Assembly: GCF_003061515.1 (NCBI RefSeq) | Contig: NZ_CP028924.1 | Coordinates: 2,356,001-2,420,000 of the forward strand | DNA from: Colwellia sp. Arc7-D | GTDB taxonomy: Bacteria > Pseudomonadota > Gammaproteobacteria > Enterobacterales > Alteromonadaceae | Length of the DNA: 64,000 bases | Direction of reading: 5' to 3' | In this document: positions 1 to 64,000 of the stretch, piece by piece | Layout of the letters: the number at the start of each line of letters is the position of its first letter | How positions within the stretch are numbered: the stretch's first letter is position 1 | The notes under the pieces: generated by a model | What the model saw: the letters and a program-made list of their open reading frames with translations, nothing else | Told to the model about the DNA's origin: nothing | Databases searched by the model: none | Program-made: the position numbers and the translations under genes

Positions 1-150
1 ATGTTAACTTTTAGAAAACTCATTATTGCTTCAAATTAACTAAACCTGAGTTGAATCGAATTATTAATAGGATGGATACCCTCAAATAATGTATCAGTTA
101 TGCTAATCTCACAGGGTAATTATAATAACAACCGACAGCAGGACATCGTT

Positions 151-1602
151 ATGTTTATTCAACCTTCGCAAAGTAAACGTTTTTCACTTAAACCCTCATT
201 AAATTTTATTACCGGTAGTAGCCTAGGTCTATTCTGTGCATTGAGCACTTTAATACCTACTTATGCCTCAACGATTGTTGTACCTGCTAATGAGCAATTA
301 GTATTACGTGAAATACAACAACAAGTCAGCGCAGAAAGACTAAAAAAAGATGTTACAACGTTAGTTGGCTTTGGAACACGACATACCTTGTCGGAAACAA
401 AGTCAGATACGCAAGGTATTGGTGCTGCGCGTCGTTGGATTAAAGCAGAGTTTGAAAAAATTTCCGCACAATGTGGTGGTTGCTTAGAAGTAATCTACCA
501 AAAACAAGTATTTTCAGGGGAAAAACGTATTCCTGAACCTACAGAAGTTGTCAATGTCATTGCCATTCAGCGTGGCCAACTTGATCCTAATCGCTATATT
601 GTTATGTCTGGTGATATTGATTCTCGTGTCTCCGATCCGCTTAATTTTACCAGTGCATCACCGGGTGCAAATGATAATGCTTCGGGCGTTGCTGGTGTTA
701 TCGAAACAGCGAGAGTGCTTTCACAACATAAATTCGCCGGTACAGTTGTATATGCTGCGTTGTCAGGTGAAGAGCAAGGCTTGTTTGGTGGAAAAATTAT
801 GGCGGGTATTGCTCAAAAAGAAGGCTGGCGTGTTGAAGCCGTAATTAACAATGACATGATCGGCAATATTTCAGGCATTAATGGCGTTATAAACAATACG
901 ACCGCAAGAGTTTTTTCTGAAGGTGTTAGGTATGTTGAAACCCCTGAAGAAGCTAGAAAACGCCGATTTACCGGTGGTGAAGTTGATTCTCCTTCAAGAA
1001 ATGTCGCTCGTTATATTGATAAAATTGCCGACCAATACATCCCAAACTTAGACGTTATGATGGTTTACCGATTAGATAGATTCGGCAGAGGCGGACATCA
1101 CCGCCCTTTTAATGCTGTAGGTTATCCTGCGGTTAGAATTATGGAAACGAATGAGCATTACGATCGTCAACATCAAGACCTACGTACAGAAAATGGCCGT
1201 GAATTTGGTGATGTAATTTCTGGGGTAGACTTTGATTTTAATGCAAAATTAACATCGCTGAATGCAGTCACTATGGCGGCAATGGCCTGGGCACCAGCAC
1301 CGCCTGCCAATACTGAAATTTCTGGTGCAGTAAAAGCTTCAACTACCCTAGAGTGGCAACGACCAGAAGGTAAAATGGCCGAAAATTTGGCCGGGTATCG
1401 TGTACATTGGCGCTTAACAACTGAACCAACATGGACACATAGTCAATACGTTGGGGATGTTAATAAGTTTGAATTGAAAAACATTGTAATTGATAACTAC
1501 TTTTTTGGCGTAAGTAGTGTTGCCAAAGATGGCTTTGAAAGCCCTGTGGTTTTTCCTGGTCCTGCGGGCTCTTTTGGTGGCTATAATAAAGCAAATAAAT
1601 AA
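151..1602 (+). CDS. Secreted M28-family zinc aminopeptidase with C-terminal FN3-like domain
   Basis: This 483-residue protein begins with a signal peptide (basic start, hydrophobic core, likely cut after TYA near residue 40), so it should act outside the cytoplasm. The M28 di-zinc landmarks are visible: GANDNASG near residue 172, SGEEQG near 205, NNDMIGN near 233 and GGHHRPF near 314. The first M28 zinc ligand is normally His in a GHxDS motif; here it reads GDIDSR near 154, so His is replaced by Asp. The last ~90 residues look like a fibronectin type III domain. An in-frame ATG lies 51 bases upstream at 100, but the ATG at 151 has AGGA at a good distance and gives a proper signal peptide. It is monocistronic and ends at a strong terminator. 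The family is secure; activity and substrate are not. Confidence 0.87.
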   Translation: MFIQPSQSKRFSLKPSLNFITGSSLGLFCALSTLIPTYASTIVVPANEQLVLREIQQQVSAERLKKDVTTLVGFGTRHTLSETKSDTQGIGAARRWIKAEFEKISAQCGGCLEVIYQKQVFSGEKRIPEPTEVVNVIAIQRGQLDPNRYIVMSGDIDSRVSDPLNFTSASPGANDNASGVAGVIETARVLSQHKFAGTVVYAALSGEEQGLFGGKIMAGIAQKEGWRVEAVINNDMIGNISGINGVINNTTARVFSEGVRYVETPEEARKRRFTGGEVDSPSRNVARYIDKIADQYIPNLDVMMVYRLDRFGRGGHHRPFNAVGYPAVRIMETNEHYDRQHQDLRTENGREFGDVISGVDFDFNAKLTSLNAVTMAAMAWAPAPPANTEISGAVKASTTLEWQRPEGKMAENLAGYRVHWRLTTEPTWTHSQYVGDVNKFELKNIVIDNYFFGVSSVAKDGFESPVVFPGPAGSFGGYNKANK

Positions 1603-1677
1603 CTCGTTACTTAGTCTAATACTATATTGGAACTTAAGGACTTAACTTGAGGGCTTAATTTAAGGACTTACATAGAC

Positions 1678-1717
1678 AAAAAAACTGTTAGGAATTGAAA
1701 TTCCTAACAGCTTTTTT
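1678..1717. terminator. Bidirectional rho-independent terminator
   Basis: A perfect 11-base stem (1685-1695 with 1700-1710) around a TGAA loop has an A-run on the left and a T-run on the right, so it can stop the M28 peptidase transcript on the plus strand and the prp operon coming from the minus strand. Confidence 0.88.
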
Positions 1718-1761
1718 ATATCATTGTATATCGTCAGTTTGACTCAATACTCATATTATAG

Positions 1762-2970
1762 TTAAAACGAATCTTCAGGAATACGCACCCACCCTTCCAT
1801 TAATACTCGAGCACTTCGGCTCATAATCGCTTTATTTACCGTCCACTGTTCATCAATCTTGGTTGCTTGAGCACCCACTTTCAACGTACCGGATGGATGA
1901 CCAAAAATGACAGACTCACGATCACCACCGCCAGCAGCTAAGTTGACCAGTGTACCTGGAATGGCAGCCGCAGTGCCAATGGCAACCGCTGCTGTGCCCA
2001 TCATTGCATGATGTAGCTTACCCATTGATAAAGCACGCACATGTAAATCTATATCTGATGCAGACACCACTTTACCACTTGACGTTACATAGTCTTTAGC
2101 GCCAGAAACAAAAGCGACTTTTGGCGTATGCTGACGAGCAACCGCTTCTGAAACATTGTTTATCAAGCCCATTTTAACCGCACCCGCTGCTCGAATAGTT
2201 TCAAAACGTGCTAATGCAGCATCGTCATTATTAACGGCGTCCTGTAGCTCTATACCAGAATAGCCAAGATCTTCTGCATTTAAGAAAATAGTTGGTATGC
2301 CCGCACTGATCATGGTCACTTTATACTTAGCTGCTTTAAAAGTTCCAATTGCCGGCACGTCGAGTTCATCAACAACATTACCTGTTGGAAACATAGCTTC
2401 TGATGGATCAACGGGCGCGATAAACTCTACTGGCACTTCTGCAGCTGGAAACGTGACACCATCGAGTTCGAAATCACCAGTTTCTTGTACTTGACCATCA
2501 GTAATAGGTACACGTGCAATAATAGTTTTAGCAATATTTTTCTGCCAAATACGAACAATACAAACGCCATTCTTTGGAATACGAGACGCGTCAACTAAGC
2601 CAGCATTTATCGCAAAAGAGCCAACAGCAGCGGTTAAGTTACCGCAATTACCCGACCAATCAACAAAGGCTTTATCTATAGCAACTTGAGCAAACAAATA
2701 GTCTACATCGTGATCTACAACCTCACTTTTAGCTATAATAACCGTTTTACTGGTACTTGATGTTGCACCACCCATACCGTCAGTTTGCTTGCCGTATAGA
2801 TCAGGACTACCAATCACACGCAATAGCATATTATCGCGCGCTTCTCCTGGCACTTGGCATCGCTGTGGTAAATCAGTTAGATTAAAGAAAACACCTTTTG
2901 ATGTGCCGCCGCGCATATAAGTAGCAGGAATTTTTACTTGAGGTAAGTGCACTTGAGGAACCTGAGACAT
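1762..2970 (-). CDS. prpF: 2-methylaconitate cis-trans isomerase PrpF
   Basis: This 402-residue protein matches PrpF of the AcnD-type methylcitrate cycle in length and sequence, including the N-terminal ATYMRGGTSKGVFF block that is characteristic of the family (diaminopimelate-epimerase-like fold). PrpF isomerises the trans-2-methylaconitate made by AcnD to the cis form, so that aconitase can hydrate it to methylisocitrate. It is the last gene of the minus-strand operon gntR-prpB-prpC-acnD-prpF. A 170-base spacer with two hairpins separates it from acnD, wider than expected for a tightly coupled pair. The ATG is preceded by an AGGAG-like ribosome site. Confidence 0.95.
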   Translation of the reverse strand: MSQVPQVHLPQVKIPATYMRGGTSKGVFFNLTDLPQRCQVPGEARDNMLLRVIGSPDLYGKQTDGMGGATSSTSKTVIIAKSEVVDHDVDYLFAQVAIDKAFVDWSGNCGNLTAAVGSFAINAGLVDASRIPKNGVCIVRIWQKNIAKTIIARVPITDGQVQETGDFELDGVTFPAAEVPVEFIAPVDPSEAMFPTGNVVDELDVPAIGTFKAAKYKVTMISAGIPTIFLNAEDLGYSGIELQDAVNNDDAALARFETIRAAGAVKMGLINNVSEAVARQHTPKVAFVSGAKDYVTSSGKVVSASDIDLHVRALSMGKLHHAMMGTAAVAIGTAAAIPGTLVNLAAGGGDRESVIFGHPSGTLKVGAQATKIDEQWTVNKAIMSRSARVLMEGWVRIPEDSF

Positions 2971-2987
2971 AACAATCTCCTTTATTA

Positions 2988-3031
2988 TTTATTTTTTATA
3001 AAAAAAGCAGTAAATAGTCTCTATTTACTGC
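2988..3031 (-). terminator. Hairpin with T-run between acnD and prpF (minus strand)
   Basis: An 11-base perfect inverted repeat (3007-3017 with 3021-3031) is followed on the minus strand by a run of T. It has the form of an intrinsic terminator placed inside the operon, just before the prpF start, so prpF is probably expressed by partial read-through. Confidence 0.68.
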
Positions 3032-3082
3032 TAATAAATCATACCATTTGAAGCAGGACTCTGACTCTCGTTCAAAGAGGTA

Positions 3083-3118
3083 GCCTTGGTCATATCTATA
3101 CTTGTACATGACCAAGGC
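3083..3118. repeat. Inverted repeat downstream of acnD
   Basis: A perfect 11-base inverted repeat (3083-3093 with 3108-3118; arms GCCTTGGTCAT and its complement) has a 14-base loop. There is no T-run on the minus strand, so it is an mRNA-stabilising or processing hairpin, or a protein site, rather than a classic terminator. Confidence 0.6.
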
Positions 3119-3140
3119 CGCTATTATCAAAAATAAAGCT

Positions 3141-5759
3141 TTAGGTAGTAGACTCCAAAAAGTCGTTAGCAAATTTTTGTAATACGCCGCCAGCGGCGTA
3201 AACAGACACTTCTTCACCAGTATCTAATCGACACTTAACCGGAATGGTCACTACTTCACCATTACGACGTGTCATCACTACTGACATCGCTGCGCCCGGT
3301 GATGTTGTCCCTTCAACATCAAAGGTTTCAGTACCATCAATTTTATAAGTATGACGTGTTTCACCTTTAATAAATTCAAGCGGTAAGACACCCATACCAA
3401 CTAAGTTAGTACGATGTATACGCTCAAAGCCTTCAGAAACAATGACTTCAACACCCGCTAAACGTACACCTTTTGCCGCCCAATCACGTGATGAACCTTG
3501 TCCGTAATCAGCACCGGCAATAATAATCAGTGGTTGTTTACGTTCCATGTAGGTTTCAATCGCTTCCCACATGCGTGATTCAGTGCCTTCAGGCTCTATA
3601 CGCGCTAATGAGCCTTGTTTAACTTCACCTTTGTCATCACGACACATTTCATTGAATAATTTAGGGTTAGCAAAAGTTGCGCGTTGCGCGGTTAAGTGAT
3701 CACCACGATGCGTTGCGTAAGAGTTAAAATCAGCTTCTGGCAAGCCCATTTTATGCAAATATGCACCGGCAGCACTGTCCAATTGAATCGCATTTGAAGG
3801 TGATAAATGATCAGTTGTAATATTATCGCCTAAAACGGCTAATGGACGCATACCTTTCATGGTACGCTCACCCGCTAATGCCCCTTCCCAATAAGGTGGA
3901 CGACGAATATAAGTACTGGTTTCGTCCCAAGCATATAATGGACTTTCGGCCGGTTCAAAAGCACCTAAATCGAACATCGGTGTGTAGATTTTTTTGAACT
4001 GCTCTGGCTTAACACATGAAGCAACGATAGCATCAATTTCTTCATCACTTGGCCAAATGTCTTTCAGTGTAATGTCGTTACCGTTTTGATCTTGCCCTAA
4101 AATGTCTTTTTCAATATCAAAACGAATTGTACCGGCAATAGCATAAGCAACCACCAACGGCGGTGACGCTAAAAACGCTTGTTTTGCATAAGGATGAATT
4201 CGACCATCGAAGTTACGGTTACCTGACAAGACAGCGGTTGCGTATAAATCACGGTCTATAACTTCTTGTTGAATTTTAGGATCTAACGCGCCAGACATAC
4301 CATTACATGTAGTACAGGCATAACCGACGATACCAAAACCTAATTTTTCCATTTCAGAAAGCAAACCGGCTTCTTCTAAATAAAGCTTGGCCACTTTTGA
4401 GCCTGGAGCAAATGATGATTTAACCCAAGGTTTGCGCACTAAACCAAGCTCATTGGCTCTTTTGGCTATCAAACCCGCCGCAACAACATTACGAGGATTA
4501 GAGGTATTGGTACAAGACGTAATCGCCGCAATAATAACCGCGCCATCAGGCATTTCGCCATTGGCTTCTTGTTCTTTACAGGCGGCTAAGTCTTTAGCGA
4601 TGTCTTTCGACGCTAAATCAGCTGTCGCTAAACGACGATGTGGATTAGAAGGACCTGCTAAGTTACGTCCTACTGATGATAAATCAAATTCAATAACACG
4701 TGGATATTGTGCTTCAACTAAATCGTCAGCCCATAAGCCTGTGTGTTTCGCGTAAGTTTCAACTAACGCGACTTGCTCTGGCTCACGACCGGTAATTTTT
4801 AAATAATCAATGGTTTGTTCATCGATGTAAAACATACCTGCAGACGCACCATACTCTGGTGTCATGTTTGAGATAGTGGCACGATCACCAATGGTTAAAC
4901 TCTTAGTGCCTTCACCGAAGAATTCTAAATAAGCCGATACAACTTTTTGATTACGCAAAAATTCAGTTATTGCTAAAACAATATCGGTTGCGGTAATACC
5001 GGGTTGACGTTTACCTGTAAGCTTTACACCAATAATATCAGGCAAGCGCATCATAGATGGACGACCTAGCATAACTGTTTCAGCTTCTAAGCCACCAACA
5101 CCAATTGCGATAACACCTAAAGCATCAATGTGCGGCGTATGAGAGTCAGTACCAACACAAGTATCAGGAAAAGCGACACCGTCACGCGCTTGTATAACAG
5201 GCGACATTTTTTCTAAATTAATTTGATGCATTATGCCGTTACCGGCAGGGATAACATCAACGTTTTTAAAAGCAGTTTTAGTCCATTCGATAAAATGAAA
5301 ACGCTGTTCATTACGACGGTCTTCAATCGCTCTGTTTTTATCAAAAGCTTCAGGATCAAAACCCGGTGCTTCCACCGCTAATGAATGGTCAACGATTAAC
5401 TGTGTCGGTACCACAGGATTAACTTTTGAAGGGTCACCACCTTGTTCAGCAATGGCATCTCGCAGGCCGGCTAAATCAACTAACGCTGTTTGGCCTAAAA
5501 TATCGTGACAAACAACACGTGCTGGATACCAAGGAAAATCAAGGTCTTGTTTAGATTCGATTATCTGCTTTAAAGCTTCATTTAACGTAGCAGGATCGCA
5601 GCGTCGAACTAATTGCTCAGCGAGTACACGTGATGTGTAAGGTAATGTTTTATAAGCGCCAGGTTTAATATTTTCAATAGCTTCACGAGTATCAAAAAAA
5701 TCTATGGTTAAGCCGTTGTGTTTATAGCCTGGTAAAGGTTTGCGGTAATCATAATTCAT
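3141..5759 (-). CDS. acnD: Fe/S-dependent 2-methylcitrate dehydratase AcnD
   Basis: This 872-residue aconitase-superfamily protein is close to AcnD in length and in its N-terminus (YRKPLPG, then IKPGAYKTLPYTSRVLAE). It dehydrates 2-methylcitrate to 2-methylaconitate using a [4Fe-4S] cluster. The cluster cysteines are visible in TSCTNTSNP (about residue 416) and ACTTCNG (about 483), and the C-terminal swivel domain has the GADYGQGSSRDWAAKG block. It lies between prpC and prpF, the arrangement that defines the acnD/prpF pathway as opposed to the prpD one; no prpD is present in the window. Confidence 0.96.
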   Translation of the reverse strand: MNYDYRKPLPGYKHNGLTIDFFDTREAIENIKPGAYKTLPYTSRVLAEQLVRRCDPATLNEALKQIIESKQDLDFPWYPARVVCHDILGQTALVDLAGLRDAIAEQGGDPSKVNPVVPTQLIVDHSLAVEAPGFDPEAFDKNRAIEDRRNEQRFHFIEWTKTAFKNVDVIPAGNGIMHQINLEKMSPVIQARDGVAFPDTCVGTDSHTPHIDALGVIAIGVGGLEAETVMLGRPSMMRLPDIIGVKLTGKRQPGITATDIVLAITEFLRNQKVVSAYLEFFGEGTKSLTIGDRATISNMTPEYGASAGMFYIDEQTIDYLKITGREPEQVALVETYAKHTGLWADDLVEAQYPRVIEFDLSSVGRNLAGPSNPHRRLATADLASKDIAKDLAACKEQEANGEMPDGAVIIAAITSCTNTSNPRNVVAAGLIAKRANELGLVRKPWVKSSFAPGSKVAKLYLEEAGLLSEMEKLGFGIVGYACTTCNGMSGALDPKIQQEVIDRDLYATAVLSGNRNFDGRIHPYAKQAFLASPPLVVAYAIAGTIRFDIEKDILGQDQNGNDITLKDIWPSDEEIDAIVASCVKPEQFKKIYTPMFDLGAFEPAESPLYAWDETSTYIRRPPYWEGALAGERTMKGMRPLAVLGDNITTDHLSPSNAIQLDSAAGAYLHKMGLPEADFNSYATHRGDHLTAQRATFANPKLFNEMCRDDKGEVKQGSLARIEPEGTESRMWEAIETYMERKQPLIIIAGADYGQGSSRDWAAKGVRLAGVEVIVSEGFERIHRTNLVGMGVLPLEFIKGETRHTYKIDGTETFDVEGTTSPGAAMSVVMTRRNGEVVTIPVKCRLDTGEEVSVYAAGGVLQKFANDFLESTT

Positions 5760-5819
5760 AATTTAATCCACATTTTGACAAAGGAAAAATAAACGCTTTG
5801 TCATTAATTTAATGAGTGA

Positions 5820-5849
5820 TAAAGCCTTATCTAAGAAGATAAGGCTTTA
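5820..5849 (-). terminator. Hairpin between prpC and acnD
   Basis: A 13-base perfect inverted repeat (5820-5832 with 5837-5849) around an AAGA loop lies just downstream of prpC on the minus strand. The T-run after it is weak, so it is probably a partial terminator or an mRNA stabiliser inside the prp operon. Confidence 0.55.
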
Positions 5850-5870
5850 TGGGGTCGATACTAGCGCAAT

Positions 5871-6998
5871 TTACCTTTGTGCAATTGGCTGAACTTTACG
5901 TGGCTCGGCACCAATATAATCCGCAGAAGGACGAATAATACGGTTATTTGAACGTTGTTCCATAACATGAGCAGCCCAACCTGTTAAACGTGAGCAAACA
6001 AATATTGGCGTAAACAATTTCGTCGGTATATCCATATAATTATAGGTAGAGGCATGAAAGAAGTCGGCATTACAAAATAATTTTTTGCTGTCCCACATAA
6101 ACTCTTCACAGGCGACTGAAATATCATATAAAGAAGTATCACCGTTTTCTGCGGCTAGCTTTTCAGACCATGCTTTGATAATAACGTTACGTGGATCTGA
6201 CGTACTATAAACTGCATGACCAAAGCCCATTATTTTTTCTTTACGCGCTAACATCCCGGCCATTTGTTCTTTTGCATCGGCAGGAGATTTAAATTTTTCA
6301 ATCATGTCCATTGCCGCTTCATTCGCGCCGCCATGCAGTGGTCCACGTAAAGTACCAATAGCACCCGTAACACATGAGTACATATCAGATAACGTTGAAG
6401 CACAAACGCGCGCCGTAAACGTAGAAGCGTTAAATTCATGTTCAGCATATAGAATTAATGACACGTCCATAACGCGCTCATGCTGCGCTGACGGACTTTT
6501 ACCACTTAATAAACGTAAAAAGTGACCACCAAGAGAAGCTTCATCTGACATACAGTCAATTTCTACCCCTTCGTGTGAAAACTTATACCAATAACACATG
6601 ATGGCAGGAAAAGCGGCGAGTAAACGGTTAGCAGCGTTATTTTGCTCGCTAAAATCATTTTCTGGCTCTAAATTACCTAAAAATGAACAACCGGTGCGCA
6701 TAACATCCATAGGATGAGCTTCTTTTGGAATAAGCTTAAGTACTTCTTTTAATGCTTGCGGTAAGTCACGCATAGCAAGTAAATCGGCTTTATATGTCGC
6801 TAAGGCTTTTTCAGTAGGTAGCTCACCATTGAAAAGTAAGTAAGCTACTTCTTCAAAAGTTGCATTTTCAGCTAGATCAGCAATATCGTAACCACAGTAG
6901 GTTAAGCCCGAGCCTGATTTTCCTACCGTACATAATGCTGTTTCGCCTGCGCTTTGACCACGTAATCCAGCACCTGATAATTTTTTCTCTGTCATCAT
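5871..6998 (-). CDS. prpC: 2-methylcitrate synthase
   Basis: This 375-residue citrate-synthase-family enzyme condenses propionyl-CoA with oxaloacetate to 2-methylcitrate. Family active-site blocks are present: HGGANEAAMDM and MGFGHAVY, and the late VCSRLTGWAAHVMEQ segment. Length and position between prpB and acnD mark it as PrpC rather than GltA. Two ATGs are adjacent (6998 and 6995); the GAGG ribosome site suits the second slightly better. Confidence 0.95.
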   Translation of the reverse strand: MMTEKKLSGAGLRGQSAGETALCTVGKSGSGLTYCGYDIADLAENATFEEVAYLLFNGELPTEKALATYKADLLAMRDLPQALKEVLKLIPKEAHPMDVMRTGCSFLGNLEPENDFSEQNNAANRLLAAFPAIMCYWYKFSHEGVEIDCMSDEASLGGHFLRLLSGKSPSAQHERVMDVSLILYAEHEFNASTFTARVCASTLSDMYSCVTGAIGTLRGPLHGGANEAAMDMIEKFKSPADAKEQMAGMLARKEKIMGFGHAVYSTSDPRNVIIKAWSEKLAAENGDTSLYDISVACEEFMWDSKKLFCNADFFHASTYNYMDIPTKLFTPIFVCSRLTGWAAHVMEQRSNNRIIRPSADYIGAEPRKVQPIAQR

Positions 6999-7078
6999 TC
7001 TTTCCTCTTGTCCTTTAACGGTAATAAATTCACCGCTAATGGTTAAAAATTAGTTTCTCGTTACAAAAAGTATACTCG

Positions 7079-7969
7079 TTACTTGTTTTTACCTTCAGTA
7101 AACAAGGCATCAAGTTTTTGTTCGTAATCGTGGTAACCCAAATAATCATACAAATCCATGCGTGTTTGCATGTTCTCTATCTCTGCTTTTTGGTCACCAT
7201 CATTTAGTAACGTTTTATAAACCGACTCTGCCGCCTTATTCATTGCTCTAAAAGCAGATAAAGGATAAAGCACCATGGCACATCCCCACTCACCTAACTC
7301 GGCTTTATTCCAAAGCTCTGTTTGTCCAAACTCGGTAATATTCGCTAATACGGGAACATCAAGTGCTTCAGTAAAAGCACGGTAATGTTCTTCGGTTTTA
7401 ACTGCCTCAGCAAAAATACCGTCAGCACCTGCTGCTACATAAGCTTTTGCACGCTCTAATGCTGCTTCTAAACCTTCTTGTGCAAATGCATCTGTTCTTG
7501 CCATGATAAAAAAGTCTTTATCTGTACGTGCATCTACAGCGGCTTTAATTCTATCCACCATTTCTTGCGTTGAAACAATCTCTTTATTTGGACGATGACC
7601 ACAGCGTTTTTGTGCTACTTGATCTTCAATATGAACAGCAGCAGCTCCCGCTTTTTCCATATCCCGAATGGTTTTGGCTATATTAAATGCGCCGCCCCAG
7701 CCAGTATCTATATCAACTAATAAAGGTAGAGTAGACGCGCTAGTAATACGTTGAACATCAGCAATAACATCATTAAGAGATGTCATGCCTAAATCAGGTA
7801 ATCCATATGATGCGTTAGCAACACCGCCACCAGACAAATAAATAGCTTGATGACCTAATTCTTCAGCCATCATTGCACAATAGGCATTAATAGCACCGAC
7901 AACTTGTAAGGGTTTATTGTTCGCTATAGCACGACGAAACTTAGCGCCGGGAGTTAATTGTGTAGACAT
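7079..7969 (-). CDS. prpB: 2-methylisocitrate lyase
   Basis: This 296-residue enzyme of the isocitrate lyase/PEP mutase superfamily cleaves 2-methylisocitrate to pyruvate and succinate, the last step of propionate oxidation. The signature KRCGH loop lies within [15 protein letters not shown], and the metal-binding DIDTGWGG segment is present. An upstream in-frame ATG at 7990 exists, but AAGGAC sits 8 bases before the ATG at 7969 and the N-terminus [12 protein letters not shown] is typical. It follows gntR by about 60 bases. Confidence 0.95.
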
Positions 7970-8026
7970 TGTTAAGTCCTTATTTATCAAATTATGTAAT
8001 ATAAAATAGCTGAAAATAGCTGGCCG

Positions 8027-8707
8027 CTATTGCTGTTGTGCAATTTTGTTTTCAATATTTTTACGTGAAGCGGCAATATGACGCCTCATTAGCATTTCGG
8101 CTAATTCGCCATCTCTATCGGCAATCGCTTCAATTATGCGGGAATGTTCATCAAACGCTTTAGTTGCTCGCGGACTGTTCATACCAAACTGGCAACGATA
8201 CATTCGAACAAGGTGATATAACTGACCACATAATATATTGATTAACTGTTGATTATGACTACCGAGTATCACTTTATAGTGAAAATCTAAATCCCCTTCC
8301 TCTTGATAATAAGCAATACCGTCACGCAAGGCTTTTGCACTTGCATGTTGCTTAAGCATAGCTCTCATTTCAGTAATTTCGTCTTCTGTCATGTTTTGTG
8401 CTGCTTGTCGACATGCCATGCCCTCTAAAGCTTCACGTACAACATAAATCTCTAGCAAACCAGAAATTGAACATTGCACTACGCGAGAGCCTACATTGGC
8501 TTTACGCTCAATTAAGTGACATTTTTCTAAACGATTTAAGGCTTCACGAAGGGTTGAGCGACTTATTTGAAATTTTTTGGCTAACTCTGGCTCACTAATT
8601 TTACTACCCGCTTCAATGTTGCCCTCAACAATATCATGCAACATTTGTTCGAAAACTTTATCAGCAGTGGTCACCGCCGCTTGCATTGTTGGATTATCTA
8701 AAGCCAT
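8027..8707 (-). CDS. GntR-family (FCD subfamily) regulator of the propionate operon
   Basis: This protein of about 226 residues has a winged helix-turn-helix at the N-terminus (SEPELAKKFQISRSTLREAL) and a C-terminal FCD ligand domain with a D..H..H..H metal-site pattern (DLDFHYKV, then HNQQL, DEHSRI and RRHIAASR). It is the first gene of the prp operon, so it most likely senses a methylcitrate-cycle intermediate and represses its own operon. The start is uncertain: ATG at 8707 or in-frame GTG at 8719. Neither has a good ribosome site, and the GTG lies inside an operator-like palindrome, so the message may be leaderless or nearly so. Regulation of this operon is inferred from position. Confidence 0.88.
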   Translation of the reverse strand: MALDNPTMQAAVTTADKVFEQMLHDIVEGNIEAGSKISEPELAKKFQISRSTLREALNRLEKCHLIERKANVGSRVVQCSISGLLEIYVVREALEGMACRQAAQNMTEDEITEMRAMLKQHASAKALRDGIAYYQEEGDLDFHYKVILGSHNQQLINILCGQLYHLVRMYRCQFGMNSPRATKAFDEHSRIIEAIADRDGELAEMLMRRHIAASRKNIENKIAQQQ

Positions 8708-8710
8708 TAT

Positions 8711-8718
8711 TGTCGACA
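8711..8718. promoter_or_regulatory. TGTCGACA operator-like site at the gntR start
   Basis: A self-complementary TGTCGACA core in the context ATTATTGTCGACACATT lies over the translation start of the regulator gene. It matches the core of two other sites in the next 250 bases, so it is a candidate autoregulatory operator. Confidence 0.6.
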
Positions 8719-8779
8719 CATTGAAAAAACTTGAGCTAATAATAGCTAATTAAATGCATTAGTCAATATAAAAACAGAT

Positions 8780-8795
8780 TTATTGTCGACAATAA
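8780..8795. promoter_or_regulatory. 16-base perfect palindrome, main prp operator candidate
   Basis: TTATTGTCGACAATAA is a perfect palindrome 60-70 bases upstream of the gntR start in an AT-rich promoter-like stretch. GntR/FCD dimers bind short palindromes of this kind. Confidence 0.68.
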
Positions 8796-8962
8796 TAAAG
8801 ATAATTAATCGCACTTAGCTTATAACCATGATGAATAGTATGTTTTAAAATATAGATGCAAAACCACCTAGAGCCTGCTCAGCAAAGGCTGTAACAAAAA
8901 GCTTAGTAGCTTAAACGGAGGGAATTATTAAGACAGGTGTAGAGTAAATAAAACCAGCTCAC

Positions 8963-8970
8963 TGTCGACA
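8963..8970. promoter_or_regulatory. Third TGTCGACA operator-like site
   Basis: The core recurs as CTGTCGACAATTAA, 11 bases beyond the stop of the neighbouring SpmAB-like gene and about 170 bases upstream of the 16-base palindrome. Three copies of an 8-base palindrome within 260 bases, all upstream of the prp operon, suggest co-operative or looped repression. The rest of 8720-8980 shows no gene. Confidence 0.5.
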
Positions 8971-8980
8971 ATTAAATAAA

Positions 8981-10210
8981 TTAACCAAAAAACCAATAAC
9001 AAACGCCAATGGCAGCGGTTATGCCAGCAACATCGGCAATTAAACCACAAGCTAAAGCATGACGACTATATCGAATACCTACAGAGCCAAAATAAACCGC
9101 TAAAACATAAAAGGTTGTCTCTGTTGACCCTTGTACAATTGACGCTAATCGACCCGCAAACGAGTCTGCTCCATGAGTGTTCATGGTTTCTACCATCATC
9201 GCACGGGCGCCAGAGCCACTTAAAGGTTTCATAAAAGCAGTAGGTAAAGCATCAACAAAGCGAGTATCGCCATTAAAAAATAAAACTAACTGTCGTATAG
9301 CGTCAACTAAAAAATCTAAACTACCACTCGCTCTAAATACGCCAATTGCACATAACATAGCCAGTAGGTAAGGAATTATTTTTATACTGGTTTCAAAGCC
9401 CTGCTTTGCACCTTCAATAAAACTGTCATAAACATTAACTTGACGTTTTAAGGCTAATAATAAAAAAATTATCAACGTACTAAATATTAAAAAATTACCC
9501 ATGAGCGAAGATTGCTGGGCCAACAACTGAGCACTCAACGTACTAAAGTAAACAACAATCCCGCCAATCAGTGCAATACCAGCCGCTAAATACAGTAAAA
9601 TAACCTGTTGATATAATTTTATTTTTTGTACAAAGGCCACAGCAAATAACCCTGCAAGAGTTGAGGCAAAAGTCGCTAATAAAATAGGTACAAAAACATC
9701 GGTAGGATTAAGTGCACCTTGCTGCGCACGGTAAACAAATACCGTCACTGGAAACAAAGTTACGGCTGATGTGTTGAGCACTAAAAAGAGAATTTGTGCA
9801 TCACTGGCTGTTTCTTTATTAGGGTTTAATAACTGCAAGTCTTGCATTGCCTTTAAACCCAGTGGCGTTGCTGCGTTATCTAAACCTAAAAAGTTTGCCG
9901 ACAAGTTCATCGTCATCGACCCGATTGCCGGGTGTCCTTTGGGTACCTCAGGCATAAGGCGTATAAATAAAGGTGATATAAACCGTGCGAGTTTGTCAAT
10001 TATTCCTGCATGCTCTGCTATTTTCATCATGCCAAGCCAAAAGCTTAAAATGCCAATCAAGCCAATGGCAATTTCAACCGTAACTTTTGACATAGTAAAA
10101 ATAGCGTTAACTATTTCTTCAAAAATTAAAATGTGATCAAATACTAGCCATTGCACCATTGCAGAAATAAAGGCAACAAAGAAAAATCCGCTCCAGATAC
10201 GATTTAACAA
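8981..10210 (-). CDS. Fused SpmA/SpmB-type nucleoside-recognition membrane protein
   Basis: This 409-residue polytopic membrane protein joins two Gate (nucleoside-recognition) domains. The first ~200 residues resemble SpmA (GLDNAATPLGLKAMQDLQ, then LFLVLNTSAVTLFP), and the second half resembles SpmB (PFxxGAKQGFETSIKIIPYLLAM-like segment, ending with a STETTFYVLAVYFGSVGIRYSRHA block). In Bacillus SpmA and SpmB act in spore core dehydration; in non-sporing proteobacteria the fused form has no firm role and may move a small solute. It sits alone upstream of the prp operon and reads away from tatD. The family is confident; the function is unknown. Confidence 0.85.
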   Translation of the reverse strand: MLNRIWSGFFFVAFISAMVQWLVFDHILIFEEIVNAIFTMSKVTVEIAIGLIGILSFWLGMMKIAEHAGIIDKLARFISPLFIRLMPEVPKGHPAIGSMTMNLSANFLGLDNAATPLGLKAMQDLQLLNPNKETASDAQILFLVLNTSAVTLFPVTVFVYRAQQGALNPTDVFVPILLATFASTLAGLFAVAFVQKIKLYQQVILLYLAAGIALIGGIVVYFSTLSAQLLAQQSSLMGNFLIFSTLIIFLLLALKRQVNVYDSFIEGAKQGFETSIKIIPYLLAMLCAIGVFRASGSLDFLVDAIRQLVLFFNGDTRFVDALPTAFMKPLSGSGARAMMVETMNTHGADSFAGRLASIVQGSTETTFYVLAVYFGSVGIRYSRHALACGLIADVAGITAAIGVCYWFFG

Positions 10211-10439
10211 TTTTTAACTCTTTTAATATTAGTATTAATGAAAAATATCATGACACACAAGTCTTGTATTACCTAGTTAAGGCACAGTTAAGCCATAGCT
10301 AATAAGTTGATTACAATCGGTGAATGTATAATGAATAGGCTTTGAGGCCTTTAATTTAGCTGACTTTACCTAACCATAGTTACTTTTTTAAACCATTGTA
10401 ATTAGGTAGATTAATGACAAAAATTAATTTTTGCAATTA

Positions 10440-10617
10440 TAAAACTGTGCACTACACTTAACTTTACAGAAAGTTTTTCAAGTTAATGTTCGCTCCCCGT
10501 AATGTCTGTCGTGTACTACAAGGATGATAAGTATATTAGAATGTTTTATTAGCGCAGGCTCAGTTGATATGAGCCACCCCTGGGCCCAAAACTAGCAGTA
10601 GTTTTGGGCATTTTTTT
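10440..10617 (+). ncRNA. Candidate small RNA ending in an orphan plus-strand terminator
   Basis: The 416-base gap 10211-10626 has no credible ORF but ends in two consecutive plus-strand hairpins: GGCTCA...TGAGCC (10557-10575) and an 11-base stem followed by seven T (10584-10617). Both flanking genes lie on the minus strand, so no annotated transcript uses this terminator. A TATAAT hexamer near 10329 with TTGATT 14 bases before it is a possible but imperfect promoter, so the 5' end is a guess. I do not recognise the RNA family. Confidence 0.35.
10584..10617 (+). terminator. Orphan rho-independent terminator on the plus strand
   Basis: An 11-base perfect stem (10584-10594 with 10599-10609), loop GCAG, is followed by A and seven T on the plus strand. 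The minus-strand side has no T-run, so it is not the tatD terminator. Confidence 0.8.
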
Positions 10618-10626
10618 ATCAAAAAT

Positions 10627-11406
10627 TTAGCTAACAACCGTTTGTGGAAACAAGCGATGAAAATTTTCGCTTGATTGCTTGGCAATTTCTGCCACAGAAG
10701 TACCACGAATACTCGCGAGGTGTTTTGCTACTTCAACAACATACGCAGGTTGATTTTGTTTACCACGGTGCGGTACTGGTGCTAAATATGGAGAATCTGT
10801 TTCAATTAAAAAACGATCAGCGGGTACTTTTTTTGCGACTTCCCTAAGTGCTGCGGCATTTTTAAAAGTAACAATGCCGGAGAATGAAATATAAAATCCC
10901 ATCGCGATAGCTTGCTCAGCCATTTCCCAGCTTTCTGTAAAACAATGTAAAATACCACCCACATTTTCTGCTTTTTCTGCCCTTAAAATAGCTAAAGTAT
11001 CTTCTTGGGCATCGCGGGTATGAATAATTAAAGGCTTATTTAATTTATTCGCCACTCGCACATGTTTGCGAAAAGAGTCTAATTGCACAGGTTTAGTTTC
11101 TGGTGCATAAAAATAATCTAGCCCCGTTTCACCAATGGCAATCACTTTCGGGTGCGCTGCTAAATCACTTAAGAGTTCAGGATCTATTTCATCTTCTTGA
11201 TTTAACGGGTGTGCGCCACAAGTAAGCCACACATGATCGTATTTAGCGGTTTGTTCGGCCATTGCAGGAAAGTCTTGTAAAGTAACACTTACGCACAACA
11301 GTGTGTTTACTTTTTCTGTCAGTGCAGCATTAATTACATTATCTAAATTATTGTCAAACTCTTCGAGTTTTAGTCGATCTAAATGACAATGAGAATCTAT
11401 AAACAC
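10627..11406 (-). CDS. TatD-family metal-dependent hydrolase (YcfH type)
   Basis: This 259-residue TIM-barrel hydrolase carries the TatD metal ligands: DSHCHLD at the N-terminus, GETGLDYF near residue 90, IHTRDA, LHCFTE and ETDSPYLAP near 205. The family has DNase or deoxynucleotidase activity in some members; the exact role of this paralogue group is not settled. GTG at 11406 has GGAG seven bases upstream and gives the usual (M)FIDSHCHLD start; a GTG at 11421 would add five residues. It is the last gene of the tmk-holB-pilZ-tatD block, in the order seen in many gammaproteobacteria. Confidence 0.9.
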   Translation of the reverse strand: MFIDSHCHLDRLKLEEFDNNLDNVINAALTEKVNTLLCVSVTLQDFPAMAEQTAKYDHVWLTCGAHPLNQEDEIDPELLSDLAAHPKVIAIGETGLDYFYAPETKPVQLDSFRKHVRVANKLNKPLIIHTRDAQEDTLAILRAEKAENVGGILHCFTESWEMAEQAIAMGFYISFSGIVTFKNAAALREVAKKVPADRFLIETDSPYLAPVPHRGKQNQPAYVVEVAKHLASIRGTSVAEIAKQSSENFHRLFPQTVVS

Positions 11407-11532
11407 GAGGGTACTCCGCACGAATGTGCTTAACTTAATATGGGAATTACTAATGCGAATGACATTAGTATTTTATGTAAAATTCAATTTTCATGAATAT
11501 GAAATACTAGTTCAATGTTCAAAACATAGTCT

Positions 11533-11865
11533 TTACATAGATAAAGTAGGATCAGACGAATTCAGCAACCGACCGATTGATTTATCGATTTGATTACGAA
11601 TGTTATCTGGATCTTCGACAAAACTAACACCTATGCCTGCCGGTGTGCCATTTTGCGCACCTATAGGTGTGATCCAAGAAACTTTGCCTGAAATTTCAGA
11701 AGGCTCAAGCGAGTCAGGTAATGTAACAAATAAATTTACATCTGCGCCCAATTCAAAATGTTCAGTTGTTCTAATAAATAAACCACCATTTTTCATAAAT
11801 GGCATATATGACTGATATAAATCACGATCAGAAATAAATTCAAGCGTAATATTTTCCAAAATCAT
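11533..11865 (-). CDS. pilZ: PilZ-domain protein, type IV pilus PilZ type
   Basis: This 110-residue single-domain PilZ protein overlaps holB by four bases, so translation is coupled. The canonical c-di-GMP RxxxR motif is absent from the N-terminus and the (D/N)xSxxG motif is replaced by KNGGLFIRT, as in the founding PilZ of Pseudomonas, which supports type IV pilus assembly without binding c-di-GMP. The holB-pilZ-tatD order is the same as in Pseudomonas and supports the assignment. Confidence 0.85.
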   Translation of the reverse strand: MILENITLEFISDRDLYQSYMPFMKNGGLFIRTTEHFELGADVNLFVTLPDSLEPSEISGKVSWITPIGAQNGTPAGIGVSFVEDPDNIRNQIDKSIGRLLNSSDPTLSM

Positions 11866-12872
11866 TCCTCTACTGTTTGCTCGTTGTTTTGTAAAACAAC
11901 CTTAATATCGGCGAGTAGCTGTTCACTCAAAAACTGTTTATTAACTTGTACAATTGTTTTTAACTTGCCATTGGCAACTTGTACTAAATTATAAATATCC
12001 CATAACTGATGCTTATTAATGCTATCAGTAGGTTCATTATTACTCCCCACTGTTGGCCAACCAGATTGATGGCGCATCATATCGACAATAATTTTCTCTA
12101 ACCACCGATAACCAGCTTGATGTTCAACTAATATGGCCAGTATATCGGCACGGTGTTGGTGAGCAAATAAATATTTGTTGACCATATCACGAAATGCCGC
12201 AAATGCAACGGCGCTTTCTGCATCTGATAATTCACTTAAATGGCTGAGATTTACAAAGGCATCATCCCCTTGTTGATTAAATTCAGCTAAAAGTTCTTTA
12301 CCTACCGGTGGACGAATTTCAAATTCATGGCAACGACTGATAATGGTAGGGAGTAATAAATCACTGCTGTCTGTAGTTAAAATAATAAAGCTGTTTTCTG
12401 TTGGCTCTTCAAGCGTTTTTAACAAAGCATTGGCCGCCGACACTGTCATGGTATCAGCTTGATTAACTAACGCTGTTTTCATATCACCAATGTGAGCAGT
12501 TTTTTCAAAAAAGTGACTAAGATCACGAATTAACTCTACACCAATATTTTTCTTGTCAGAAACTATAGTAAGGTGATCAGGATAACTATTATTTGCGAAC
12601 AACTTACAGGTTTTACAAATACCACAAGGCTGTAGAACAGCATCGACTAGTTGAGCACTATCGGCATTTATCTCTTCAAGCACACTAGCTTTGTTAAGCG
12701 TTTTGTCGACATGCTCTTTTAAGCGTTGGCATAACAATACATTAATAAGCCATTGTGCTATTTCTTCTTGCCCAGCACCGTCTACACCCGAAAACAATAA
12801 GGCATGGGGCAATTTGTTATCGCGTACTTGTCGCGATAATTGTTGTTGCATAGCAAGTAACCAAGTTTTCAT
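11862..12872 (-). CDS. holB: DNA polymerase III subunit delta prime
   Basis: This 336-residue clamp-loader subunit begins with HALLFSGVDGAGQEEIA, a degenerate P-loop typical of delta prime, and has the zinc module cysteines (CQRL, then QPCGICKTCKLF). The sensor 1/SRC region reads TIISRCHEFEI. It opens the sliding clamp together with delta and gamma/tau. Between holB and tmk are 147 bases without a gene, whereas these are often adjacent. Confidence 0.93.
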   Translation of the reverse strand: MKTWLLAMQQQLSRQVRDNKLPHALLFSGVDGAGQEEIAQWLINVLLCQRLKEHVDKTLNKASVLEEINADSAQLVDAVLQPCGICKTCKLFANNSYPDHLTIVSDKKNIGVELIRDLSHFFEKTAHIGDMKTALVNQADTMTVSAANALLKTLEEPTENSFIILTTDSSDLLLPTIISRCHEFEIRPPVGKELLAEFNQQGDDAFVNLSHLSELSDAESAVAFAAFRDMVNKYLFAHQHRADILAILVEHQAGYRWLEKIIVDMMRHQSGWPTVGSNNEPTDSINKHQLWDIYNLVQVANGKLKTIVQVNKQFLSEQLLADIKVVLQNNEQTVEE

Positions 12873-13019
12873 TTATTACCTTTAAGTGTCACTAATATCG
12901 CATCAAAAAACTTATAAATGGTTATTTAACGCGAATGTATATTTTTATCTATTGTGAATTTAATTACTAACTTTTTAAGCTTATTAGATACAAGCTCTTT
13001 TCTGCACAACACCTAACTG

Positions 13020-13655
13020 TTAACTGTGTTTTAAAATTAACGTATCTATGACGTTAATGACATCATTTAATACAGCAGATTTAGATTGTGATGCATCAAT
13101 AATGACGAAGCGTTCTGGCTGTTCTTCTGCTTGTTTTAGATAACCATTTCTCGCTTTAATAAGAAAGTCCAACTTTTCATCTTCTAAACGGTCCAATCCT
13201 TCGCCACGACTCATTACTCTGTTTAAACCTTCAACCGGGTCTAAATCTAAAATAATATTCATGTCAGGTTTAAAACCATTGAGTGCTAGGTTATTAATTT
13301 TTTTGATACTCGAAAGATCAATACCACGCGCATAATGCTGAAAACTAAATGTCGCTGCATCGAACCGATCTGAAATCACAATTTTACCGGCTTGTAATGC
13401 TGGCTTTATTTTTTCTTGAATATGTTGAGCACGTCCTGCACCAAATAACATAAGCTCTGTCATGTCACACATTTCTGGAGTCGTAGGATCAAGAATAATA
13501 TGCCTGATTTTTTCTCCAATGTTTGTGCCACCCGGCTCTCTAGTTAAAACAATATCTAAACCTTTTGATGAGATATATTTTTCTACTTCATTTATAACGG
13601 TTGTTTTACCAGCACCATTGCTACCATCAAAAACAACCATAAAACCTTTATTCAT
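13020..13655 (-). CDS. tmk: Thymidylate kinase (divergent)
   Basis: This 211-residue P-loop kinase (GSNGAGKTT near residue 11) has TREPGGTNIGEKIR and the DR(F)-type LID/lysine-arginine regions of dTMP kinase, and it sits in the tmk position between mltG and holB. It phosphorylates dTMP to dTDP. It differs from the usual gammaproteobacterial enzyme: the segment that normally reads DRxxxSxxAYQGGGRG reads DRFDAATFSFQHYARGID, and the P-loop begins FDGSNGAG instead of IEGLEGAG. It may be a replaced or fast-evolving copy, but it should still be the cell's dTMP kinase by position. Confidence 0.88.
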   Translation of the reverse strand: MNKGFMVVFDGSNGAGKTTVINEVEKYISSKGLDIVLTREPGGTNIGEKIRHIILDPTTPEMCDMTELMLFGAGRAQHIQEKIKPALQAGKIVISDRFDAATFSFQHYARGIDLSSIKKINNLALNGFKPDMNIILDLDPVEGLNRVMSRGEGLDRLEDEKLDFLIKARNGYLKQAEEQPERFVIIDASQSKSAVLNDVINVIDTLILKHS

Positions 13656-13814
13656 ATAATTCTCTATTTCTCATTGCTACTGTAAAGCCAGCCGTAAACA
13701 CAAATGTATTAAAATGGACCTAACATTTATCATCAGACAAACTCAATAATAAATATTTTCCATAAACTTTGTTACTGGCGCATGCAAAAGTAACACTTTA
13801 TTGTAAGTTACTGG

Positions 13815-14846
13815 TTATTTTCGCTGATATTTATTCACTGCACGATTATGATCAGCAAGGTTTGTGGAAAATATATGATCTCCATTTCCATTACTAACGA
13901 AATATAAGTAATCACTCAATTCAGGGTTTAAAGCAGCTTGCAAAGCTTGAGCACCAGGTAAAGCGATTGGCGTTGGCGGCAAGCCTTTGATTTTGTATGT
14001 ATTATAAGCGGTTTTTTCACGTAAATGAGCGTAAGTTATATCACCTTGATATCTATCACCCAAGCCATAAATAACGGTGGGATCGGTTTGAAGGCGCATA
14101 CGTTTATTTAGTCGATTAACAAACACAGATGAAATACGGGGATGCTCAGCGTGTTTACCACTTTCTTTTTCTATAATAGACGCCATAATCAGCGCTTGAT
14201 ATGGCGAGTTATAGGGTAAATTCTCTGCTCTATTGAGCCACAGTTCAGCCAGCGCACTTTGCATTTTGACATAGGCTCTTTTAATAATACTGATATCAGT
14301 AGCATTTTGAGTAAAAGCATAAGTTTCAGGAAATAGCCAACCTTCAGGATTATCCTGCTCAATAGCCAGTTTTTTAGCGACAACAGCAGGAGATAAGTCG
14401 GTGAGTTCATGCGATATATTGGGGTGCTGTGCAAGCTGGGCTAATACCTGTTTGAATGTACTGCCTTCAATAAAAGTAATCGAAAATTGATGTTCTTTAC
14501 CCGAAACAATTAAATTCAATAACTCAGATACTGTTGTTTTCGCAGCTACTTGATAGGTACCTGACTTAATTTTACTTTGCTGCGGGTTAAACTTTGCATA
14601 GACACGTAACCAAAAATTATTTTCTAACCACCCTTTATTAACCAACAGGGTTGAGAAGGCATTAAAAGAAGCACCTGGCTTAATGGTTATAAACTCATTT
14701 TGCTCAATGGCTAAAGGCTGTTGTGCTTTTTCTTCTGACATTAACATGACAACAATGACAGCCAAAATGCTAAACAACACCGATGCGGCTAGAGTATAAA
14801 GTGCCCTTTTGGCTATAACAGGTAAATTAATAATTTTTTTATTCAT
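13815..14846 (-). CDS. mltG: Endolytic murein transglycosylase MltG (YceG)
   Basis: This 343-residue protein has a single N-terminal membrane anchor (about residues 13-35), a LysM-like subdomain and the catalytic YceG domain with Glu in ASIIEKESG. The C-terminal block LPPTPIALPGAQALQAALNP and YLYFV are family hallmarks. It cuts nascent peptidoglycan strands at the inner membrane and limits glycan length. It overlaps pabC by eight bases, so the two are translationally coupled. Confidence 0.94.
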   Translation of the reverse strand: MNKKIINLPVIAKRALYTLAASVLFSILAVIVVMLMSEEKAQQPLAIEQNEFITIKPGASFNAFSTLLVNKGWLENNFWLRVYAKFNPQQSKIKSGTYQVAAKTTVSELLNLIVSGKEHQFSITFIEGSTFKQVLAQLAQHPNISHELTDLSPAVVAKKLAIEQDNPEGWLFPETYAFTQNATDISIIKRAYVKMQSALAELWLNRAENLPYNSPYQALIMASIIEKESGKHAEHPRISSVFVNRLNKRMRLQTDPTVIYGLGDRYQGDITYAHLREKTAYNTYKIKGLPPTPIALPGAQALQAALNPELSDYLYFVSNGNGDHIFSTNLADHNRAVNKYQRK

Positions 14847-15663
14847 TTTTGTTAACTTCAGTATTCATGCATTGGCTTTGTAGGGCTGAAACCAATGAAA
14901 TATCTAATTTATGATCATTAAAAATCTTAACGGGCACTATACCTAAAATAGCGTTGGTTATAAACATGGCATCAATATTATTCAAATCAGTTAAAGCGTA
15001 ATTAGCAGGCGTAATATCGACATAATTTAATAATATTTTTTCACGCATTAAGCCTGCAACACCAGCGGTTGATAACATGGGTGTATGCCATTTCCCTGCT
15101 TTTAACCAAAATACATTAGCGCTGCAACATTCAATTACATTGCCATTTACATCACAAGCAAGTAAATCATCTTCTGGGCGTTTATCAAGTTCTACTCTTA
15201 ACATCACTTGCTCTAAACGATTTAAATGTTTTAAGCCTGCAAGCATCGGGTTAATACCCAGTTTTTGTTCACTAATGCCAACAGATATTCCGACTTTTTG
15301 CCATTGAGGATAGTTTGTTGGATAGTCGTGCACAGATACAATCACTTTTGCGCTTTCAACACCCAAGCGTGAATAGCCTCGTCCACCACTTCCACACGTA
15401 ATAATAACTTTTAGAACACCAATGTGAATATCTGCGCTTATGTTATTTATCGTGACTTTCAATGTCGTTAAATCAACGTCTGGTAATCCTAGTTTTTGGC
15501 TTTGTACAACTAACCGGTTAAGGTGTTGTGGCAACATAGCAACTTCACCATCAATAATTAAAGCGGTGGTAAAGCAACCATCTCCATAGGCTAACCCGCG
15601 ATCATTAATCGGGATCGAGTCAGCGAGCTGTCCATCTACAAAACTTAACGCGACGCTTGTCAT
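14839..15663 (-). CDS. pabC: Aminodeoxychorismate lyase
   Basis: This 274-residue fold-type IV PLP enzyme makes p-aminobenzoate for folate. NDRGLAYGDGCFTT at the N-terminus and the lysine segment GLKHLNRLEQVMLR are characteristic. An ATG at 15684 sits immediately after the T-run of a terminator hairpin; AAGG seven bases before the ATG at 15663 makes that the better start. It is in the conserved fabF-pabC-mltG position. Confidence 0.92.
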   Translation of the reverse strand: MTSVALSFVDGQLADSIPINDRGLAYGDGCFTTALIIDGEVAMLPQHLNRLVVQSQKLGLPDVDLTTLKVTINNISADIHIGVLKVIITCGSGGRGYSRLGVESAKVIVSVHDYPTNYPQWQKVGISVGISEQKLGINPMLAGLKHLNRLEQVMLRVELDKRPEDDLLACDVNGNVIECCSANVFWLKAGKWHTPMLSTAGVAGLMREKILLNYVDITPANYALTDLNNIDAMFITNAILGIVPVKIFNDHKLDISLVSALQSQCMNTEVNKNE

Positions 15664-15682
15664 AGTTACCTTACAAATTGCC

Positions 15683-15715
15683 ATAAAAAAGCCTGAATAC
15701 TAAGTATTCAGGCTT
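15683..15715 (-). terminator. Terminator between fabF and pabC
   Basis: A 13-base inverted repeat (15689-15701 with 15703-15715) is followed by six T on the minus strand. It should end much of the fab transcript and let only a fraction read into pabC-mltG-tmk. Confidence 0.8.
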
Positions 15716-15790
15716 AAGCAATTGAATTCAAGTTGTTTTAACGCTTAGATAAAATTTAATTGAACAAATCGTCTGTGGACGATAAATCAA

Positions 15791-17023
15791 TTAAAGTTTT
15801 TTAAATATTAATGACCCGTTAGTGCCACCAAATCCGAACGAGTTACATAAAACATAATCTAAATTTACATCGCGTGCGGTGTGAGCAATATAATCTAGAT
15901 CACAGCCTTCATCAGGGTTATCTAGGTTAATGGTTGGCGGCACAGCATTATTGACTAATGCTTGAATGCTAAAAATAGCTTCAACAGCACCTGCAGCACC
16001 TAATAAGTGACCTGTCATAGATTTAGTAGAACCTACCATGACATCGTAAGCTAAATCACCAAATACAGACTTAACCGCATTAGTTTCAGCAATATCACCT
16101 GCAGGTGTCGACGTACCATGGGCATTAATATAACCAATTTTAGCAATATCAACTTTGGCATCGTTGATCGCATTCTTCATTGCTAATGCCGCACCAGCAC
16201 CATCAGCAGGCGGTGAAGTCATATGATAAGCATCACCACTCATGCCAAAACCTGCTAGCTCTGCATAAATTTTAGCGCCACGGGCTTTTGCATGCTCGTA
16301 CTCTTCAAGTACAAGTACACCTGCGCCATCACCAAGCACAAAGCCATCTCGGTCTTTATCCCATGGGCGTGAAGCTTGTTGAGGAGCATCATTACGCGTT
16401 GACATGGCACGTGCTGCACCAAAGCCCCCCATTCCCATCGTAGTTGAAGCTTTTTCTGCTCCACCAGCAACCATAGCGTCAGCATCACCATAAGCAATCA
16501 TACGCGCAGCATGACCGATATTGTGTACACCACTAGTACAGGCAGTAACTATAGAGATGTTTGGGCCTTTCATACCGAACATTATAGATAAATGACCAGA
16601 GATCATATTAATGATGGTAGAAGGAACAAAAAATGGCGATAACTTACGAGGGCCATTTTTTAACAATTTTGTATGATTTTCTTCAATAAGACCTAAACCA
16701 CCTATGCCAGAGCCTATCGCAACTCCAATTCGCTGAGCATTTGCTTCATTAACTTCTAAGCCAGAGTCCTTGATAGCTTGCACACCTGCTGCAACGCCAT
16801 ATTGAATAAATAAATCCATTTTTTTGGCTTCTTTACGAGCCATGTAGTCTTGTGCATCAAAATCTTTAACTAAGCCAGCAAAACGCGTTGGATACTCAGA
16901 AGTATCAAAATGCGTAATGTCAGAAATACCACTTTTACCAAGTAGTAAGTTTTGCCAAGTTGATTCAGGGCTATTGCCTAAAGGGCTAAGCATGCCAAGA
17001 CCGGTAACTACAACGCGTCTCAT
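15791..17023 (-). CDS. fabF: 3-oxoacyl-ACP synthase II
   Basis: This 410-residue condensing enzyme has the Cys-His-His triad: TACTSGVHN near residue 162, NAHGTSTP near 302 and GHLLGAAG near 339. It elongates acyl-ACP with malonyl-ACP and, in cold-adapted bacteria, helps set the unsaturated fatty-acid content. It lies downstream of acpP, with a terminator after it. Confidence 0.96.
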
Positions 17024-17182
17024 GAGATGTGCTGCCTCCGAAAGAGTTGAATATTTGTGAGTTGTAAATCTAATTGATCAAAACCAAAGTATATGATTTT
17101 GAAATGGGTATTAATATTTTCAAACGATAAAAACAATTCAGGCGGTAATTAAACCGCCTGAAATCATTACATTCGTTTATTA

Positions 17183-17416
17183 TTACTGGTTTGCAGTAAC
17201 GTAATCGATTGCAGCTTGAACTGTTGTAATTTTCTCAGCTTCTTCATCTGGAATTTCAGTATCAAATTCTTCTTCTAACGCCATTACTAATTCAACAGTG
17301 TCTAAAGAATCTGCACCTAAGTCATCAACAAATGAAGCTTCAACTTTTACTTCGTCTTCGCTTACACCAAGTTGCTCAATAGTAATTTTTTTAACGCGTT
17401 CTTCAATAGTACTCAT
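17183..17416 (-). CDS. acpP: Acyl carrier protein
   Basis: This 77-residue acidic protein has the phosphopantetheine serine in [18 protein letters not shown]. It carries growing acyl chains. The 164-base gap from fabG and the 159-base gap to fabF fit the separate promoters often found at acpP. Confidence 0.97.
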
Positions 17417-17580
17417 ATTTCTTCCTTTACTAGAAAATACAATTTTTCAAAATTGTGTGTAGTTTATTCGTCAAAAGCCAACCTTGCAAGCTTCTAATTT
17501 TACTTTTTTGCTGGTCTAACCTGTTGACTGTATATAATTTATTCAAATTCAACATAAAATAGCCGTTAAGCTAGCTTATG

Positions 17581-18315
17581 TTAAACCATGTACATGCCAC
17601 CATTTACGTGCAATGTCTCACCCGTAATATACGCTGCAGAATCAGATGCTAAGAAAGCAACAGCGTTAGCAATTTCTTCAGGTTTACCTAAACGGTTTGC
17701 CGGAACTTGTGCAAAAATGCCTTCTTTTTGCTCATCAGTCAATGTTTGAGTCATATCGGTATCAATAAAACCAGGTGAAACTGTGTTAACCGTTATACCA
17801 CGAGAAGCTACTTCACGGGCTAATGATTTAGTAAAACCAATCAACCCTGCTTTAGCTGTAGCATAATTTACCTGACCCGCATTACCCATTGTACCAACAA
17901 CTGAACCAATATTGATAATACGACCATTACGTTTTTTCATCATCGCACGTAATACCGCTTTACTGATTTTAAAGACTGACGTTAGGTTAGTATTAATAAT
18001 ATCATTCCATTCATCGTCTTTCATGCGCATCATTAAGTTATCACGCGTAATACCAGCATTGTTAACTAATATATCAACCGAACCATGCTTTTCTTTAATT
18101 AAATCAAACATAGCACTGATTGAGGCATCGTCAGTAACATTTAATACTAAGCCTTGCCCTTCACCTAAATACTCGCTGATATTGGCTGCACCGTGCTCTG
18201 ATGTTGCTGTACCAATAACATTACCACCTAGTGCTTTAAGTTGTGATGCAATTGCTTTACCAATACCACGACTTGCGCCTGTCACTAAAATGACTTTACC
18301 TTCTAATGAAAACAT
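17581..18315 (-). CDS. fabG: 3-oxoacyl-ACP reductase
   Basis: This 244-residue short-chain dehydrogenase has the NADP-binding TGASRGIG near residue 13, the NNAG motif and the Ser-Tyr-Lys catalytic set (IGSVVGTMGNAGQVNYATAKAG region, near residues 138-155). It reduces 3-oxoacyl-ACP in fatty acid elongation. The start lies five bases after the fabD stop. Confidence 0.96.
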   Translation of the reverse strand: MFSLEGKVILVTGASRGIGKAIASQLKALGGNVIGTATSEHGAANISEYLGEGQGLVLNVTDDASISAMFDLIKEKHGSVDILVNNAGITRDNLMMRMKDDEWNDIINTNLTSVFKISKAVLRAMMKKRNGRIINIGSVVGTMGNAGQVNYATAKAGLIGFTKSLAREVASRGITVNTVSPGFIDTDMTQTLTDEQKEGIFAQVPANRLGKPEEIANAVAFLASDSAAYITGETLHVNGGMYMV

Positions 18316-18320
18316 ATAAT

Positions 18321-19256
18321 TTACTCTACTGATTCTAATGCTTTGGTTAACGATGTGTTGTCATTAACTGATTGACAACTAATAGTTTTATCAATGCGTT
18401 TTAACAACCCCTGTAATACTTTACCTGGACCTGCTTCAATCGCTGTATCAATACCCTGCTGCGCTAAATACTGAATAGTTTCTGTCCAGCGAACGGGACT
18501 ATACAATTGTTTAATAAGTGCTTCTTTTATCGCTTCAACCGAAGACTCAGCGGCAACGTCAACATTATTCACTACGGGGATAGTAGGTACGTTAAACGTA
18601 ACATTGTTAAATTCTTCAGCTAATTTTTCAGCTGCATCTTTCATTAATGCACAATGTGACGGTACGCTAACAGGTAGAGGCAAAACACGTTTTGCACCCG
18701 CTTCTTTACATAAAATACCAGCACGCTCAACAGCGGCTTTATGCCCTGCTATAACGACTTGCCCTGGTGAGTTAAAGTTTACCGCTGAAACCACTTCATT
18801 ATTAGCCGCTTTTGCACACGCTTCAATAATCATTTCATCATCTAAACCAATGATCGCAGCCATAGCGCCAACGCCTTCAGGTACTGAAGCTTGCATAAAT
18901 TCGCCACGTTTTTCAACAAGCTTTACAGCATCAGTTAACGATAATACGCCGGCACATACTAGGGCTGAATATTCACCCAAGCTATGACCCGCTAAAAGTT
19001 TAGGTGTTGCTGAAGAAGAAGCATGCCATAAACGCCAAATAGCAACACTGGTTGTTAATAAGGCTGGTTGAGTGAAGTTAGTTTGATTTAGTTTTTCAAC
19101 CGGTCCATCTTGAACCAATTGCCATAAGTCGTAACCTAGAGCTTCAGATGCTTCAGAGAAAGTACTCTGCACTACTTCATGCTCAGCAAAGTCAGCTAAC
19201 ATTGCTAGAGATTGTGAACCTTGACCTGGGAAGACAAACGCTAAATTATTTTGCAT
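18321..19256 (-). CDS. fabD: Malonyl-CoA:ACP transacylase
   Basis: This 311-residue acyltransferase has the FPGQGSQ start, the nucleophile in GHSLGEYSAL and the catalytic His in VPSHCALM. It loads malonyl groups onto ACP. The gene directly follows plsX; the fabH that normally sits between them is absent. Confidence 0.96.
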   Translation of the reverse strand: MQNNLAFVFPGQGSQSLAMLADFAEHEVVQSTFSEASEALGYDLWQLVQDGPVEKLNQTNFTQPALLTTSVAIWRLWHASSSATPKLLAGHSLGEYSALVCAGVLSLTDAVKLVEKRGEFMQASVPEGVGAMAAIIGLDDEMIIEACAKAANNEVVSAVNFNSPGQVVIAGHKAAVERAGILCKEAGAKRVLPLPVSVPSHCALMKDAAEKLAEEFNNVTFNVPTIPVVNNVDVAAESSVEAIKEALIKQLYSPVRWTETIQYLAQQGIDTAIEAGPGKVLQGLLKRIDKTISCQSVNDNTSLTKALESVE

Positions 19257-19382
19257 TATTTGACCTAATATTAATTTGATTTACCACTATAACCACGCAA
19301 ATCATGACCCGATCTACGCCGATGTAATTTGTTAAGCTTTTATTTACCTTTTGTTCAGGTACTTAAAGCTGAGCCACCAACA

Positions 19383-20408
19383 TTATTTATGGCATAAGCT
19401 CTGTTCAAGCTTATCTTTAATTTTTGTTGGTACTTGTCGTTCAACCTCAGTAATCGCTTCAATAATAGCGGTATAAAAAGCCGTTATATTCGCATTACCG
19501 TGACTTTTCACCACAATACCGCGCAATCCTATCAAACTTGCGCCGTTATACTGGTCGGGGTTCATGGGTTTAAAGAGTCTTTTTAATGGTCGAGACAGTA
19601 ATTTGCCCATAATTTGAGCTAAAAAGTGTTTTTTGATGATTTCTTGTAGTTGTGTGTAGACCATTCTTGCTACACCTTCACATGTTTTCAAAGCAACATT
19701 ACCTACAAAGCCATCACAAACAATAACATCAGCTTTATTAGTAAAAATATCATTACCTTCAATAAAACCAATATAATTAATATCATCATTCGCCATTAAA
19801 TAGCTGGCGGTTTGTTTAATATGATCGCTACCTTTATTGTCTTCTTCACCCATATTCAATAACGCAACTTTCGGGTTTTCAATTCCGTCGACTTCTTTTG
19901 CCATTACAGAACCCATAATCGCAAATTGATACAATACACTTGAATCACAGAAAACATTAGCACCCAAATCCAACATAAATACATGTTGATCTGGTTTATT
20001 ACTCGGTAATGCCGAAATTAACGCTGGGCGTTCTACACCAGGTAAGGTTTTTAAAACAAAGTGCGCCATAGAAAATAGTGCCCCTGTATTGCCGGCACTG
20101 ACACAAGCTTGTGCTTGTTCATCATTAACAAGATCTAACGCTTTACGCATTGAAGATTGTTTTTTATGACGTAGGGCAAATATAGGTTTATCGTCCATTT
20201 CAACCACTTGGGTTGTTGGAAAAATAGTTATTCTAGGGTGAGGGTAAAGATTTTTTTTTGAAAGTGTTTCAACAATGACAGTTTCGTCACCGCACAATAA
20301 TAAGTGAAGATTAGGGAAGTTTTCTAGTGCGAGCATTGCCGCAGGAAGTGTTACGTGGGGGCCTTGGTCGCCCCCCATAACATCTAACGCTATGGTTAGA
20401 TTAATCAA
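19383..20408 (-). CDS. plsX: Phosphate acyltransferase PlsX
   Basis: This 341-residue protein has the ALDVMGGDQGP start and SAGNTGALF block of PlsX, which makes acyl-phosphate from acyl-ACP for phospholipid synthesis. It follows rpmF by 15 bases. The 126 bases between it and fabD hold no gene. Confidence 0.95.
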   Translation of the reverse strand: MINLTIALDVMGGDQGPHVTLPAAMLALENFPNLHLLLCGDETVIVETLSKKNLYPHPRITIFPTTQVVEMDDKPIFALRHKKQSSMRKALDLVNDEQAQACVSAGNTGALFSMAHFVLKTLPGVERPALISALPSNKPDQHVFMLDLGANVFCDSSVLYQFAIMGSVMAKEVDGIENPKVALLNMGEEDNKGSDHIKQTASYLMANDDINYIGFIEGNDIFTNKADVIVCDGFVGNVALKTCEGVARMVYTQLQEIIKKHFLAQIMGKLLSRPLKRLFKPMNPDQYNGASLIGLRGIVVKSHGNANITAFYTAIIEAITEVERQVPTKIKDKLEQSLCHK

Positions 20409-20423
20409 GGTAATCGTTACAGA

Positions 20424-20594
20424 TTACTTATTGATTACTTTAACACCTTTGTAAAAGCCATCAGCTGTTACATGGTGACGACGGTGAGTTTCACCAGATA
20501 CTGGATCTGTTGATAAATGCGTTGCCGTTACTGCGTCATGTGAACGGCGCATGCCACGTCTTGAACGAGACTTTTTGCTCTTTTGAACTGCCAT
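20424..20594 (-). CDS. rpmF: 50S ribosomal protein L32
   Basis: This 56-residue basic protein reads [20 protein letters not shown] at the N-terminus, the L32 signature, and has an AGGAG ribosome site seven bases before the ATG. L32 is a structural protein of the large ribosomal subunit. The yceD-rpmF-plsX order is widely conserved. This version lacks the four zinc cysteines of some L32 proteins. Confidence 0.96.
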
Positions 20595-20630
20595 TGCCTA
20601 CTCCTAAAATCGGTTATTAGCTAAATTTAA

Positions 20631-21143
20631 CTATTTAATTTTCTTTAATATATCAAATGGATTCGGTTTCTCAAGCTCTTCAGGCAATTCCCCCCAAACA
20701 CTATCAGACGGTGCCTGACAATCTTTGATTGGATGCCTTGGAATTAATGGAATCTCGAGTAAAAACTCATCTTCCACTAACTCTCGCAAGTTAACTTCAC
20801 CATTCTCATCTAATTCAATTGCGTCATAATATGACGGCAACTCCGCTGCGGCTTCAGCGTCTTTCACTGGACTAAAAGTAAAATCTACCTTTAATTCCAA
20901 TTCAAACTCTTCAGTACATCGCTGACAAGTTAATGCAACCGTTGCCGATGAGCTGCCTGATATTACTACCAAACCCACTTCATCCACACTAAAATTAGCA
21001 CTTACTTGTACTTGCTCACTTTGTGCATCACACACAGCAAGCAATCTATTCATCCCAGATACTTCAAAGTATCCTTCACACACTAACTTTCGCTGTGCGC
21101 TTCTAGATGGGTCTATCGTTATCGGGAGTTTAAGATTCTTCAT
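20631..21143 (-). CDS. yceD: YceD (DUF177), 23S rRNA accumulation protein
   Basis: This 170-residue DUF177 protein is first in the yceD-rpmF-plsX-fab run. It has the central CQRCTEEFELEL motif and the acidic C-terminal half typical of YceD, which is needed for normal 23S rRNA levels in E. coli. The molecular mechanism is not settled. Confidence 0.9.
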   Translation of the reverse strand: MKNLKLPITIDPSRSAQRKLVCEGYFEVSGMNRLLAVCDAQSEQVQVSANFSVDEVGLVVISGSSSATVALTCQRCTEEFELELKVDFTFSPVKDAEAAAELPSYYDAIELDENGEVNLRELVEDEFLLEIPLIPRHPIKDCQAPSDSVWGELPEELEKPNPFDILKKIK

Positions 21144-21262
21144 AAGGCGCGCATAATAAAGTGCCTACCCGCCTGTGTCAAAAGAAAAATAGCTAAATTT
21201 GTTTAAAAACTCAAGATAGTCCATATATTAACAATAATCTGATTATATTTTGAGTGATATTA

Positions 21263-21862
21263 ATGAAAGAACTTGTTTTAGGCTCCACATCCCCTTTTCG
21301 TAAAGAAATTTTAAATAAACTCAACATTCCTTTTACTTGCGCTAAACCAAATGTAGATGAAACCGCGTATGAAAACGAATCTCCAATTGATTTAGTTCAA
21401 CGTTTAGCAATTGAAAAAGCTAAAGCTGTGGCTAAAGAGTTTCCTGATGCGCTGATCATAGGCTCAGATCAAGTCGCTATGTGCGACGGTGAAATTTTAG
21501 GGAAACCACACAACTTTGAAAATGGAGTTAAGCAATTACAAAAGTTTAGTAACAAAACTGTGGCCTTTTATACTGGGCTCTGTGTATATGATAGTGGTTT
21601 AGATTACACCACAACGTTAATAGAACCATTTTTAGTGCATTTTAATGAACTTTCGCTCAGCGACATTGAAAACTATCTTCATGCAGAACAACCTTATAAT
21701 TGTGCTGGTAGTTTCAAAAGTGAAGGGTTAGGTATTTGTTTATTTAAAAGACTCGAAGGCGATGACCCCAATAGCTTAATCGGATTACCGTTAATCAAAC
21801 TTGTTGAGTTATTGAAACAACATGGCGTTGACGTTTTAGCCGAGCAGGCTAAGTCGCTATAA
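21263..21862 (+). CDS. yceF: Maf-family 7-methyl-GTP pyrophosphatase (YceF type)
   Basis: This 199-residue Maf/HAM1-fold nucleotide pyrophosphatase has LGSTSPFRKEIL at the start, VDETAYENESP, IGSDQVAMCDGEILGKP and the YceF-type CAGSFKSEGLG block. YceF-type proteins hydrolyse 7-methyl-GTP as house cleaning. ATG at 21263 with GAG upstream is preferred to a GTG at 21254. It is divergent from yceD, as in many relatives. Confidence 0.93.
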   Translation: MKELVLGSTSPFRKEILNKLNIPFTCAKPNVDETAYENESPIDLVQRLAIEKAKAVAKEFPDALIIGSDQVAMCDGEILGKPHNFENGVKQLQKFSNKTVAFYTGLCVYDSGLDYTTTLIEPFLVHFNELSLSDIENYLHAEQPYNCAGSFKSEGLGICLFKRLEGDDPNSLIGLPLIKLVELLKQHGVDVLAEQAKSL

Positions 21863-21938
21863 ATGATTTTAAATATTAATTTTATCTACTATATAAGAGA
21901 TAAATAATATTTTGTCGAACGATGTAAATATACTGACT

Positions 21939-21979
21939 AAAGTAATAAATATAAACTCGCCCTTTATATTTATTACTTT
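21939..21979. terminator. AT-rich 17-base hairpin after yceF
   Basis: A perfect 17-base inverted repeat (21939-21955 with 21963-21979), loop CTCGCCC, ends in T on the plus strand. It probably terminates yceF. Confidence 0.6.
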
Positions 21980-22056
21980 TAACTTGAATTTACATTATCA
22001 AGCTCCATAACATTAAGTATGATGACAAATAACATACATTTTAAAAGTATCAATTA

Positions 22057-22332
22057 ATGTTTAAACTCTTTTTCATATTAACGGTTTTACTTACTACTGT
22101 TTCAGTAAATGAAATAGAAAGCGTTACGTTAAGTGATTTAAGTTTTAATCAAGCAAACACTGTTGAACTTGATACCACAGAAGATTTAGATTCTGATAAC
22201 CCTGCACTATTAACCCACACAGCCAATTATCTTCGCTCTTATACCTACATTAATGTTCGTTACCACAACCCTGACATTATAGAACCATACTTCCAAAATT
22301 TTCATTCCAGAGCCCCACCATTTATTTCTTAA
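22057..22332 (+). CDS. Small secreted protein, unknown function
   Basis: This 91-residue protein has a hydrophobic N-terminus resembling a signal peptide (FKLFFILTVLLTTVSV), then an acidic stretch and a C-terminus rich in aromatics ending RAPPFIS. I do not recognise a family. Its size and its C-terminal R-(x)-P-P end recall the small secreted Cys/His protein near 46.3 kb (HRPPIV), but this one has no Cys. It stands alone, with no strong ribosome site. The following 338 bases (22333-22670) hold no gene. Confidence 0.45.
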   Translation: MFKLFFILTVLLTTVSVNEIESVTLSDLSFNQANTVELDTTEDLDSDNPALLTHTANYLRSYTYINVRYHNPDIIEPYFQNFHSRAPPFIS

Positions 22333-22670
22333 TAAACCACAGCACATGAAATAAGGTTTTTGTACGTTTCAAACTTTTTTAAATTAAGTATCAGGATATT
22401 AATAAATACCAAGTGTATTCGTTTATCGCTAAGCCATTTAAATAAAAGTACAAATAACCTAAATTTTAGTTCAGTAATGCAGCTCAATTAAATTTTCAAC
22501 GTCGGGAGTCATAGCGTTAAGAATGGTCAATAATGACAAAATTGAAAAATATCGATTTAAAATGATAAAAACCAAATTATCATTTGATAAAAAGCAGCTG
22601 AATTTGACCTAAGCATATATCAGTCGTTAAAAACTTGAACGACCATGCTGAAATAAATTTTGAGGTACAT

Positions 22671-23246
22671 ATGAAAAAATTACATTTAGTTAACTTAGAA
22701 GCAACAGACAACATTATAACACCTGAGCAGTTTGAAGAGATTAACTTAGCCTCTCCAGCAGTTGAAATATTTACTGATTTTAAGGTCCATAAAGCGCTGA
22801 TGATTGATGGCGACACTATGGCTGTAACCGCCTTACAATTAATGCTAAAAACACACGTTAGAATGAATATAGTCGTTGCTGAAAACGATAATTTTATTGG
22901 TATTATTAGTACAAATGAATTATCAGAACAGCACATTGTCGCAAAACTCGCTAAAGGTATTGCTCGCGAAGACATATTAGTTAAAGATTTAATGATCCCA
23001 AAATCAGATTTTCATGCTTTTGATTATAGTGAATTGTTGCGTGCGTCCGTTGGTGATGTGGTATCAACTTTAGAGAATTATCAGCTTCGTCACTGCTTAG
23101 TACTAGATAGAGAGAGTCATCATATACGTGGTGTAATATCGACTAGTGATATAGCAAGAAAACTTCATATGAACATGGATCTTAATGTTCAACAATCATT
23201 TGGCTCTGTCTATGATGTAGTCCATCAAAAAGCCAGCTCAATGTAA
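22671..23246 (+). CDS. CBS-domain pair protein
   Basis: This 191-residue protein is made of two CBS motifs in tandem: one at about residues 42-95 (NIVVAENDNFIGIISTNEL) and one at about 105-175 (RHCLVLDRESHHIRGVISTSDIAR). Such pairs usually bind adenosine nucleotides and regulate a partner. GAGG stands six bases before ATG 22671. No partner gene is adjacent, so the target is unknown. Confidence 0.82.
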   Translation: MKKLHLVNLEATDNIITPEQFEEINLASPAVEIFTDFKVHKALMIDGDTMAVTALQLMLKTHVRMNIVVAENDNFIGIISTNELSEQHIVAKLAKGIAREDILVKDLMIPKSDFHAFDYSELLRASVGDVVSTLENYQLRHCLVLDRESHHIRGVISTSDIARKLHMNMDLNVQQSFGSVYDVVHQKASSM

Positions 23247-23350
23247 TACTAAGTTAATTAATTAGCGGCTCATTTTTCTTCGTATAAAAGTAGAACACTT
23301 AATTAATCAAATTAGTTCACAGCTATCTCAACATTAGGTGGGATAATAGA

Positions 23351-23399
23351 AAAAGGCTCAGTCACGGGGTAATATCTTTATCCGGTGATTGAGCCTTTT
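23351..23399. terminator. Bidirectional terminator between the CBS gene and rluC
   Basis: AAAAGGCTCA (23351-23360) pairs with TGAGCCTTTT (23390-23399), with further pairing inside. A-run and T-run flank it, so it serves the convergent CBS gene (plus) and rluC (minus). Confidence 0.82.
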
Positions 23400-23444
23400 G
23401 GTTTTACATTACATGTTCAGGTTATATAACAAAACTAAACAAGT

Positions 23445-24413
23445 TTACGTTGGGTGAACATCCGCTTTGGTTAATTTATTTAACAATTTTTCCAACGAGG
23501 GCTCTAAAGGTGCTTCAATTTTAATCCGTTCATTACTTAATGGATGAATAAACTCAATACTAGCCGCATGTAAAAATAAGCGTTTTAAACCTAGTTTTTT
23601 CATTTCCAGATCAAAGTCTTCATGGCCATACTTAGCATCACAGGCAATTGAATGCCCTTTGGTTTGACAATGAACACGAATTTGATGGGTACGTCCGGTC
23701 ACAGGAAAGGCTCTCACAAGCGTTGCATTTTTATAATGTTGCAATACTTTGAAGCGTGTTTCAGATTCTTTACCGTTAATATTATCAACGACCACAACCC
23801 GCTCACCTGACTTTAAGTCATTCTTCTTCAAACCTTCAGAAACACGCGTTAACTTAGTTGACCAGCGCCCCTTTACTAAGGCGTGATAAAACTTTTGTAC
23901 GGTTTTATTTCTCAGTTGCTCATGCAAGTGTCGTAATGCTGAGCGTTTTTTTGCTACAACTAAACAACCAGAAGTATCACGGTCAAGGCGATGAACCAAT
24001 TCAAGCATCCGGGCATCAGGTCTTAAAGCTCTTAAGGCTTCAATTAAACCAAAACTCAAGCCACTACCGCCATGAACTGCCATACCTGAAGGTTTATTAA
24101 TAACAATTAAACGTTCGTCTTCAAACAATATTTGTTTTTCTAAGTTGGCAACAACATTTAATTGTGTCGACACCGTATTCGTATTTTCAGAAACACGAAT
24201 TGGCGCAACACGAATAATATCTTCATCAACAAGTTTATATTCTGGTTTTGTACGTTTTTTATTAACCCGTATTTCACCTTTACGTAACAGGCGATACAAC
24301 ATGCTCTTTGGCACACCCTTGAGGGTTTTCACTAAAAAGTTATCAATGCGTTGACCCGCATCTTCACTGTCTACGGTAATAAATCTAACTTGAGGTTTTG
24401 GGCTATCTGTCAT
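23445..24413 (-). CDS. rluC: 23S rRNA pseudouridine synthase RluC
   Basis: This protein of about 322 residues has an N-terminal S4 RNA-binding domain (RIDNFLVKTLKGVPKSMLYRLLRKG region, with VNKKR) and the RluA-family catalytic motif HRLDRDTSG near residue 145. RluC modifies three uridines of 23S rRNA. I chose the ATG at 24413 by alignment to the E. coli N-terminus; ATG 24434 or TTG 24476 would extend it. It is divergent from rne, as in enterobacteria. Confidence 0.92.
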   Translation of the reverse strand: MTDSPKPQVRFITVDSEDAGQRIDNFLVKTLKGVPKSMLYRLLRKGEIRVNKKRTKPEYKLVDEDIIRVAPIRVSENTNTVSTQLNVVANLEKQILFEDERLIVINKPSGMAVHGGSGLSFGLIEALRALRPDARMLELVHRLDRDTSGCLVVAKKRSALRHLHEQLRNKTVQKFYHALVKGRWSTKLTRVSEGLKKNDLKSGERVVVVDNINGKESETRFKVLQHYKNATLVRAFPVTGRTHQIRVHCQTKGHSIACDAKYGHEDFDLEMKKLGLKRLFLHAASIEFIHPLSNERIKIEAPLEPSLEKLLNKLTKADVHPT

Positions 24414-24476
24414 ATCTGTTTTACTAAGAACCATAATGCTGCGCAGTTTAACATGTTTTTTTCTAAATACAGGCAA

Positions 24477-25051
24477 TTTAAACGAGGATTTTATTGCCTT
24501 ATCTATAAATAAAGTGTGATAATAGGATGGTTACCGCTATATTTAAGCCGTAACAAGTAAAAAGGATGCTTTAAGCGAGACGTAAGAGGCAAATATGCGG
24601 CCACGTTAGTGTTAGATAATTTTATTAATCATCATTATCCAGATACTAAAAGTAAGGCCTATTGTGAATTTGACGCGTGTAACTTGTCAAAAACAACACA
24701 TAAACATATTGTCCCGCGCAATAAAGCAATTATGTAATTAAACAGAAGAAATAAGTCACATTTCCAATCGTTAAAATATTAGAAAAACACGATAAAATTA
24801 TCGAACTAACATTAACGAGGCACTTTTTTTCTGTTGCGCACAGCACACATGCTGGGCACATAAAGAATCAATTTTACTGTGGTGTTTTACATCTCAGTTA
24901 TAAAGACAATCAGAATTTTTAACAGCTTGCTGCGTAATATGGCGTAGTAAGATTGACACCCGTGAGGCTGACAAGTTGCTGTTACCATAGCGATAGATTA
25001 CTTTGTGTTCTAAGCAATGGTGTGTTGTGACTAAAATGAGTCACACAAACT
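24477..25051 (+). promoter_or_regulatory. Long rne leader / rluC-rne divergent promoter region
   Basis: These 575 bases have no credible gene. In E. coli, rne has a long structured leader through which RNase E cleaves its own mRNA. Here a hairpin GTGACT...AGTCAC (25027-25044) ends eight bases before the rne ATG, and no clear ribosome site lies between, which fits translation control by structure. The autoregulation is inferred by analogy. Confidence 0.5.
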
Positions 25052-28000
25052 ATGAAACGTATGTTAATTAATGCTACACAATCTGAAGAATTACGTGTAG
25101 CACTTGTCGATGGTCAACAACTTTACGATTTAGATATCGAAAGCCCTGGTCACGAACAAAAAAAATCAAATATTTATAAAGCTAAAATCACCCGTATTGA
25201 ACCGTCGTTAGAAGCGGCGTTCGTTGACTACGGTGCTGACCGTCACGGTTTCTTACCAATGAAAGAAATCGCTCGTGAATACTTCCCTAAAGGTTACAGC
25301 TTCCAAGGCCGTCCTAATATCAAAGAAGTGCTTCGCGAAGGCCAAGAAGTTATTGTACAAATTGATAAAGAAGAGCGTGGCCAAAAAGGCGCAGCGTTAA
25401 CTACTTTTATCAGTCTTGCGGGTAGCTATTTAGTATTAATGCCAAACAATCCTCGTGCAGGCGGTATTTCACGTCGTATCGAAGGTGATGAGCGTACCGA
25501 CCTTAAAGCTTCATTAAGCAAACTTACCCTACCTAAAGGCATGGGTTTAATTGTTCGCACCGCTGGTGTTGGCAAAGAATATGAAGAGCTTGAATGGGAT
25601 TTAAATGTTTTAACACACCATTGGAACGCTATTTCAGAAGCTGCTGCTAGCCGTTCTGCTCCATTTTTAATACATCAAGAAACCAACGTTATTTTACGCG
25701 CAATTCGTGACTATTTACGTCGTGATATTGGCGAAGTGTTAATTGATCGTCCAAAAATATTTGAAAGTGTTAAAAAACATATCGAGATTGTTCGTCCAGA
25801 CTTTTTAAGCAAAGTTAAGCTATATAGCAACGACGTTCCTCTATTTACCCATTATCAAATAGAAACACAGATAGAAACAGCCTTTCAACGTGAAGTTCGC
25901 TTACCTTCTGGTGGTTCAATTGTTATTGATCCAACTGAAGCACTAACATCTATCGATATTAACTCTGCCCGTGCAACAAAAGGCGGAGATATTGAAGAAA
26001 CAGCATTCAACACCAACTTAGAAGCCGCAGAAGAAATTGCTCGTCAATTACGCTTGCGTGATTTAGGTGGTTTAGTGGTTATCGATTTCATCGACATGAC
26101 CCCTGTTCGTCATCAACGTGAAGTTGAAAATAGAATGCGCGATGCAGTCAAACAAGACAGAGCACGTATTCAACTTGGTCGTATTTCTCGTTTTGGTTTA
26201 CTTGAAATGTCACGTCAGCGCTTACGCCCTTCTATTGGTGAAACTAGCCAAGGTGTTTGTCCTCGATGTAGCGGTACAGGTCATGTTCGTGGTGTAGAGT
26301 CATTAGCATTATCTGTTTTACGTTTAATGGAAGAAGAAGCCATTAAAGACAATACACAGCAAGTTCAGGCGCAAGTGCCAGTACCTGTTGCTACGTATTT
26401 ATTAAACGAAAAGCGTCGCTCAGTATTTCATATTGAAAAACATCACAATGTTAATATTTTGATTATCCCTAATCCGAATATGGTTACACCACAATATGAA
26501 GTTATCCGAGTAAGAAAAGACGAAGGTATCGAAGAAGCAAGCTACGACATGGCGATTAAACAAGCAGTGCCAGAAGAAGCTGTAATGCCTAAATTCGATA
26601 AAGAAGTTAATAAGCGTGATGAGCCTTTACTTCAAGGTATGTCTTCACCTAAACAAGCGCCTAAAATGGCAGAGCCTGTAGCTGTTGTTGAGCAAGAAGC
26701 TCCAGAGAAAAACTTAATCACAGTTGCTATTGACTGGGTTAAATCACTTTTTGCTACTGAAGAAGAAGTAAAGCCAGCAGTCAAACAACCAGAAAAAACT
26801 AACAATAGAAATAATGAACGTCGCCCACAACGTGGTCGTCAAGGACAGCGTCGCAATAACCGTAATGACTCTCGTAGCGAAAATCGTAATGACACTCGTA
26901 ACGAAAGCCGTAATGATAATCGCAACGACAAGCGTAAAAGCCAAGCACCTGTAGCAAATACTGACAATGCTCAAAAGCAAAGTAGTACTGAAAGCGCTGC
27001 ACCGGCTAAGCCTCAAAAAGAACGAGTTCAAAAACCTAAAGAAGAAAAAGTTGCTGAACGTCGTCAACGTCGCAACAATCGTAAAAAAGTTCGTGTAGAT
27101 ACCAGTGATAAAAACACGACGACGACTGAAACAACTAAAGTTGAAGCTAAAGTGGTTAACACCACACCCGCAGACACTAATGTGGTTGAAAGTAATAATG
27201 TTGAAGCTAAGATTGTTAATACCGCAGCAACTGAAGCGACTATTAATGTTGATACAACATCTGCTGAGCAAACAACTAACGCGACAAAAGATGAGCAGCG
27301 TCCTAGAAGTAGACGTTCACCTCGCCACATGCGTGCTCACGGTCAACGTCGTAGACAAAATACAGAAACTAACGATGTAAGTGAAATTACTGAAGATCCT
27401 GTTACTGCTCGCTACCCTGAGCAAGAAACAGTTTCAGCAGATACTAACGTAAATGAAGTTAGCGAAGCGAATGAAGTAACTGAGTCTGCCCCAACTGTCG
27501 AACAAGTTCAAAAAGTTCAAGCAGATGCGTTAAGCGAAGTTATTAATGACCCTGAAAATGAAGTTCAACAAAACTTACCTTTTGATGAACCTCAGGCTGA
27601 AGCTACTGAAGAAGTTAGTGCTCCAGTAAAAGAACCAGTAACACCTGTTGAATCAGTTATTACTCCTGTAGAAGATGTAACACCTACAGTAGTAGTTGCT
27701 GAAGAAAAAACAGAAGTGGTTATCAGTGAAGCAGTTGTAGAACCTGTCTCAGAAACTGTTGCAGAAACGCCTGTTGCAGCTACAGTTGAGCAAACGACAC
27801 CTGTAAAAGAACTTTCAGATGAAGTTAAAACTGAAGCTTCAACAGATGTAGTAGTTGAAGCAAGTTCAGAGGTAACTGCAGAGAAAACTTCAGCAGTTGA
27901 TGAAAAACCTGTAAAAGTGCGCGCTAAAGTTAAAAACATTAAGCGTCAAGTTAAAGCTTCATCAAAAAAAGCAGCAGGTAAAGCATCAGCACCAATGACT

Positions 28001-28153
28001 AAGCCAGAAACTGTTGAAACTAGTGGCACTATCCCACGCGACTTTGTAGCCGCTGAGAATAGAGCAGCACATGCAACCTCAGGTAAAACTGCACTTGTTG
28101 CTAATGTTACTAGCCGAACATCAGCAGGACCAACTAAACCGACATTGAGTTAA
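25052..28153 (+). CDS. rne: Ribonuclease E
   Basis: This 1033-residue endoribonuclease has an S1 domain (about residues 37-120), the DNase I-like catalytic core with magnesium aspartates in DINSARAT (about 303) and DFIDM (about 346), and the Zn-link CPRCSGTG at about 404-407. The C-terminal half is low-complexity: an arginine/asparagine-rich RNA-binding stretch (repeated RNDxR units around residues 600-630) and then a long acidic Glu/Val/Thr-rich region, ending in a basic tail. Such tails scaffold the degradosome, but I do not see clear enolase or PNPase sites. RNase E starts mRNA decay and rRNA/tRNA processing. Confidence 0.96.
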
Positions 28154-28200
28154 GTTATCCTGTAACTCTCACTATCAACGTAAGAGTTTAAAAACAAAAA

Positions 28201-28229
28201 GCCAATTGCGTTACGCAATTGGCTTTTTT
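28201..28229 (+). terminator. rne terminator
   Basis: A 10-base perfect stem (28201-28210 with 28214-28223), loop TTA, is followed by six T, about 50 bases after the rne stop. Confidence 0.9.
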
Positions 28230-28360
28230 ATTTGTTATGTACAGTGCTGATATTTTTTATATACATATAGGACTTTACTATAAAAGCATTAAATACTGTC
28301 TGGCCCTGAATGCGCTTTTATACTTTTACCTTTCAACTTAAGATTCGACTGAGGCAACTC

Positions 28361-28843
28361 TTATGCGCTTTTAAGCCGTTTAATAAGACCATCACTAGCA
28401 TCTTCGACTAAATCTAATACAAATTGAAATCCTTTAGCACCACCATAATATGGATCAGGTACTTCTGTATCCTCAAAATTTTCTGCGTAATCTAAAAACA
28501 ACTGCACTTTATATTGCAAATGTGAAGGAGCAATTTTCAATAAATCCTGCACATTTTTGTCATCCATGGCTAAAATAATATCAAATTTTTCAAAGTCATC
28601 TTCTGTAACTTTACGTGCTTTAATTTTATCAAAAGAATATCCACGGGCAATACCAGCCTTTTGCGCACGATGATCAGGTTTCTCACGCGCATGTGAGCCA
28701 ACAGTACCGGCAGAGTCTATTGTCAGCGAAAATGCTTTAGCCTTGTGACGAAATACCGCTTCTGCACTCGGTGATCTACATATATTGCCCATACAGACAA
28801 ATAAAATAGACTTTACACTTTTTAAATCAGCTTGATTAGTCAC
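28361..28843 (-). CDS. Low-molecular-weight protein tyrosine phosphatase
   Basis: This 160-residue phosphatase has the P-loop CMGNICRSP near residue 14 and the general-acid Asp in VPDPYYGG near 130. It acts on phosphotyrosine; the substrate is unknown, and no capsule or kinase gene is nearby. GTG at 28843 has AGGA eight bases upstream; a longer upstream reading would add 28 non-conserved residues. It stands alone, convergent with rne. Confidence 0.9.
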   Translation of the reverse strand: MTNQADLKSVKSILFVCMGNICRSPSAEAVFRHKAKAFSLTIDSAGTVGSHAREKPDHRAQKAGIARGYSFDKIKARKVTEDDFEKFDIILAMDDKNVQDLLKIAPSHLQYKVQLFLDYAENFEDTEVPDPYYGGAKGFQFVLDLVEDASDGLIKRLKSA

Positions 28844-29282
28844 AAAGATATTCCTATTTTCTTTAATAATATAAAATGGATTAAAAGTGCTTCCACACTT
28901 AATAATCATTGAATTAGATATCCACAAACATCAACATTTAACCGCCTTAGAGTAGAAAATACAATGTTCTCCTCTTATATGGTTATTGTTATCTTAACCA
29001 TTACCCATCCTTTATTCAAAAGATAGCCGATGAAAGAGTTAATTCAAACTTATAACAATCACCATTAATTAAGTGCCAATACGGTTACAGATATTAGTCA
29101 TCATCAGATAACATTACATGCACAATACATGCACAATACAGGGCAAGTAAAACTATAACGCGCAAGCTATATTTCCACAACGCTCTTCCTTCAATTGTGT
29201 AAGTTGTTAATACACAGAAAACGCTTAACAATATTTAAGATAAAACACTGTCTATAAGTGGTGAGTTACCCGTATTTAATCT

Positions 29283-29936
29283 TTAGTTTTCTGCTAGATG
29301 CCCAGTTTTAACCCATATCAATGTATCTTGCTCAACATAAGGGTGATGAGCACTTAAATGTGGGCTTCTGATCCAAGTACCTGCTGGGTAATGTCCAAGT
29401 TCATCAATAAGCTCTCCACTGATGACATAAATCTCTTCCCCATTAAAGTGATTATGTAAAACAAATTTCTCTCCTGCAGGCCAAAAAACAAGAGCAACAT
29501 TTTCGTTTTCAAAACTATGTAACGGCTTTACTTTTAAATTACCGTAACCGGGTAGCCATGTTTGTTGAGCTGTATCGATACTGATGCGTTGAGTATCTAA
29601 AGGTGACATTTGGTGTAGCTTAACCAGTAATTCACATCCCTGAATGCTAAAAGGCGCATGTATAAAGCCTTTAGGGTTGCGAAAATAACTGCCTGCTGGA
29701 TAATCCCCGGTTTCATCAGAAAACACACCTGAAAGCACGTAGATTTCTTCACCTAAAGGATGATTATGTGAAGTAAATTTTGCACCTGCTTCATATCTAA
29801 CAATACTGGTTGCATGACCGCTTTCACGGTTCTCACGCGCTAATGGTTTTCTCATAACACCAGGTGAAGGGCTTTTTTCCCAAGCTTTTTCTGCTGTATT
29901 AATTACAACCCGTTGTTTAAAGTCCATATTAATCAT
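29283..29936 (-). CDS. Double cupin (ChrR-like anti-sigma factor cupin) protein
   Basis: This 217-residue protein contains two copies of a ChrR-type cupin domain, each with a matching block: FTSHNHPLGEEIYVLSGVFSDETGDYPAGSYFRNP in the first half and the parallel FVLHNHFNGEEIYVISG segment in the second. His, His and Glu in HNHxxGEE are metal ligands in both. ChrR cupins can act as zinc-dependent anti-sigma modules, but the N-terminal sigma-binding domain of ChrR is absent and no sigma factor is adjacent, so an enzyme or sensor role is open. ATG 29936 has GAG upstream. The 346 bases after it on its own strand (28937-29282) hold no gene. Confidence 0.8.
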   Translation of the reverse strand: MINMDFKQRVVINTAEKAWEKSPSPGVMRKPLARENRESGHATSIVRYEAGAKFTSHNHPLGEEIYVLSGVFSDETGDYPAGSYFRNPKGFIHAPFSIQGCELLVKLHQMSPLDTQRISIDTAQQTWLPGYGNLKVKPLHSFENENVALVFWPAGEKFVLHNHFNGEEIYVISGELIDELGHYPAGTWIRSPHLSAHHPYVEQDTLIWVKTGHLAEN

Positions 29937-30374
29937 ATTAAGTTTTCTCACTTGCATTGGTAGACTGGTATGCTGGCTATTTTTTCATATTAATCAGGTT
30001 GAAGTTAATTCATCAAGTAAGCTAATAATCTAGCCCAAAGGTTTAACGATGAATTAAATACAAAAAATACAAATTAAAGTTATTACTTGAATTCGCTATT
30101 TCTGCTACATTAATAGTATTGCTAGTATAAATTGATAAAGGCTTATAATTCAGTTAGCTTTCACTCAATTTAAGCGTGTCGGTATCTTTATTTCAGCTTA
30201 ATTATGCCTAAGCTGTATTAAATCGATTGAGCTATTAAACAAGTATAAGCTAAATAGTAAGCCATATATAATTGCAAGAAAGCTTATCGACACTTGAAAA
30301 CTATAAACTCAAAAAATGTTTACTGCACTAAGGGTAAAACCTTAATTACTATTCACTTATAAGAGTATTTATTT

Positions 30375-32978
30375 TTGATATTTCCCGAATTAAGTAAAAA
30401 AATCTCTACGGCTATTGTTGCCTTAATTTTATTCGCCATAACATTAAGCTTTGTTAGTTTAGTGAATGATATTGACCAGAAAAACATTGATGAGTTCAAC
30501 AGCCCATTTACCATTAACAGCAGCTACTTCATAGATAAGAGCAATAATGCTGATATAAATGAGGTTTTAACCTCTGCCCAATTTATCGAAAGTAACATAA
30601 ATAGTATCCCTTATGCACTTGCAGAGCAAAGCTACTGGATAAAGCTTTCCTTGCATTATCCAATCGGAAAATCACTATTATCAGTCAACATTCAAGAAAG
30701 ACGAGCATATGAAAATGAGCATTTAGTCTTAATGGCTGAGCATAGTATGCTTGATAGCTTTATTGTTTACGAGCTAGGCGCAATCAAAGCACCAACAATA
30801 CTTTTTGACAAGTCTTTAACTGACTTAGAAGTTAGCCAAAACGTATATCCTGCAGTAAATCTAGAGCTAAACCAGTTTGGTTATAGCGAATACTTAATAA
30901 AACTAAAGAGCTCAGGTCCTCCTAATATCCCTTTGCAATTGTTTAAACCAGACGATTTTGAACAAAGGTTACTATTGTCTCAGCTTATATATGGTGCATT
31001 TATTGGCATTTTGCTCATTATTGCTATCTATAATTTAGTACTATTTTTTGCTGGCAAAGATAAGGTTTATTTACTCTATATAGGATACCTCATATCTGCT
31101 TTTGCCGTGCTTTCATCATTAACTGGCTATGGGTACTTTCTTTTTTCTGAACAGGTAATGCACTTACTTAATCAATACCTCATCTTTAATGACTTTTTAT
31201 TAATTATATTCCTTCTATTATTTACTTTATTCTTTTTACGCTATGACAGATTAAATCACTGGGCCTATAAAGTTTGCATTGGCTTTGTCGCTATTATAAG
31301 TCTATTAGCTCTGTATTCACTTTCATTAGATGAATTAGCACAAACCAAACTATTTTTCTCCATACAGCCATTATTCTATATTGTCGCGCTTTACCTTATT
31401 TTTAATCGTTTAAAACAAGATTTTTCTTGGGCACGCTTTTACTTTTTATCTTGGTTGCCTTTGTTTGTTGGTGCAATTATTCAACCTATGGTGTTGCTAA
31501 ATCAACTTGAATATAGCTTTTTAACCGGTCATGCCTTTCTATTTGCCATTATGATTGAAGTTACCTTTATGGCTTTTGCATTAGCTGAACGCATTCGCCG
31601 AAGCGAGCAAGAAAAATTAACCATGATTGCTTATCATCAAAGTAATCATCTCCCTAGACAAACTAATCTAGAACACAAAATTAATGAAATTTTAAAGGAC
31701 GACATTCAAGACTTCACTGTTATCGTCATTAAGCCTGAGCAATTTCAACGTATTGAGCTTTATATAGATGAGCAAACTAGAGTTAAATTCATTCAAGATT
31801 TAAATCAAAAGCTCTCGTCATTATTTAGGTTCAATGATGCTGTACTTCATACGACTGACCAACTCGAAAAACTATGCTATTTGGAAAACTGTAGCTTAGC
31901 AATGGTGATTAACAACGTAGATAATGAGCAAAATATAGAGCTATTCATTCACTCTATTCAACAAGCAGTTCAAGATGTTTACTCGATTAAAAATCTTAAG
32001 TTACCCTTATCAGCGTTTGTTGGTTTAGCTACGTATCCTGAGCATGGTAGTTCAAGTGCAAGTTTAATCAGTAATGCATCAATTGCCGCAAGTAATGCCG
32101 AAACTAGCCAAAGCAAATGGACTTATTATGCGCAAAAAGACAGTGAAAATAGCCCATCTTCAATACAATTAGCCATTGATTTAGAGCAAGCGATAACCCA
32201 TAAAGGCTTTGAGTTATTTCATCAACCGCAGATTGACCTAAAAACAAATAAAGTTTGTAGTAGCGAGTGTTTAATTCGTTGGAATCACCCAGTGCTAGGC
32301 GCAATATATCCCGATGTATTTATTGCGATAGCAGAAGATTTTGGTTTAATGCCATCGCTAACATTATGGGTAGTAGAAACGGCGCTAACTCAACAGGCTC
32401 GGCTTACTGAACATACGGGTCTAAACCATATGGTTTCTATAAATATCAGCGGTAAAGATCTTATTCAAGCTAATTTTATTGATGACGTTGCCGGTATAAT
32501 TAGTCGTTGTGATATTAAAGCTGAAAAAATTATTTTTGAATTAACTGAGTCTATTTCTTTTGCGCAAAATAATATTGCTATAAATACTATTGAGAAGCTT
32601 ATTGAACTGGGTATTACTATTAGTATTGATGACTTTGGTACAGGTTACTCATCGCTATCTCAAATTAATCAATTACCCTTCCAAGAACTCAAAATAGACC
32701 GAGAATTTGTTGAAGATGTATGTAGTGACATTAAACGTAAAGTGATTGCTGAAACTGCTGTAAAAATGGCAAAAGGACTTGGATTAGAAGTGGTCGCCGA
32801 AGGTATAAACAGTGCTTTAGATGAAGAAACCCTGCGCAGTTTCGGCTGTGATATTGGTCAAGGCTATTTTTATGCTAAACCTATGTCTTATGATGATTAC
32901 CTAGAATGGCTAAACAATCTGACTAATGGTCAAATACCTAAAAGTTTAGATGGCGAATTTATTCCTGTTGATAAATAG
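30375..32978 (+). CDS. 7TM-DISM sensor with degenerate GGDEF and EAL phosphodiesterase domain
   Basis: This 867-residue protein has an N-terminal membrane anchor, an extracytoplasmic 7TMR-DISMED2-like sensor (about residues 45-190), a seven-helix 7TMR-DISM membrane domain (about 205-410), a GGDEF-like domain without the GG(D/E)EF motif (about 430-590) and a C-terminal EAL domain (about 610-850). EAL residues are mostly kept: ECLIRW in place of EALIRW, NISGKDL, FELTES, DDFGTGYSSL near 752, KIDREFV and AEGI. It probably hydrolyses c-di-GMP in response to an external ligand, with the GGDEF-like part as a regulatory module. The start codon is TTG with AAGAG nine bases upstream; no ATG or GTG fits before the first helix. 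The 400 bases upstream hold no gene. Confidence 0.86.
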   Translation: MIFPELSKKISTAIVALILFAITLSFVSLVNDIDQKNIDEFNSPFTINSSYFIDKSNNADINEVLTSAQFIESNINSIPYALAEQSYWIKLSLHYPIGKSLLSVNIQERRAYENEHLVLMAEHSMLDSFIVYELGAIKAPTILFDKSLTDLEVSQNVYPAVNLELNQFGYSEYLIKLKSSGPPNIPLQLFKPDDFEQRLLLSQLIYGAFIGILLIIAIYNLVLFFAGKDKVYLLYIGYLISAFAVLSSLTGYGYFLFSEQVMHLLNQYLIFNDFLLIIFLLLFTLFFLRYDRLNHWAYKVCIGFVAIISLLALYSLSLDELAQTKLFFSIQPLFYIVALYLIFNRLKQDFSWARFYFLSWLPLFVGAIIQPMVLLNQLEYSFLTGHAFLFAIMIEVTFMAFALAERIRRSEQEKLTMIAYHQSNHLPRQTNLEHKINEILKDDIQDFTVIVIKPEQFQRIELYIDEQTRVKFIQDLNQKLSSLFRFNDAVLHTTDQLEKLCYLENCSLAMVINNVDNEQNIELFIHSIQQAVQDVYSIKNLKLPLSAFVGLATYPEHGSSSASLISNASIAASNAETSQSKWTYYAQKDSENSPSSIQLAIDLEQAITHKGFELFHQPQIDLKTNKVCSSECLIRWNHPVLGAIYPDVFIAIAEDFGLMPSLTLWVVETALTQQARLTEHTGLNHMVSINISGKDLIQANFIDDVAGIISRCDIKAEKIIFELTESISFAQNNIAINTIEKLIELGITISIDDFGTGYSSLSQINQLPFQELKIDREFVEDVCSDIKRKVIAETAVKMAKGLGLEVVAEGINSALDEETLRSFGCDIGQGYFYAKPMSYDDYLEWLNNLTNGQIPKSLDGEFIPVDK

Positions 32979-32993
32979 CGCCACTAATTATGC

Positions 32994-33893
32994 TTAAAAC
33001 AATTGGTTTTCTAAAGTTTTACCATTAATAATTTGTGTGTAAGACCAATTGTTTTTTATTAACATATTGAGTAATTCAATTTCAACATTACCTACGTCAT
33101 GCTCATTATTAATCGTGAGTAAATATTCTCTATCTTGCGTCATATCAATATGTTCAACACTGGGTATTTGGCTTATTGACGCTATTATATCTTGATATTG
33201 CTGTTTCATTCTCAAGGTTAAATAACGAGTATTGACATTATTACCATGAGTTTGATGTTGCTTTAATTTACCATTTTCTAGATACAGTACCCGATCACAT
33301 AATCGTTCAAGCTCATTAAGATCATGTGAGCTTAAAATAAAGTTAACCTCACTAGCATGATCCGCAACAATTGCACGAATCTCTCTAGCATTTACAGGGT
33401 CAAGCCCCGCAGTAGCCTCATCCAGCATCACAATTTCAGGACTGCCCAATAAAGCTTGAGCTATAGTGGCGCGTTTACGCATGCCATGCGATAACTCGCT
33501 AGGTAAACTGTTAACAGCATCTAATAAGCCCACCATCTCTAACACTCTTAGCGTGTCGTTTTTAGCCTGTTTTCGGCTCATGCCTTGCAATCGTGCATAA
33601 AAGGATAATTGCATAGCGATAGAGAACCTAGGGTCCAATTGTGCATCTTGAGGTAATGCTGATAAACGCCCAAATAATGCAGAGTGTCCGGGTGAATGAC
33701 CCAAAACACTGATATTGCCTGAAGACGGTTGTATATAACCACATAACAAACTAAATAAGGTGGTTTTTCCAGCGCCATTTGGCCCAACTAGCGCAACTGG
33801 AGCACCTTTTTCTAACGAAAATTCAACATTATTGAGGGCCGTATTATTACCGTACTTTTTCGTTAATTGTTGAACATCAATAATTAAACTCAT
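32994..33893 (-). CDS. ABC transporter ATP-binding protein
   Basis: This 299-residue ABC ATPase has Walker A GPNGAGKTT (near residue 38), signature LSHGMRKR (near 139), Walker B IVMLDEATAGLDP and the switch HD in SSHDLNE. The ~80-residue C-terminal extension is typical of ABC-2 exporters. It pairs with the permease upstream, which it overlaps by four bases. The substrate is unknown. Confidence 0.9.
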   Translation of the reverse strand: MSLIIDVQQLTKKYGNNTALNNVEFSLEKGAPVALVGPNGAGKTTLFSLLCGYIQPSSGNISVLGHSPGHSALFGRLSALPQDAQLDPRFSIAMQLSFYARLQGMSRKQAKNDTLRVLEMVGLLDAVNSLPSELSHGMRKRATIAQALLGSPEIVMLDEATAGLDPVNAREIRAIVADHASEVNFILSSHDLNELERLCDRVLYLENGKLKQHQTHGNNVNTRYLTLRMKQQYQDIIASISQIPSVEHIDMTQDREYLLTINNEHDVGNVEIELLNMLIKNNWSYTQIINGKTLENQLF

Positions 33894-34705
33894 AATGAAG
33901 CCCTCTTCATCATTAAATGGCTACCAATGAGTAAAACAGCCGTTTGTAGTAAAGGCAAAAAGTATTGACTTGCAATATCACTACTTTGAGATAAAACACT
34001 ACTGATTTGCCCACCAGGAAATATTAAGTTGAGATAAAAATTTTGGCCAAATTGATATTCTATAAATACAACGAATAAAGGACCTAAGGCAAAAAATAGG
34101 GTTGCAACCACAATAGCAAGTCGTGCAGAGGTAACAAAAGTATTAAGCAAAGACATAAGTGCAATAAACGGTGCTACCACGATAATTAATTGCAAACACA
34201 GTTGAATGCCAAGCATAATACTGTCGGTCAATAAGGTTATATCTCTTAAACTTGCTAATATAGTTGTCGCAATAGCAGTCAATAAAATCAATATCGACAT
34301 GATTAATAATTGCCCTAAAAAACGTCCCAAAACTAACTCTGCTCGGGTTGTACGTAAAGTAATAAACCTTAATGTACCACGCTGCTTGTCTGAACAAATT
34401 TGATCGCTACATACCAATAACGCAAAGCTTGGAAAGAAGTAAATCGCCACTAACCAATAAATAGCGTATTCAGCAACAGGCCAATCTAACAAGGCAGAAA
34501 GCCCTAAAGCGCCAAATAATTGTTTTGCCATACTTTCAAACGAGTTCGATGTAACAATCGCTGATGCAGAGCCAACAAAATAATAAAGAATAATAAACCA
34601 GATAGCAGCAAATGCTAATAACGCCAGTAAGCCGCGTTTAGTTTTAAATAAACGTACGATTTCAAACGTAATTATATTAAAGAGTCTTGAAAGGTTAATG
34701 TTCAA
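33890..34705 (-). CDS. ABC-2 type permease
   Basis: This 271-residue protein has six predicted membrane helices and a cytoplasmic segment SDKQRGTLRFITLRTTRAELVLGRFLGQ, the ABC-2 coupling helix seen in GldF/NosY-like permeases. It overlaps the ATPase gene, so together they form a two-gene exporter. The substrate cannot be told. Confidence 0.86.
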   Translation of the reverse strand: MNINLSRLFNIITFEIVRLFKTKRGLLALLAFAAIWFIILYYFVGSASAIVTSNSFESMAKQLFGALGLSALLDWPVAEYAIYWLVAIYFFPSFALLVCSDQICSDKQRGTLRFITLRTTRAELVLGRFLGQLLIMSILILLTAIATTILASLRDITLLTDSIMLGIQLCLQLIIVVAPFIALMSLLNTFVTSARLAIVVATLFFALGPLFVVFIEYQFGQNFYLNLIFPGGQISSVLSQSSDIASQYFLPLLQTAVLLIGSHLMMKRASL

Positions 34706-34748
34706 TTGGCACCGCTATTTTATAGGTTAAGCTCAGTAAAGTAATTGT

Positions 34749-34832
34749 CGGTTAATGAGCTTCCTCATTAACCGATTAGGAATTATTTCATGCTCTATGT
34801 TCACATGGACAGCCTTAGTGCTGACCATGTGA
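34749..34832. repeat. Two inverted repeats between the DUF748 gene and the ABC genes
   Basis: The 156-base spacer contains CGGTTAATGAG paired with CTCATTAACCG (34749-34774, loop CTTC) and TCACATGG paired with CCATGTGA (34801-34832). Neither has a T-run on the minus strand, so they look like processing hairpins or weak terminators for the DUF748 transcript. Confidence 0.5.
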
Positions 34833-34861
34833 GTTTAATTAGTCATAGATTTTAAAGTAGA

Positions 34862-37501
34862 CTAAATAACAAACTTAATACGAGGTTTAGCCCCTTCTGA
34901 TGTATCTATTTGTGCTTTACAAAATAATAGCCTAGCTGAAGGCACTTTTAATTGATCGACTAAGTGAGACTTGAATAAATCAACACGTTGTTGTGATATT
35001 TTGCTTAAACGTGCAATATTTTCTGGTAAATGTGCTTGTGTCGCATCCGCTAGCTCTATGTCACTCGCCGTTGCTACCGCACAAAGTTTAACATTGGTAT
35101 TTTCCCTGTCTGCCAACATCACGGCCATTTGTCGGCTAAACTCTAGTTGTTCTGCGTTTAATTCAATAGCTGTTGCAGGATAAACTAAATCATTTATTCT
35201 CAGTTTAAGTGCAAACTCACCTGCTGCCATTGCTACTTTCATTACACTTGCATAAGGCACAAATGTGGTAATTAAATAGTCTTTCGCTGCTGACATAGTC
35301 GCTTGCTTAACCAGTAATGTTAATAATCCTGATAAGCCAAAAGAAGGTGAGTTTGTGTCACCTTTTAACGGCAAGGTCAGTTCAACATTACCATCAGAAT
35401 CTTTTAACATACCTAAAGCAACATTAAACGGTACGCTGAAGCCATCAGATATCGCGCCTCTTTCATTATTATCAGCCGCAGTAAACTCTACACCTCTTAA
35501 TAAAATATCAACATCGCCATTAATTTTATTTCCAGTCAAGCCAGCATCAATAGTGAGATCGAGTTGACCGCTTTCAATTTCATATTTTAATGCTTGTTTA
35601 ATATAGCTAGAAACACCCGGTAAACTGAGTTCTTTAACCACAGCATTTAGTTTGAATTTTTGTTGTTCTGCAAACGGAACACCGCGACCTTTTATATCAA
35701 AGCTAGCGTATTTATCTGTTTTCCCTTGTATATCAAGTAGCATTTCTTGTTCAGGGGTACCCGTATCAACATCAGATAAAAGCAGATGCGTAATATTGAC
35801 ATTACGCTCATAGTTCGGTGTAACACTGCTGTCTTTAAAGTCTACTTGAGCATCATCTAATAAGGTAAATTTACCTAATCTAAATGCTTGTTTCGCCACG
35901 GGAGCAGCTTTGTCTAACTCGGCAGCTTCTTCGCTAATTTGCTTGCTGTCTTCCTTGCTCGTTACTTCGTTAGTCACCTTTGGATTTTCAATCGTTTTAT
36001 CTGTGTCTTCATTACTGCTTGCGCTATTTAGAGCAACAAGTGTAGCTAACTGTTTATCTTTATCGAGTAACACATTAGCAACCACCCCAGATAGGGCTAT
36101 ATCATTAATAGCAATAAGCTCTGGGCTGTATTCAATTGTATTTACAGTTAAACCGTTAAATGCGGCTAACGATGGCATTTTTTGTTCAATATTTTTTGAG
36201 AACTGGCTTTTAGCAACAACCACGCTTTCAATATTTACTTTCGGTTTGTTGTCTTGATATTGAAGAGCAATATTATTAATCGATATATTTGCAATTTCGG
36301 CTAACAATGCTTCTTTGTCTGCTGCATTTGCCGTAACTCCATCGATGGTCACATTAATCAAGGTATCGATACTTATCGGGTTATTATCAGAAATTATAAC
36401 CGCTAAGTTTTTTGCCTGAGCTTTTTGATTTTTAACCGCAATAGCAATATTGTTTTGCACAACATTAAGATCATCAATAGTCAGCATCAACTCACCCATA
36501 TTAACTAATGTTTGCGCTTTACTTAACGCGATATTGTATTGGTTAGAATTAGCTACTTTGCTATCAACTTCACTATCAGCTTTTAAAACAGAAGATGTAG
36601 ATGATGGCGGCGATTGAAATTCAAGTATTTGCTTTTTAACTGAAATGGCTAGGTTCTCTTGCTCAACAATTAAGTCTTCAACAGCTAACAACAGTTCCTT
36701 AAAATTAATTAACGTTTCTTTTTCGTTAATGGCAATATTAAACTTACTGGCATGACTAACCTTGCCTTTGAGCGTTAAAATCTCTGGTGGTAAGAAGGCT
36801 TTTACTGTATTTAATTCGATATTTTTGGCATCAAGCTCAACACTAATAATCCCTTGTTGTTTCAGTAAACTCCCATCAATCTTCACTTTAACTGGTGCGC
36901 CATTTAAATGGCTGACCAAGTTTAATTTAATATCTTGCTCACGTTGAGACAATAAAATGTTCTGTAATGAAATAGAGTCTAATTGAATGTTATGTTTCTG
37001 TGAAAAATACATTAATTCAATATGTGCATCTGATAATTGGAATTCAGGCACAATAACTTGATAAGGAAAGTTGCCACTGTCAGGAACGTTTTCAGGCTCA
37101 GGTTCGACTGGAACAGGGTTTTCATCCATTAATTCAATACCGGCAATATTGAGGGAAGATTCGTTCACCGTAATAGGAATAAAGATACCATTGAGGGTAA
37201 ATTCAGCGATATATATTTTATCAAAAAGTAACTGGTACAAATGCAACTCTGCATTGAGACTTTGCAGTTTAAGTGCACTATTTTTTTCATTCGCTTTTAC
37301 TTCTAAATCACTTATCGTTAAATGTGCTGTAAATGGGTTATAGCGAATACTCGATTTATCGGTAAGTAGTAATGGCTTAGGTAAGCCGTAAGTATTGATA
37401 ACGTAGCGTATTATAGTTGGTGAGAGTAACCAAATGAGAGCATAAATAACGATAAAACTGATAACTAAAATTTGAACTAGGCGTTTAAAATAACGACCCA
37501 T
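34862..37501 (-). CDS. DUF748 AsmA-like envelope protein
   Basis: This 879-residue protein has one N-terminal membrane helix (about residues 9-28) followed by a very long periplasmic region of short beta-repeats, typical of DUF748/AsmA-like proteins. The two stretches near residues 225-360 repeat the pattern NIALxKxxTLVNxxELxLxxDDLxVxxxNIAI. A region rich in Ser/Glu/Lys lies around residue 500, and the last ~70 residues resemble the DUF748 tail. AsmA-like proteins carry phospholipids between membranes or affect outer-membrane assembly; a role here is inference. It is monocistronic. Confidence 0.82.
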   Translation of the reverse strand: MGRYFKRLVQILVISFIVIYALIWLLSPTIIRYVINTYGLPKPLLLTDKSSIRYNPFTAHLTISDLEVKANEKNSALKLQSLNAELHLYQLLFDKIYIAEFTLNGIFIPITVNESSLNIAGIELMDENPVPVEPEPENVPDSGNFPYQVIVPEFQLSDAHIELMYFSQKHNIQLDSISLQNILLSQREQDIKLNLVSHLNGAPVKVKIDGSLLKQQGIISVELDAKNIELNTVKAFLPPEILTLKGKVSHASKFNIAINEKETLINFKELLLAVEDLIVEQENLAISVKKQILEFQSPPSSTSSVLKADSEVDSKVANSNQYNIALSKAQTLVNMGELMLTIDDLNVVQNNIAIAVKNQKAQAKNLAVIISDNNPISIDTLINVTIDGVTANAADKEALLAEIANISINNIALQYQDNKPKVNIESVVVAKSQFSKNIEQKMPSLAAFNGLTVNTIEYSPELIAINDIALSGVVANVLLDKDKQLATLVALNSASSNEDTDKTIENPKVTNEVTSKEDSKQISEEAAELDKAAPVAKQAFRLGKFTLLDDAQVDFKDSSVTPNYERNVNITHLLLSDVDTGTPEQEMLLDIQGKTDKYASFDIKGRGVPFAEQQKFKLNAVVKELSLPGVSSYIKQALKYEIESGQLDLTIDAGLTGNKINGDVDILLRGVEFTAADNNERGAISDGFSVPFNVALGMLKDSDGNVELTLPLKGDTNSPSFGLSGLLTLLVKQATMSAAKDYLITTFVPYASVMKVAMAAGEFALKLRINDLVYPATAIELNAEQLEFSRQMAVMLADRENTNVKLCAVATASDIELADATQAHLPENIARLSKISQQRVDLFKSHLVDQLKVPSARLLFCKAQIDTSEGAKPRIKFVI

Positions 37502-37592
37502 ACTAGATTCCTATATATAACAAATAAGCACAACCATGAACAACTTCATTGAAATGTTATTGTACTGTTTATATGATTCAAAAAATGAAAAG

Positions 37593-37620
37593 ACTATCGA
37601 AATATTATCCGATAGCCTCT
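37593..37620 (-). terminator. Terminator after the DUF2959 gene
   Basis: CTATCG (37594-37599) pairs with CGATAG (37610-37615), and flanking AAAAGA/CTTTT extends the stem. T-rich sequence follows on the minus strand. Confidence 0.6.
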
Positions 37621-37638
37621 TTTAAAAAGCTTAACAAG

Positions 37639-38310
37639 CTACTCGGCTTTTAACAAGTCGATAAATTGTTGAGATTGCTCTATAGCTTGACTCATGTCAG
37701 CGACTAACGATTCAACATCACGTTTTATCGTTTTATATTCACCTTGTAGAGCACCAATGGCTTGCGCATTTAAATTATGTTTAAGATATAAACTGTTATC
37801 TTTTAATGCAGATAAAACTGGCGCCATTCTGTCTTTGGCACGATACATAGACTTAATAAGTCTTTGATAAGTACGTTCAGTTTCTCTTAATTTTTGTTGG
37901 CTTTGTTGCTTTAAGCTATTGCTCGCGTATTGTTGAATTTCATCATTCCATTCATCAAACAAGGCATCGGCCACACTTTCAATAGCGTCGATACGAGATG
38001 TTACTTCATCAGCAGAAGCTTTACTTGCTAAGTACTGATCATTAACCATCTCATATTGCGTCGCTAAATCACCACCATCGTAACTGATCAATTGCGTAAG
38101 TTGCTCTAACGCTGATTTAAACTGCACCTGTGCATCTTCTTGTGATGTTTGTGCGTCTTCAACTCTATCGAGCATAATATCGCGCTTATGTACGCCAACT
38201 TTTTCCATAGCTGAGTAATAAGCCGACTGACAACCGGCTAGCAATACGAGTGTAACAAGCATAAATGAAAATTTTGAAACAACACTTTTTTGCATTTTTA
38301 ACTTTTTCAT
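37639..38310 (-). CDS. DUF2959 lipoprotein
   Basis: This 223-residue protein has a lipoprotein signal ending LVLLAGC and a mature part that is almost all helical (SAYYSAMEKVGVHKRDIMLDRV start), the DUF2959 pattern. It should be anchored in the outer membrane and form a coiled coil in the periplasm. Function is not established. It overlaps the small membrane gene upstream by four bases. Confidence 0.85.
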   Translation of the reverse strand: MKKLKMQKSVVSKFSFMLVTLVLLAGCQSAYYSAMEKVGVHKRDIMLDRVEDAQTSQEDAQVQFKSALEQLTQLISYDGGDLATQYEMVNDQYLASKASADEVTSRIDAIESVADALFDEWNDEIQQYASNSLKQQSQQKLRETERTYQRLIKSMYRAKDRMAPVLSALKDNSLYLKHNLNAQAIGALQGEYKTIKRDVESLVADMSQAIEQSQQFIDLLKAE

Positions 38311-38537
38311 AAATTATTACCGCTACTAAATTTTGCAGCATCGATAATTGCCCATAAATGCGTAATTGCCGCAAATGCAATGGGGAATACTAACCATGAA
38401 AGTCCCCAAAAGATGCTCGCAAAAACAAAAAACAATAATGCCGGCAATATACGACCTTGAACCAACTGGCCTAAACCTGGAATAAAAAGACTGCAAATCG
38501 CGGCTAACACATTACCGCCTGAACCTTGCTGTGCCAT
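38307..38537 (-). CDS. Small TM2-like membrane protein
   Basis: This 76-residue protein has two hydrophobic helices and the segment SLFIPGLGQLVQGR, which resembles TM2-type small membrane proteins. A clear AGGAG stands before the ATG. It is coupled to the DUF2959 gene by a four-base overlap, so the two probably work together. Confidence 0.75.
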   Translation of the reverse strand: MAQQGSGGNVLAAICSLFIPGLGQLVQGRILPALLFFVFASIFWGLSWLVFPIAFAAITHLWAIIDAAKFSSGNNL

Positions 38538-38753
38538 AAAAATCTCCTAAATATAAAAAACACACATTAATATAATGAAAAGTATAGCATTAGATTAATT
38601 TGTAAGCTGCTGTTATTGGGTCTATATATTGTAAAAAAATAAGACACAATATTTGACTATATTTAACCTAACTTCTACTGCGCAATAGCTAAGCTTTGAG
38701 TAGAACTATCATCACGAGCTAAAACTATCGTTAGATTTATAGGCTAGCATTAC

Positions 38754-40208
38754 TTAATCATTAAGCCTCTTTTTTTGCCAAATACCCTGTTCTACTTTGC
38801 CCTGAAGTTTAATATCATCAGCGTTAAATGCCATATCAGCATCACTTACGTTTTCAATTTTTCGTTTGGCATTATAGTCTTTAGTTAACGCAACTATGGT
38901 CGGTGTTAGTTGCACAATAGCGATAACATTCACTAAAGTCATCAACCCTAAAGCCACATCAGCCATGCTCCATACTTGTTTTAAACTAGCACTTGAACCC
39001 CAAAAAACCATCGCTAAATACATAGTTGTATATATAGTTCGGCCAATCTTATTATCGAGTTTGAAAAAATGTAAATTACTTTCAGCGTAAGCGTAATTTG
39101 CAACCACGGATGTAAAGGCAAACAAACTAATAGCCGCAGAAACGAAATAAACGCCGTTCTCACCTAAATGATGAGTAATAGCATTTTGGGTAACACGAAT
39201 ACCTTCCATTTCACCGGTAAAATTAATATCAGCCAGTAGAATAATAAACGCGGTGCAAGTACAAAGCACCATAGTGTCTAAAAACACCCCTAGCATCTGC
39301 ACATAACCTTGTGTAACAGGATGATTAGGTACTGGCCTAGCACTGGCAGCGGCGTGAGGTACACTACCTGCTCCTGCCTCATTAGAGTACAAGCCACGTT
39401 GAATACCATTTTTAATCGCCGCGCCTAACATGCCAGCGCCAGCCTCTTGTAAACCAAAAGCTGACGTTATAATGTCATAAAGCATCGCAGGTACAGCAGT
39501 AATATTCATTAAGGTAATGGCTATCGCGACTAAAACAAAAGCAATGCCCATAAAAGGTACAACTAACTCGGCAAAGCGAGCAATACGCTTAAGTCCACCC
39601 AATACAATGCCACCCGCAAGTATGGTGATCACTAGCCCTGAATACATACTCGGAATGTTAAATGCGTGATTTAAAGAGTCGGCAATGGTATTAGCTTGCA
39701 TCGCGCTAAAACTAAAGCCATAACCTAAGAATAAGCACAATGAAAATAATATCGCTAACCAACGTTGGTTTAGACCTTTTTGAATATAATAAGCTGGCCC
39801 ACCTCTATATTCTTTATGGTCATCGCTCACTTTATAAAGTTGCCCTAAAACACTTTCAGCAAATCCCGTAGCCATCCCTAACAAAGCAATAGCCCACATC
39901 CAAAATATTGCACCACTACCACCAAGCGAGATGGCAACAGCTACGCCAGCTAAGTTACCCGTGCCTACTCGCGCAGACAACCCTATAAACAATGCCTGCA
40001 GTGAACTAATACCAGAATTGTCATCGGTGTTTTTATCCTGCTTACCGCTGTTTTTTATCACTGAAAACATATGACGAAAATTAAGGATTTGTATAAATTT
40101 CAGCTTAAATGAAAACCAAAAACCAGCGAACAACAATACATAAATGAGTACCTGCCCCTCACCCCATAAAACATTGTTAATGCTCGAAACAATTTGTTCG
40201 AAATTCAT
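38754..40208 (-). CDS. AGCS-family sodium:alanine/glycine symporter
   Basis: This 484-residue inner-membrane transporter has about ten helices and the AGCS motif GLSARVGTGNLAGVA near residue 75, plus RGLYSNEAGAGSVPHAAA near 270. It imports alanine or glycine with sodium. It is monocistronic; the choice between amino acids cannot be made from sequence. Confidence 0.92.
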   Translation of the reverse strand: MNFEQIVSSINNVLWGEGQVLIYVLLFAGFWFSFKLKFIQILNFRHMFSVIKNSGKQDKNTDDNSGISSLQALFIGLSARVGTGNLAGVAVAISLGGSGAIFWMWAIALLGMATGFAESVLGQLYKVSDDHKEYRGGPAYYIQKGLNQRWLAILFSLCLFLGYGFSFSAMQANTIADSLNHAFNIPSMYSGLVITILAGGIVLGGLKRIARFAELVVPFMGIAFVLVAIAITLMNITAVPAMLYDIITSAFGLQEAGAGMLGAAIKNGIQRGLYSNEAGAGSVPHAAASARPVPNHPVTQGYVQMLGVFLDTMVLCTCTAFIILLADINFTGEMEGIRVTQNAITHHLGENGVYFVSAAISLFAFTSVVANYAYAESNLHFFKLDNKIGRTIYTTMYLAMVFWGSSASLKQVWSMADVALGLMTLVNVIAIVQLTPTIVALTKDYNAKRKIENVSDADMAFNADDIKLQGKVEQGIWQKKRLND

Positions 40209-40345
40209 TATTACAGATCCTCATTATCCATGATGTTACATGCGGTTATAATAAAGCAATCAATTGATTTATTGATAATAATTTAAGCAAGAATTCTACC
40301 TTAGCAAATTTTAAAGTTAATTATTAGCGCGATCAAAAATTAACG

Positions 40346-41284
40346 TTAATAACAACTAGATTCTATCGCCTTACCTGATTGGTTAACTTCAATGGTTGAA
40401 TGTTTAATGCCATACTTACTTGCTAACATAGTTTTAATCTCAGCTAAATCTATGGAAACGTTGTTAGTTACAGGCTCTACCTTACATTCTAAAAACAATT
40501 TATGTTCATCGAGTTGCCAAACATGAATATCTATAGCGGCACTCACACCTTTAATTAATTCAATATCCTCCTTAAGCTCACTGATTTCACATGTATCAGG
40601 CACTGCTTGCATCAATATTTTAATACTTTCAAGCGCTAGTAATCCACCGTGATAAAGCACATAGATTGAAATTAATATCGTCGCAATTACATCTACAACA
40701 TACCACTGATAAAATATAATCAAAATGCCAGCAATTATAACCGCGACAGACGCCATAGCATCAGAAACATTATGAATAAACGCAGCGCGCAAATTCATGC
40801 TACTTTTTGCACCTGACATATAGGTTAATACCGCAGTGGCAATATCAATAACCAAAGCAATTGTGGCGATATAAATCACTATCCAGCCATCGATTTCAGT
40901 TGGACTAAAGTATTTACTTATCGCTTCATAAATAAGATAAAGACCAACAATAATAAGTGTAATGCTATTGATCAGCGTACCTACGATTTCGGCTCTTTGA
41001 TAACCAAATGTCATATTTTCATCCGCTTGCTTAGCCGAAATTTTACGGGCGAAAATAGCAATTAAAATCGCGCCAGCATCACTTAAGTTATGTAAGGCGT
41101 CGGCGATCAAAGATAAACTACCCGATAGGACACCACCAATAATTTGAACAACGGTGAGTAAAATATTAATCAATACGGCAACAGTCAATTTCCCGTTTCC
41201 TGAGTGACCATGAGAGTGACTATGAGAATGGTTATGTGAGTGGTTATTTAAGTGATTACGAGATGTTGAATGATTACCAGACAT
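40346..41284 (-). CDS. CDF-family zinc/cobalt/cadmium exporter (CzcD/ZitB type)
   Basis: This 312-residue protein has a His-rich N-terminus (repeated HSHSHGH), six membrane helices and the two HxxxD metal sites (HNLSDA in helix 2, HNVSDA in helix 5), the zinc-type set of CDF exporters. The C-terminal ~90 residues form the cytoplasmic metal-sensing domain. It lies next to the RND efflux genes, all on the minus strand, so a common zinc/cobalt/cadmium defence role is likely. Confidence 0.92.
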   Translation of the reverse strand: MSGNHSTSRNHLNNHSHNHSHSHSHGHSGNGKLTVAVLINILLTVVQIIGGVLSGSLSLIADALHNLSDAGAILIAIFARKISAKQADENMTFGYQRAEIVGTLINSITLIIVGLYLIYEAISKYFSPTEIDGWIVIYIATIALVIDIATAVLTYMSGAKSSMNLRAAFIHNVSDAMASVAVIIAGILIIFYQWYVVDVIATILISIYVLYHGGLLALESIKILMQAVPDTCEISELKEDIELIKGVSAAIDIHVWQLDEHKLFLECKVEPVTNNVSIDLAEIKTMLASKYGIKHSTIEVNQSGKAIESSCY

Positions 41285-41381
41285 ATTTACCTCTTGGTAG
41301 TACTAATAATAAAAACAGCATGAATAAGTCGACCTTGACCTTATTCATGCACTATAAAAACGCTAGCTTTCATTCGCTAAA

Positions 41382-44300
41382 TTAACGTTTCAATTCCACT
41401 ATTTTAGCCTTCGAAAACCAACTAAAAAGCACCGGTAATACAAATAATGTTAGCAAAGTTGCCGTTACTAGCCCACCCACAATAACGCTCGCTAAAGGCC
41501 TTTGTATTTCTGCTCCTACACCATTAGACATTAACATAGGAATTAACCCTAACGCAGACGTTATCGCCGTCATCAGTACGGGCCTTAAACGTGAAGTTGC
41601 GCCTTCAAATACAGCTTTTGAAACCACTGAGCCGCCTTGAATTCTTTGGTTGATACTTTCCACCATCACCACACCATTTAATACCGCCACACCAAACAAT
41701 GTAATAAAACCTACAGAGCTTGGTACTGATAAATATTGCCCTGAAAGGTATAATGAAAACACACCACCTATAATCGCTAATGGCACATTCACCAAAATTA
41801 GCATGGCTTGACCTATTGAGCCAAAAGCAAAATATAGCAATAATGCAATTAACCCTAGCGACACAGGTAAAACTATAGCGAGTCTAGCCTGCGCGCGCTG
41901 CTGATTTTCAAATTGACCACCAATAGCGACTGAATAGCCCGCAGGTAAATCAACATTGGCGGCAATAACCGCACGAATATCAGCTACAACACTGCCCATG
42001 TCTCGGTCTTGCACATTGGCTTGAATAACCACTCGGCGCTGAACATCATCACGACGAATTTGTGGTGGCCCAGATTCAAGTGAAATATCGGCAATGTCGC
42101 CTAGACGCACCCAAGCTCCCGTCGGTGATTGCAGACGTATCTCTGCAATGGTATCGCGACTATTACGACTGCTCTCCTGTAAACGCACATAAATATCATA
42201 ACGTTCGTTGCCATTAATAACTTGGCCAGCAGTTATACCGCCAATACCATTTTGTACCAATGACATTACATCACCAACAGAAAAACCAAAACGAGACAAC
42301 TGTTGCCTATTAGGCTTAATCACTAACTGCGCTTCACCAACAATTTGTTCCATGGCAACATCGCGAGCACCCTCTACCGATTTAATAGCGCTTTCAATCT
42401 CTTGCCCTTTTAATGCGAGAATAGTTAAATCAGGTCCAAAAAGTTTAATCGCTAATTGCGCTTTAACCCCCGACAGTAATTCATCTACACGGGTAGCAAT
42501 AGGCTGTGAAAAATTAAGCAATAATCCTGGAAATTGCTCTAACTCTATTGCCATAAGACGTTGTAGTTCGTAACGATCGCTCGCACTTGTCCACTCACTA
42601 ACGGGCTTCAAACCAATATAGATTTCAATGTTGTTTACAGGCTCGGGATCACCGCCAATTTCAGCTCGTCCCATGCGGCTTAGTGCATAGTCTACCTCAG
42701 GAAAAGCCATTAACTTTTCCTCTAATATCGGGGCGACTTGCAACGCGGTAGCTAAACTCGAAGACGGGGCCAATGTAGCACGCAGGTTAATCGTCCCCTC
42801 TTCTAATTCAGGCACAAACTCAGTACCTATTTTAGGTACTAAAACCAAAGCACTAAATAGCAATATTAATGAGATACCAATAATCATTTTGGCCTGTTGC
42901 ATCGCGAGCGCTAAGCTTTTGCGATACCAACGTTCAAGTGGGCGTAAAATCATACTTTCACGCGCTTTAACACCTTTTTTAAACATATAAGTAGCCAAAG
43001 CAGGTACAACAATCAAAGCGACAAAAATAGCCGAAATTACCGCTAAAATAATACTTATCGCCATAGGTTGAAACAATTTAGCTTCCACGCCCTCAAAACT
43101 AAATAGCGGCATAAATACCACCAAAATAATAGACGCCGCAAAAAATATTGGTCGAGCAACCTCTTTACCTGCTTGCTTTAATCTTAATGGTATTCCGCTA
43201 CGGTCATAGTGCAACACATCATGCGAGTCACTGTCAGTAAACTTAGTATCATTTCGAGAAATAACACTACTCGAATGCGCTTCATCAGGTCGATTAAGAT
43301 GCCTAAACATGTTTTCAACCATCACTACTGAGCCATCAACCAACATGCCAATAGCTACAGCTATTCCGCCCAGAGACATTAGGTTTGCCGATAAGCCCAA
43401 GTACGACATGATCATTAACGTGATCGCGATTGAAATAGGAATGGAGATTAATACTAGAAAAGTCGCACGCAAGTTCATTAAAAACAAAGCTAGTACAATG
43501 GCGATAAAAATAAACGCAAGAATAAGTGACTCAACGACGGTGTTAACCGCTTTCACGATTAAGTCAGACTGATCGTAGAAAGCTTCAAAACGCACACCTT
43601 TTGGCAATGCTTGTTCAATTAAAGGTAAGCGCGCATTAATACCATCAATGGTCGATTTTGTATTTGCACCCATACGCTTAAGTACGATGCCCGAAACCAC
43701 TTCACCTAGGCTTTCAATATCACCATTTTTGCTACGCCTAGTCATAGTGGCCGCACCTTGGCGAATTTCACTACCAAGTTCAACGGTGGCGACATCCGCA
43801 ACTGTAATTACCGTACCAGCTACCGTTTTAACCGGAACTTGTTGAATATCAGTCAAGCCCGCGGCACCGCCACTAAACCAACCAGTTCCGCGTACCACTA
43901 ATTGCTCTTGCCCGCGATTCATGTACCAACCACCGACATTGCTATTGTTATTTTCTAGCGCGCCAACAATATCGCTTTGACTCAGCTCATAAGAGAGTAA
44001 TTTACTCGGTTCAATATTCACTTGATATTGACGAACATTACCGCCGAACGATAATACGTCGGTCACGCCATCAACCGGCATCAGCAATAACTTAACAATC
44101 CAATCGTTAAGACTGCGTAACGCCATCGCGTCATAACCAGCATCTTCATCAGCAATCAGTAAATATTGAAATACTTGCCCTAATCCTGAGGTATTTGGCC
44201 CCATTTCTGGCGTACCTACACCTTGTGGTATTAATTCTTTCGCCGCTTGTAAGCGCTCAAAAACTAATTGACGAGCAAAGTAAATATCCGTGCCTTCCTT

Positions 44301-44591
44301 AAAAACCACGGTAACACCCGACAAACCAGTTTTTGAAATTGAGCGCACTTGCTCAACATCAGGCATGGCATACATTACTGCTTCAATAGGGTAAGTAATT
44401 AATTGTTCTACTTCCTCAGCCGCTAAGCCTGGTGCCTCTGTATTTACTGCGACTTGTACGTTAGTCACATCAGGGAAAGCATCCAAATTTAACTGTGGGA
44501 TAATAAACACTGAGCCAACCAGTGTTGCCGCTAACATCAACATCACCAATAGGCGATTATTGACAGAAAAATCGATCATTTTATTAAACAT
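41382..44591 (-). CDS. Heavy-metal RND efflux pump (CzcA/CusA family)
   Basis: This 1069-residue inner-membrane proton-driven pump has the HME-RND layout of 12 helices and two large periplasmic loops. Helix 4 carries AIGMLVDGSVVMVENM, which differs from the AIGAMVDAAIVMIEN form of the copper/silver pump CusA, so copper is less likely; the metal cannot be fixed from this alone. The loop near residue 445 is low-complexity and probably cytoplasmic. It follows the adaptor gene by 34 bases and should form a complex with it and an outer-membrane channel encoded elsewhere. Confidence 0.92.
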   Translation of the reverse strand: MFNKMIDFSVNNRLLVMLMLAATLVGSVFIIPQLNLDAFPDVTNVQVAVNTEAPGLAAEEVEQLITYPIEAVMYAMPDVEQVRSISKTGLSGVTVVFKEGTDIYFARQLVFERLQAAKELIPQGVGTPEMGPNTSGLGQVFQYLLIADEDAGYDAMALRSLNDWIVKLLLMPVDGVTDVLSFGGNVRQYQVNIEPSKLLSYELSQSDIVGALENNNSNVGGWYMNRGQEQLVVRGTGWFSGGAAGLTDIQQVPVKTVAGTVITVADVATVELGSEIRQGAATMTRRSKNGDIESLGEVVSGIVLKRMGANTKSTIDGINARLPLIEQALPKGVRFEAFYDQSDLIVKAVNTVVESLILAFIFIAIVLALFLMNLRATFLVLISIPISIAITLMIMSYLGLSANLMSLGGIAVAIGMLVDGSVVMVENMFRHLNRPDEAHSSSVISRNDTKFTDSDSHDVLHYDRSGIPLRLKQAGKEVARPIFFAASIILVVFMPLFSFEGVEAKLFQPMAISIILAVISAIFVALIVVPALATYMFKKGVKARESMILRPLERWYRKSLALAMQQAKMIIGISLILLFSALVLVPKIGTEFVPELEEGTINLRATLAPSSSLATALQVAPILEEKLMAFPEVDYALSRMGRAEIGGDPEPVNNIEIYIGLKPVSEWTSASDRYELQRLMAIELEQFPGLLLNFSQPIATRVDELLSGVKAQLAIKLFGPDLTILALKGQEIESAIKSVEGARDVAMEQIVGEAQLVIKPNRQQLSRFGFSVGDVMSLVQNGIGGITAGQVINGNERYDIYVRLQESSRNSRDTIAEIRLQSPTGAWVRLGDIADISLESGPPQIRRDDVQRRVVIQANVQDRDMGSVVADIRAVIAANVDLPAGYSVAIGGQFENQQRAQARLAIVLPVSLGLIALLLYFAFGSIGQAMLILVNVPLAIIGGVFSLYLSGQYLSVPSSVGFITLFGVAVLNGVVMVESINQRIQGGSVVSKAVFEGATSRLRPVLMTAITSALGLIPMLMSNGVGAEIQRPLASVIVGGLVTATLLTLFVLPVLFSWFSKAKIVELKR

Positions 44592-44625
44592 AATATTCTG
44601 CTCCTACTTCTTCGCTATTGATGAA

Positions 44626-46098
44626 TTAATGGTTATGCGGATCAAAGCCGCCTTTAGCCATTTCAGAGGCCACAAAAAATGCACCTTTTGTCACAATACG
44701 AGTTAATGGAGCTAGGCCAATAATTTCACGATAACGACCTAATGAACGACCTAATGTTACTTCAACCGCCGTAAACTCTCCGGGATGATCTTCAACAAAC
44801 ACCGTCCAATCACCATCACTTGAGCGCATAAGTGCTGATTCGGGTACCGCCATTACTGCCGTATTAGTTTCAAAGCTAAAATTTACATTAACGAACATGC
44901 CAGGATGAAGACGGTCGTGATCATTCTTAACCGCCAAACGTACAATACGAGTACGCGTTTTTGGGTCTATAGTATGTGCCTCTTGAATGACAGTGGCGAC
45001 AAAATATTGATCAGAAATTTCAATAACCGCTTGCGTACCTTTGGGCAAATTCAATTGCTTATTTGGCGAAACGCGCGCTTCAACCCATAGCTCGCTTTCA
45101 TCTGCTAACACCATAATAGCGTCACCTGCTGATAGCCTTTGCCCTTGTGAGAAATCATCACTGAGTACAGCTCCTGCTCGCTGTGCAATTAAGGTGTATT
45201 CACCAAGTTCCTCAACATAAGCATTTAGCAAGTTACCCTTAACAATTTGTGCAATAGCGGTTTCAGTTAAGCCAAAGGCTTTCAAACGACTGTATGCAGA
45301 AATATAATCGGTTTCTGAGCTTAATAACTGGCTTTCACTCACGGTTTCTTTGCCGAGTTTTTTATTTCGTTGCCAGTCATTATAGGCAACACGATATTTC
45401 GCTTGTGCTTCGGCAACCGATTCACTAAACAGAGTGACTAAAGCATCGCCCTTTTCAACATGTTGCCCTAGCGTGGCATGGCGAGAAACCACCACAGATT
45501 CAGTGCGCGGAGAAACAATATAGCTTTTATAGCCATTGGCTTTAATCTCACCTGGTGCATAAACATGACTGGCAAATGTTTTTGCTGATATTGCTGAAAT
45601 TTCAATACCGGCAAGTGCCATTTTTTCCACACTGAAACTTACACCTTCTTGATGATTACCTTCTGCAGGTTCTTTATCGCTTGATAAGGATAGTAAAGCG
45701 CTTTGAGAAAAGTTTTGGTTAACATCATTTTGTTCACCATGATTTTCATGGTCCTCTTCAGCACCTTCTACTCCATGTTGGTGTGGATTAACTTTAGTTT
45801 TATTGGTTTTTTGCTCAGTTGCTTTATTTCTTTTGTGATCATGACTGGCATGGTTATCTAACAATGTTGCCGTTTTTTCTGGTGATTTTTCGCTTGTCAC
45901 ATTAACTTCCCTTGCCATCACTGAAGTACTAAGTAACGTAGTTAATGTGAAAGGGACTAATAAAACCGCTGATTTTCTGAGAGTGCATATACCTGTTAAA
46001 ACAGCGAGCTTTGCGAGTGAATTTATAATTAAACAAGGTGAAATATAACGTAAAAATAGCGCAGCCATATTAAAGCTACTCGGGTGAAACTTACTCAT
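44626..46098 (-). CDS. RND periplasmic adaptor (CzcB/CusB family) with His-rich N-terminus
   Basis: This 490-residue membrane-fusion protein has a long N-terminus with hydrophobic stretches, a His/Asp/Glu-rich linker (about residues 80-120; HASHDHKRN, HQHGVEGAEEDHENHGEQND) and then barrel-sandwich, hairpin and beta-barrel domains of the HlyD type. The His-rich part likely binds metal ions in the periplasm. AAGAG seven bases before ATG 46098 supports this long start; without it the signal peptide would begin near residue 40. Confidence 0.9.
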   Translation of the reverse strand: MSKFHPSSFNMAALFLRYISPCLIINSLAKLAVLTGICTLRKSAVLLVPFTLTTLLSTSVMAREVNVTSEKSPEKTATLLDNHASHDHKRNKATEQKTNKTKVNPHQHGVEGAEEDHENHGEQNDVNQNFSQSALLSLSSDKEPAEGNHQEGVSFSVEKMALAGIEISAISAKTFASHVYAPGEIKANGYKSYIVSPRTESVVVSRHATLGQHVEKGDALVTLFSESVAEAQAKYRVAYNDWQRNKKLGKETVSESQLLSSETDYISAYSRLKAFGLTETAIAQIVKGNLLNAYVEELGEYTLIAQRAGAVLSDDFSQGQRLSAGDAIMVLADESELWVEARVSPNKQLNLPKGTQAVIEISDQYFVATVIQEAHTIDPKTRTRIVRLAVKNDHDRLHPGMFVNVNFSFETNTAVMAVPESALMRSSDGDWTVFVEDHPGEFTAVEVTLGRSLGRYREIIGLAPLTRIVTKGAFFVASEMAKGGFDPHNH

Positions 46099-46310
46099 AG
46101 TGATACTCTTAATTTAGTTTTTTAAGATGACTTTTAAGATTGAAAATCGAGGTTTATTTATTTGATTGACTAAAACGCATCACGCAGCACTGAGTTGCAT
46201 AAAGCAAATAACTCAGCTGAGTGTTGTTAAAGTAAACAAAACATATCGATTAACAAAGCATAAATATCCAAACCAGTGCATTGCATGTTCAGATAAATTT
46301 GAGGTAAGTT

Positions 46311-46682
46311 TTAAACTATAGGTGGGCGATGTTCGGGTGTTATCCAAAGTGACACTAAGGCTACTTTTCTGGTCAAAATATTATCATTACTTTTGTGCGT
46401 AAAGCTTGTTGAAATATTACAAGTAATATAAACAACCGATGGCGCATGACAATGGCAGCAATGATGACAATCGAATGGGTCTTGTTCACCGGCATCAGCA
46501 TTATTAAGTGTACTAGCTAACGTGCCTTCTTGATGAGATTTATGTGATTGATCTAAGTTACGATGAGACAAATTTTGCGTTGAGTCTGTATTTTGGTGGC
46601 TGCTGTGTAAATCAAAAGCAGACGCAATTGTTTGACCAGCAAACAAAAGAGTAAACATTATAATTAACAAACGATTAAACAC
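46311..46682 (-). CDS. Small secreted Cys/His-rich protein of the efflux cluster
   Basis: This 123-residue protein starts with a signal peptide (NRLLIIMFTLLFAGQTIASA), has scattered His residues and a dense Cys/His cluster CHHCCHCHAPS near residue 75, and ends HRPPIV. The cluster strongly suggests metal binding in the periplasm. It is first in the RND cluster (213 bases before the adaptor), where small metal-binding proteins often sit. The start is GTG with a weak GAGA upstream. The family is not identified. Confidence 0.7.
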   Translation of the reverse strand: MFNRLLIIMFTLLFAGQTIASAFDLHSSHQNTDSTQNLSHRNLDQSHKSHQEGTLASTLNNADAGEQDPFDCHHCCHCHAPSVVYITCNISTSFTHKSNDNILTRKVALVSLWITPEHRPPIV

Positions 46683-46947
46683 AGCTTTAGTTCTCTTAAC
46701 AACGAAACATCAGTGTAAGTTAATTATTAGTGCCCTTCAACCTGAGTATGTTTAACTGCTTATGGTATTTTGGCTTAACTTGTTAAAAAGTAGTGTAACC
46801 TTTAAGTAGAGCTATATATTACGTAAAAAAACAGTAACATTTTAATACAAATCAAAACTATATATTGGTATTAAAAAGCAAGCTGCACATCAAAACTATG
46901 TTCAGTAAAGCATGAGCATTAAAAAATGTTAATGCTCATAAGCTCAT

Positions 46948-49533
46948 TTAATTTATAGTTATATTCACCGTCTTATTCCACTCAGCTTTAATTTGCAGTT
47001 GATTAGCACTACTATCATACCAAGCAGCAATAGTGTGATCAGTTAACTGCTGTTGATTCGCTACTAGTTTTATCGCCTTATTATTTACTTTTATCTTTGC
47101 TGAAGTATCACCGTAATGATGGATCACTACGCTCAATTTACGTGATGCAGGCATTCCTGAAAAGTCACCCGCTTGTTGTAAGTTTAACGACAAGTTATTG
47201 CCTTGTTGTATGGCATTAAAGGTCAGTGTTTCATAATCACCGTTAGCGAGCGAATTCGGATCTTTACCATCATCGTTATACATCACTGCAGAAGATGATT
47301 TTACCGATGTGTCAGCGTAATAATGTAAGGTTAAATTTTTGGTCTTGTAATCTTTGGTCGATTGCACCGTTTCAACCATAGGAATAAAAGCGCCACCTCG
47401 AACTAACACCGGCGTTTGATCTAGCGGTGCAGCTATAGTTACTTTTTGATTGCCTAAATAACGTTTATCGTTCCAAAAGTTAAACCAAACACCTTTAGGT
47501 AAGTTCACATTTATTTGACGAGCATTTTGCTCCGTTACAGGTGCAACAAGTAAGGCATCGCCATAAAAATAACTATCTTTTTCATCAATAAGATCTAGCT
47601 TACTTTCATCTTCAAAAAACATCGGACGCATTATAGGCATACCTGTTAAGCTATTTTCAATGCTTAACGAGTAAATGTAAGGCATTAACTGATAACGTAA
47701 CTTAACGTATTCACGCAAAATATCTTTAGTTTCAGTGTCATGAAATATTGGCTCTGGTTTGGCATTTTCTTGAGCGTGCGGGCGATAAACTGGCTGAAAA
47801 ACACCGTATTGTAACCAACGGATATAAAGTTCTTTATCTATCGGGCCATCGCCAGCAAAGCCACCTAAATCTGAATGGATATAACTTAAACCGAGCACGC
47901 TCATTTGTAATGCTAATTCTACTTGTGGTTTAAAACCACCCCAACTGCGACTTACATCACCTGTCCATGGCACCATGCCGTAGCGTTGTGAACCAATAAA
48001 ACCTGAACGCATTAAGATAAATGGCCGTGTTTCAGGTTGAAATTTCTGTAATCTTTTAAAAACCATTTCAGCCCATTTATGACCATAAGCATTATGCAAT
48101 TCATCACCGGTAACTTTACCCCCAGCAAAGTTATGCAAACCATTTGCAGGATGCACTTCAGGTTCGCCTAAGTCCCCCCACCATCCTGCCACACCTTGCT
48201 CGGCGAGTTGTTGATAATATTGCCAAAACCAGTCTTGACTCTTTTCATCAAAAACATCGACTAAACCCGTATTGCCGAAATAAAAGTCAAACTTTTCAGG
48301 CTGCCCCTGGTCATTTTTCATTAAGGCGCTATTTTCAACCGCACTTTGCCATTGACTTGAAGAAGTTAGAATAAAGGGCTCCGTGATCATAATGGTATTT
48401 ACCCCTTGGGCTTTAAAGTCTGTGATCATATCAACCGGCGTTGGAAATGCTATTTTATCCCAATTCAAATTACCCATATGGCCTTTTATATCAGGGCCAA
48501 ACCAATATAAATCAAACACGATGGCATCAAGCGGAAAGTCTTCATCATGATATTTTTGTACCACAGCACGCGCTTCTTGCTCGCTATGGTAGCCAAAACG
48601 GCTGGCAATATTACCTAAACTCCAACGCGGAGGTAATGGTTGCTTTCCGGTAACATCAACCAAGTTCTCAATTAATTTTGGATAGCTATCGCCGGCAATA
48701 ATCAAATAAGACGTGCGTCCACCAACGGCACTAAACTGTAATATGTCAGCTTCGTCGTGAGCAATATCAAGCTCGCCATTTGCAGAATTATCGAAGACGA
48801 TAATATATTTGTTACTCGACATAATGGCCGACAAGCCATAGTACATTTGATTTGACTGATCCTCGTATCCGTAATGAGCACGATTATATAGTGGCATTTT
48901 TTGACCACGACGATCCATACCTAACACGCGCTGACCGCCACCTAAAATTTTCTCTTGAGGTTGTAATTTAAAACGAAACCCTAAAGTAAATTCAATCGGA
49001 GGCTCTGTATTTAACTCTGTTACTTCAATGACTTCGTTGTCCACGGGAAGTTTAATTACGTCAGTTTTTACAGTTACTTTTGGTATTACAGCTTGAGGTT
49101 GCTGAGTAAAAAGCCCAAGCTCTTCAGCAGCGATATACTCGCCATTGGGTTTGGTATAACGAATATTAAAAGGTGATTTATTGATAATCGCCACCAAGAA
49201 TTTACTGCTCAACGTTAACGCTTTCGCAGAACCTACAACCGTTAAGTTTCTTTCATCTTTATTGTTTGACGTGCTAACGGTGTCGATAGCAAATGACGGT
49301 AATTGCTTGAAACCAATCGGTTGATAATGCACTTCGAACGCAGATTGATTAAGCGCATTAATTTCAACAATACCATCGCTCGTCCTTACTGCTAAGGTGT
49401 TACCTAATAATTGATGATCAATATAATCGCGAGTTAATCCCTGCCAGCTAATAAATATTAAAATCAAGGCAAGAAGATATAAAGCGCTCGATTGCATTAT
49501 TTTTTTGGATTCAAAAGTGATTTTTTTCATCAT
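46948..49533 (-). CDS. GH31 alpha-glucosidase or alpha-transglucosylase
   Basis: This 861-residue GH31 enzyme has an N-terminal hydrophobic segment (about residues 14-30) for export, a beta-sandwich, a TIM barrel and C-terminal sheets. The nucleophile Asp is in GWWGDLGEPEVHP (about residue 453) and the acid/base Asp in WTGDVSRSWG (about 524). The WGDLGEPE form, rather than the WxDMNEP of ordinary GH31 alpha-glucosidases, is the one I associate with the Cellvibrio oligosaccharide 4-alpha-glucosyltransferase. It is coupled to the alpha-amylase gene by a four-base overlap, so both should act on alpha-glucans. Confidence 0.87.
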   Translation of the reverse strand: MMKKITFESKKIMQSSALYLLALILIFISWQGLTRDYIDHQLLGNTLAVRTSDGIVEINALNQSAFEVHYQPIGFKQLPSFAIDTVSTSNNKDERNLTVVGSAKALTLSSKFLVAIINKSPFNIRYTKPNGEYIAAEELGLFTQQPQAVIPKVTVKTDVIKLPVDNEVIEVTELNTEPPIEFTLGFRFKLQPQEKILGGGQRVLGMDRRGQKMPLYNRAHYGYEDQSNQMYYGLSAIMSSNKYIIVFDNSANGELDIAHDEADILQFSAVGGRTSYLIIAGDSYPKLIENLVDVTGKQPLPPRWSLGNIASRFGYHSEQEARAVVQKYHDEDFPLDAIVFDLYWFGPDIKGHMGNLNWDKIAFPTPVDMITDFKAQGVNTIMITEPFILTSSSQWQSAVENSALMKNDQGQPEKFDFYFGNTGLVDVFDEKSQDWFWQYYQQLAEQGVAGWWGDLGEPEVHPANGLHNFAGGKVTGDELHNAYGHKWAEMVFKRLQKFQPETRPFILMRSGFIGSQRYGMVPWTGDVSRSWGGFKPQVELALQMSVLGLSYIHSDLGGFAGDGPIDKELYIRWLQYGVFQPVYRPHAQENAKPEPIFHDTETKDILREYVKLRYQLMPYIYSLSIENSLTGMPIMRPMFFEDESKLDLIDEKDSYFYGDALLVAPVTEQNARQINVNLPKGVWFNFWNDKRYLGNQKVTIAAPLDQTPVLVRGGAFIPMVETVQSTKDYKTKNLTLHYYADTSVKSSSAVMYNDDGKDPNSLANGDYETLTFNAIQQGNNLSLNLQQAGDFSGMPASRKLSVVIHHYGDTSAKIKVNNKAIKLVANQQQLTDHTIAAWYDSSANQLQIKAEWNKTVNITIN

Positions 49534-51485
49534 GACTTAACGGCCTGAAGTTGATAAACAAAAGAGCTTAATGGCAACATAGTCACGTTAACAGTGGCGG
49601 TTTTATCAGCGTGAACCGTTAGTATATTTGAACTGCCATAAAGTAAATCTACTAGCGGGTATTCGCCCGCCGGTAATTGCCACTGATTCACTAAATTGCT
49701 TGGTAATTGCAAGTTATATTGATAGCTATTTTCACTATCGAAGTTGCTAACAACAACTAACCTTTCTTGTGCTTGCCAACGAGCAAATGCAAATTGCAGA
49801 TGATTATAAGTGCTTAACGCTTTGCGGTTATTTTCATGTAAGCTTTGGTAATTCCCTAACATTGCGCTATTTTGCGCTGAAATGGTCATCAAGCGTTGAT
49901 AAAAGTCTCGCAAACTTTTCTCATCATCAGACAATTGGCCACCATCGAACTTGCCGCCATTCATCCAACGTTGATGTGCAGGTACGCCGGCATAATCAAA
50001 AATAGTGGTACGCGTTGGGTCGCCAAAGCCCGTTTCTTCACTGCCATCTTCACCAACTTCTTGGCCAAAATAAATCATCGTTGGCGAGCGGCTAATTAAC
50101 GCGGAAACCACCATGGCGGGCTTTGCTTTTTCAGCGCTGCCGGCAAAGTCAGGGCTGGCAATACGCTGCTCATCATGATTTTCTAAAAAATGTAACAAGT
50201 GTTGTTCAATATCACTGTAACGCTGCGCAATATTAGCTAAATCAGAGGTATTACCGTGACCTTGCATAATATCTTTCAGGCGGTCATAAAAATCTACTTT
50301 ATCGTACAAGTAATCCATTTTTCCTAACTGAATGTAATTTCTATATTGTTTGGGGTTGTAAACTTCTGCCAATATAAAAGCATCTTTATTGGTCATTTTT
50401 ATGGCTGAGTTTAAATAACTCCAAAACTCAACGGGCACCATTTCTGCCATATCGTAGCGAAAGCCATCTATGCCTTTATCCAGCCAAAATTGTGTAATAT
50501 CACGAAATTTCACCCAAGAATTAGGCACTTTTTTATTACGCCAAAATTCGCTATGCGCTTGATAACTTTTGAAACGATACGACTCAGGTAATCTTGCAAA
50601 CGTATAGCTACCATCAGGCTTTACTCCATAATTCACTTTAATGGTTTCATACCAATCGTTAATACTGGGCTGCGCGGCACGAGAACCATTGCCAGTCCAC
50701 TTTGCAGGAGACTCGTTAAATATCCCATCAGCTAACGGATGCTTTTCACCACCTAAGGGTGCATAGCCATCATTAGATTCAGGTACTTTAAAGTCTTCTC
50801 CCACGACATAATAAAAGTCATTATCCGCTGAGAATTCAACCGTTTTGTCATCGTCAGCGCCAAAGTCACGTACCCCTTCAGGTTTACCTAACGATTGATA
50901 GTCGCGTGCAATATGATTTGGCACAATATCAATAATCACTTTCATGCCTTGTTGATGCGTTCTGGCAATTAAGGCTTCAAATTCTTCTACGCGATTAGCT
51001 GGGTTATCGGCTAAGTCGGGGTTAACACTGTAATAGTCTTTAACAGAATAAGGTGAGCCTGCACGCCCTTTCACTACATCTGGGTCGTCATTATTAATAC
51101 CGAATTTTGTATAGTCACCAATTAAGGCATGATGTGGAACGCCGGTGTACCAAATATGACTAACACCTAACGCTTTAATGCCGAGTAATGCCTTATCAGT
51201 AAAGTCACTAAACTTACCCACACCATTATCATCTATCGTTCCCCAAGGCTTATTGGTAGTATTTTTATTACCAAATAACCGAGTGAACACCTGATAAACA
51301 ACAGGCTTACCTTGTTCAGCATGTTCATTACTCGCTGCAATCTCAGCTACATTACTTAAATCAGTTAAGTTCATCGACTCTCCATCTTCAATTGTACAAC
51401 CGGGCAAAAAACTAGCGAATATTAAGCTTGAAGCCACAATTTTTAGTCTACTGAAATGAGTGATTTTTGATACACAACAACGCAT
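49530..51485 (-). CDS. Lipoprotein alpha-amylase, GH13 family
   Basis: This 651-residue GH13 enzyme has a lipoprotein signal (FLPGC near residue 30). The four conserved regions are present: DIVPNHIA near residue 180, GFRYDMAE near 343 (nucleophile Asp), EVYNP near 372 (acid/base Glu) and FLENHDEQR near 435. It hydrolyses alpha-1,4-glucans such as starch or glycogen, probably at the cell surface. It is first in the operon with the GH31 gene; AAGG stands seven bases before the ATG. Confidence 0.9.
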   Translation of the reverse strand: MRCCVSKITHFSRLKIVASSLIFASFLPGCTIEDGESMNLTDLSNVAEIAASNEHAEQGKPVVYQVFTRLFGNKNTTNKPWGTIDDNGVGKFSDFTDKALLGIKALGVSHIWYTGVPHHALIGDYTKFGINNDDPDVVKGRAGSPYSVKDYYSVNPDLADNPANRVEEFEALIARTHQQGMKVIIDIVPNHIARDYQSLGKPEGVRDFGADDDKTVEFSADNDFYYVVGEDFKVPESNDGYAPLGGEKHPLADGIFNESPAKWTGNGSRAAQPSINDWYETIKVNYGVKPDGSYTFARLPESYRFKSYQAHSEFWRNKKVPNSWVKFRDITQFWLDKGIDGFRYDMAEMVPVEFWSYLNSAIKMTNKDAFILAEVYNPKQYRNYIQLGKMDYLYDKVDFYDRLKDIMQGHGNTSDLANIAQRYSDIEQHLLHFLENHDEQRIASPDFAGSAEKAKPAMVVSALISRSPTMIYFGQEVGEDGSEETGFGDPTRTTIFDYAGVPAHQRWMNGGKFDGGQLSDDEKSLRDFYQRLMTISAQNSAMLGNYQSLHENNRKALSTYNHLQFAFARWQAQERLVVVSNFDSENSYQYNLQLPSNLVNQWQLPAGEYPLVDLLYGSSNILTVHADKTATVNVTMLPLSSFVYQLQAVKS

Positions 51486-51576
51486 TTTATAACCTTAAAC
51501 ATGAATGCTGCCCATTTAATTCAATATCAGAAGTAAGGCAACAACAAAGACAATATTTCGAGAGTACACATTAAAT

Positions 51577-51595
51577 TGCAGTCTGACCAACTGCA
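51577..51595. promoter_or_regulatory. Short inverted repeat upstream of the amylase operon
   Basis: TGCAGT and ACTGCA (51577-51582 with 51590-51595), seven bases apart, lie about 95 bases upstream of the amylase start. It may be a regulator site, but a chance match is possible. Confidence 0.25.
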
Positions 51596-51710
51596 TACGA
51601 TTTCATAAAAAATTTAATTTTTTTTGCCGTCATTAATTTGTAAAAACGAATCTTGAATCTACCCACTTTGCAAAAATGTATTTATCTGATCAAATTTTAG
51701 GTAAAAAAAA

Positions 51711-51739
51711 GGCCAGTATGAAATTCATACTGGCCTTTT
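51711..51739. terminator. Terminator downstream of the 49-residue gene
   Basis: GGCCAGTATG (51711-51720) pairs with CATACTGGCC (51726-51735), with an eight-A run to the left and four T to the right. On the minus strand it lies 15 bases after the stop of the 49-residue coding region and has the longer T-run, so it is that gene's terminator. Confidence 0.85.
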
Positions 51740-51753
51740 CAACATAATATTTT

Positions 51754-51903
51754 TTATTCGTAAGAGCGTTCTAACCAAGCAATTTGCATTCTAAGATCGT
51801 CAATTTCTGCATTAGCATCAGTTAATTGCTGATCAATAGTTTTTAACATGCCATTAGCGTTTTCGCTAGGTTCTATTACATTCACTGTTTCTTCGTGAGC
51901 CAT
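51754..51903 (-). CDS. 49-residue coiled-coil protein (hypothetical)
   Basis: This 49-residue ORF begins at an ATG with a near-perfect CAGGAG ribosome site seven bases upstream and ends at a strong terminator. The protein MAHEETVNVIEPSENANG is followed by a heptad-like stretch ending RMQIAWLERSYE, so it is probably a small helical or SlyX-like oligomerising protein. The signals around it make it a credible gene although no function is known. The 295 bases upstream (51904-52198) hold no other gene. Confidence 0.72.
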   Translation of the reverse strand: MAHEETVNVIEPSENANGMLKTIDQQLTDANAEIDDLRMQIAWLERSYE

Positions 51904-52198
51904 AATGCTCTCCTGATTAACGTTACCACCCCTGTATTATTACATAGTAACTTTCATTTTACACTGTAAAATTCAAAATAAATTACAAATCGAAACATAA
52001 AAACACTAAATCACAACCAAAACGAAACCAAAATGGCTGGAATTGAAACAACATACAAGCTAAAACTTAATCAAAAACCTAAAAAGTAAAAGCTTTCATA
52101 TCGACTTTCATTTATCTTTCATCAACCTAATAGACTTACTATTGATTTAACGTATACCCACCCCCATAAATGAAAAAAAGTAATTAAAAAATTTATCT

Positions 52199-52714
52199 AT
52201 GCGCCTTCTAAAATCAACACAAGTAACCGATTTACATACAAATGTTAATCATCATTTCACACGCAAAGCTACTCGCGCCATTGTATTAAACGGTGAAAAC
52301 ATACTTTTGCTTTACACCAAGCGATATCATGATTACAGCCTACCCGGAGGCGGCATTGATGAAGGAGAAGACAACGTAACGGGTCTTATTCGCGAATTAA
52401 GAGAAGAAACAGGCGCCCAAAATGTTACTAACGTGCAAGCATTTGGTTGTTATGAAGAATATCGTAATTGGTATAAAGAAGATTATGATGTCATGCATAT
52501 GCTTTCTTATTGCTATACCTGCGACATTGATCAAGAACTGCTTGCGCCAGAGTTTGAACCCCATGAGTTACAAAACGGTATGCAACCGTTATGGATGAAC
52601 ATTCACCAAGCTATTAAGCACAATGAAGATGTTATAAAAAATAGTGAGAAAAAAGGCTTATCGATTGAACGTGAAACGTATTTATTAAAACGAATTGTTA
52701 CTGAATTACTTTAA
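52199..52714 (+). CDS. Nudix hydrolase
   Basis: This 171-residue protein carries a complete Nudix box: GGGIDEGEDNVTGLIRELREETGA, near residue 55, fitting GX5EX7REUXEEXGU. It hydrolyses a nucleoside diphosphate linked to another group; the substrate is not evident. The ATG lacks a clear ribosome site. It is monocistronic, convergent with efpL. Confidence 0.86.
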   Translation: MRLLKSTQVTDLHTNVNHHFTRKATRAIVLNGENILLLYTKRYHDYSLPGGGIDEGEDNVTGLIRELREETGAQNVTNVQAFGCYEEYRNWYKEDYDVMHMLSYCYTCDIDQELLAPEFEPHELQNGMQPLWMNIHQAIKHNEDVIKNSEKKGLSIERETYLLKRIVTELL

Positions 52715-52768
52715 CTATTGTTGACGAGTAAATTTATCTCATCGCTAATTTTATATTTGGATTCAATA

Positions 52769-52868
52769 TTTGAATGTCGTGTTTAATGTCGTGTTTAATG
52801 TAATGTTTGATGTAGTGTTTGAATGTAGTGTTTGAATGTAGTGTTTGAATGTCATGTTTTGATGAATG
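52769..52868. repeat. Minisatellite: eight 12-13 base tandem units
   Basis: Eight units of TTTGAATGTAGTG and variants (TTTAATGTCGTG, TTTGATGTAGTG and TTTGAATGTCATG among them) run head to tail in the 363-base spacer between the Nudix gene and efpL. Units of 12 and 13 bases alternate, so the array grew by slippage and point changes. No ORF spans it. Confidence 0.85.
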
Positions 52869-52956
52869 TTCGCTCATTATTATCTTTAAAAGCAAGTAAG
52901 CGACCTCAAAGCAAATTAATTAACAGAATAAAGTCTCTACCTTGATACTACCGAAA

Positions 52957-52990
52957 ATAAAAAACCAGCTAACGAATTAACTGGTTTTAT
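52957..52990 (-). terminator. efpL terminator
   Basis: AAAACCAG pairs with CTGGTTTT around a partly paired centre, followed on the minus strand by a T-run, about 90 bases beyond the efpL stop. Confidence 0.7.
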
Positions 52991-53077
52991 TTTACTAAGC
53001 TAACTATTTTAAGCTAGCTTTTACAAGGCCACATTAGCTCGGATATAAACCAAACTAACCGTAAGCTAAATAAAAAC

Positions 53078-53650
53078 TTATTTGTCTGCTCTACCCATAA
53101 ACTTTCGTTCTTCGGTATTAATCTTAATTTTATCACCCGTTGATATATGCTCAGGTACTTGCACCGTTAAGCCGGTGGATAAAATAGCAGGTTTGGTTCT
53201 AGCTGTAGCAGAACCACCTTTAATTGACGGATCAGTTTCTGTAATAACTAATTCAACACTTGACGGTAAATCAATCGCTACTGGCACACCATCAACAATA
53301 ATGACTTGTATGCCTTGAGTTTCTTCATTAATGAATAAAACTTCTTCAGTAACAGACGACTCATTCAAATTGTAAGGTGTGTAGTCTTCGTTATCCATAA
53401 AAACATATTCTTCACCATCAATATAAGAAAACATCGCTGGGCGACGAGTTAAATCAGCAAAGTTAAGCATATCGTCGGCTTTAAATGTTTCATCGACTTT
53501 ACCGCCGGTTACTACATCGTACATGCGCATTCTGTATAAACTACCACCCGCACGACCTTGAGGGACTGAACGCTCAATATCTCTAACAATCATTACTTTA
53601 CCGTTATATTCTATCGCGGCATTCTTTTTTATATCACTAGCTTTTGGCAT
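53078..53650 (-). CDS. efpL: Elongation factor P-like protein EfpL (YeiP)
   Basis: This 190-residue EF-P paralogue matches YeiP throughout: [16 protein letters not shown] start, [16 protein letters not shown] and the [18 protein letters not shown] block. EfpL helps ribosomes through polyproline and related stalls and does not use the EF-P lysine modification. The loop that contacts the P-site tRNA reads VPQGRAGG, with Arg at the tip region rather than the modified Lys. It is monocistronic. Confidence 0.92.
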
Positions 53651-53733
53651 TAAAAACCATCCTCAATTAATTTATTCAAGAAAAATAACATGTATTAGTT
53701 ATTATGCAAGGTAATATCGGCTAAATCCCCGAC

Positions 53734-54651
53734 TTAAAGGCTCATTAAGTAGTTTAATGCCCCTGTAATCACCGCTACTTGAGCAATAATACAAATTTCA
53801 TCATTAGCACTTGGGCTGTCAGGATAAACTTCTGTCGTAGTTACATAAGGTGCGTCAGTTAAGCCCATACATAAGCCTAGCTCACGTGCAGCATAGTTTA
53901 TTACCCCTTCTTGCGATAACGCTACACCAATCAATTTACCTTCATCATCAGCGGGGGCAATATGGGTAACTTTTTCTACCGAGCTAATAATGGCTTTTTG
54001 AAATGCATCTTGCGGTTTAGTGCTATCAGCAACCAAATAAAAACCGTCAGGTATATTCCAGTTTTTTTGCTCTATCGCATCTCTAGCGGCAAGTGCGGGT
54101 CTAAATTCACTATTATCGCTATCGGTTGTTTCATGAAGATCAATATGCGACAAAAACTCAATTTCTAGTGTTTTAATGTATTGATAAACGGCTGACGACT
54201 CTTGTGCTGGGCTGTTTTCATAAAACGAACGATTCGGATCTATTGCTAATGGATTCCAACGATTAATCGTTTCATATCCCCACGGGCTAATACAAGGTAA
54301 AACCACAAAGTTAAAATCATCTAGAAATGGCTTAGCCGCTGTTTGCAAAAAGCGAATAGCGCCTTGAACTCCACTGGTTTCATAACCATGCACACCGCCA
54401 GTTACTAATATATTAGGTTTATCATCGTTCCAATTTAATGACTTAAGAGCATATAGAGGATAATTTTCAGCATCGTAAAGTAAGCTGCCATATTGCTCTA
54501 TAATATAATCCTCATTTAAACTATCTAAATGACTTACAACCTGCTCATAGTAACTACGTTTTTTATTCTGCTGTTGAAACCATGATTCTTTATCTCCATC
54601 AGTCCACTTTTTACCATGTTCGCCAATAGGGTATGCTGCTTCTGTATTCAT
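53734..54651 (-). CDS. M14-like zinc carboxypeptidase/deacylase
   Basis: This 305-residue protein has the M14/succinylglutamate desuccinylase zinc pattern: GGVHGYE near residue 92 (His and Glu ligands), NPLAIDPNRSF near 140 and SHIDLHETTDSD near 175 (third His). It probably releases an amino acid from a peptide or acyl group in the cytoplasm; no export signal is seen. An upstream in-frame ATG at 54753 would add 34 residues; AGG eight bases before ATG 54651 supports the shorter form. Confidence 0.82.
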   Translation of the reverse strand: MNTEAAYPIGEHGKKWTDGDKESWFQQQNKKRSYYEQVVSHLDSLNEDYIIEQYGSLLYDAENYPLYALKSLNWNDDKPNILVTGGVHGYETSGVQGAIRFLQTAAKPFLDDFNFVVLPCISPWGYETINRWNPLAIDPNRSFYENSPAQESSAVYQYIKTLEIEFLSHIDLHETTDSDNSEFRPALAARDAIEQKNWNIPDGFYLVADSTKPQDAFQKAIISSVEKVTHIAPADDEGKLIGVALSQEGVINYAARELGLCMGLTDAPYVTTTEVYPDSPSANDEICIIAQVAVITGALNYLMSL

Positions 54652-55059
54652 ATAATTACCTAAATAAGTTTTACGTTTTGCCAGATTATACAATCCATTA
54701 TAACGTTGAAGTATAACAATCAAATATAATTTATGAGATAAATATAAGTGCAAACAGTTGGTTATTTCAGATAACAGGAAGGTTTATGTAAAAAATGTGT
54801 TCGTAATATACAAAATTACTAGCAACCCTAGCTAAGGGCTTTAAGAATTGATAAAGGCTCCCCGCCTATATTTACTGATCTAAAAATTAGGTTTTGTTTA
54901 TTTTCACCCTATTAAAAAATCTCATTTTTTACAAATAGTTCAATATAAAGTATTAAATACTTCAAAATTTGCATATAAATGCTGCAATTACAACTTATTT
55001 ACCCTAAAATACTCGCTATGAAACAATTTATTAACATATATCCCAAAAGGAATTTTATT

Positions 55060-56139
55060 GTGCGTCTACAAACAAAAACAACTCTACTTATAACTAGTTT
55101 AGTTTTAGCTCTGGGTGTTAATGCTCAAGAGCAACCAAAAGCAGAAGATCTTGTTGGTAAAACTTATGTCGGTATTCACGGTACAAGAATGAACACTGAC
55201 GATGATAGACTCACATCGAATAATGTTGATTTTATTAAGCATGGTAATGGTATGGGTGCTGAAATAGGATATCGCTATAGCGAAAAATCTGAGTACAGAT
55301 TATCTTATACTCACCTAAATTTAACGCGAGTAGGTTGGGCTCCAAGTACACCTTCTGGTTCAAATATCGCATTAAATTACCTTTTATTCCCTAACAAAGA
55401 AAACTTTTATCTAATGGCGGGTGCCAGTGCACTAGAAGTTATTGAGACTAAATTATCGGTTAACCTTGGTGCTGGCTACCGTCACTATATCAGCGACCGA
55501 AGTGCAATCTATTTTGAAGGTAACGGACATTATCAATTAGATGAAGCCTATACAGATTTAAGTGCTCAAATCGGTTTTATCTACTTTTTTGGTGATACAC
55601 AAAAGAAAATCGTTCGCGCTAAACCTGCAATGGAAGCAGCACCAGTAACTCCTGCAATGGTTAAGCCTTTAGACACTGACAACGATGGTGTAATAGATAG
55701 CAAAGACCTTTGTAAAGCGACACCAGCTGATAACAAAGTTGACAGTAATGGTTGTACCGTTTTTACTGAAGAAAATGATGCAATGCATTTACACGTTAAA
55801 TTTGATAACTCTAAAGCAGTTGTTAAACCTGAATATTTTGAAAACATTAAAGCTGCCGCTGACTTTTTGAAAACATACCCGCATACCACTTTAGAAATTA
55901 AAGGGCACACATCAAGCACTGGTTCTGCAGCATTCAATAAGAAACTATCTCAACAGCGTGCTGACGCTATTACTGCTGTGTTAATTAATGAGTTTGGTAT
56001 TAAATCATCAAGATTAACAGCAATTGGCATGGGTGAAGAAGAGTTAATCAACCCAGCTAATACTGCACAAGCTCATAAAGAAAACAGACGTATAGAAGCT
56101 AAAGTTGTTGTGAATAAAAAAGTAGCCGTTAAACGCTAA
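55060..56139 (+). CDS. OmpA-family outer-membrane protein with TSP3 linker
   Basis: This 359-residue protein has a signal peptide (cut after VNA near residue 22), an N-terminal eight-strand OmpA-like barrel (to about residue 185), a calcium-binding thrombospondin type 3 segment (DTDNDGVIDSKDLCKATPA near 210) and a C-terminal OmpA peptidoglycan-binding domain (LEIKGHTSSTGSAAFNKKLSQQRADAI near 275-310). It should link the outer membrane to the cell wall. GTG at 55060 has AAGG nine bases upstream; the ATG at 54979 would precede the signal peptide by 27 residues. The 306 bases upstream show no other gene. Confidence 0.9.
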   Translation: MRLQTKTTLLITSLVLALGVNAQEQPKAEDLVGKTYVGIHGTRMNTDDDRLTSNNVDFIKHGNGMGAEIGYRYSEKSEYRLSYTHLNLTRVGWAPSTPSGSNIALNYLLFPNKENFYLMAGASALEVIETKLSVNLGAGYRHYISDRSAIYFEGNGHYQLDEAYTDLSAQIGFIYFFGDTQKKIVRAKPAMEAAPVTPAMVKPLDTDNDGVIDSKDLCKATPADNKVDSNGCTVFTEENDAMHLHVKFDNSKAVVKPEYFENIKAAADFLKTYPHTTLEIKGHTSSTGSAAFNKKLSQQRADAITAVLINEFGIKSSRLTAIGMGEEELINPANTAQAHKENRRIEAKVVVNKKVAVKR

Positions 56140-56162
56140 TAAGTTTATTTTAAAATATAAAA

Positions 56163-56199
56163 ACGCTGTTCTCATTATTTGAAAACAGCGTTTTTTTTA
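56163..56199 (+). terminator. Terminator of the OmpA-family gene
   Basis: AACGCTGTT (56163-56171) pairs with AACAGCGTT (56185-56193) and is followed by eight T. The next 290 bases to pqiA hold no gene. Confidence 0.88.
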
Positions 56200-56500
56200 T
56201 TTTCAATTCAAACAAACTTAATAATTATAACTACGGCCTGATATGTTTATGTTGTCAAAACACAATATTAAGCCCTGCCCAGTAATCAAAAATCTTATCT
56301 AAATAAAATTCTTTATGATGATGTAAACTTAAACAAATGCTCGTACCAATAAGCATTAAGTTTAACCGATTAAATTCAGTTTATTGATTCACCAGAATTA
56401 ACAGTAAATCACTATTTTTCATAAAAAAATTTAGCTCCAATGCTGAACTTTATGCTAATTTAGATATAACAAAATAATAAAAGTGAGGGCGGCATTAACG

Positions 56501-57691
56501 ATGCCAGACAATTTGCAAACCACTGAAATATGCCAAACACAGATCCAGTGCCTCGAATGTGCGCTGACTGTTAATATACCCATATTAAAAGAAAAGCAAA
56601 AAGCACAATGTCCTCGCTGTGGTTACACACTTAGTGCTATTCATCGCAATGCTAATCAACGTATTATTGCATTCTCAATAACCGCCTTAATCTTTTTAAT
56701 AGCCTCTTTACCTTTTAAGTTTTTGTCATTCAGTGCTAATGGTTTAGAAAATCACTTCGACGCTATTACCAGTTTTTTTGTCTTAATAGATAATGATTAT
56801 CAACTGTTAGCCTTAATTGAGTTTCTGACTATTTTTGCCATTCCAACCGTGGTGTTATTGTCATTAATTTATCTACTTATTCCCATGAATAAAGGTTTAT
56901 ACCCAAAACACGCGCGTAAAGTGTTAAACATGGTATTTACGCTAATACCTTGGAGTATGGTTGAAATTTTCCTCATTGGTGCGTTAGTAAGTTTAATTAA
57001 AATTATTTCCATGGCTGAAATCGCATTAGGTTTATCTTTTTATGCGTTCATACTTTTTGCATTATCGATGACTATCGTCATATTACATATTGATAAGCGT
57101 GAGCTATATCAACTATTAGCTCAGGTTGAAAAAAAACATAAGATTGAAATAAAACAAAGTAAGCTTGGTGTAGATCAAGTTCCCTCAAATGCGCATGCGT
57201 TAAGTGTACAAAAAACCTGGGCACTGCTGCTGACCGCGGTTGTATTCTATATACCTGCTAATACGTTTCCGATCATGACAACACACTTTTTTGGTCAAAA
57301 CGAGGCCAGTACCATCATTGGTGGTGTAATTTTATTATGGAAAAGTGGCTCCTACCCTATAGCTGCCATTGTTTTTATTGCTAGCGTTATTATACCTGTG
57401 GCTAAAATATTAGTCCTGGCTTGGTTAAATTATAGTGTTCAAAAACAAAGTCATAGATTAAGCTTACAGAGAGTTAAATGGTATCGTATGGCAGAATTTG
57501 TTGGTCGATGGTCAATGATCGATGTTTTTGTCGTTATTATACTTGCGAGTTTAATTCAACTTGGACCGACTATGAGCATTACCCCCGGTGCCGCTACATT
57601 AGCTTTTTCAGGCTTAGTTATTGTTACTATGTTAGCCGCCATGAGTTTTGAACCTCAATTGATTTGGAATGATAGAAAAAAATATGAATGA
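56501..57691 (+). CDS. pqiA: Intermembrane transport protein PqiA
   Basis: This 396-residue inner-membrane protein has two PqiA domains, each with several helices, and a zinc-ribbon CxxC pair at the start (CLECALTV and CPRCGYTL). PqiABC forms a bridge that moves lipids between membranes and is induced by redox stress. ATG 56501 is used; an upstream in-frame GTG at 56483 has no ribosome site. pqiA overlaps pqiB. Confidence 0.92.
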   Translation: MPDNLQTTEICQTQIQCLECALTVNIPILKEKQKAQCPRCGYTLSAIHRNANQRIIAFSITALIFLIASLPFKFLSFSANGLENHFDAITSFFVLIDNDYQLLALIEFLTIFAIPTVVLLSLIYLLIPMNKGLYPKHARKVLNMVFTLIPWSMVEIFLIGALVSLIKIISMAEIALGLSFYAFILFALSMTIVILHIDKRELYQLLAQVEKKHKIEIKQSKLGVDQVPSNAHALSVQKTWALLLTAVVFYIPANTFPIMTTHFFGQNEASTIIGGVILLWKSGSYPIAAIVFIASVIIPVAKILVLAWLNYSVQKQSHRLSLQRVKWYRMAEFVGRWSMIDVFVVIILASLIQLGPTMSITPGAATLAFSGLVIVTMLAAMSFEPQLIWNDRKKYE

Positions 57692-59342
57692 TACACAAAC
57701 ACCAGACGCGACAATAAAACAAATTAAAACAGTATCTACAATCTGGTTTATCCCGTTAATTGCTGTCTTTATTGGTTGCTGGATGATTTATTATCAATGG
57801 AGCAATGCAGGCTCAGAGATAACCATTCATTTTTCTACCGCTGAGGGCATGGAAGCAGGAAAAACAAGAATCAAATCACGTAATGTTGATATTGGAGAAG
57901 TGAGCCAAATTGAGCTAAATAAAAATGGTAATGGTGTCATTGTAACTGCAAAAATAAAAAAATCAGCTGAACACTTCCTTGTATCCGACAGTATGTTTTG
58001 GGTGGTTTCCCCGCAAATTTCTCATGCGGGCATATCAGGCCTAAGCACTTTAATTTCAGGTGTATATATCGAAATAGCACCCGGAAAAAGCGAAAACGAG
58101 CGTTACCTATTTGACGCGCTAAACTCTCCACCAGTTACACCAGCAGGTACGCCGGGCTTGCATATTACGCTCAATAGTAACGACCAGTTTGCTTATAAAA
58201 AAGGTGATCCTATTATCTATAAAGGGTTAACCGTCGGCCAATTTGAAGACATCTACTTTAACTTTGAAGAGCGTATTGTCTATTACAATGCTTTTGTTAA
58301 ATCTCCATACCATCAACTTATCACCAGTAACACCAAGTTTTGGGATGTTAGCGGACTACAATTAGATTTAAATTCCGATGGTATAACCGTTAAAACTGGG
58401 AACTTTGAAACTATGTTAACCAATGGAGTAACATTTGGCATACCAAAAGGCATGGGCATAGGAGAGAAAATTGGTGAACGATCATATTATGATATTTACG
58501 CCAGCTATGAAGAGGCTGACGACGAACGCTATCGTCGCTCAATTGAATTTGTCGTACTTGTAAACGACTCAATCAGAGGCTTATCAGTTGGAGCACCAGT
58601 AGAATATAAAGGCATACAAATAGGTAAAGTGATATCCACTAATTTAATACACTCTCAACCACCAGAAAAACTAATAGAAGAAGACTTTAAAATCCCCGTA
58701 CTTATTAGCTTGCAGCCTGGTAGAGTTGGAATGCCTGATAATAAAAAAGGTGAAGACCTAATGAGAGCGCAAAACATGTATTGGATTGAGCATGGTTTAA
58801 AAGCAGTTTTGCGAACAGGTAATATTCTAACAGGTAGTCTATACGTTGATTTACAGCATAAAAAAGATCAAAAAATCACAACAATAGCTAAATATGGTAA
58901 CTACCCTATTATTCCAACTAACGGTGATGAGTTTTCACAAATCACCGCTAAAGCTGAACAGTTTATTGATAACCTAAATAATATCCCACTTAAAAACATG
59001 AGTGAGAATGCCAACACATTAATGCTAGAAATCACCCAAACAGCACAAGAATTACAAGGAGTAAGCCAAAGCCTTGATAAGTTACTGAGTCAAGCTGAGC
59101 AAACACAAGTAAGCGCAGAACTCAGTAAAGCCTTGCAAGGTATTACCACCTTAACAAAAGACATGTCTTCAGGCTCTAAAGGTTACGAAGAGTTACGCAC
59201 CACCTTACACACACTAAACGCTACCATGAATGAATTAAAGCCATTGCTAAATCAATTAAAACATAAACCCAATAGCTTAATTTTCAATAGTGGTGAAACA
59301 ACCGAGCCTACCCCTACAAAGCTTAATGGAGCGCAACAATGA
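57684..59342 (+). CDS. pqiB: MCE-domain intermembrane transport protein PqiB
   Basis: This 552-residue protein has an N-terminal membrane helix (about residues 17-37), three MCE/MlaD domains (about 40-140, 155-220 and 285-395) and a long helical C-terminus (about 420-530) that forms the tube contacting the outer-membrane partner. It overlaps pqiA; ATG 57684 fits the family start, and ATG 57669 would add five residues. Confidence 0.92.
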   Translation: MNDTQTPDATIKQIKTVSTIWFIPLIAVFIGCWMIYYQWSNAGSEITIHFSTAEGMEAGKTRIKSRNVDIGEVSQIELNKNGNGVIVTAKIKKSAEHFLVSDSMFWVVSPQISHAGISGLSTLISGVYIEIAPGKSENERYLFDALNSPPVTPAGTPGLHITLNSNDQFAYKKGDPIIYKGLTVGQFEDIYFNFEERIVYYNAFVKSPYHQLITSNTKFWDVSGLQLDLNSDGITVKTGNFETMLTNGVTFGIPKGMGIGEKIGERSYYDIYASYEEADDERYRRSIEFVVLVNDSIRGLSVGAPVEYKGIQIGKVISTNLIHSQPPEKLIEEDFKIPVLISLQPGRVGMPDNKKGEDLMRAQNMYWIEHGLKAVLRTGNILTGSLYVDLQHKKDQKITTIAKYGNYPIIPTNGDEFSQITAKAEQFIDNLNNIPLKNMSENANTLMLEITQTAQELQGVSQSLDKLLSQAEQTQVSAELSKALQGITTLTKDMSSGSKGYEELRTTLHTLNATMNELKPLLNQLKHKPNSLIFNSGETTEPTPTKLNGAQQ

Positions 59343-59929
59343 GACAGTCAATAATAGTAACTATTTGGCTCGTAATGATGGTGTCGGCTTGTAGCTCTAA
59401 TGCACCTACAAAAACACAGTACTATTTACTCAATAGCCCAACAAATAATAGCGCTTCAACAGTGAGCAATGAAAATCAGCAAAACATTACTGTTAGTTTA
59501 TTAGAGTTACCCGATTACCTAAAGCAGCCAAGTTTAGTTTTGCAACTTTCAAGTCACCAACTGCACTACTCTCACTTTCATATGTGGGCCGAGCCTTTAC
59601 AAAACAGCTTTTCACAAGCGTTATTAGATGATTTAAATCAACAAGATAATCGTTTTAATTATATAGATAATTCAACTACAACCTCAAAAGCATCAATAGA
59701 AGCCATTACGATTAAAGTAACGGCATTTCATGCGACACATCAATCACAAGCCTTACTCACAGGTACTTTTTGGGTTCAAAATAGCAACACGGTAAAACAA
59801 CCACAACCCCATAAATTTACCCTTACATTGTCACTCGATAAAAATGGCTATGAGCACGCAGTAGAAAAAATGCGACAAAGTATTAACCAATTAGCACAAA
59901 AAATTATTAATAATATATATGTAGAATAA
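59339..59929 (+). CDS. pqiC: PqiC-type lipoprotein (DUF330)
   Basis: This 196-residue protein has a lipoprotein signal ending MVSAC and the DUF330 pattern KTQYYLLNSP at the mature N-terminus. PqiC anchors the PqiB tube at the outer membrane. The gene overlaps pqiB by four bases, completing the pqiABC operon. Confidence 0.9.
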   Translation: MRQSIIVTIWLVMMVSACSSNAPTKTQYYLLNSPTNNSASTVSNENQQNITVSLLELPDYLKQPSLVLQLSSHQLHYSHFHMWAEPLQNSFSQALLDDLNQQDNRFNYIDNSTTTSKASIEAITIKVTAFHATHQSQALLTGTFWVQNSNTVKQPQPHKFTLTLSLDKNGYEHAVEKMRQSINQLAQKIINNIYVE

Positions 59930-59960
59930 TCCATTAGACTTTCAACGTTGGGTAAACCAA

Positions 59961-60428
59961 ATGACACCTGCTATTAATCAACTAAACAAGTTAAATTTAA
60001 CTTATAAAGTGCATCAATATAACCATGAGCCTGGTGCTAAGTCTTATGGTCTTGAAGCAGCTGAAAAGCTTAAAGTTAACGCTGAACTTGTTTACAAAAC
60101 CTTAGTGGTTGATGTCGACAATAGTTACTTAGCCGTTGCAGTAATACCGGTTATAAAACAGCTTAATTTAAAGAAATTAGCAAAGTCATTAAAAGCTAAA
60201 AAAATTAAAATGGCAGAAGTGAATAAAGTGCAAAATTCAACTGGGTATTTACTCGGTGGTGTAAGTCCATTAGGTCAAAAAAAGGCCTTAGTCACCGTGT
60301 TAGATAAAAGCGCAGAAGTGTTGAATAGCCTATTTGTTAGCGGTGGTAAACGTGGGTTAGAAATAGAATTATCGCCTGACAGTATCGTATTATCGTTACA
60401 AGCTAAATATGCTGATATCATCAGTTAA
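59961..60428 (+). CDS. ybaK: Cys-tRNA(Pro) deacylase YbaK/EbsC
   Basis: This 155-residue protein has the YbaK/INS domain (VYKTLVVDVDNSYLAVAVIPV, then NKVQNSTGYLLGGVSPLG with the catalytic Lys region). It removes mischarged cysteine from tRNA(Pro). It lies 31 bases after pqiC. It is the last core gene before the cassette-like region. Confidence 0.92.
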   Translation: MTPAINQLNKLNLTYKVHQYNHEPGAKSYGLEAAEKLKVNAELVYKTLVVDVDNSYLAVAVIPVIKQLNLKKLAKSLKAKKIKMAEVNKVQNSTGYLLGGVSPLGQKKALVTVLDKSAEVLNSLFVSGGKRGLEIELSPDSIVLSLQAKYADIIS

Positions 60429-60530
60429 TAATCTTCATATTTTCTGCTTAGAATAAAGCTAAAAAGCATTTTAAATTATCGTTGACCTATCTAAATTTCC
60501 TGATGTTATTGGAAAAGATAACACTATTTT

Positions 60531-60625
60531 GCATAACAAATATTTATAGATACTCCGTTGCCACACTTCAATCTGCTGACAAATTATTATGAGTTCTATT
60601 CACCTTAGCGGTTCCTAATAACCCA
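60531..60625 (-). other. Possible terminal attC-like site (weak)
   Basis: On the minus strand, downstream of the 134-residue gene, a GTTATGC heptamer (60531-60537) fits the attC R' core variant and a TAAGTGGG-like start lies near 60615. The body is not clearly similar to the other elements, so this is a weak end-of-array call. Confidence 0.25.
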
Positions 60626-60637
60626 CTTATCATGCAT

Positions 60638-61042
60638 TTATTGGATAGTCTTTTTTCTAGCTCTAAGCCATTTAAATAAGTCTGGAATATCAAAGGATAA
60701 AGAAATTAGATTGCAAACCATTAGAATGATTAAAAAATATCGGTAGTTGTTCGTTAGCACTACTTCAGAAATCATTAAATAATTAACCAGAATAATTGTC
60801 AGAGGAATCCAAAATATTATATGTGGAATTGTCATCGCACTTGAAAAACCACGGTCAAACCATATTGGTATTGCATTGAATAACAGACCTGCAATTGCAA
60901 AACTAACGACTAAACTCGATCCTGGATTTCCCATGAAAAAAATGGAAGCTATATTCACCGGCACAAGTATCAAAAAAACCCAGATCTTTACCCACGTACG
61001 TAATCCCAAATAGCTTTGCCAAATATCAGACAAAAGATTCAT
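60638..61042 (-). CDS. Cassette gene 1: hypothetical membrane protein
   Basis: This 134-residue protein has four predicted helices and no recognised domain. GGAGG lies ten bases before the ATG. It is the integrase-distal end of the putative cassette array, on the same strand as all neighbours. A weak attC-like spacer lies on each side. Confidence 0.6.
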   Translation of the reverse strand: MNLLSDIWQSYLGLRTWVKIWVFLILVPVNIASIFFMGNPGSSLVVSFAIAGLLFNAIPIWFDRGFSSAMTIPHIIFWIPLTIILVNYLMISEVVLTNNYRYFLIILMVCNLISLSFDIPDLFKWLRARKKTIQ

Positions 61043-61142
61043 TTTATTGAAACCTCCAAATACAAATTTTATTAATAGTAGAGCATTAAACTAAAGAGCG
61101 ACTAAAGAGCAAAAACAAACTAACTCGATCCTTGTCATACGT
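61043..61142 (-). other. Degenerate attC-like spacer
   Basis: The 100 bases after the 61143-61472 gene begin on the minus strand with AGTTAAACG at its stop codon and end with CGCTCTTTAGTTTAATGC. The position matches attC, but the core is poorly kept. The call leans on the clearer neighbours. Confidence 0.3.
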
Positions 61143-61472
61143 TTAACTGTGTGCTGTTTGGTTTGATAATTGTGCCGCCTTAGACAAAGCCCACCAACCT
61201 ATAAATATGCTAATGATGATCCTAATTGGAAAATATAATAAGGCTGGCAAATTAAACAACCATAAAACTACACCTTCAGGTAAAACGTAAAAGGAAACTT
61301 GCTTAACCCAGTATATAATTTGAACATACTCTTTTAGGAAATCATTAATTGAAATGCTTAACAAAGACCATTCGTTTAAATAATTAAGCCAAAGTAGATA
61401 AAGGCCAAGCGCCCCATCACCGAAACTGCCAACAACAGAAGACCAACCTAAAATTAATAAAAAAATTCTCAT
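61143..61472 (-). CDS. Cassette gene 2: hypothetical membrane protein
   Basis: This 109-residue protein has an N-terminal hydrophobic segment and further helices, with no recognised domain. ATG 61472 has GAGG five bases upstream. An ATG at 61505 also reads in frame but lies inside the attC-like element, so it would be translated only if the element is read through. Confidence 0.6.
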   Translation of the reverse strand: MRIFLLILGWSSVVGSFGDGALGLYLLWLNYLNEWSLLSISINDFLKEYVQIIYWVKQVSFYVLPEGVVLWLFNLPALLYFPIRIIISIFIGWWALSKAAQLSNQTAHS

Positions 61473-61492
61473 GAGTACCTCTACATAAAAAC

Positions 61493-61600
61493 GTATAACG
61501 CCCATTTTAACGGACTAAATAATAAAGGCTATATATTGACTAAACTTTGTAACAACTAGCTAAATTTAACGTGCTACCCCCTCATGAGCTGTTGTTAGTA
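61493..61600 (-). other. attC-like site, best preserved
   Basis: On the minus strand, the element starts TACTAACAACAGCTCATGAGG directly after the TAA of the downstream-reading gene and ends CCGTTAAAATGGGCGTTATAC. The 5' CTAACAA(C/A)...TCAAG-like start and the 3' (G/C)CNNTTAA...GGGCGTTA end follow the attC pattern (for instance the start TCTAACAA and end GCTTAACTCAAGCGTTAG of the aadA site). Confidence 0.65.
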
Positions 61601-61897
61601 TTACTCTTGAATACGCCAACCTTTTGATTTTATACATGACGCATTCTCGTTAAAAAATGAAAAAAGTTGAATACCAGCAAAAGTTACATCATGACTCTCT
61701 GAATTTTGATTTAATGTTGTGCCACTAACCCCTTGTTTAGCTTGTAAGGCACATTCACTAGCATCTTTCTGAAACAATGCATTGTCAGCTAACATTTCAC
61801 CATATTCCTCATGAACTACCATTGGTGGGGTCGTAGAGCATGAGCTAATCAAAAATAAAATAACAGGTAAAGTAAGTGTTTTAATTTTTAGAGACAT
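61601..61897 (-). CDS. Cassette gene 3: small lipoprotein, unknown function
   Basis: This 98-residue protein has a lipoprotein signal ending LISSC and later Cys residues (DASECALQA, then NASCIKSKGWR). The pattern of a Cys followed later by a C-x3-KGW block recurs in small envelope lipoproteins of marine bacteria. The function is unknown. Its TAA stop is directly followed by the attC-like element. Confidence 0.65.
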   Translation of the reverse strand: MSLKIKTLTLPVILFLISSCSTTPPMVVHEEYGEMLADNALFQKDASECALQAKQGVSGTTLNQNSESHDVTFAGIQLFSFFNENASCIKSKGWRIQE

Positions 61898-61919
61898 AAA
61901 CTGACTTCGAATCCTTATA

Positions 61920-62021
61920 ATGCTAACGCCGTGTTAAGCGGCTTTTAATTGTTGACTAAAATGTGCAGTGAAGTGGAATCTAGCCAACGGTTGAAAATGT
62001 GGCTTGAGCAGCTTCTTAGAT
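61920..62021 (-). other. attC-like site with a classical body
   Basis: On the minus strand, the element begins ATCTAAGAAGCTGCTCAAGCC across the stop codon of the adjacent gene and ends AAAGCCGCTTAACACGGCGTTAGCAT. The CTAA(G/C)AA...CAAGCC start and GCTTAA...GCGTTAG end correspond to the aadA-type attC layout, including the complementary CAAGC/GCTTAA arms. Confidence 0.65.
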
Positions 62022-62357
62022 GCAAATTTCAGCTAATGCTCGTTTGTCTTTATTTATTCTTTGATATGTAGACTCTTCAAGTTCTTGCAGCTGACGATCA
62101 GCAATTGTCGTTTGCGCAGGCTTAGCCATATTCATAATAACAAGTCGAGTTTTGATAGAATTACACAAAAGTGTTTTAGCTTTATCTACATCATTTTCAT
62201 TGATAAGAATTATAGCTGCTTGCATTTCTTTCGCGCCAGCCCAGATTTGATTAACGGCTGGGGTCGCACCAGCAGCTATACCAATATAGCTTCCTGTAAA
62301 AAAGCCACCTACGAAAATAGATAGTGTAAACAATGAAAATATAATTGTAGATTTCAC
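62016..62357 (-). CDS. Cassette gene 4: hypothetical membrane-anchored protein
   Basis: This 113-residue protein has one N-terminal helix with glycines (VGGFFTGSYIGIAAGA) and a soluble helical tail ending in EICI. No domain is recognised. It starts with GTG at 62357, with AAGGA eight bases upstream. Its stop codon lies within the following attC-like element. Confidence 0.6.
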   Translation of the reverse strand: MKSTIIFSLFTLSIFVGGFFTGSYIGIAAGATPAVNQIWAGAKEMQAAIILINENDVDKAKTLLCNSIKTRLVIMNMAKPAQTTIADRQLQELEESTYQRINKDKRALAEICI

Positions 62358-62371
62358 AATAAATTCCTTTT

Positions 62372-62475
62372 GTATATTGCCCCTACTTAAAGGGCTGATA
62401 ATAATTTGCTAAAATGTGTAGCGAAACGAAACCGAGTAAACTCTTAGCTGTATTGCTTTAAATTAGTGTTATATC
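62372..62475 (-). other. attC-like site without a gene attached
   Basis: On the minus strand, the element starts GATATAACACTAATTTAAAGC and ends CAGCCCTTTAAGTAGGGGCAATATAC. The last part matches the GGGCGTTATAC end with GTT changed to CAA, so its core is damaged. It abuts the next attC-like site and no gene lies between them. Confidence 0.5.
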
Positions 62476-62478
62476 AAA

Positions 62479-62586
62479 ATATAACACCTATATTAACGGG
62501 CTAACTTATACAGGCTAAAGCTAGCTAAACTTTGCGAAGAATAAGTGCAGCCAGCTTAATGTGTTTCGTTTACTTGCTTAATAGAC
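62479..62586 (-). other. attC-like site after the Sel1-like lipoprotein gene
   Basis: On the minus strand, the element runs from TATTAAGCAAG near the gene stop to TTAGCCCGTTAATATAGGTGTTATAT. The internal CAAAGTTTAG...TTAG(T/C)CCGTTAA block is shared with the 61493-61600 element. Confidence 0.6.
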
Positions 62587-62592
62587 CACTTA

Positions 62593-63108
62593 TTACTCAA
62601 CCAAATCAATCTCATACAGCGTACTAAGTCCTTCATACTTATGACATTTAACATCGACTCTATTTGAGGACGTATTAATAGATTTTTGGCATGTTACATG
62701 TTGAGATTTTAACCCATACCTTTTAATGTATTCCCTGACTATTTCATCTATATCTTGTTTTTGTTGAGCTGTGGCATAGGAATAAAAAGATTTAAACTCT
62801 TCATTCCATTCTTTAACATTTGCTTCTTTAGCTACGCCTAACCAGCCCATACCAAGTGAAATTGACTGCTCGACATATTGACCTTTTAAAAACATATAAG
62901 CTAAGACATATTGCGAGCCTTTATATCCCCAAGCGGCAGGCTCCTTAAGTAAATGAAATGCTTTTTTATAATTTCCTTTTTTGTATTGAGTTATCCCTGT
63001 AACTTCTTTTACTTCAAGTGAATGTGTTGATTTTCTTATTGAATCTGTCGATTTGCACGACAAAAGAAAATAAACAGTTAAAGTTATTATTACTTGTTTA
63101 ATTTGCAT
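62593..63108 (-). CDS. Cassette gene 5: Sel1/TPR-like lipoprotein
   Basis: This 171-residue protein has a lipoprotein signal (YFLLSC near residue 18) and one or two Sel1-like repeats (ITQYKKGNYKKAFHLLKEPA, then SQYVLAYMFLKGQYVEQSISLGMGWL). Such repeats mediate protein contacts. Its C-terminal third has an extra Cys and no recognised domain. Only 59 bases separate it from the CPXCG pseudogene, with no attC between, so the two may share a cassette. Confidence 0.65.
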   Translation of the reverse strand: MQIKQVIITLTVYFLLSCKSTDSIRKSTHSLEVKEVTGITQYKKGNYKKAFHLLKEPAAWGYKGSQYVLAYMFLKGQYVEQSISLGMGWLGVAKEANVKEWNEEFKSFYSYATAQQKQDIDEIVREYIKRYGLKSQHVTCQKSINTSSNRVDVKCHKYEGLSTLYEIDLVE

Positions 63109-63167
63109 CTCAATCCTTTATAAATGCGCAGAGTCTTTTGTTCTTTTAAAATTATTAATTGTATATA

Positions 63168-63366
63168 TTAAAACGCTTCATCATCACTATAAACATTAAC
63201 GGATAGCTCACCATCTACACTTTCAGAAACTAAGAAATTTATTGGTTTACAACAAACTTGGCAATCTTCTATATATTGTTGGTTCCGTGTCTGATGGATC
63301 TATCAAAACCTCAATATTCTCTCCACAATATGGACACCCAATAGATTTTTCAGCTAATTGATTCAA
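63168..63366 (-). pseudogene. CPXCG-motif zinc-ribbon protein, frameshifted
   Basis: Read on the minus strand from TTG 63366, the sequence gives NQLAEKSIGCPYCGENIEVL and then IDPSDT. The other frame continues NQQYIEDCQVCCKPINFLVS, then a DGELSVNVYSDDEAF end. Together they make the CPXCG family's full length, with the Cys-Pro-x-Cys-Gly motif and its second CxxC. The frames join at about 63285 if one base is removed from the CC/GG there (199 bases, 66 codons plus one). It is a broken gene or a sequencing error. GGGG lies upstream of the TTG. The family is a small zinc-ribbon protein of unknown role. Confidence 0.72.
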
Positions 63367-63390
63367 TTCTACACCCCATTATTTTCTTAA

Positions 63391-63497
63391 TACGTATCCC
63401 TTAAATAAAGGGCTAAAATGTTGAAGAACGAAACAGAAAACTGTTTTTGTCCTTGTTTTATTTCATGTTAGTTTCATGTTAGTTTCATGTTAGGTAA
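63391..63497 (-). other. Degenerate attC-like site
   Basis: On the minus strand, the element starts ACCTAAC just after the stop of the 63513 gene and ends CATTTTAGCCCTTTATTTAAGGGATACG. The GTT of the expected GGGCGTTATACG end is missing. It contains the three TTTCATGTTAG repeats near its 5' end. Confidence 0.45.
63461..63493. repeat. Three tandem 11-base units
   Basis: TTTCATGTTAG occurs three times head to tail inside the degenerate attC-like element. It looks like a slippage expansion. Confidence 0.8.
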
Positions 63498-63512
63498 GTA
63501 ACCCTACTAATA

Positions 63513-63761
63513 TTAATTTGTCATCTGAGTAAATAAAATAAGTACAGTTAAAATGACAATAAACCACAAGATAACAGAACCTTTCTTTTCTTCGTTTAAC
63601 AATAACTGATTAATTAAAGCTGTTATTAAAGACAGTTCAAATAAGCTCCAAAAAATAACTATCGGTAATAATAGTAAACCTTCAGATCCATTAGATAATA
63701 AGAGTATGGCAGCGAGCAAGAAAAGATGACTACCAATAAAACTTTTTAAAATTGCATCCAT
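63513..63761 (-). CDS. Cassette gene 6: small membrane protein, unknown
   Basis: This 82-residue protein has two or three hydrophobic helices and a charged connecting loop. ATG 63761 is chosen because the upstream residues of a longer reading (to 63845) fall inside an attC-like element; AAGGA lies ten bases before it. The function is unknown. Confidence 0.5.
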   Translation of the reverse strand: MDAILKSFIGSHLFLLAAILLLSNGSEGLLLLPIVIFWSLFELSLITALINQLLLNEEKKGSVILWFIVILTVLILFTQMTN

Positions 63762-63777
63762 ACATCCTTTTTCCTTA

Positions 63778-63895
63778 GCACATAACATCTCAAAAAGAGC
63801 TTTAAAATAATTGGGTGAAATAAGCGACGAATGAATAAAAACCAACTATTTCATGTACTGGTTTAATGATTTTTTATATAGAAATAACACTCAAG
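63778..63895 (-). other. Possible attC-like site (3' half clear, 5' half unclear)
   Basis: On the minus strand, AGCTCTTTTTGAGATGTTATGTGC (63778-63801) resembles the CCCNTTAA...GGGCGTTATA end of the better elements. The 5' end cannot be placed; it should lie near the stop codon of the partial gene at 63898. Confidence 0.35.
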
Positions 63896-63897
63896 TT

Positions 63898-64000
63898 TCA
63901 GGGGTTTTGTTTTGATACATTATCATTTTTTAGCATTAAAACAATTAGGTAAACAATGTTAAGAGGTGGAGTAATACATAATATTACACCGATTAATGTT
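63898..64000 (-). CDS. Partial CDS: C-terminus of a membrane protein (runs off the window)
   Basis: From 63999 down to a TGA at 63898-63900, the minus strand reads TLIGVILCITPPLNIVYLIV, then LMLKNDNVSKQNP. It is a hydrophobic membrane-protein end without a start in this window. It has the same strand and position as the cassette genes, so it is probably another cassette member. Confidence 0.45.
   Translation of the reverse strand, partial: TLIGVILCITPPLNIVYLIVLMLKNDNVSKQNP

Follow-up and report, generated by a model that had tools for sequence, protein, structure and literature searches.

Descriptions of integrons give them one integrase gene, one attI site and one cassette array, and mostly treat arrays that lack an integrase as wreckage. 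By the established mechanism of cassette capture, IntI would cut between G and TTA at attI and take up circular cassettes, older ones being shifted leftwards. The array described here, at the end of a 64-kb stretch of the Colwellia sp. Arc7-D chromosome (the window), resembles the Vibrio superintegron in its Vibrio-type IntI, its long one-way array, its attC with compensatory changes, the LexA-like CTGTN8ACAG box before intI and its co-directionality with replication (by our own skew analysis here, and for Vibrio by the available excerpt of PMC11023631). It differs in that one IntI stands with three attI-headed arrays (A, B and E) on one chromosome, and in having attC of about 100 bases of the Colwelliaceae type and a decayed distal end. 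Taken alone, the array in the window would add one more case to a familiar type of integron; what was less expected, a single IntI with three attI-headed arrays, lies outside the window.

Arrays B and E each have two or more attC with no intI in the neighbourhood, which is what defines a CALIN, and the smaller attC clusters C, D, F and G likewise have no integrase nearby. The usual CALIN, a broken-off or degraded array, has no attI, whereas B and E carry one and could acquire cassettes as a complete integron does. According to the available part of PMC12444791, CALINs can be mobilised in trans, and IntegronFinder 2.0 detects no attI outside class 1 according to that of PMC9024848, so that attI platforms such as B and E would be filed as CALINs. 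Multiple integrase-less attC clusters per genome, as seen here, also occur in Xanthomonas (at repeated loci) and Shewanella, for which, unlike here, no attI is reported in the accessible portions of PMC12444791 and PMC9229058. No description of an orphan-attI array or of a Colwellia integron was found in the open-licence literature searched, as far as its accessible text extends.

attC sites and genes at the array end

As judged from the sequence, a sedentary chromosomal integron has its distal end at positions 60531-64000. With a covariance model derived from 15 attC, all outside the window, five attC were found in the 64 kb at E<0.01, all of them in 60531-64000 and on the minus strand, and a single weak match in the remainder (29853-29941, E 0.054). 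These five matches are far above chance, and the check that the sequence-only reading had proposed, several model matches in one orientation, came out in its favour. Rfam found no attC in the window, its single match there being SdsR/RyeB.

At least 73 attC were found genome-wide, at several places. The sequence-only reading had named elements scattered elsewhere in the genome as grounds for giving it up; scattered they literally are, yet mostly as arrays with small genes between them and not as interspersed repeats. That the elements of about 100 bases are ordinary interspersed repeats and not attC would account for their presence at many places in the genome. It would leave unaccounted for their single orientation within each array at about one element per small gene (in array A, about one per small cassette), the compensatory changes at 11 of 23 predicted attC pairs (15 sites), the hairpins of four fresh attC (z -3.5 to -4.5), their position adjoining IntI, and the 339 model matches to similar sites in many of the 54 IntI loci of relatives. 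This alternative is already refuted, and we leave it practically no probability.

The six small genes, one frameshifted gene and one partial gene claimed earlier, all on the minus strand, were borne out by the open frames, and their functions stay nearly all unassigned as had been said, with none of the six complete frames over the Pfam cut-off. The array end adjoins a chromosomal flank gene on the plus strand (open frame of 155 aa, 59961-60428), which we take to be ybaK or YbaK-like. The features that follow all lie on the minus strand, beginning with the last cassette-like gene (60638-61042, 134 aa, without a family match in Pfam). A possible attC relic was noted by eye at 61056-61139; the covariance model gave no match there beyond 20 bases at chance level, and the stretch does not fold (z +1.34). 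Next is a small gene of 120 aa counted from the first ATG (61143-61505, without a family match). Two elements had been singled out as the clearest attC, of which one, 61922-62019, is the top-scoring site of the window (50.8 bits, E 2.8e-11), while the other, given as 61493-61600, was scarcely recognised by the model (10.8 bits for 61494-61563; with filters off, E 0.26) and is an attC relic (61494-61598, fold z -0.49) that retains its GGGCGTTATA end. Between these two lies a small gene of 98 aa with a lipoprotein-like start, by eye, and without a family match (61601-61897).

Beyond the top-scoring site, a gene of 113 aa without a family match (62016-62357) is followed by two decayed attC, at 62375-62472 (29.4 bits, E 2.6e-5) and 62489-62584 (21.0 bits, E 0.0058), which are 16 bases apart and therefore have no gene between them. 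A gene of 171 aa (62593-63108) has a weak Sel1 match (23.5 bits, under the cut-off of 30.7), and the frameshifted gene (about 63160-63365, by eye), which is small and has CPYCG at its start, presumably belongs to a cysteine-rich family. An attC relic at 63393-63471 (21.6 bits, E 0.004) has three 11-base tandem units (63461-63493) at its 5' end. The last features are a small gene of 110 aa from TTG, with an internal ATG and without a family match (63513-63845), an attC at 63781-63877 (45.1 bits, E 1e-9) and the partial gene (63898-64000), an open frame of 70 aa that extends past the window to 64110. Of the attC that the sequence-only reading placed 3' of each cassette gene, the model recognised none behind the last two genes, 61143-61505 and 60638-61042.

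Integrase, extent and decay of array A

Both the intI gene and the attI-like module predicted to lie beyond base 64000 were found, intI (G000:C1:2435555-2436520) 15.6 kb past the window on the strand opposite to the array, with CTGTN8ACAG before it and five tRNA-Asp genes beside it. The protein scored 448.6 bits with TIGR02249 (cut-off 265), the model for integron-type tyrosine recombinases with a family-specific extra domain, and aligned end to end with 2A3V (table name IntI4, E 7e-127). The motifs R, H-x-x-R, H and Y, found by eye, are presumably its catalytic residues. It is the only integrase over the family cut-off in the genome. From attI at 2435316, array A extends leftwards to about 2416638 (window 60638), a span of 18.7 kb with some 30 attC-like sites, and the chromosomal gene at 59961-60428 comes next, as expected of the distal end that had been claimed. 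In Colwellia polaris (L060) the flank is collinear up to genome position 2416431 (window 60431), past which the last 40% of an intI and then a stretch matching tRNA-Asp genes were found; no attC was found at this locus.

Out of 30 array-A genes, 9 were over the Pfam cut-off (RDD, DUF2071, Ribonuc_L-PSP, TonB_C, Rce1-like, Peptidase_S41, IspA, SMI1_KNR4 and DUF1375) and 21 were not; for array B, 3 of 10 genes were. PADLOC, run on 10 array-A genes, gave no match. An IS110-family transposase (NF033542, 198 bits) lies between two halves, recognised by eye, of attC s07 in array A, and this insertion sequence is presumably of the IS1111-attC group. A match of 1377 bases at 98.9% between arrays B and E, considered as a shared cassette, proved to be an insertion sequence in attC of both arrays.

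The tail of array A that lies in the window has decayed: the farther an attC is from attI, the lower its score and the less stable its hairpin. Model score fell with distance from attI in array A (rho -0.82, n=30, p 3e-8), a gradient partly helped by the training of the model on nearer A sites, and in array B (rho -0.64, n=30, p 1.3e-4), which, like the fold test, is free of this effect. Fold z rose with distance in array A (rho 0.73, n=30, p 5e-6) and in array B (rho 0.59, n=27, p 1.3e-3, the folding having left out three B sites that are among the weakest), while array E had no decay gradient (n=7, rho -0.14). Mean fold z was -0.30 for the 7 sites in the window and -2.58 for the 23 outside. 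Two array-A sites near attI formed bottom-strand hairpins with z -4.3 and -3.5 (0 of 200 shuffles as good), and three attC in the window gave no such hairpin (z -0.32 at 61922-62019, +0.80 at 63781-63877 and -0.57 at 62375-62472). Ageing attC would lose their hairpin and leave fixed cassettes, the state met in the window, and the decayed tail may be read as attC ageing followed through time.

Arrays B and E and an integrase probably acting in trans

Three attI copies, 0.17-0.5 Mb apart, are present in the genome, each at the head of a cassette array. Over 177-231 bases their likeness to the attI of array A is 100% (A), 90% (E) and 85% (B). Arrays B and E start with the whole module (CTGTN8ACAG box, inverted repeat and attI; G000:C1:1934086-1934308 and 2106049-2106228, respectively) that in A stands between intI and the cassettes, and neither showed a remnant of an earlier intI. 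Because one integrase and three attI-headed arrays share a chromosome, IntI would act in trans on the orphan attI, and very probably the single IntI also serves B and E. The joint reading, in which the window is the oldest end of array A, the single IntI serves B and E in trans and these arose as orphan attI, is given a probability of roughly 0.8. Such an orphan platform would form when intI is lost and attI stays under selection through an integrase elsewhere in the cell acting in trans.

It has also to be considered whether the dispersed arrays came from cassette insertion at unrelated, attG-like sites, their attI copies having been brought by homologous recombination. Insertion at attG sites is in print (PMC12444791 and PMC12901181, in the excerpts available), and BLAST finds no attI at clusters C, D, F, G, H and I, but the whole module at B and E would be left unexplained, as would the intI remnants at some orphan loci of relatives, which makes this route quite improbable.

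One cassette is common to arrays A and B over 591 bases with zero mismatches, the identity starting on the left at G^TTATG and taking in GGGCG, the five bases that precede it. This sharing could also stem from the same circle having been captured twice, independently, or from homologous recombination. Both attI-A and attI-B have a cassette-facing TTGAAT-N17-TATATT, at corresponding positions; promoter-like matches numbered 5 in attI-A, against 2.3 in shuffles (sd 1.3), and 1 in attI-B, against 3.1. That A and B lie symmetrically around the terminus was rejected (skew maximum of the examined stretch at 2.1325 Mb, midpoint of A and B at 2.1848 Mb).

Orphan attI across the genus

The attI search of the genus produced 40 rows, from which loci L140-L169 were drawn and 28 distinct ones used (L163 and L164 being duplicates, and rows without a locus, that is inverted-repeat echoes and short pieces, left out). 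By eye, the attI module is conserved at most of the 28 loci and mostly ends CTGTT, and the sequence beyond it differs at most of them, G009_a and G011_a being alike there; in G013 the module matches on the promoter side only. No intI match within 1.5 kb was found by tblastn at 17 of the 28. Among these orphans, 11 have attC downstream on the same strand, in fetched sequence of at most 1.5 kb, and the CTGTN8ACAG box sits where expected in 7 of 17, compared with 6 of the 7 loci that have full-length intI.

One orphan locus is common to two species (G001 and G004), with flanks of 94.5% and 93.0% identity and an attI module identical at 206 of 206 positions. Exactly at CTG^TTA of this orphan attI, G004 has about 4.5 kb of extra DNA, which holds a 90.9-bit attC and also insertion-sequence genes, and behind it follows a stretch with cassettes that is 99.94% identical to G001 over 1635 bases. 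G004 has two other full-length IntI. The 4.5-kb difference can also be read as a loss in G001.

Arrays B and E could instead be dead relics that lost intI recently, with attI conserved for want of time and the cassette exchange older than the loss. Remnants of the intI 5' end beside several orphan attI fit this, as do the 6 of 17 orphan loci whose fetched sequence, at most 1.5 kb, contained no attC and the proposal, in the available part of PMC9024848, that CALINs are degraded integrons. An orphan attI module that is identical in two species despite 5.5% divergence of the adjoining DNA, the precision of the 4.5-kb difference, the near-identity of the cassettes behind the orphan despite diverged flanks, and attC that fold well at the head of array B all speak against it, and we consider it unlikely. 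Orphan attI in general could simply be young relics.

Beyond service in trans to B and E, we incline with some reserve to a distributed integron, in which one integrase gene would work on several attI platforms around the chromosome and the orphans would have been kept working beyond species divergence, exchanging with the main array and co-evolving. Many arrays filed as dead CALINs could then be live platforms. If attI platforms are kept in trans, the cassette store would be larger and more spread than annotation shows, cassette order could be selected at several places simultaneously, and counts of complete integrons and CALINs would require an attI search. The genus offers natural comparisons, such as the same-locus orphan attI of G001 and G004, where one species carries extra cassette DNA at the crossover and the other lacks it.

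In the attI tree, from which G013_a, G013_b and G014_b of the 28 loci were left out as too divergent or partial, A, B and E group together (node supports 0.949 and 0.532), and G000_A is nearest to G006. The attI of array E is 90% like that of A, and its likeness to the attI of the corresponding locus in G005 is only 80%. Mean attI identity was 0.777 within genomes (15 pairs) and 0.699 between genomes (285 pairs), which weakly suggests that attI copies co-evolve within their own genome.

One integrase and three attI-headed arrays

The array whose far end lies in the window (array A) is of a known kind, and the genome-wide arrangement to which it belongs, with one integrase and three attI arrays, is a variant of that kind. 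Every gene at 60638-64000 is on the minus strand; six are small and complete, one is frameshifted and one is partial. Elements of about 100 bases separate them, and adjoining these genes is an ordinary chromosomal gene on the plus strand (59961-60428), which we take to be ybaK. An attC covariance model (R1; 96 positions, 23 pairs, compensatory changes in 11 of the 23) was trained on 15 clean elements, all beyond the window. Searching the window with R1 produced six matches, five of them within 61922-63877 and all on the minus strand (E 2.8e-11 to 0.0058), which bears out the several attC sites in one orientation proposed for the array end in the sequence-only reading; the element at 61493-61600, there counted among the clearest sites, was scarcely detected. 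The sixth match (29853-29941, 17.6 bits, E 0.054) lies far from the array and is probably due to chance. The 5' end of one attC relic carries three perfect 11-base tandem units (63461-63493). A SdsR/RyeB small RNA was located at 10525-10617 on the plus strand, scoring 43 bits against a gathering score of 38.

The window corresponds to positions 2356001-2420000 of a genome that is a single contig of 4.305 Mb, with one TIGR02249 match above cut-off (2435567-2436514) and no further one to indicate a second integron integrase. The match is a complete integron integrase, IntI, of 321 aa (TIGR02249, 448.6 bits; 2A3V, E 7e-127); its gene had been expected past position 64000 and lies 15.6 kb beyond the window end, transcribed away from the array. 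The nearest named IntI relatives are from Colwellia, at 90% identity, in a comparison from which the genome's own records were possibly left out. Five tRNA-Asp genes adjoin intI, and of 30 other loci scanned, 7 likewise have tRNA-Asp beyond intI (5 distinct genomes, two counted twice), several of the 30 ending too early to reveal it. The left flank of the Colwellia polaris locus (L060) is collinear up to the point matching window position 60431, and is followed by about 4 kb and then by the final 40% of intI and a segment that matches the tRNA-Asp genes. Array A therefore spans the interval from the 59961-60428 gene to tRNA-Asp, and the window is its far end, as had been read from the sequence. 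In C. polaris the same locus (L060:5981-10381) lacks the first 60% of intI, a search of the whole of L060 gave no attC match, and the site looks like an emptied integron. Within array A (locus L009), an IS110-family insertion sequence (L009:15592-16545; NF033542, 198 bits) interrupts attC site s07, and a 27-base mini attC with R and L boxes and the middle part absent (L009:13134-13160, 19.5 bits) lies between two genes, having arisen perhaps by deletion between the hairpin arms.

Over the whole genome, R1 identified at least 73 sites at E<=0.001 in several places, array A among them, counts from such searches being lower bounds (here 150 candidates were scored). Array B (1934.7-1951.5 kb, about 30 sites including weak ones) and array E (2106.5-2111 kb) are both on the plus strand; small clusters were found at 2719-2722 kb (C), 2831-2835 kb (D), 159-161 kb (F) and 2803 kb (G), and single sites at 1788 kb and 2258 kb. 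The stretch between intI and the first cassette of A recurs ahead of B and E; the B copy is 85% identical to the A module (225 bases) and the E copy 90% (177 bases). A genome-wide search for this module gave three attI, a fourth match being an inverted-repeat echo. Each copy combines a CTGTN8ACAG box with an inverted repeat (about 31 bases) and attI proper, which ends in CTGTTA. Just ahead of the crossover, 33 bases are the same in every copy, followed by one difference and then CTGTTA. The inverted repeat, located between the LexA-like box and attI (L001:1090-1120 in A, L120:6143-6174 in B and L124:5062-5093 in E), was also seen by eye in many copies from the genus, and in a scan of A and B it showed a terminator-like pattern in A and not in B. 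Inside attI-A (L001:1030-1058) and attI-B (L120:6205-6233), TTGAAT-N17-TATATT faces the cassettes and, judged by sequence, is a candidate cassette promoter with match counts near chance.

By sequence, the system comprises an intact IntI, attC arrays, three attI, decay and one exact common cassette, and in the genus a precise difference was seen at an orphan attI (described below). In the working proposed here, IntI would bind all three attI, cassettes would enter at each of them, and old cassettes would lose hairpin structure and then stay in place. According to published work, CALINs, attC clusters lacking an integrase, are mobilisable in trans (PMC12444791), and IntegronFinder 2.0 does not detect attI outside class 1 (PMC9024848). 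A review describes generally poor recombination between attI and a non-cognate IntI and mentions the proposal that attI and its integrase co-evolve (PMC8946536). The alikeness of the attI copies within this genome fits that proposal. No report of integrase-less attI platforms was found in the integron literature searched.

Shared cassettes and ageing of attC sites

Arrays A and B have one cassette in common, with 591 bases free of mismatches that start GGGCG^TTATG; in B it occupies the third position from attI. The attC of this cassette (L120:7605-7702 in B, L009:13613-13710 in A) differs at four positions in the last ~29 bases, and by eye the 3' end of the B copy pairs worse with its own 5' arm, so that this attC looks chimeric. 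An array-B cassette without a listed gene (L120:6779-7095) matches the first cassette of another genome of the genus, G006 (L182:13419-13735), at 96.5% identity across 318 bases; in G006 that cassette adjoins attI. Cassettes are thus common to different species too. A further array-B cassette gene (L120:13277-14224) matched DUF6602 (Pfam) and a NucC-like endonuclease (PADLOC, 74 bits), and may represent a phage-defence cassette.

Array A contains about 30 attC-like sites from attI to the window gene at 60638, and their R1 score drops the farther they lie from attI (rho -0.82, n=30). Because R1 had been trained on attI-nearer sites of A, a test by folding alone was also run. At four fresh sites in A and B the bottom strand forms the attC hairpin, with z between -3.5 and -4.5, and mean z in array A was -0.30 in the 7 window sites versus -2.58 in the remaining 23. 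When three window sites were folded against 200 shuffles, they did not surpass shuffled sequence, 46 to 156 shuffles being equal or better. From this weak folding we infer that the window cassettes are probably fixed, that is, retained but immobile. In array B, no site of which was used in training, R1 score and fold z were likewise correlated with distance from attI (rho -0.64, n=30, and 0.59, n=27, respectively), and among the 7 sites of array E the ageing gradient was absent.

Orphan attI loci across the genus

Among 17 genus genomes (one per species, including draft assemblies, which can split arrays), the attI module was matched in 14; G013 matches the promoter side alone. Of 28 distinct attI loci, 7 have a full-length intI alongside (that of G006 carrying an in-frame stop), in 4 the intI is broken or partial, and the other 17 have no intI inside 1.5 kb. 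The CTGTN8ACAG box was at the expected place in 6/7, 4/4 and 7/17 of these, respectively. Within the fetched stretches, attC sites lie downstream on the same strand in 11 of the 17 orphan loci, and in G004 there is one at 2.5 kb. Alignment by eye showed remnants of the intI start beside the orphans G001_b, G011_b (a match of 36 residues), G010 and G012_b, which argues that at least some orphan attI descend from integrons that lost intI. Three attI accompany one integrase above cut-off in G001 (single contig), and three attI matches accompany zero integrases above cut-off in the draft G015.

The same orphan locus is present in G001 and G004, with left and right flanks 94.5% (5133 bases) and 93.0% (5054 bases) identical. 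The attI modules are identical at 206/206 positions and the adjoining intergenic stretch at 92/96, and the neighbouring gene, presumably ung, differs at 19 of 239 third codon positions. In G001 a cassette directly follows the orphan attI; in G004 the crossover and that cassette are separated by about 4.5 kb of DNA, which holds a 90.9-bit attC and putative insertion-sequence genes. Behind this extra DNA, the stretch common to both is 99.94% identical over 1635 bases, despite the diverged flanks. Most simply, cassettes would have reached both orphan platforms after the species split, which speaks for an orphan attI that still works. Since G004 carries two full-length IntI elsewhere in its genome, the enzyme acting in trans in that genome could be a different one.

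Replication direction and a candidate XerCD/dif replacement

In the Arc7-D chromosome, GC skew is above zero at 1.93 and 2.10 Mb and below zero at 2.25 Mb and in those stretches that were tested farther along, with a cumulative maximum at 2.1325 Mb (stretch examined 2.101-2.2635 Mb). Arrays A, B and E are all co-directional with replication; cluster F is not, nor is the lone site at 1788 kb, where skew is near zero. The orientation of A, B and E fits the rule reported for Vibrio integrons, in which attC bottom strands are on the leading-strand template (PMC11023631).

A gene for a tyrosine recombinase of 412 aa (G000:C1:2120009-2121334) lies outside the window, about 12 kb away from the skew maximum. 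XerD/XerC searches of the genome gave nothing above cut-off, IntI being the best match, and 0 of 17 genus genomes passed for XerD (G004, G007 and G016 match at 180-212 bits), with cut-offs so strict that 4/14 and 2/14 control genomes pass. In a published list, Colwellia psychrerythraea is given as without dif/Xer, the existence of a substitute being left open (PMC2731167), and a single-recombinase XerL/dif system is demonstrated in Legionellales (PMC9765430). Directly upstream of the 412-aa recombinase is a palindrome of 30 bases, TATGTCCGATAC-N6-GTATTGGACATA. Of the 17 genus genomes, 16 have this palindrome at a single place (with no mismatch in 13 and one in 3); it was not found in the remaining genome, which is 66% complete, and a reversed control gave 0 matches. 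In G065 the palindrome is, by eye, behind the recombinase gene. Across 39 family genomes, the recombinase was present in 15 of 18 without XerC versus 3 of 21 with XerC (XerC counted as present at a match >=300 bits; Fisher p 2e-5), some recombinase matches being only 31-47% identical. Recombinase and palindrome together are a candidate XerCD/dif replacement. Named homologs of the recombinase, among 120 matches listed, are mostly from Colwellia and Thalassotalea.
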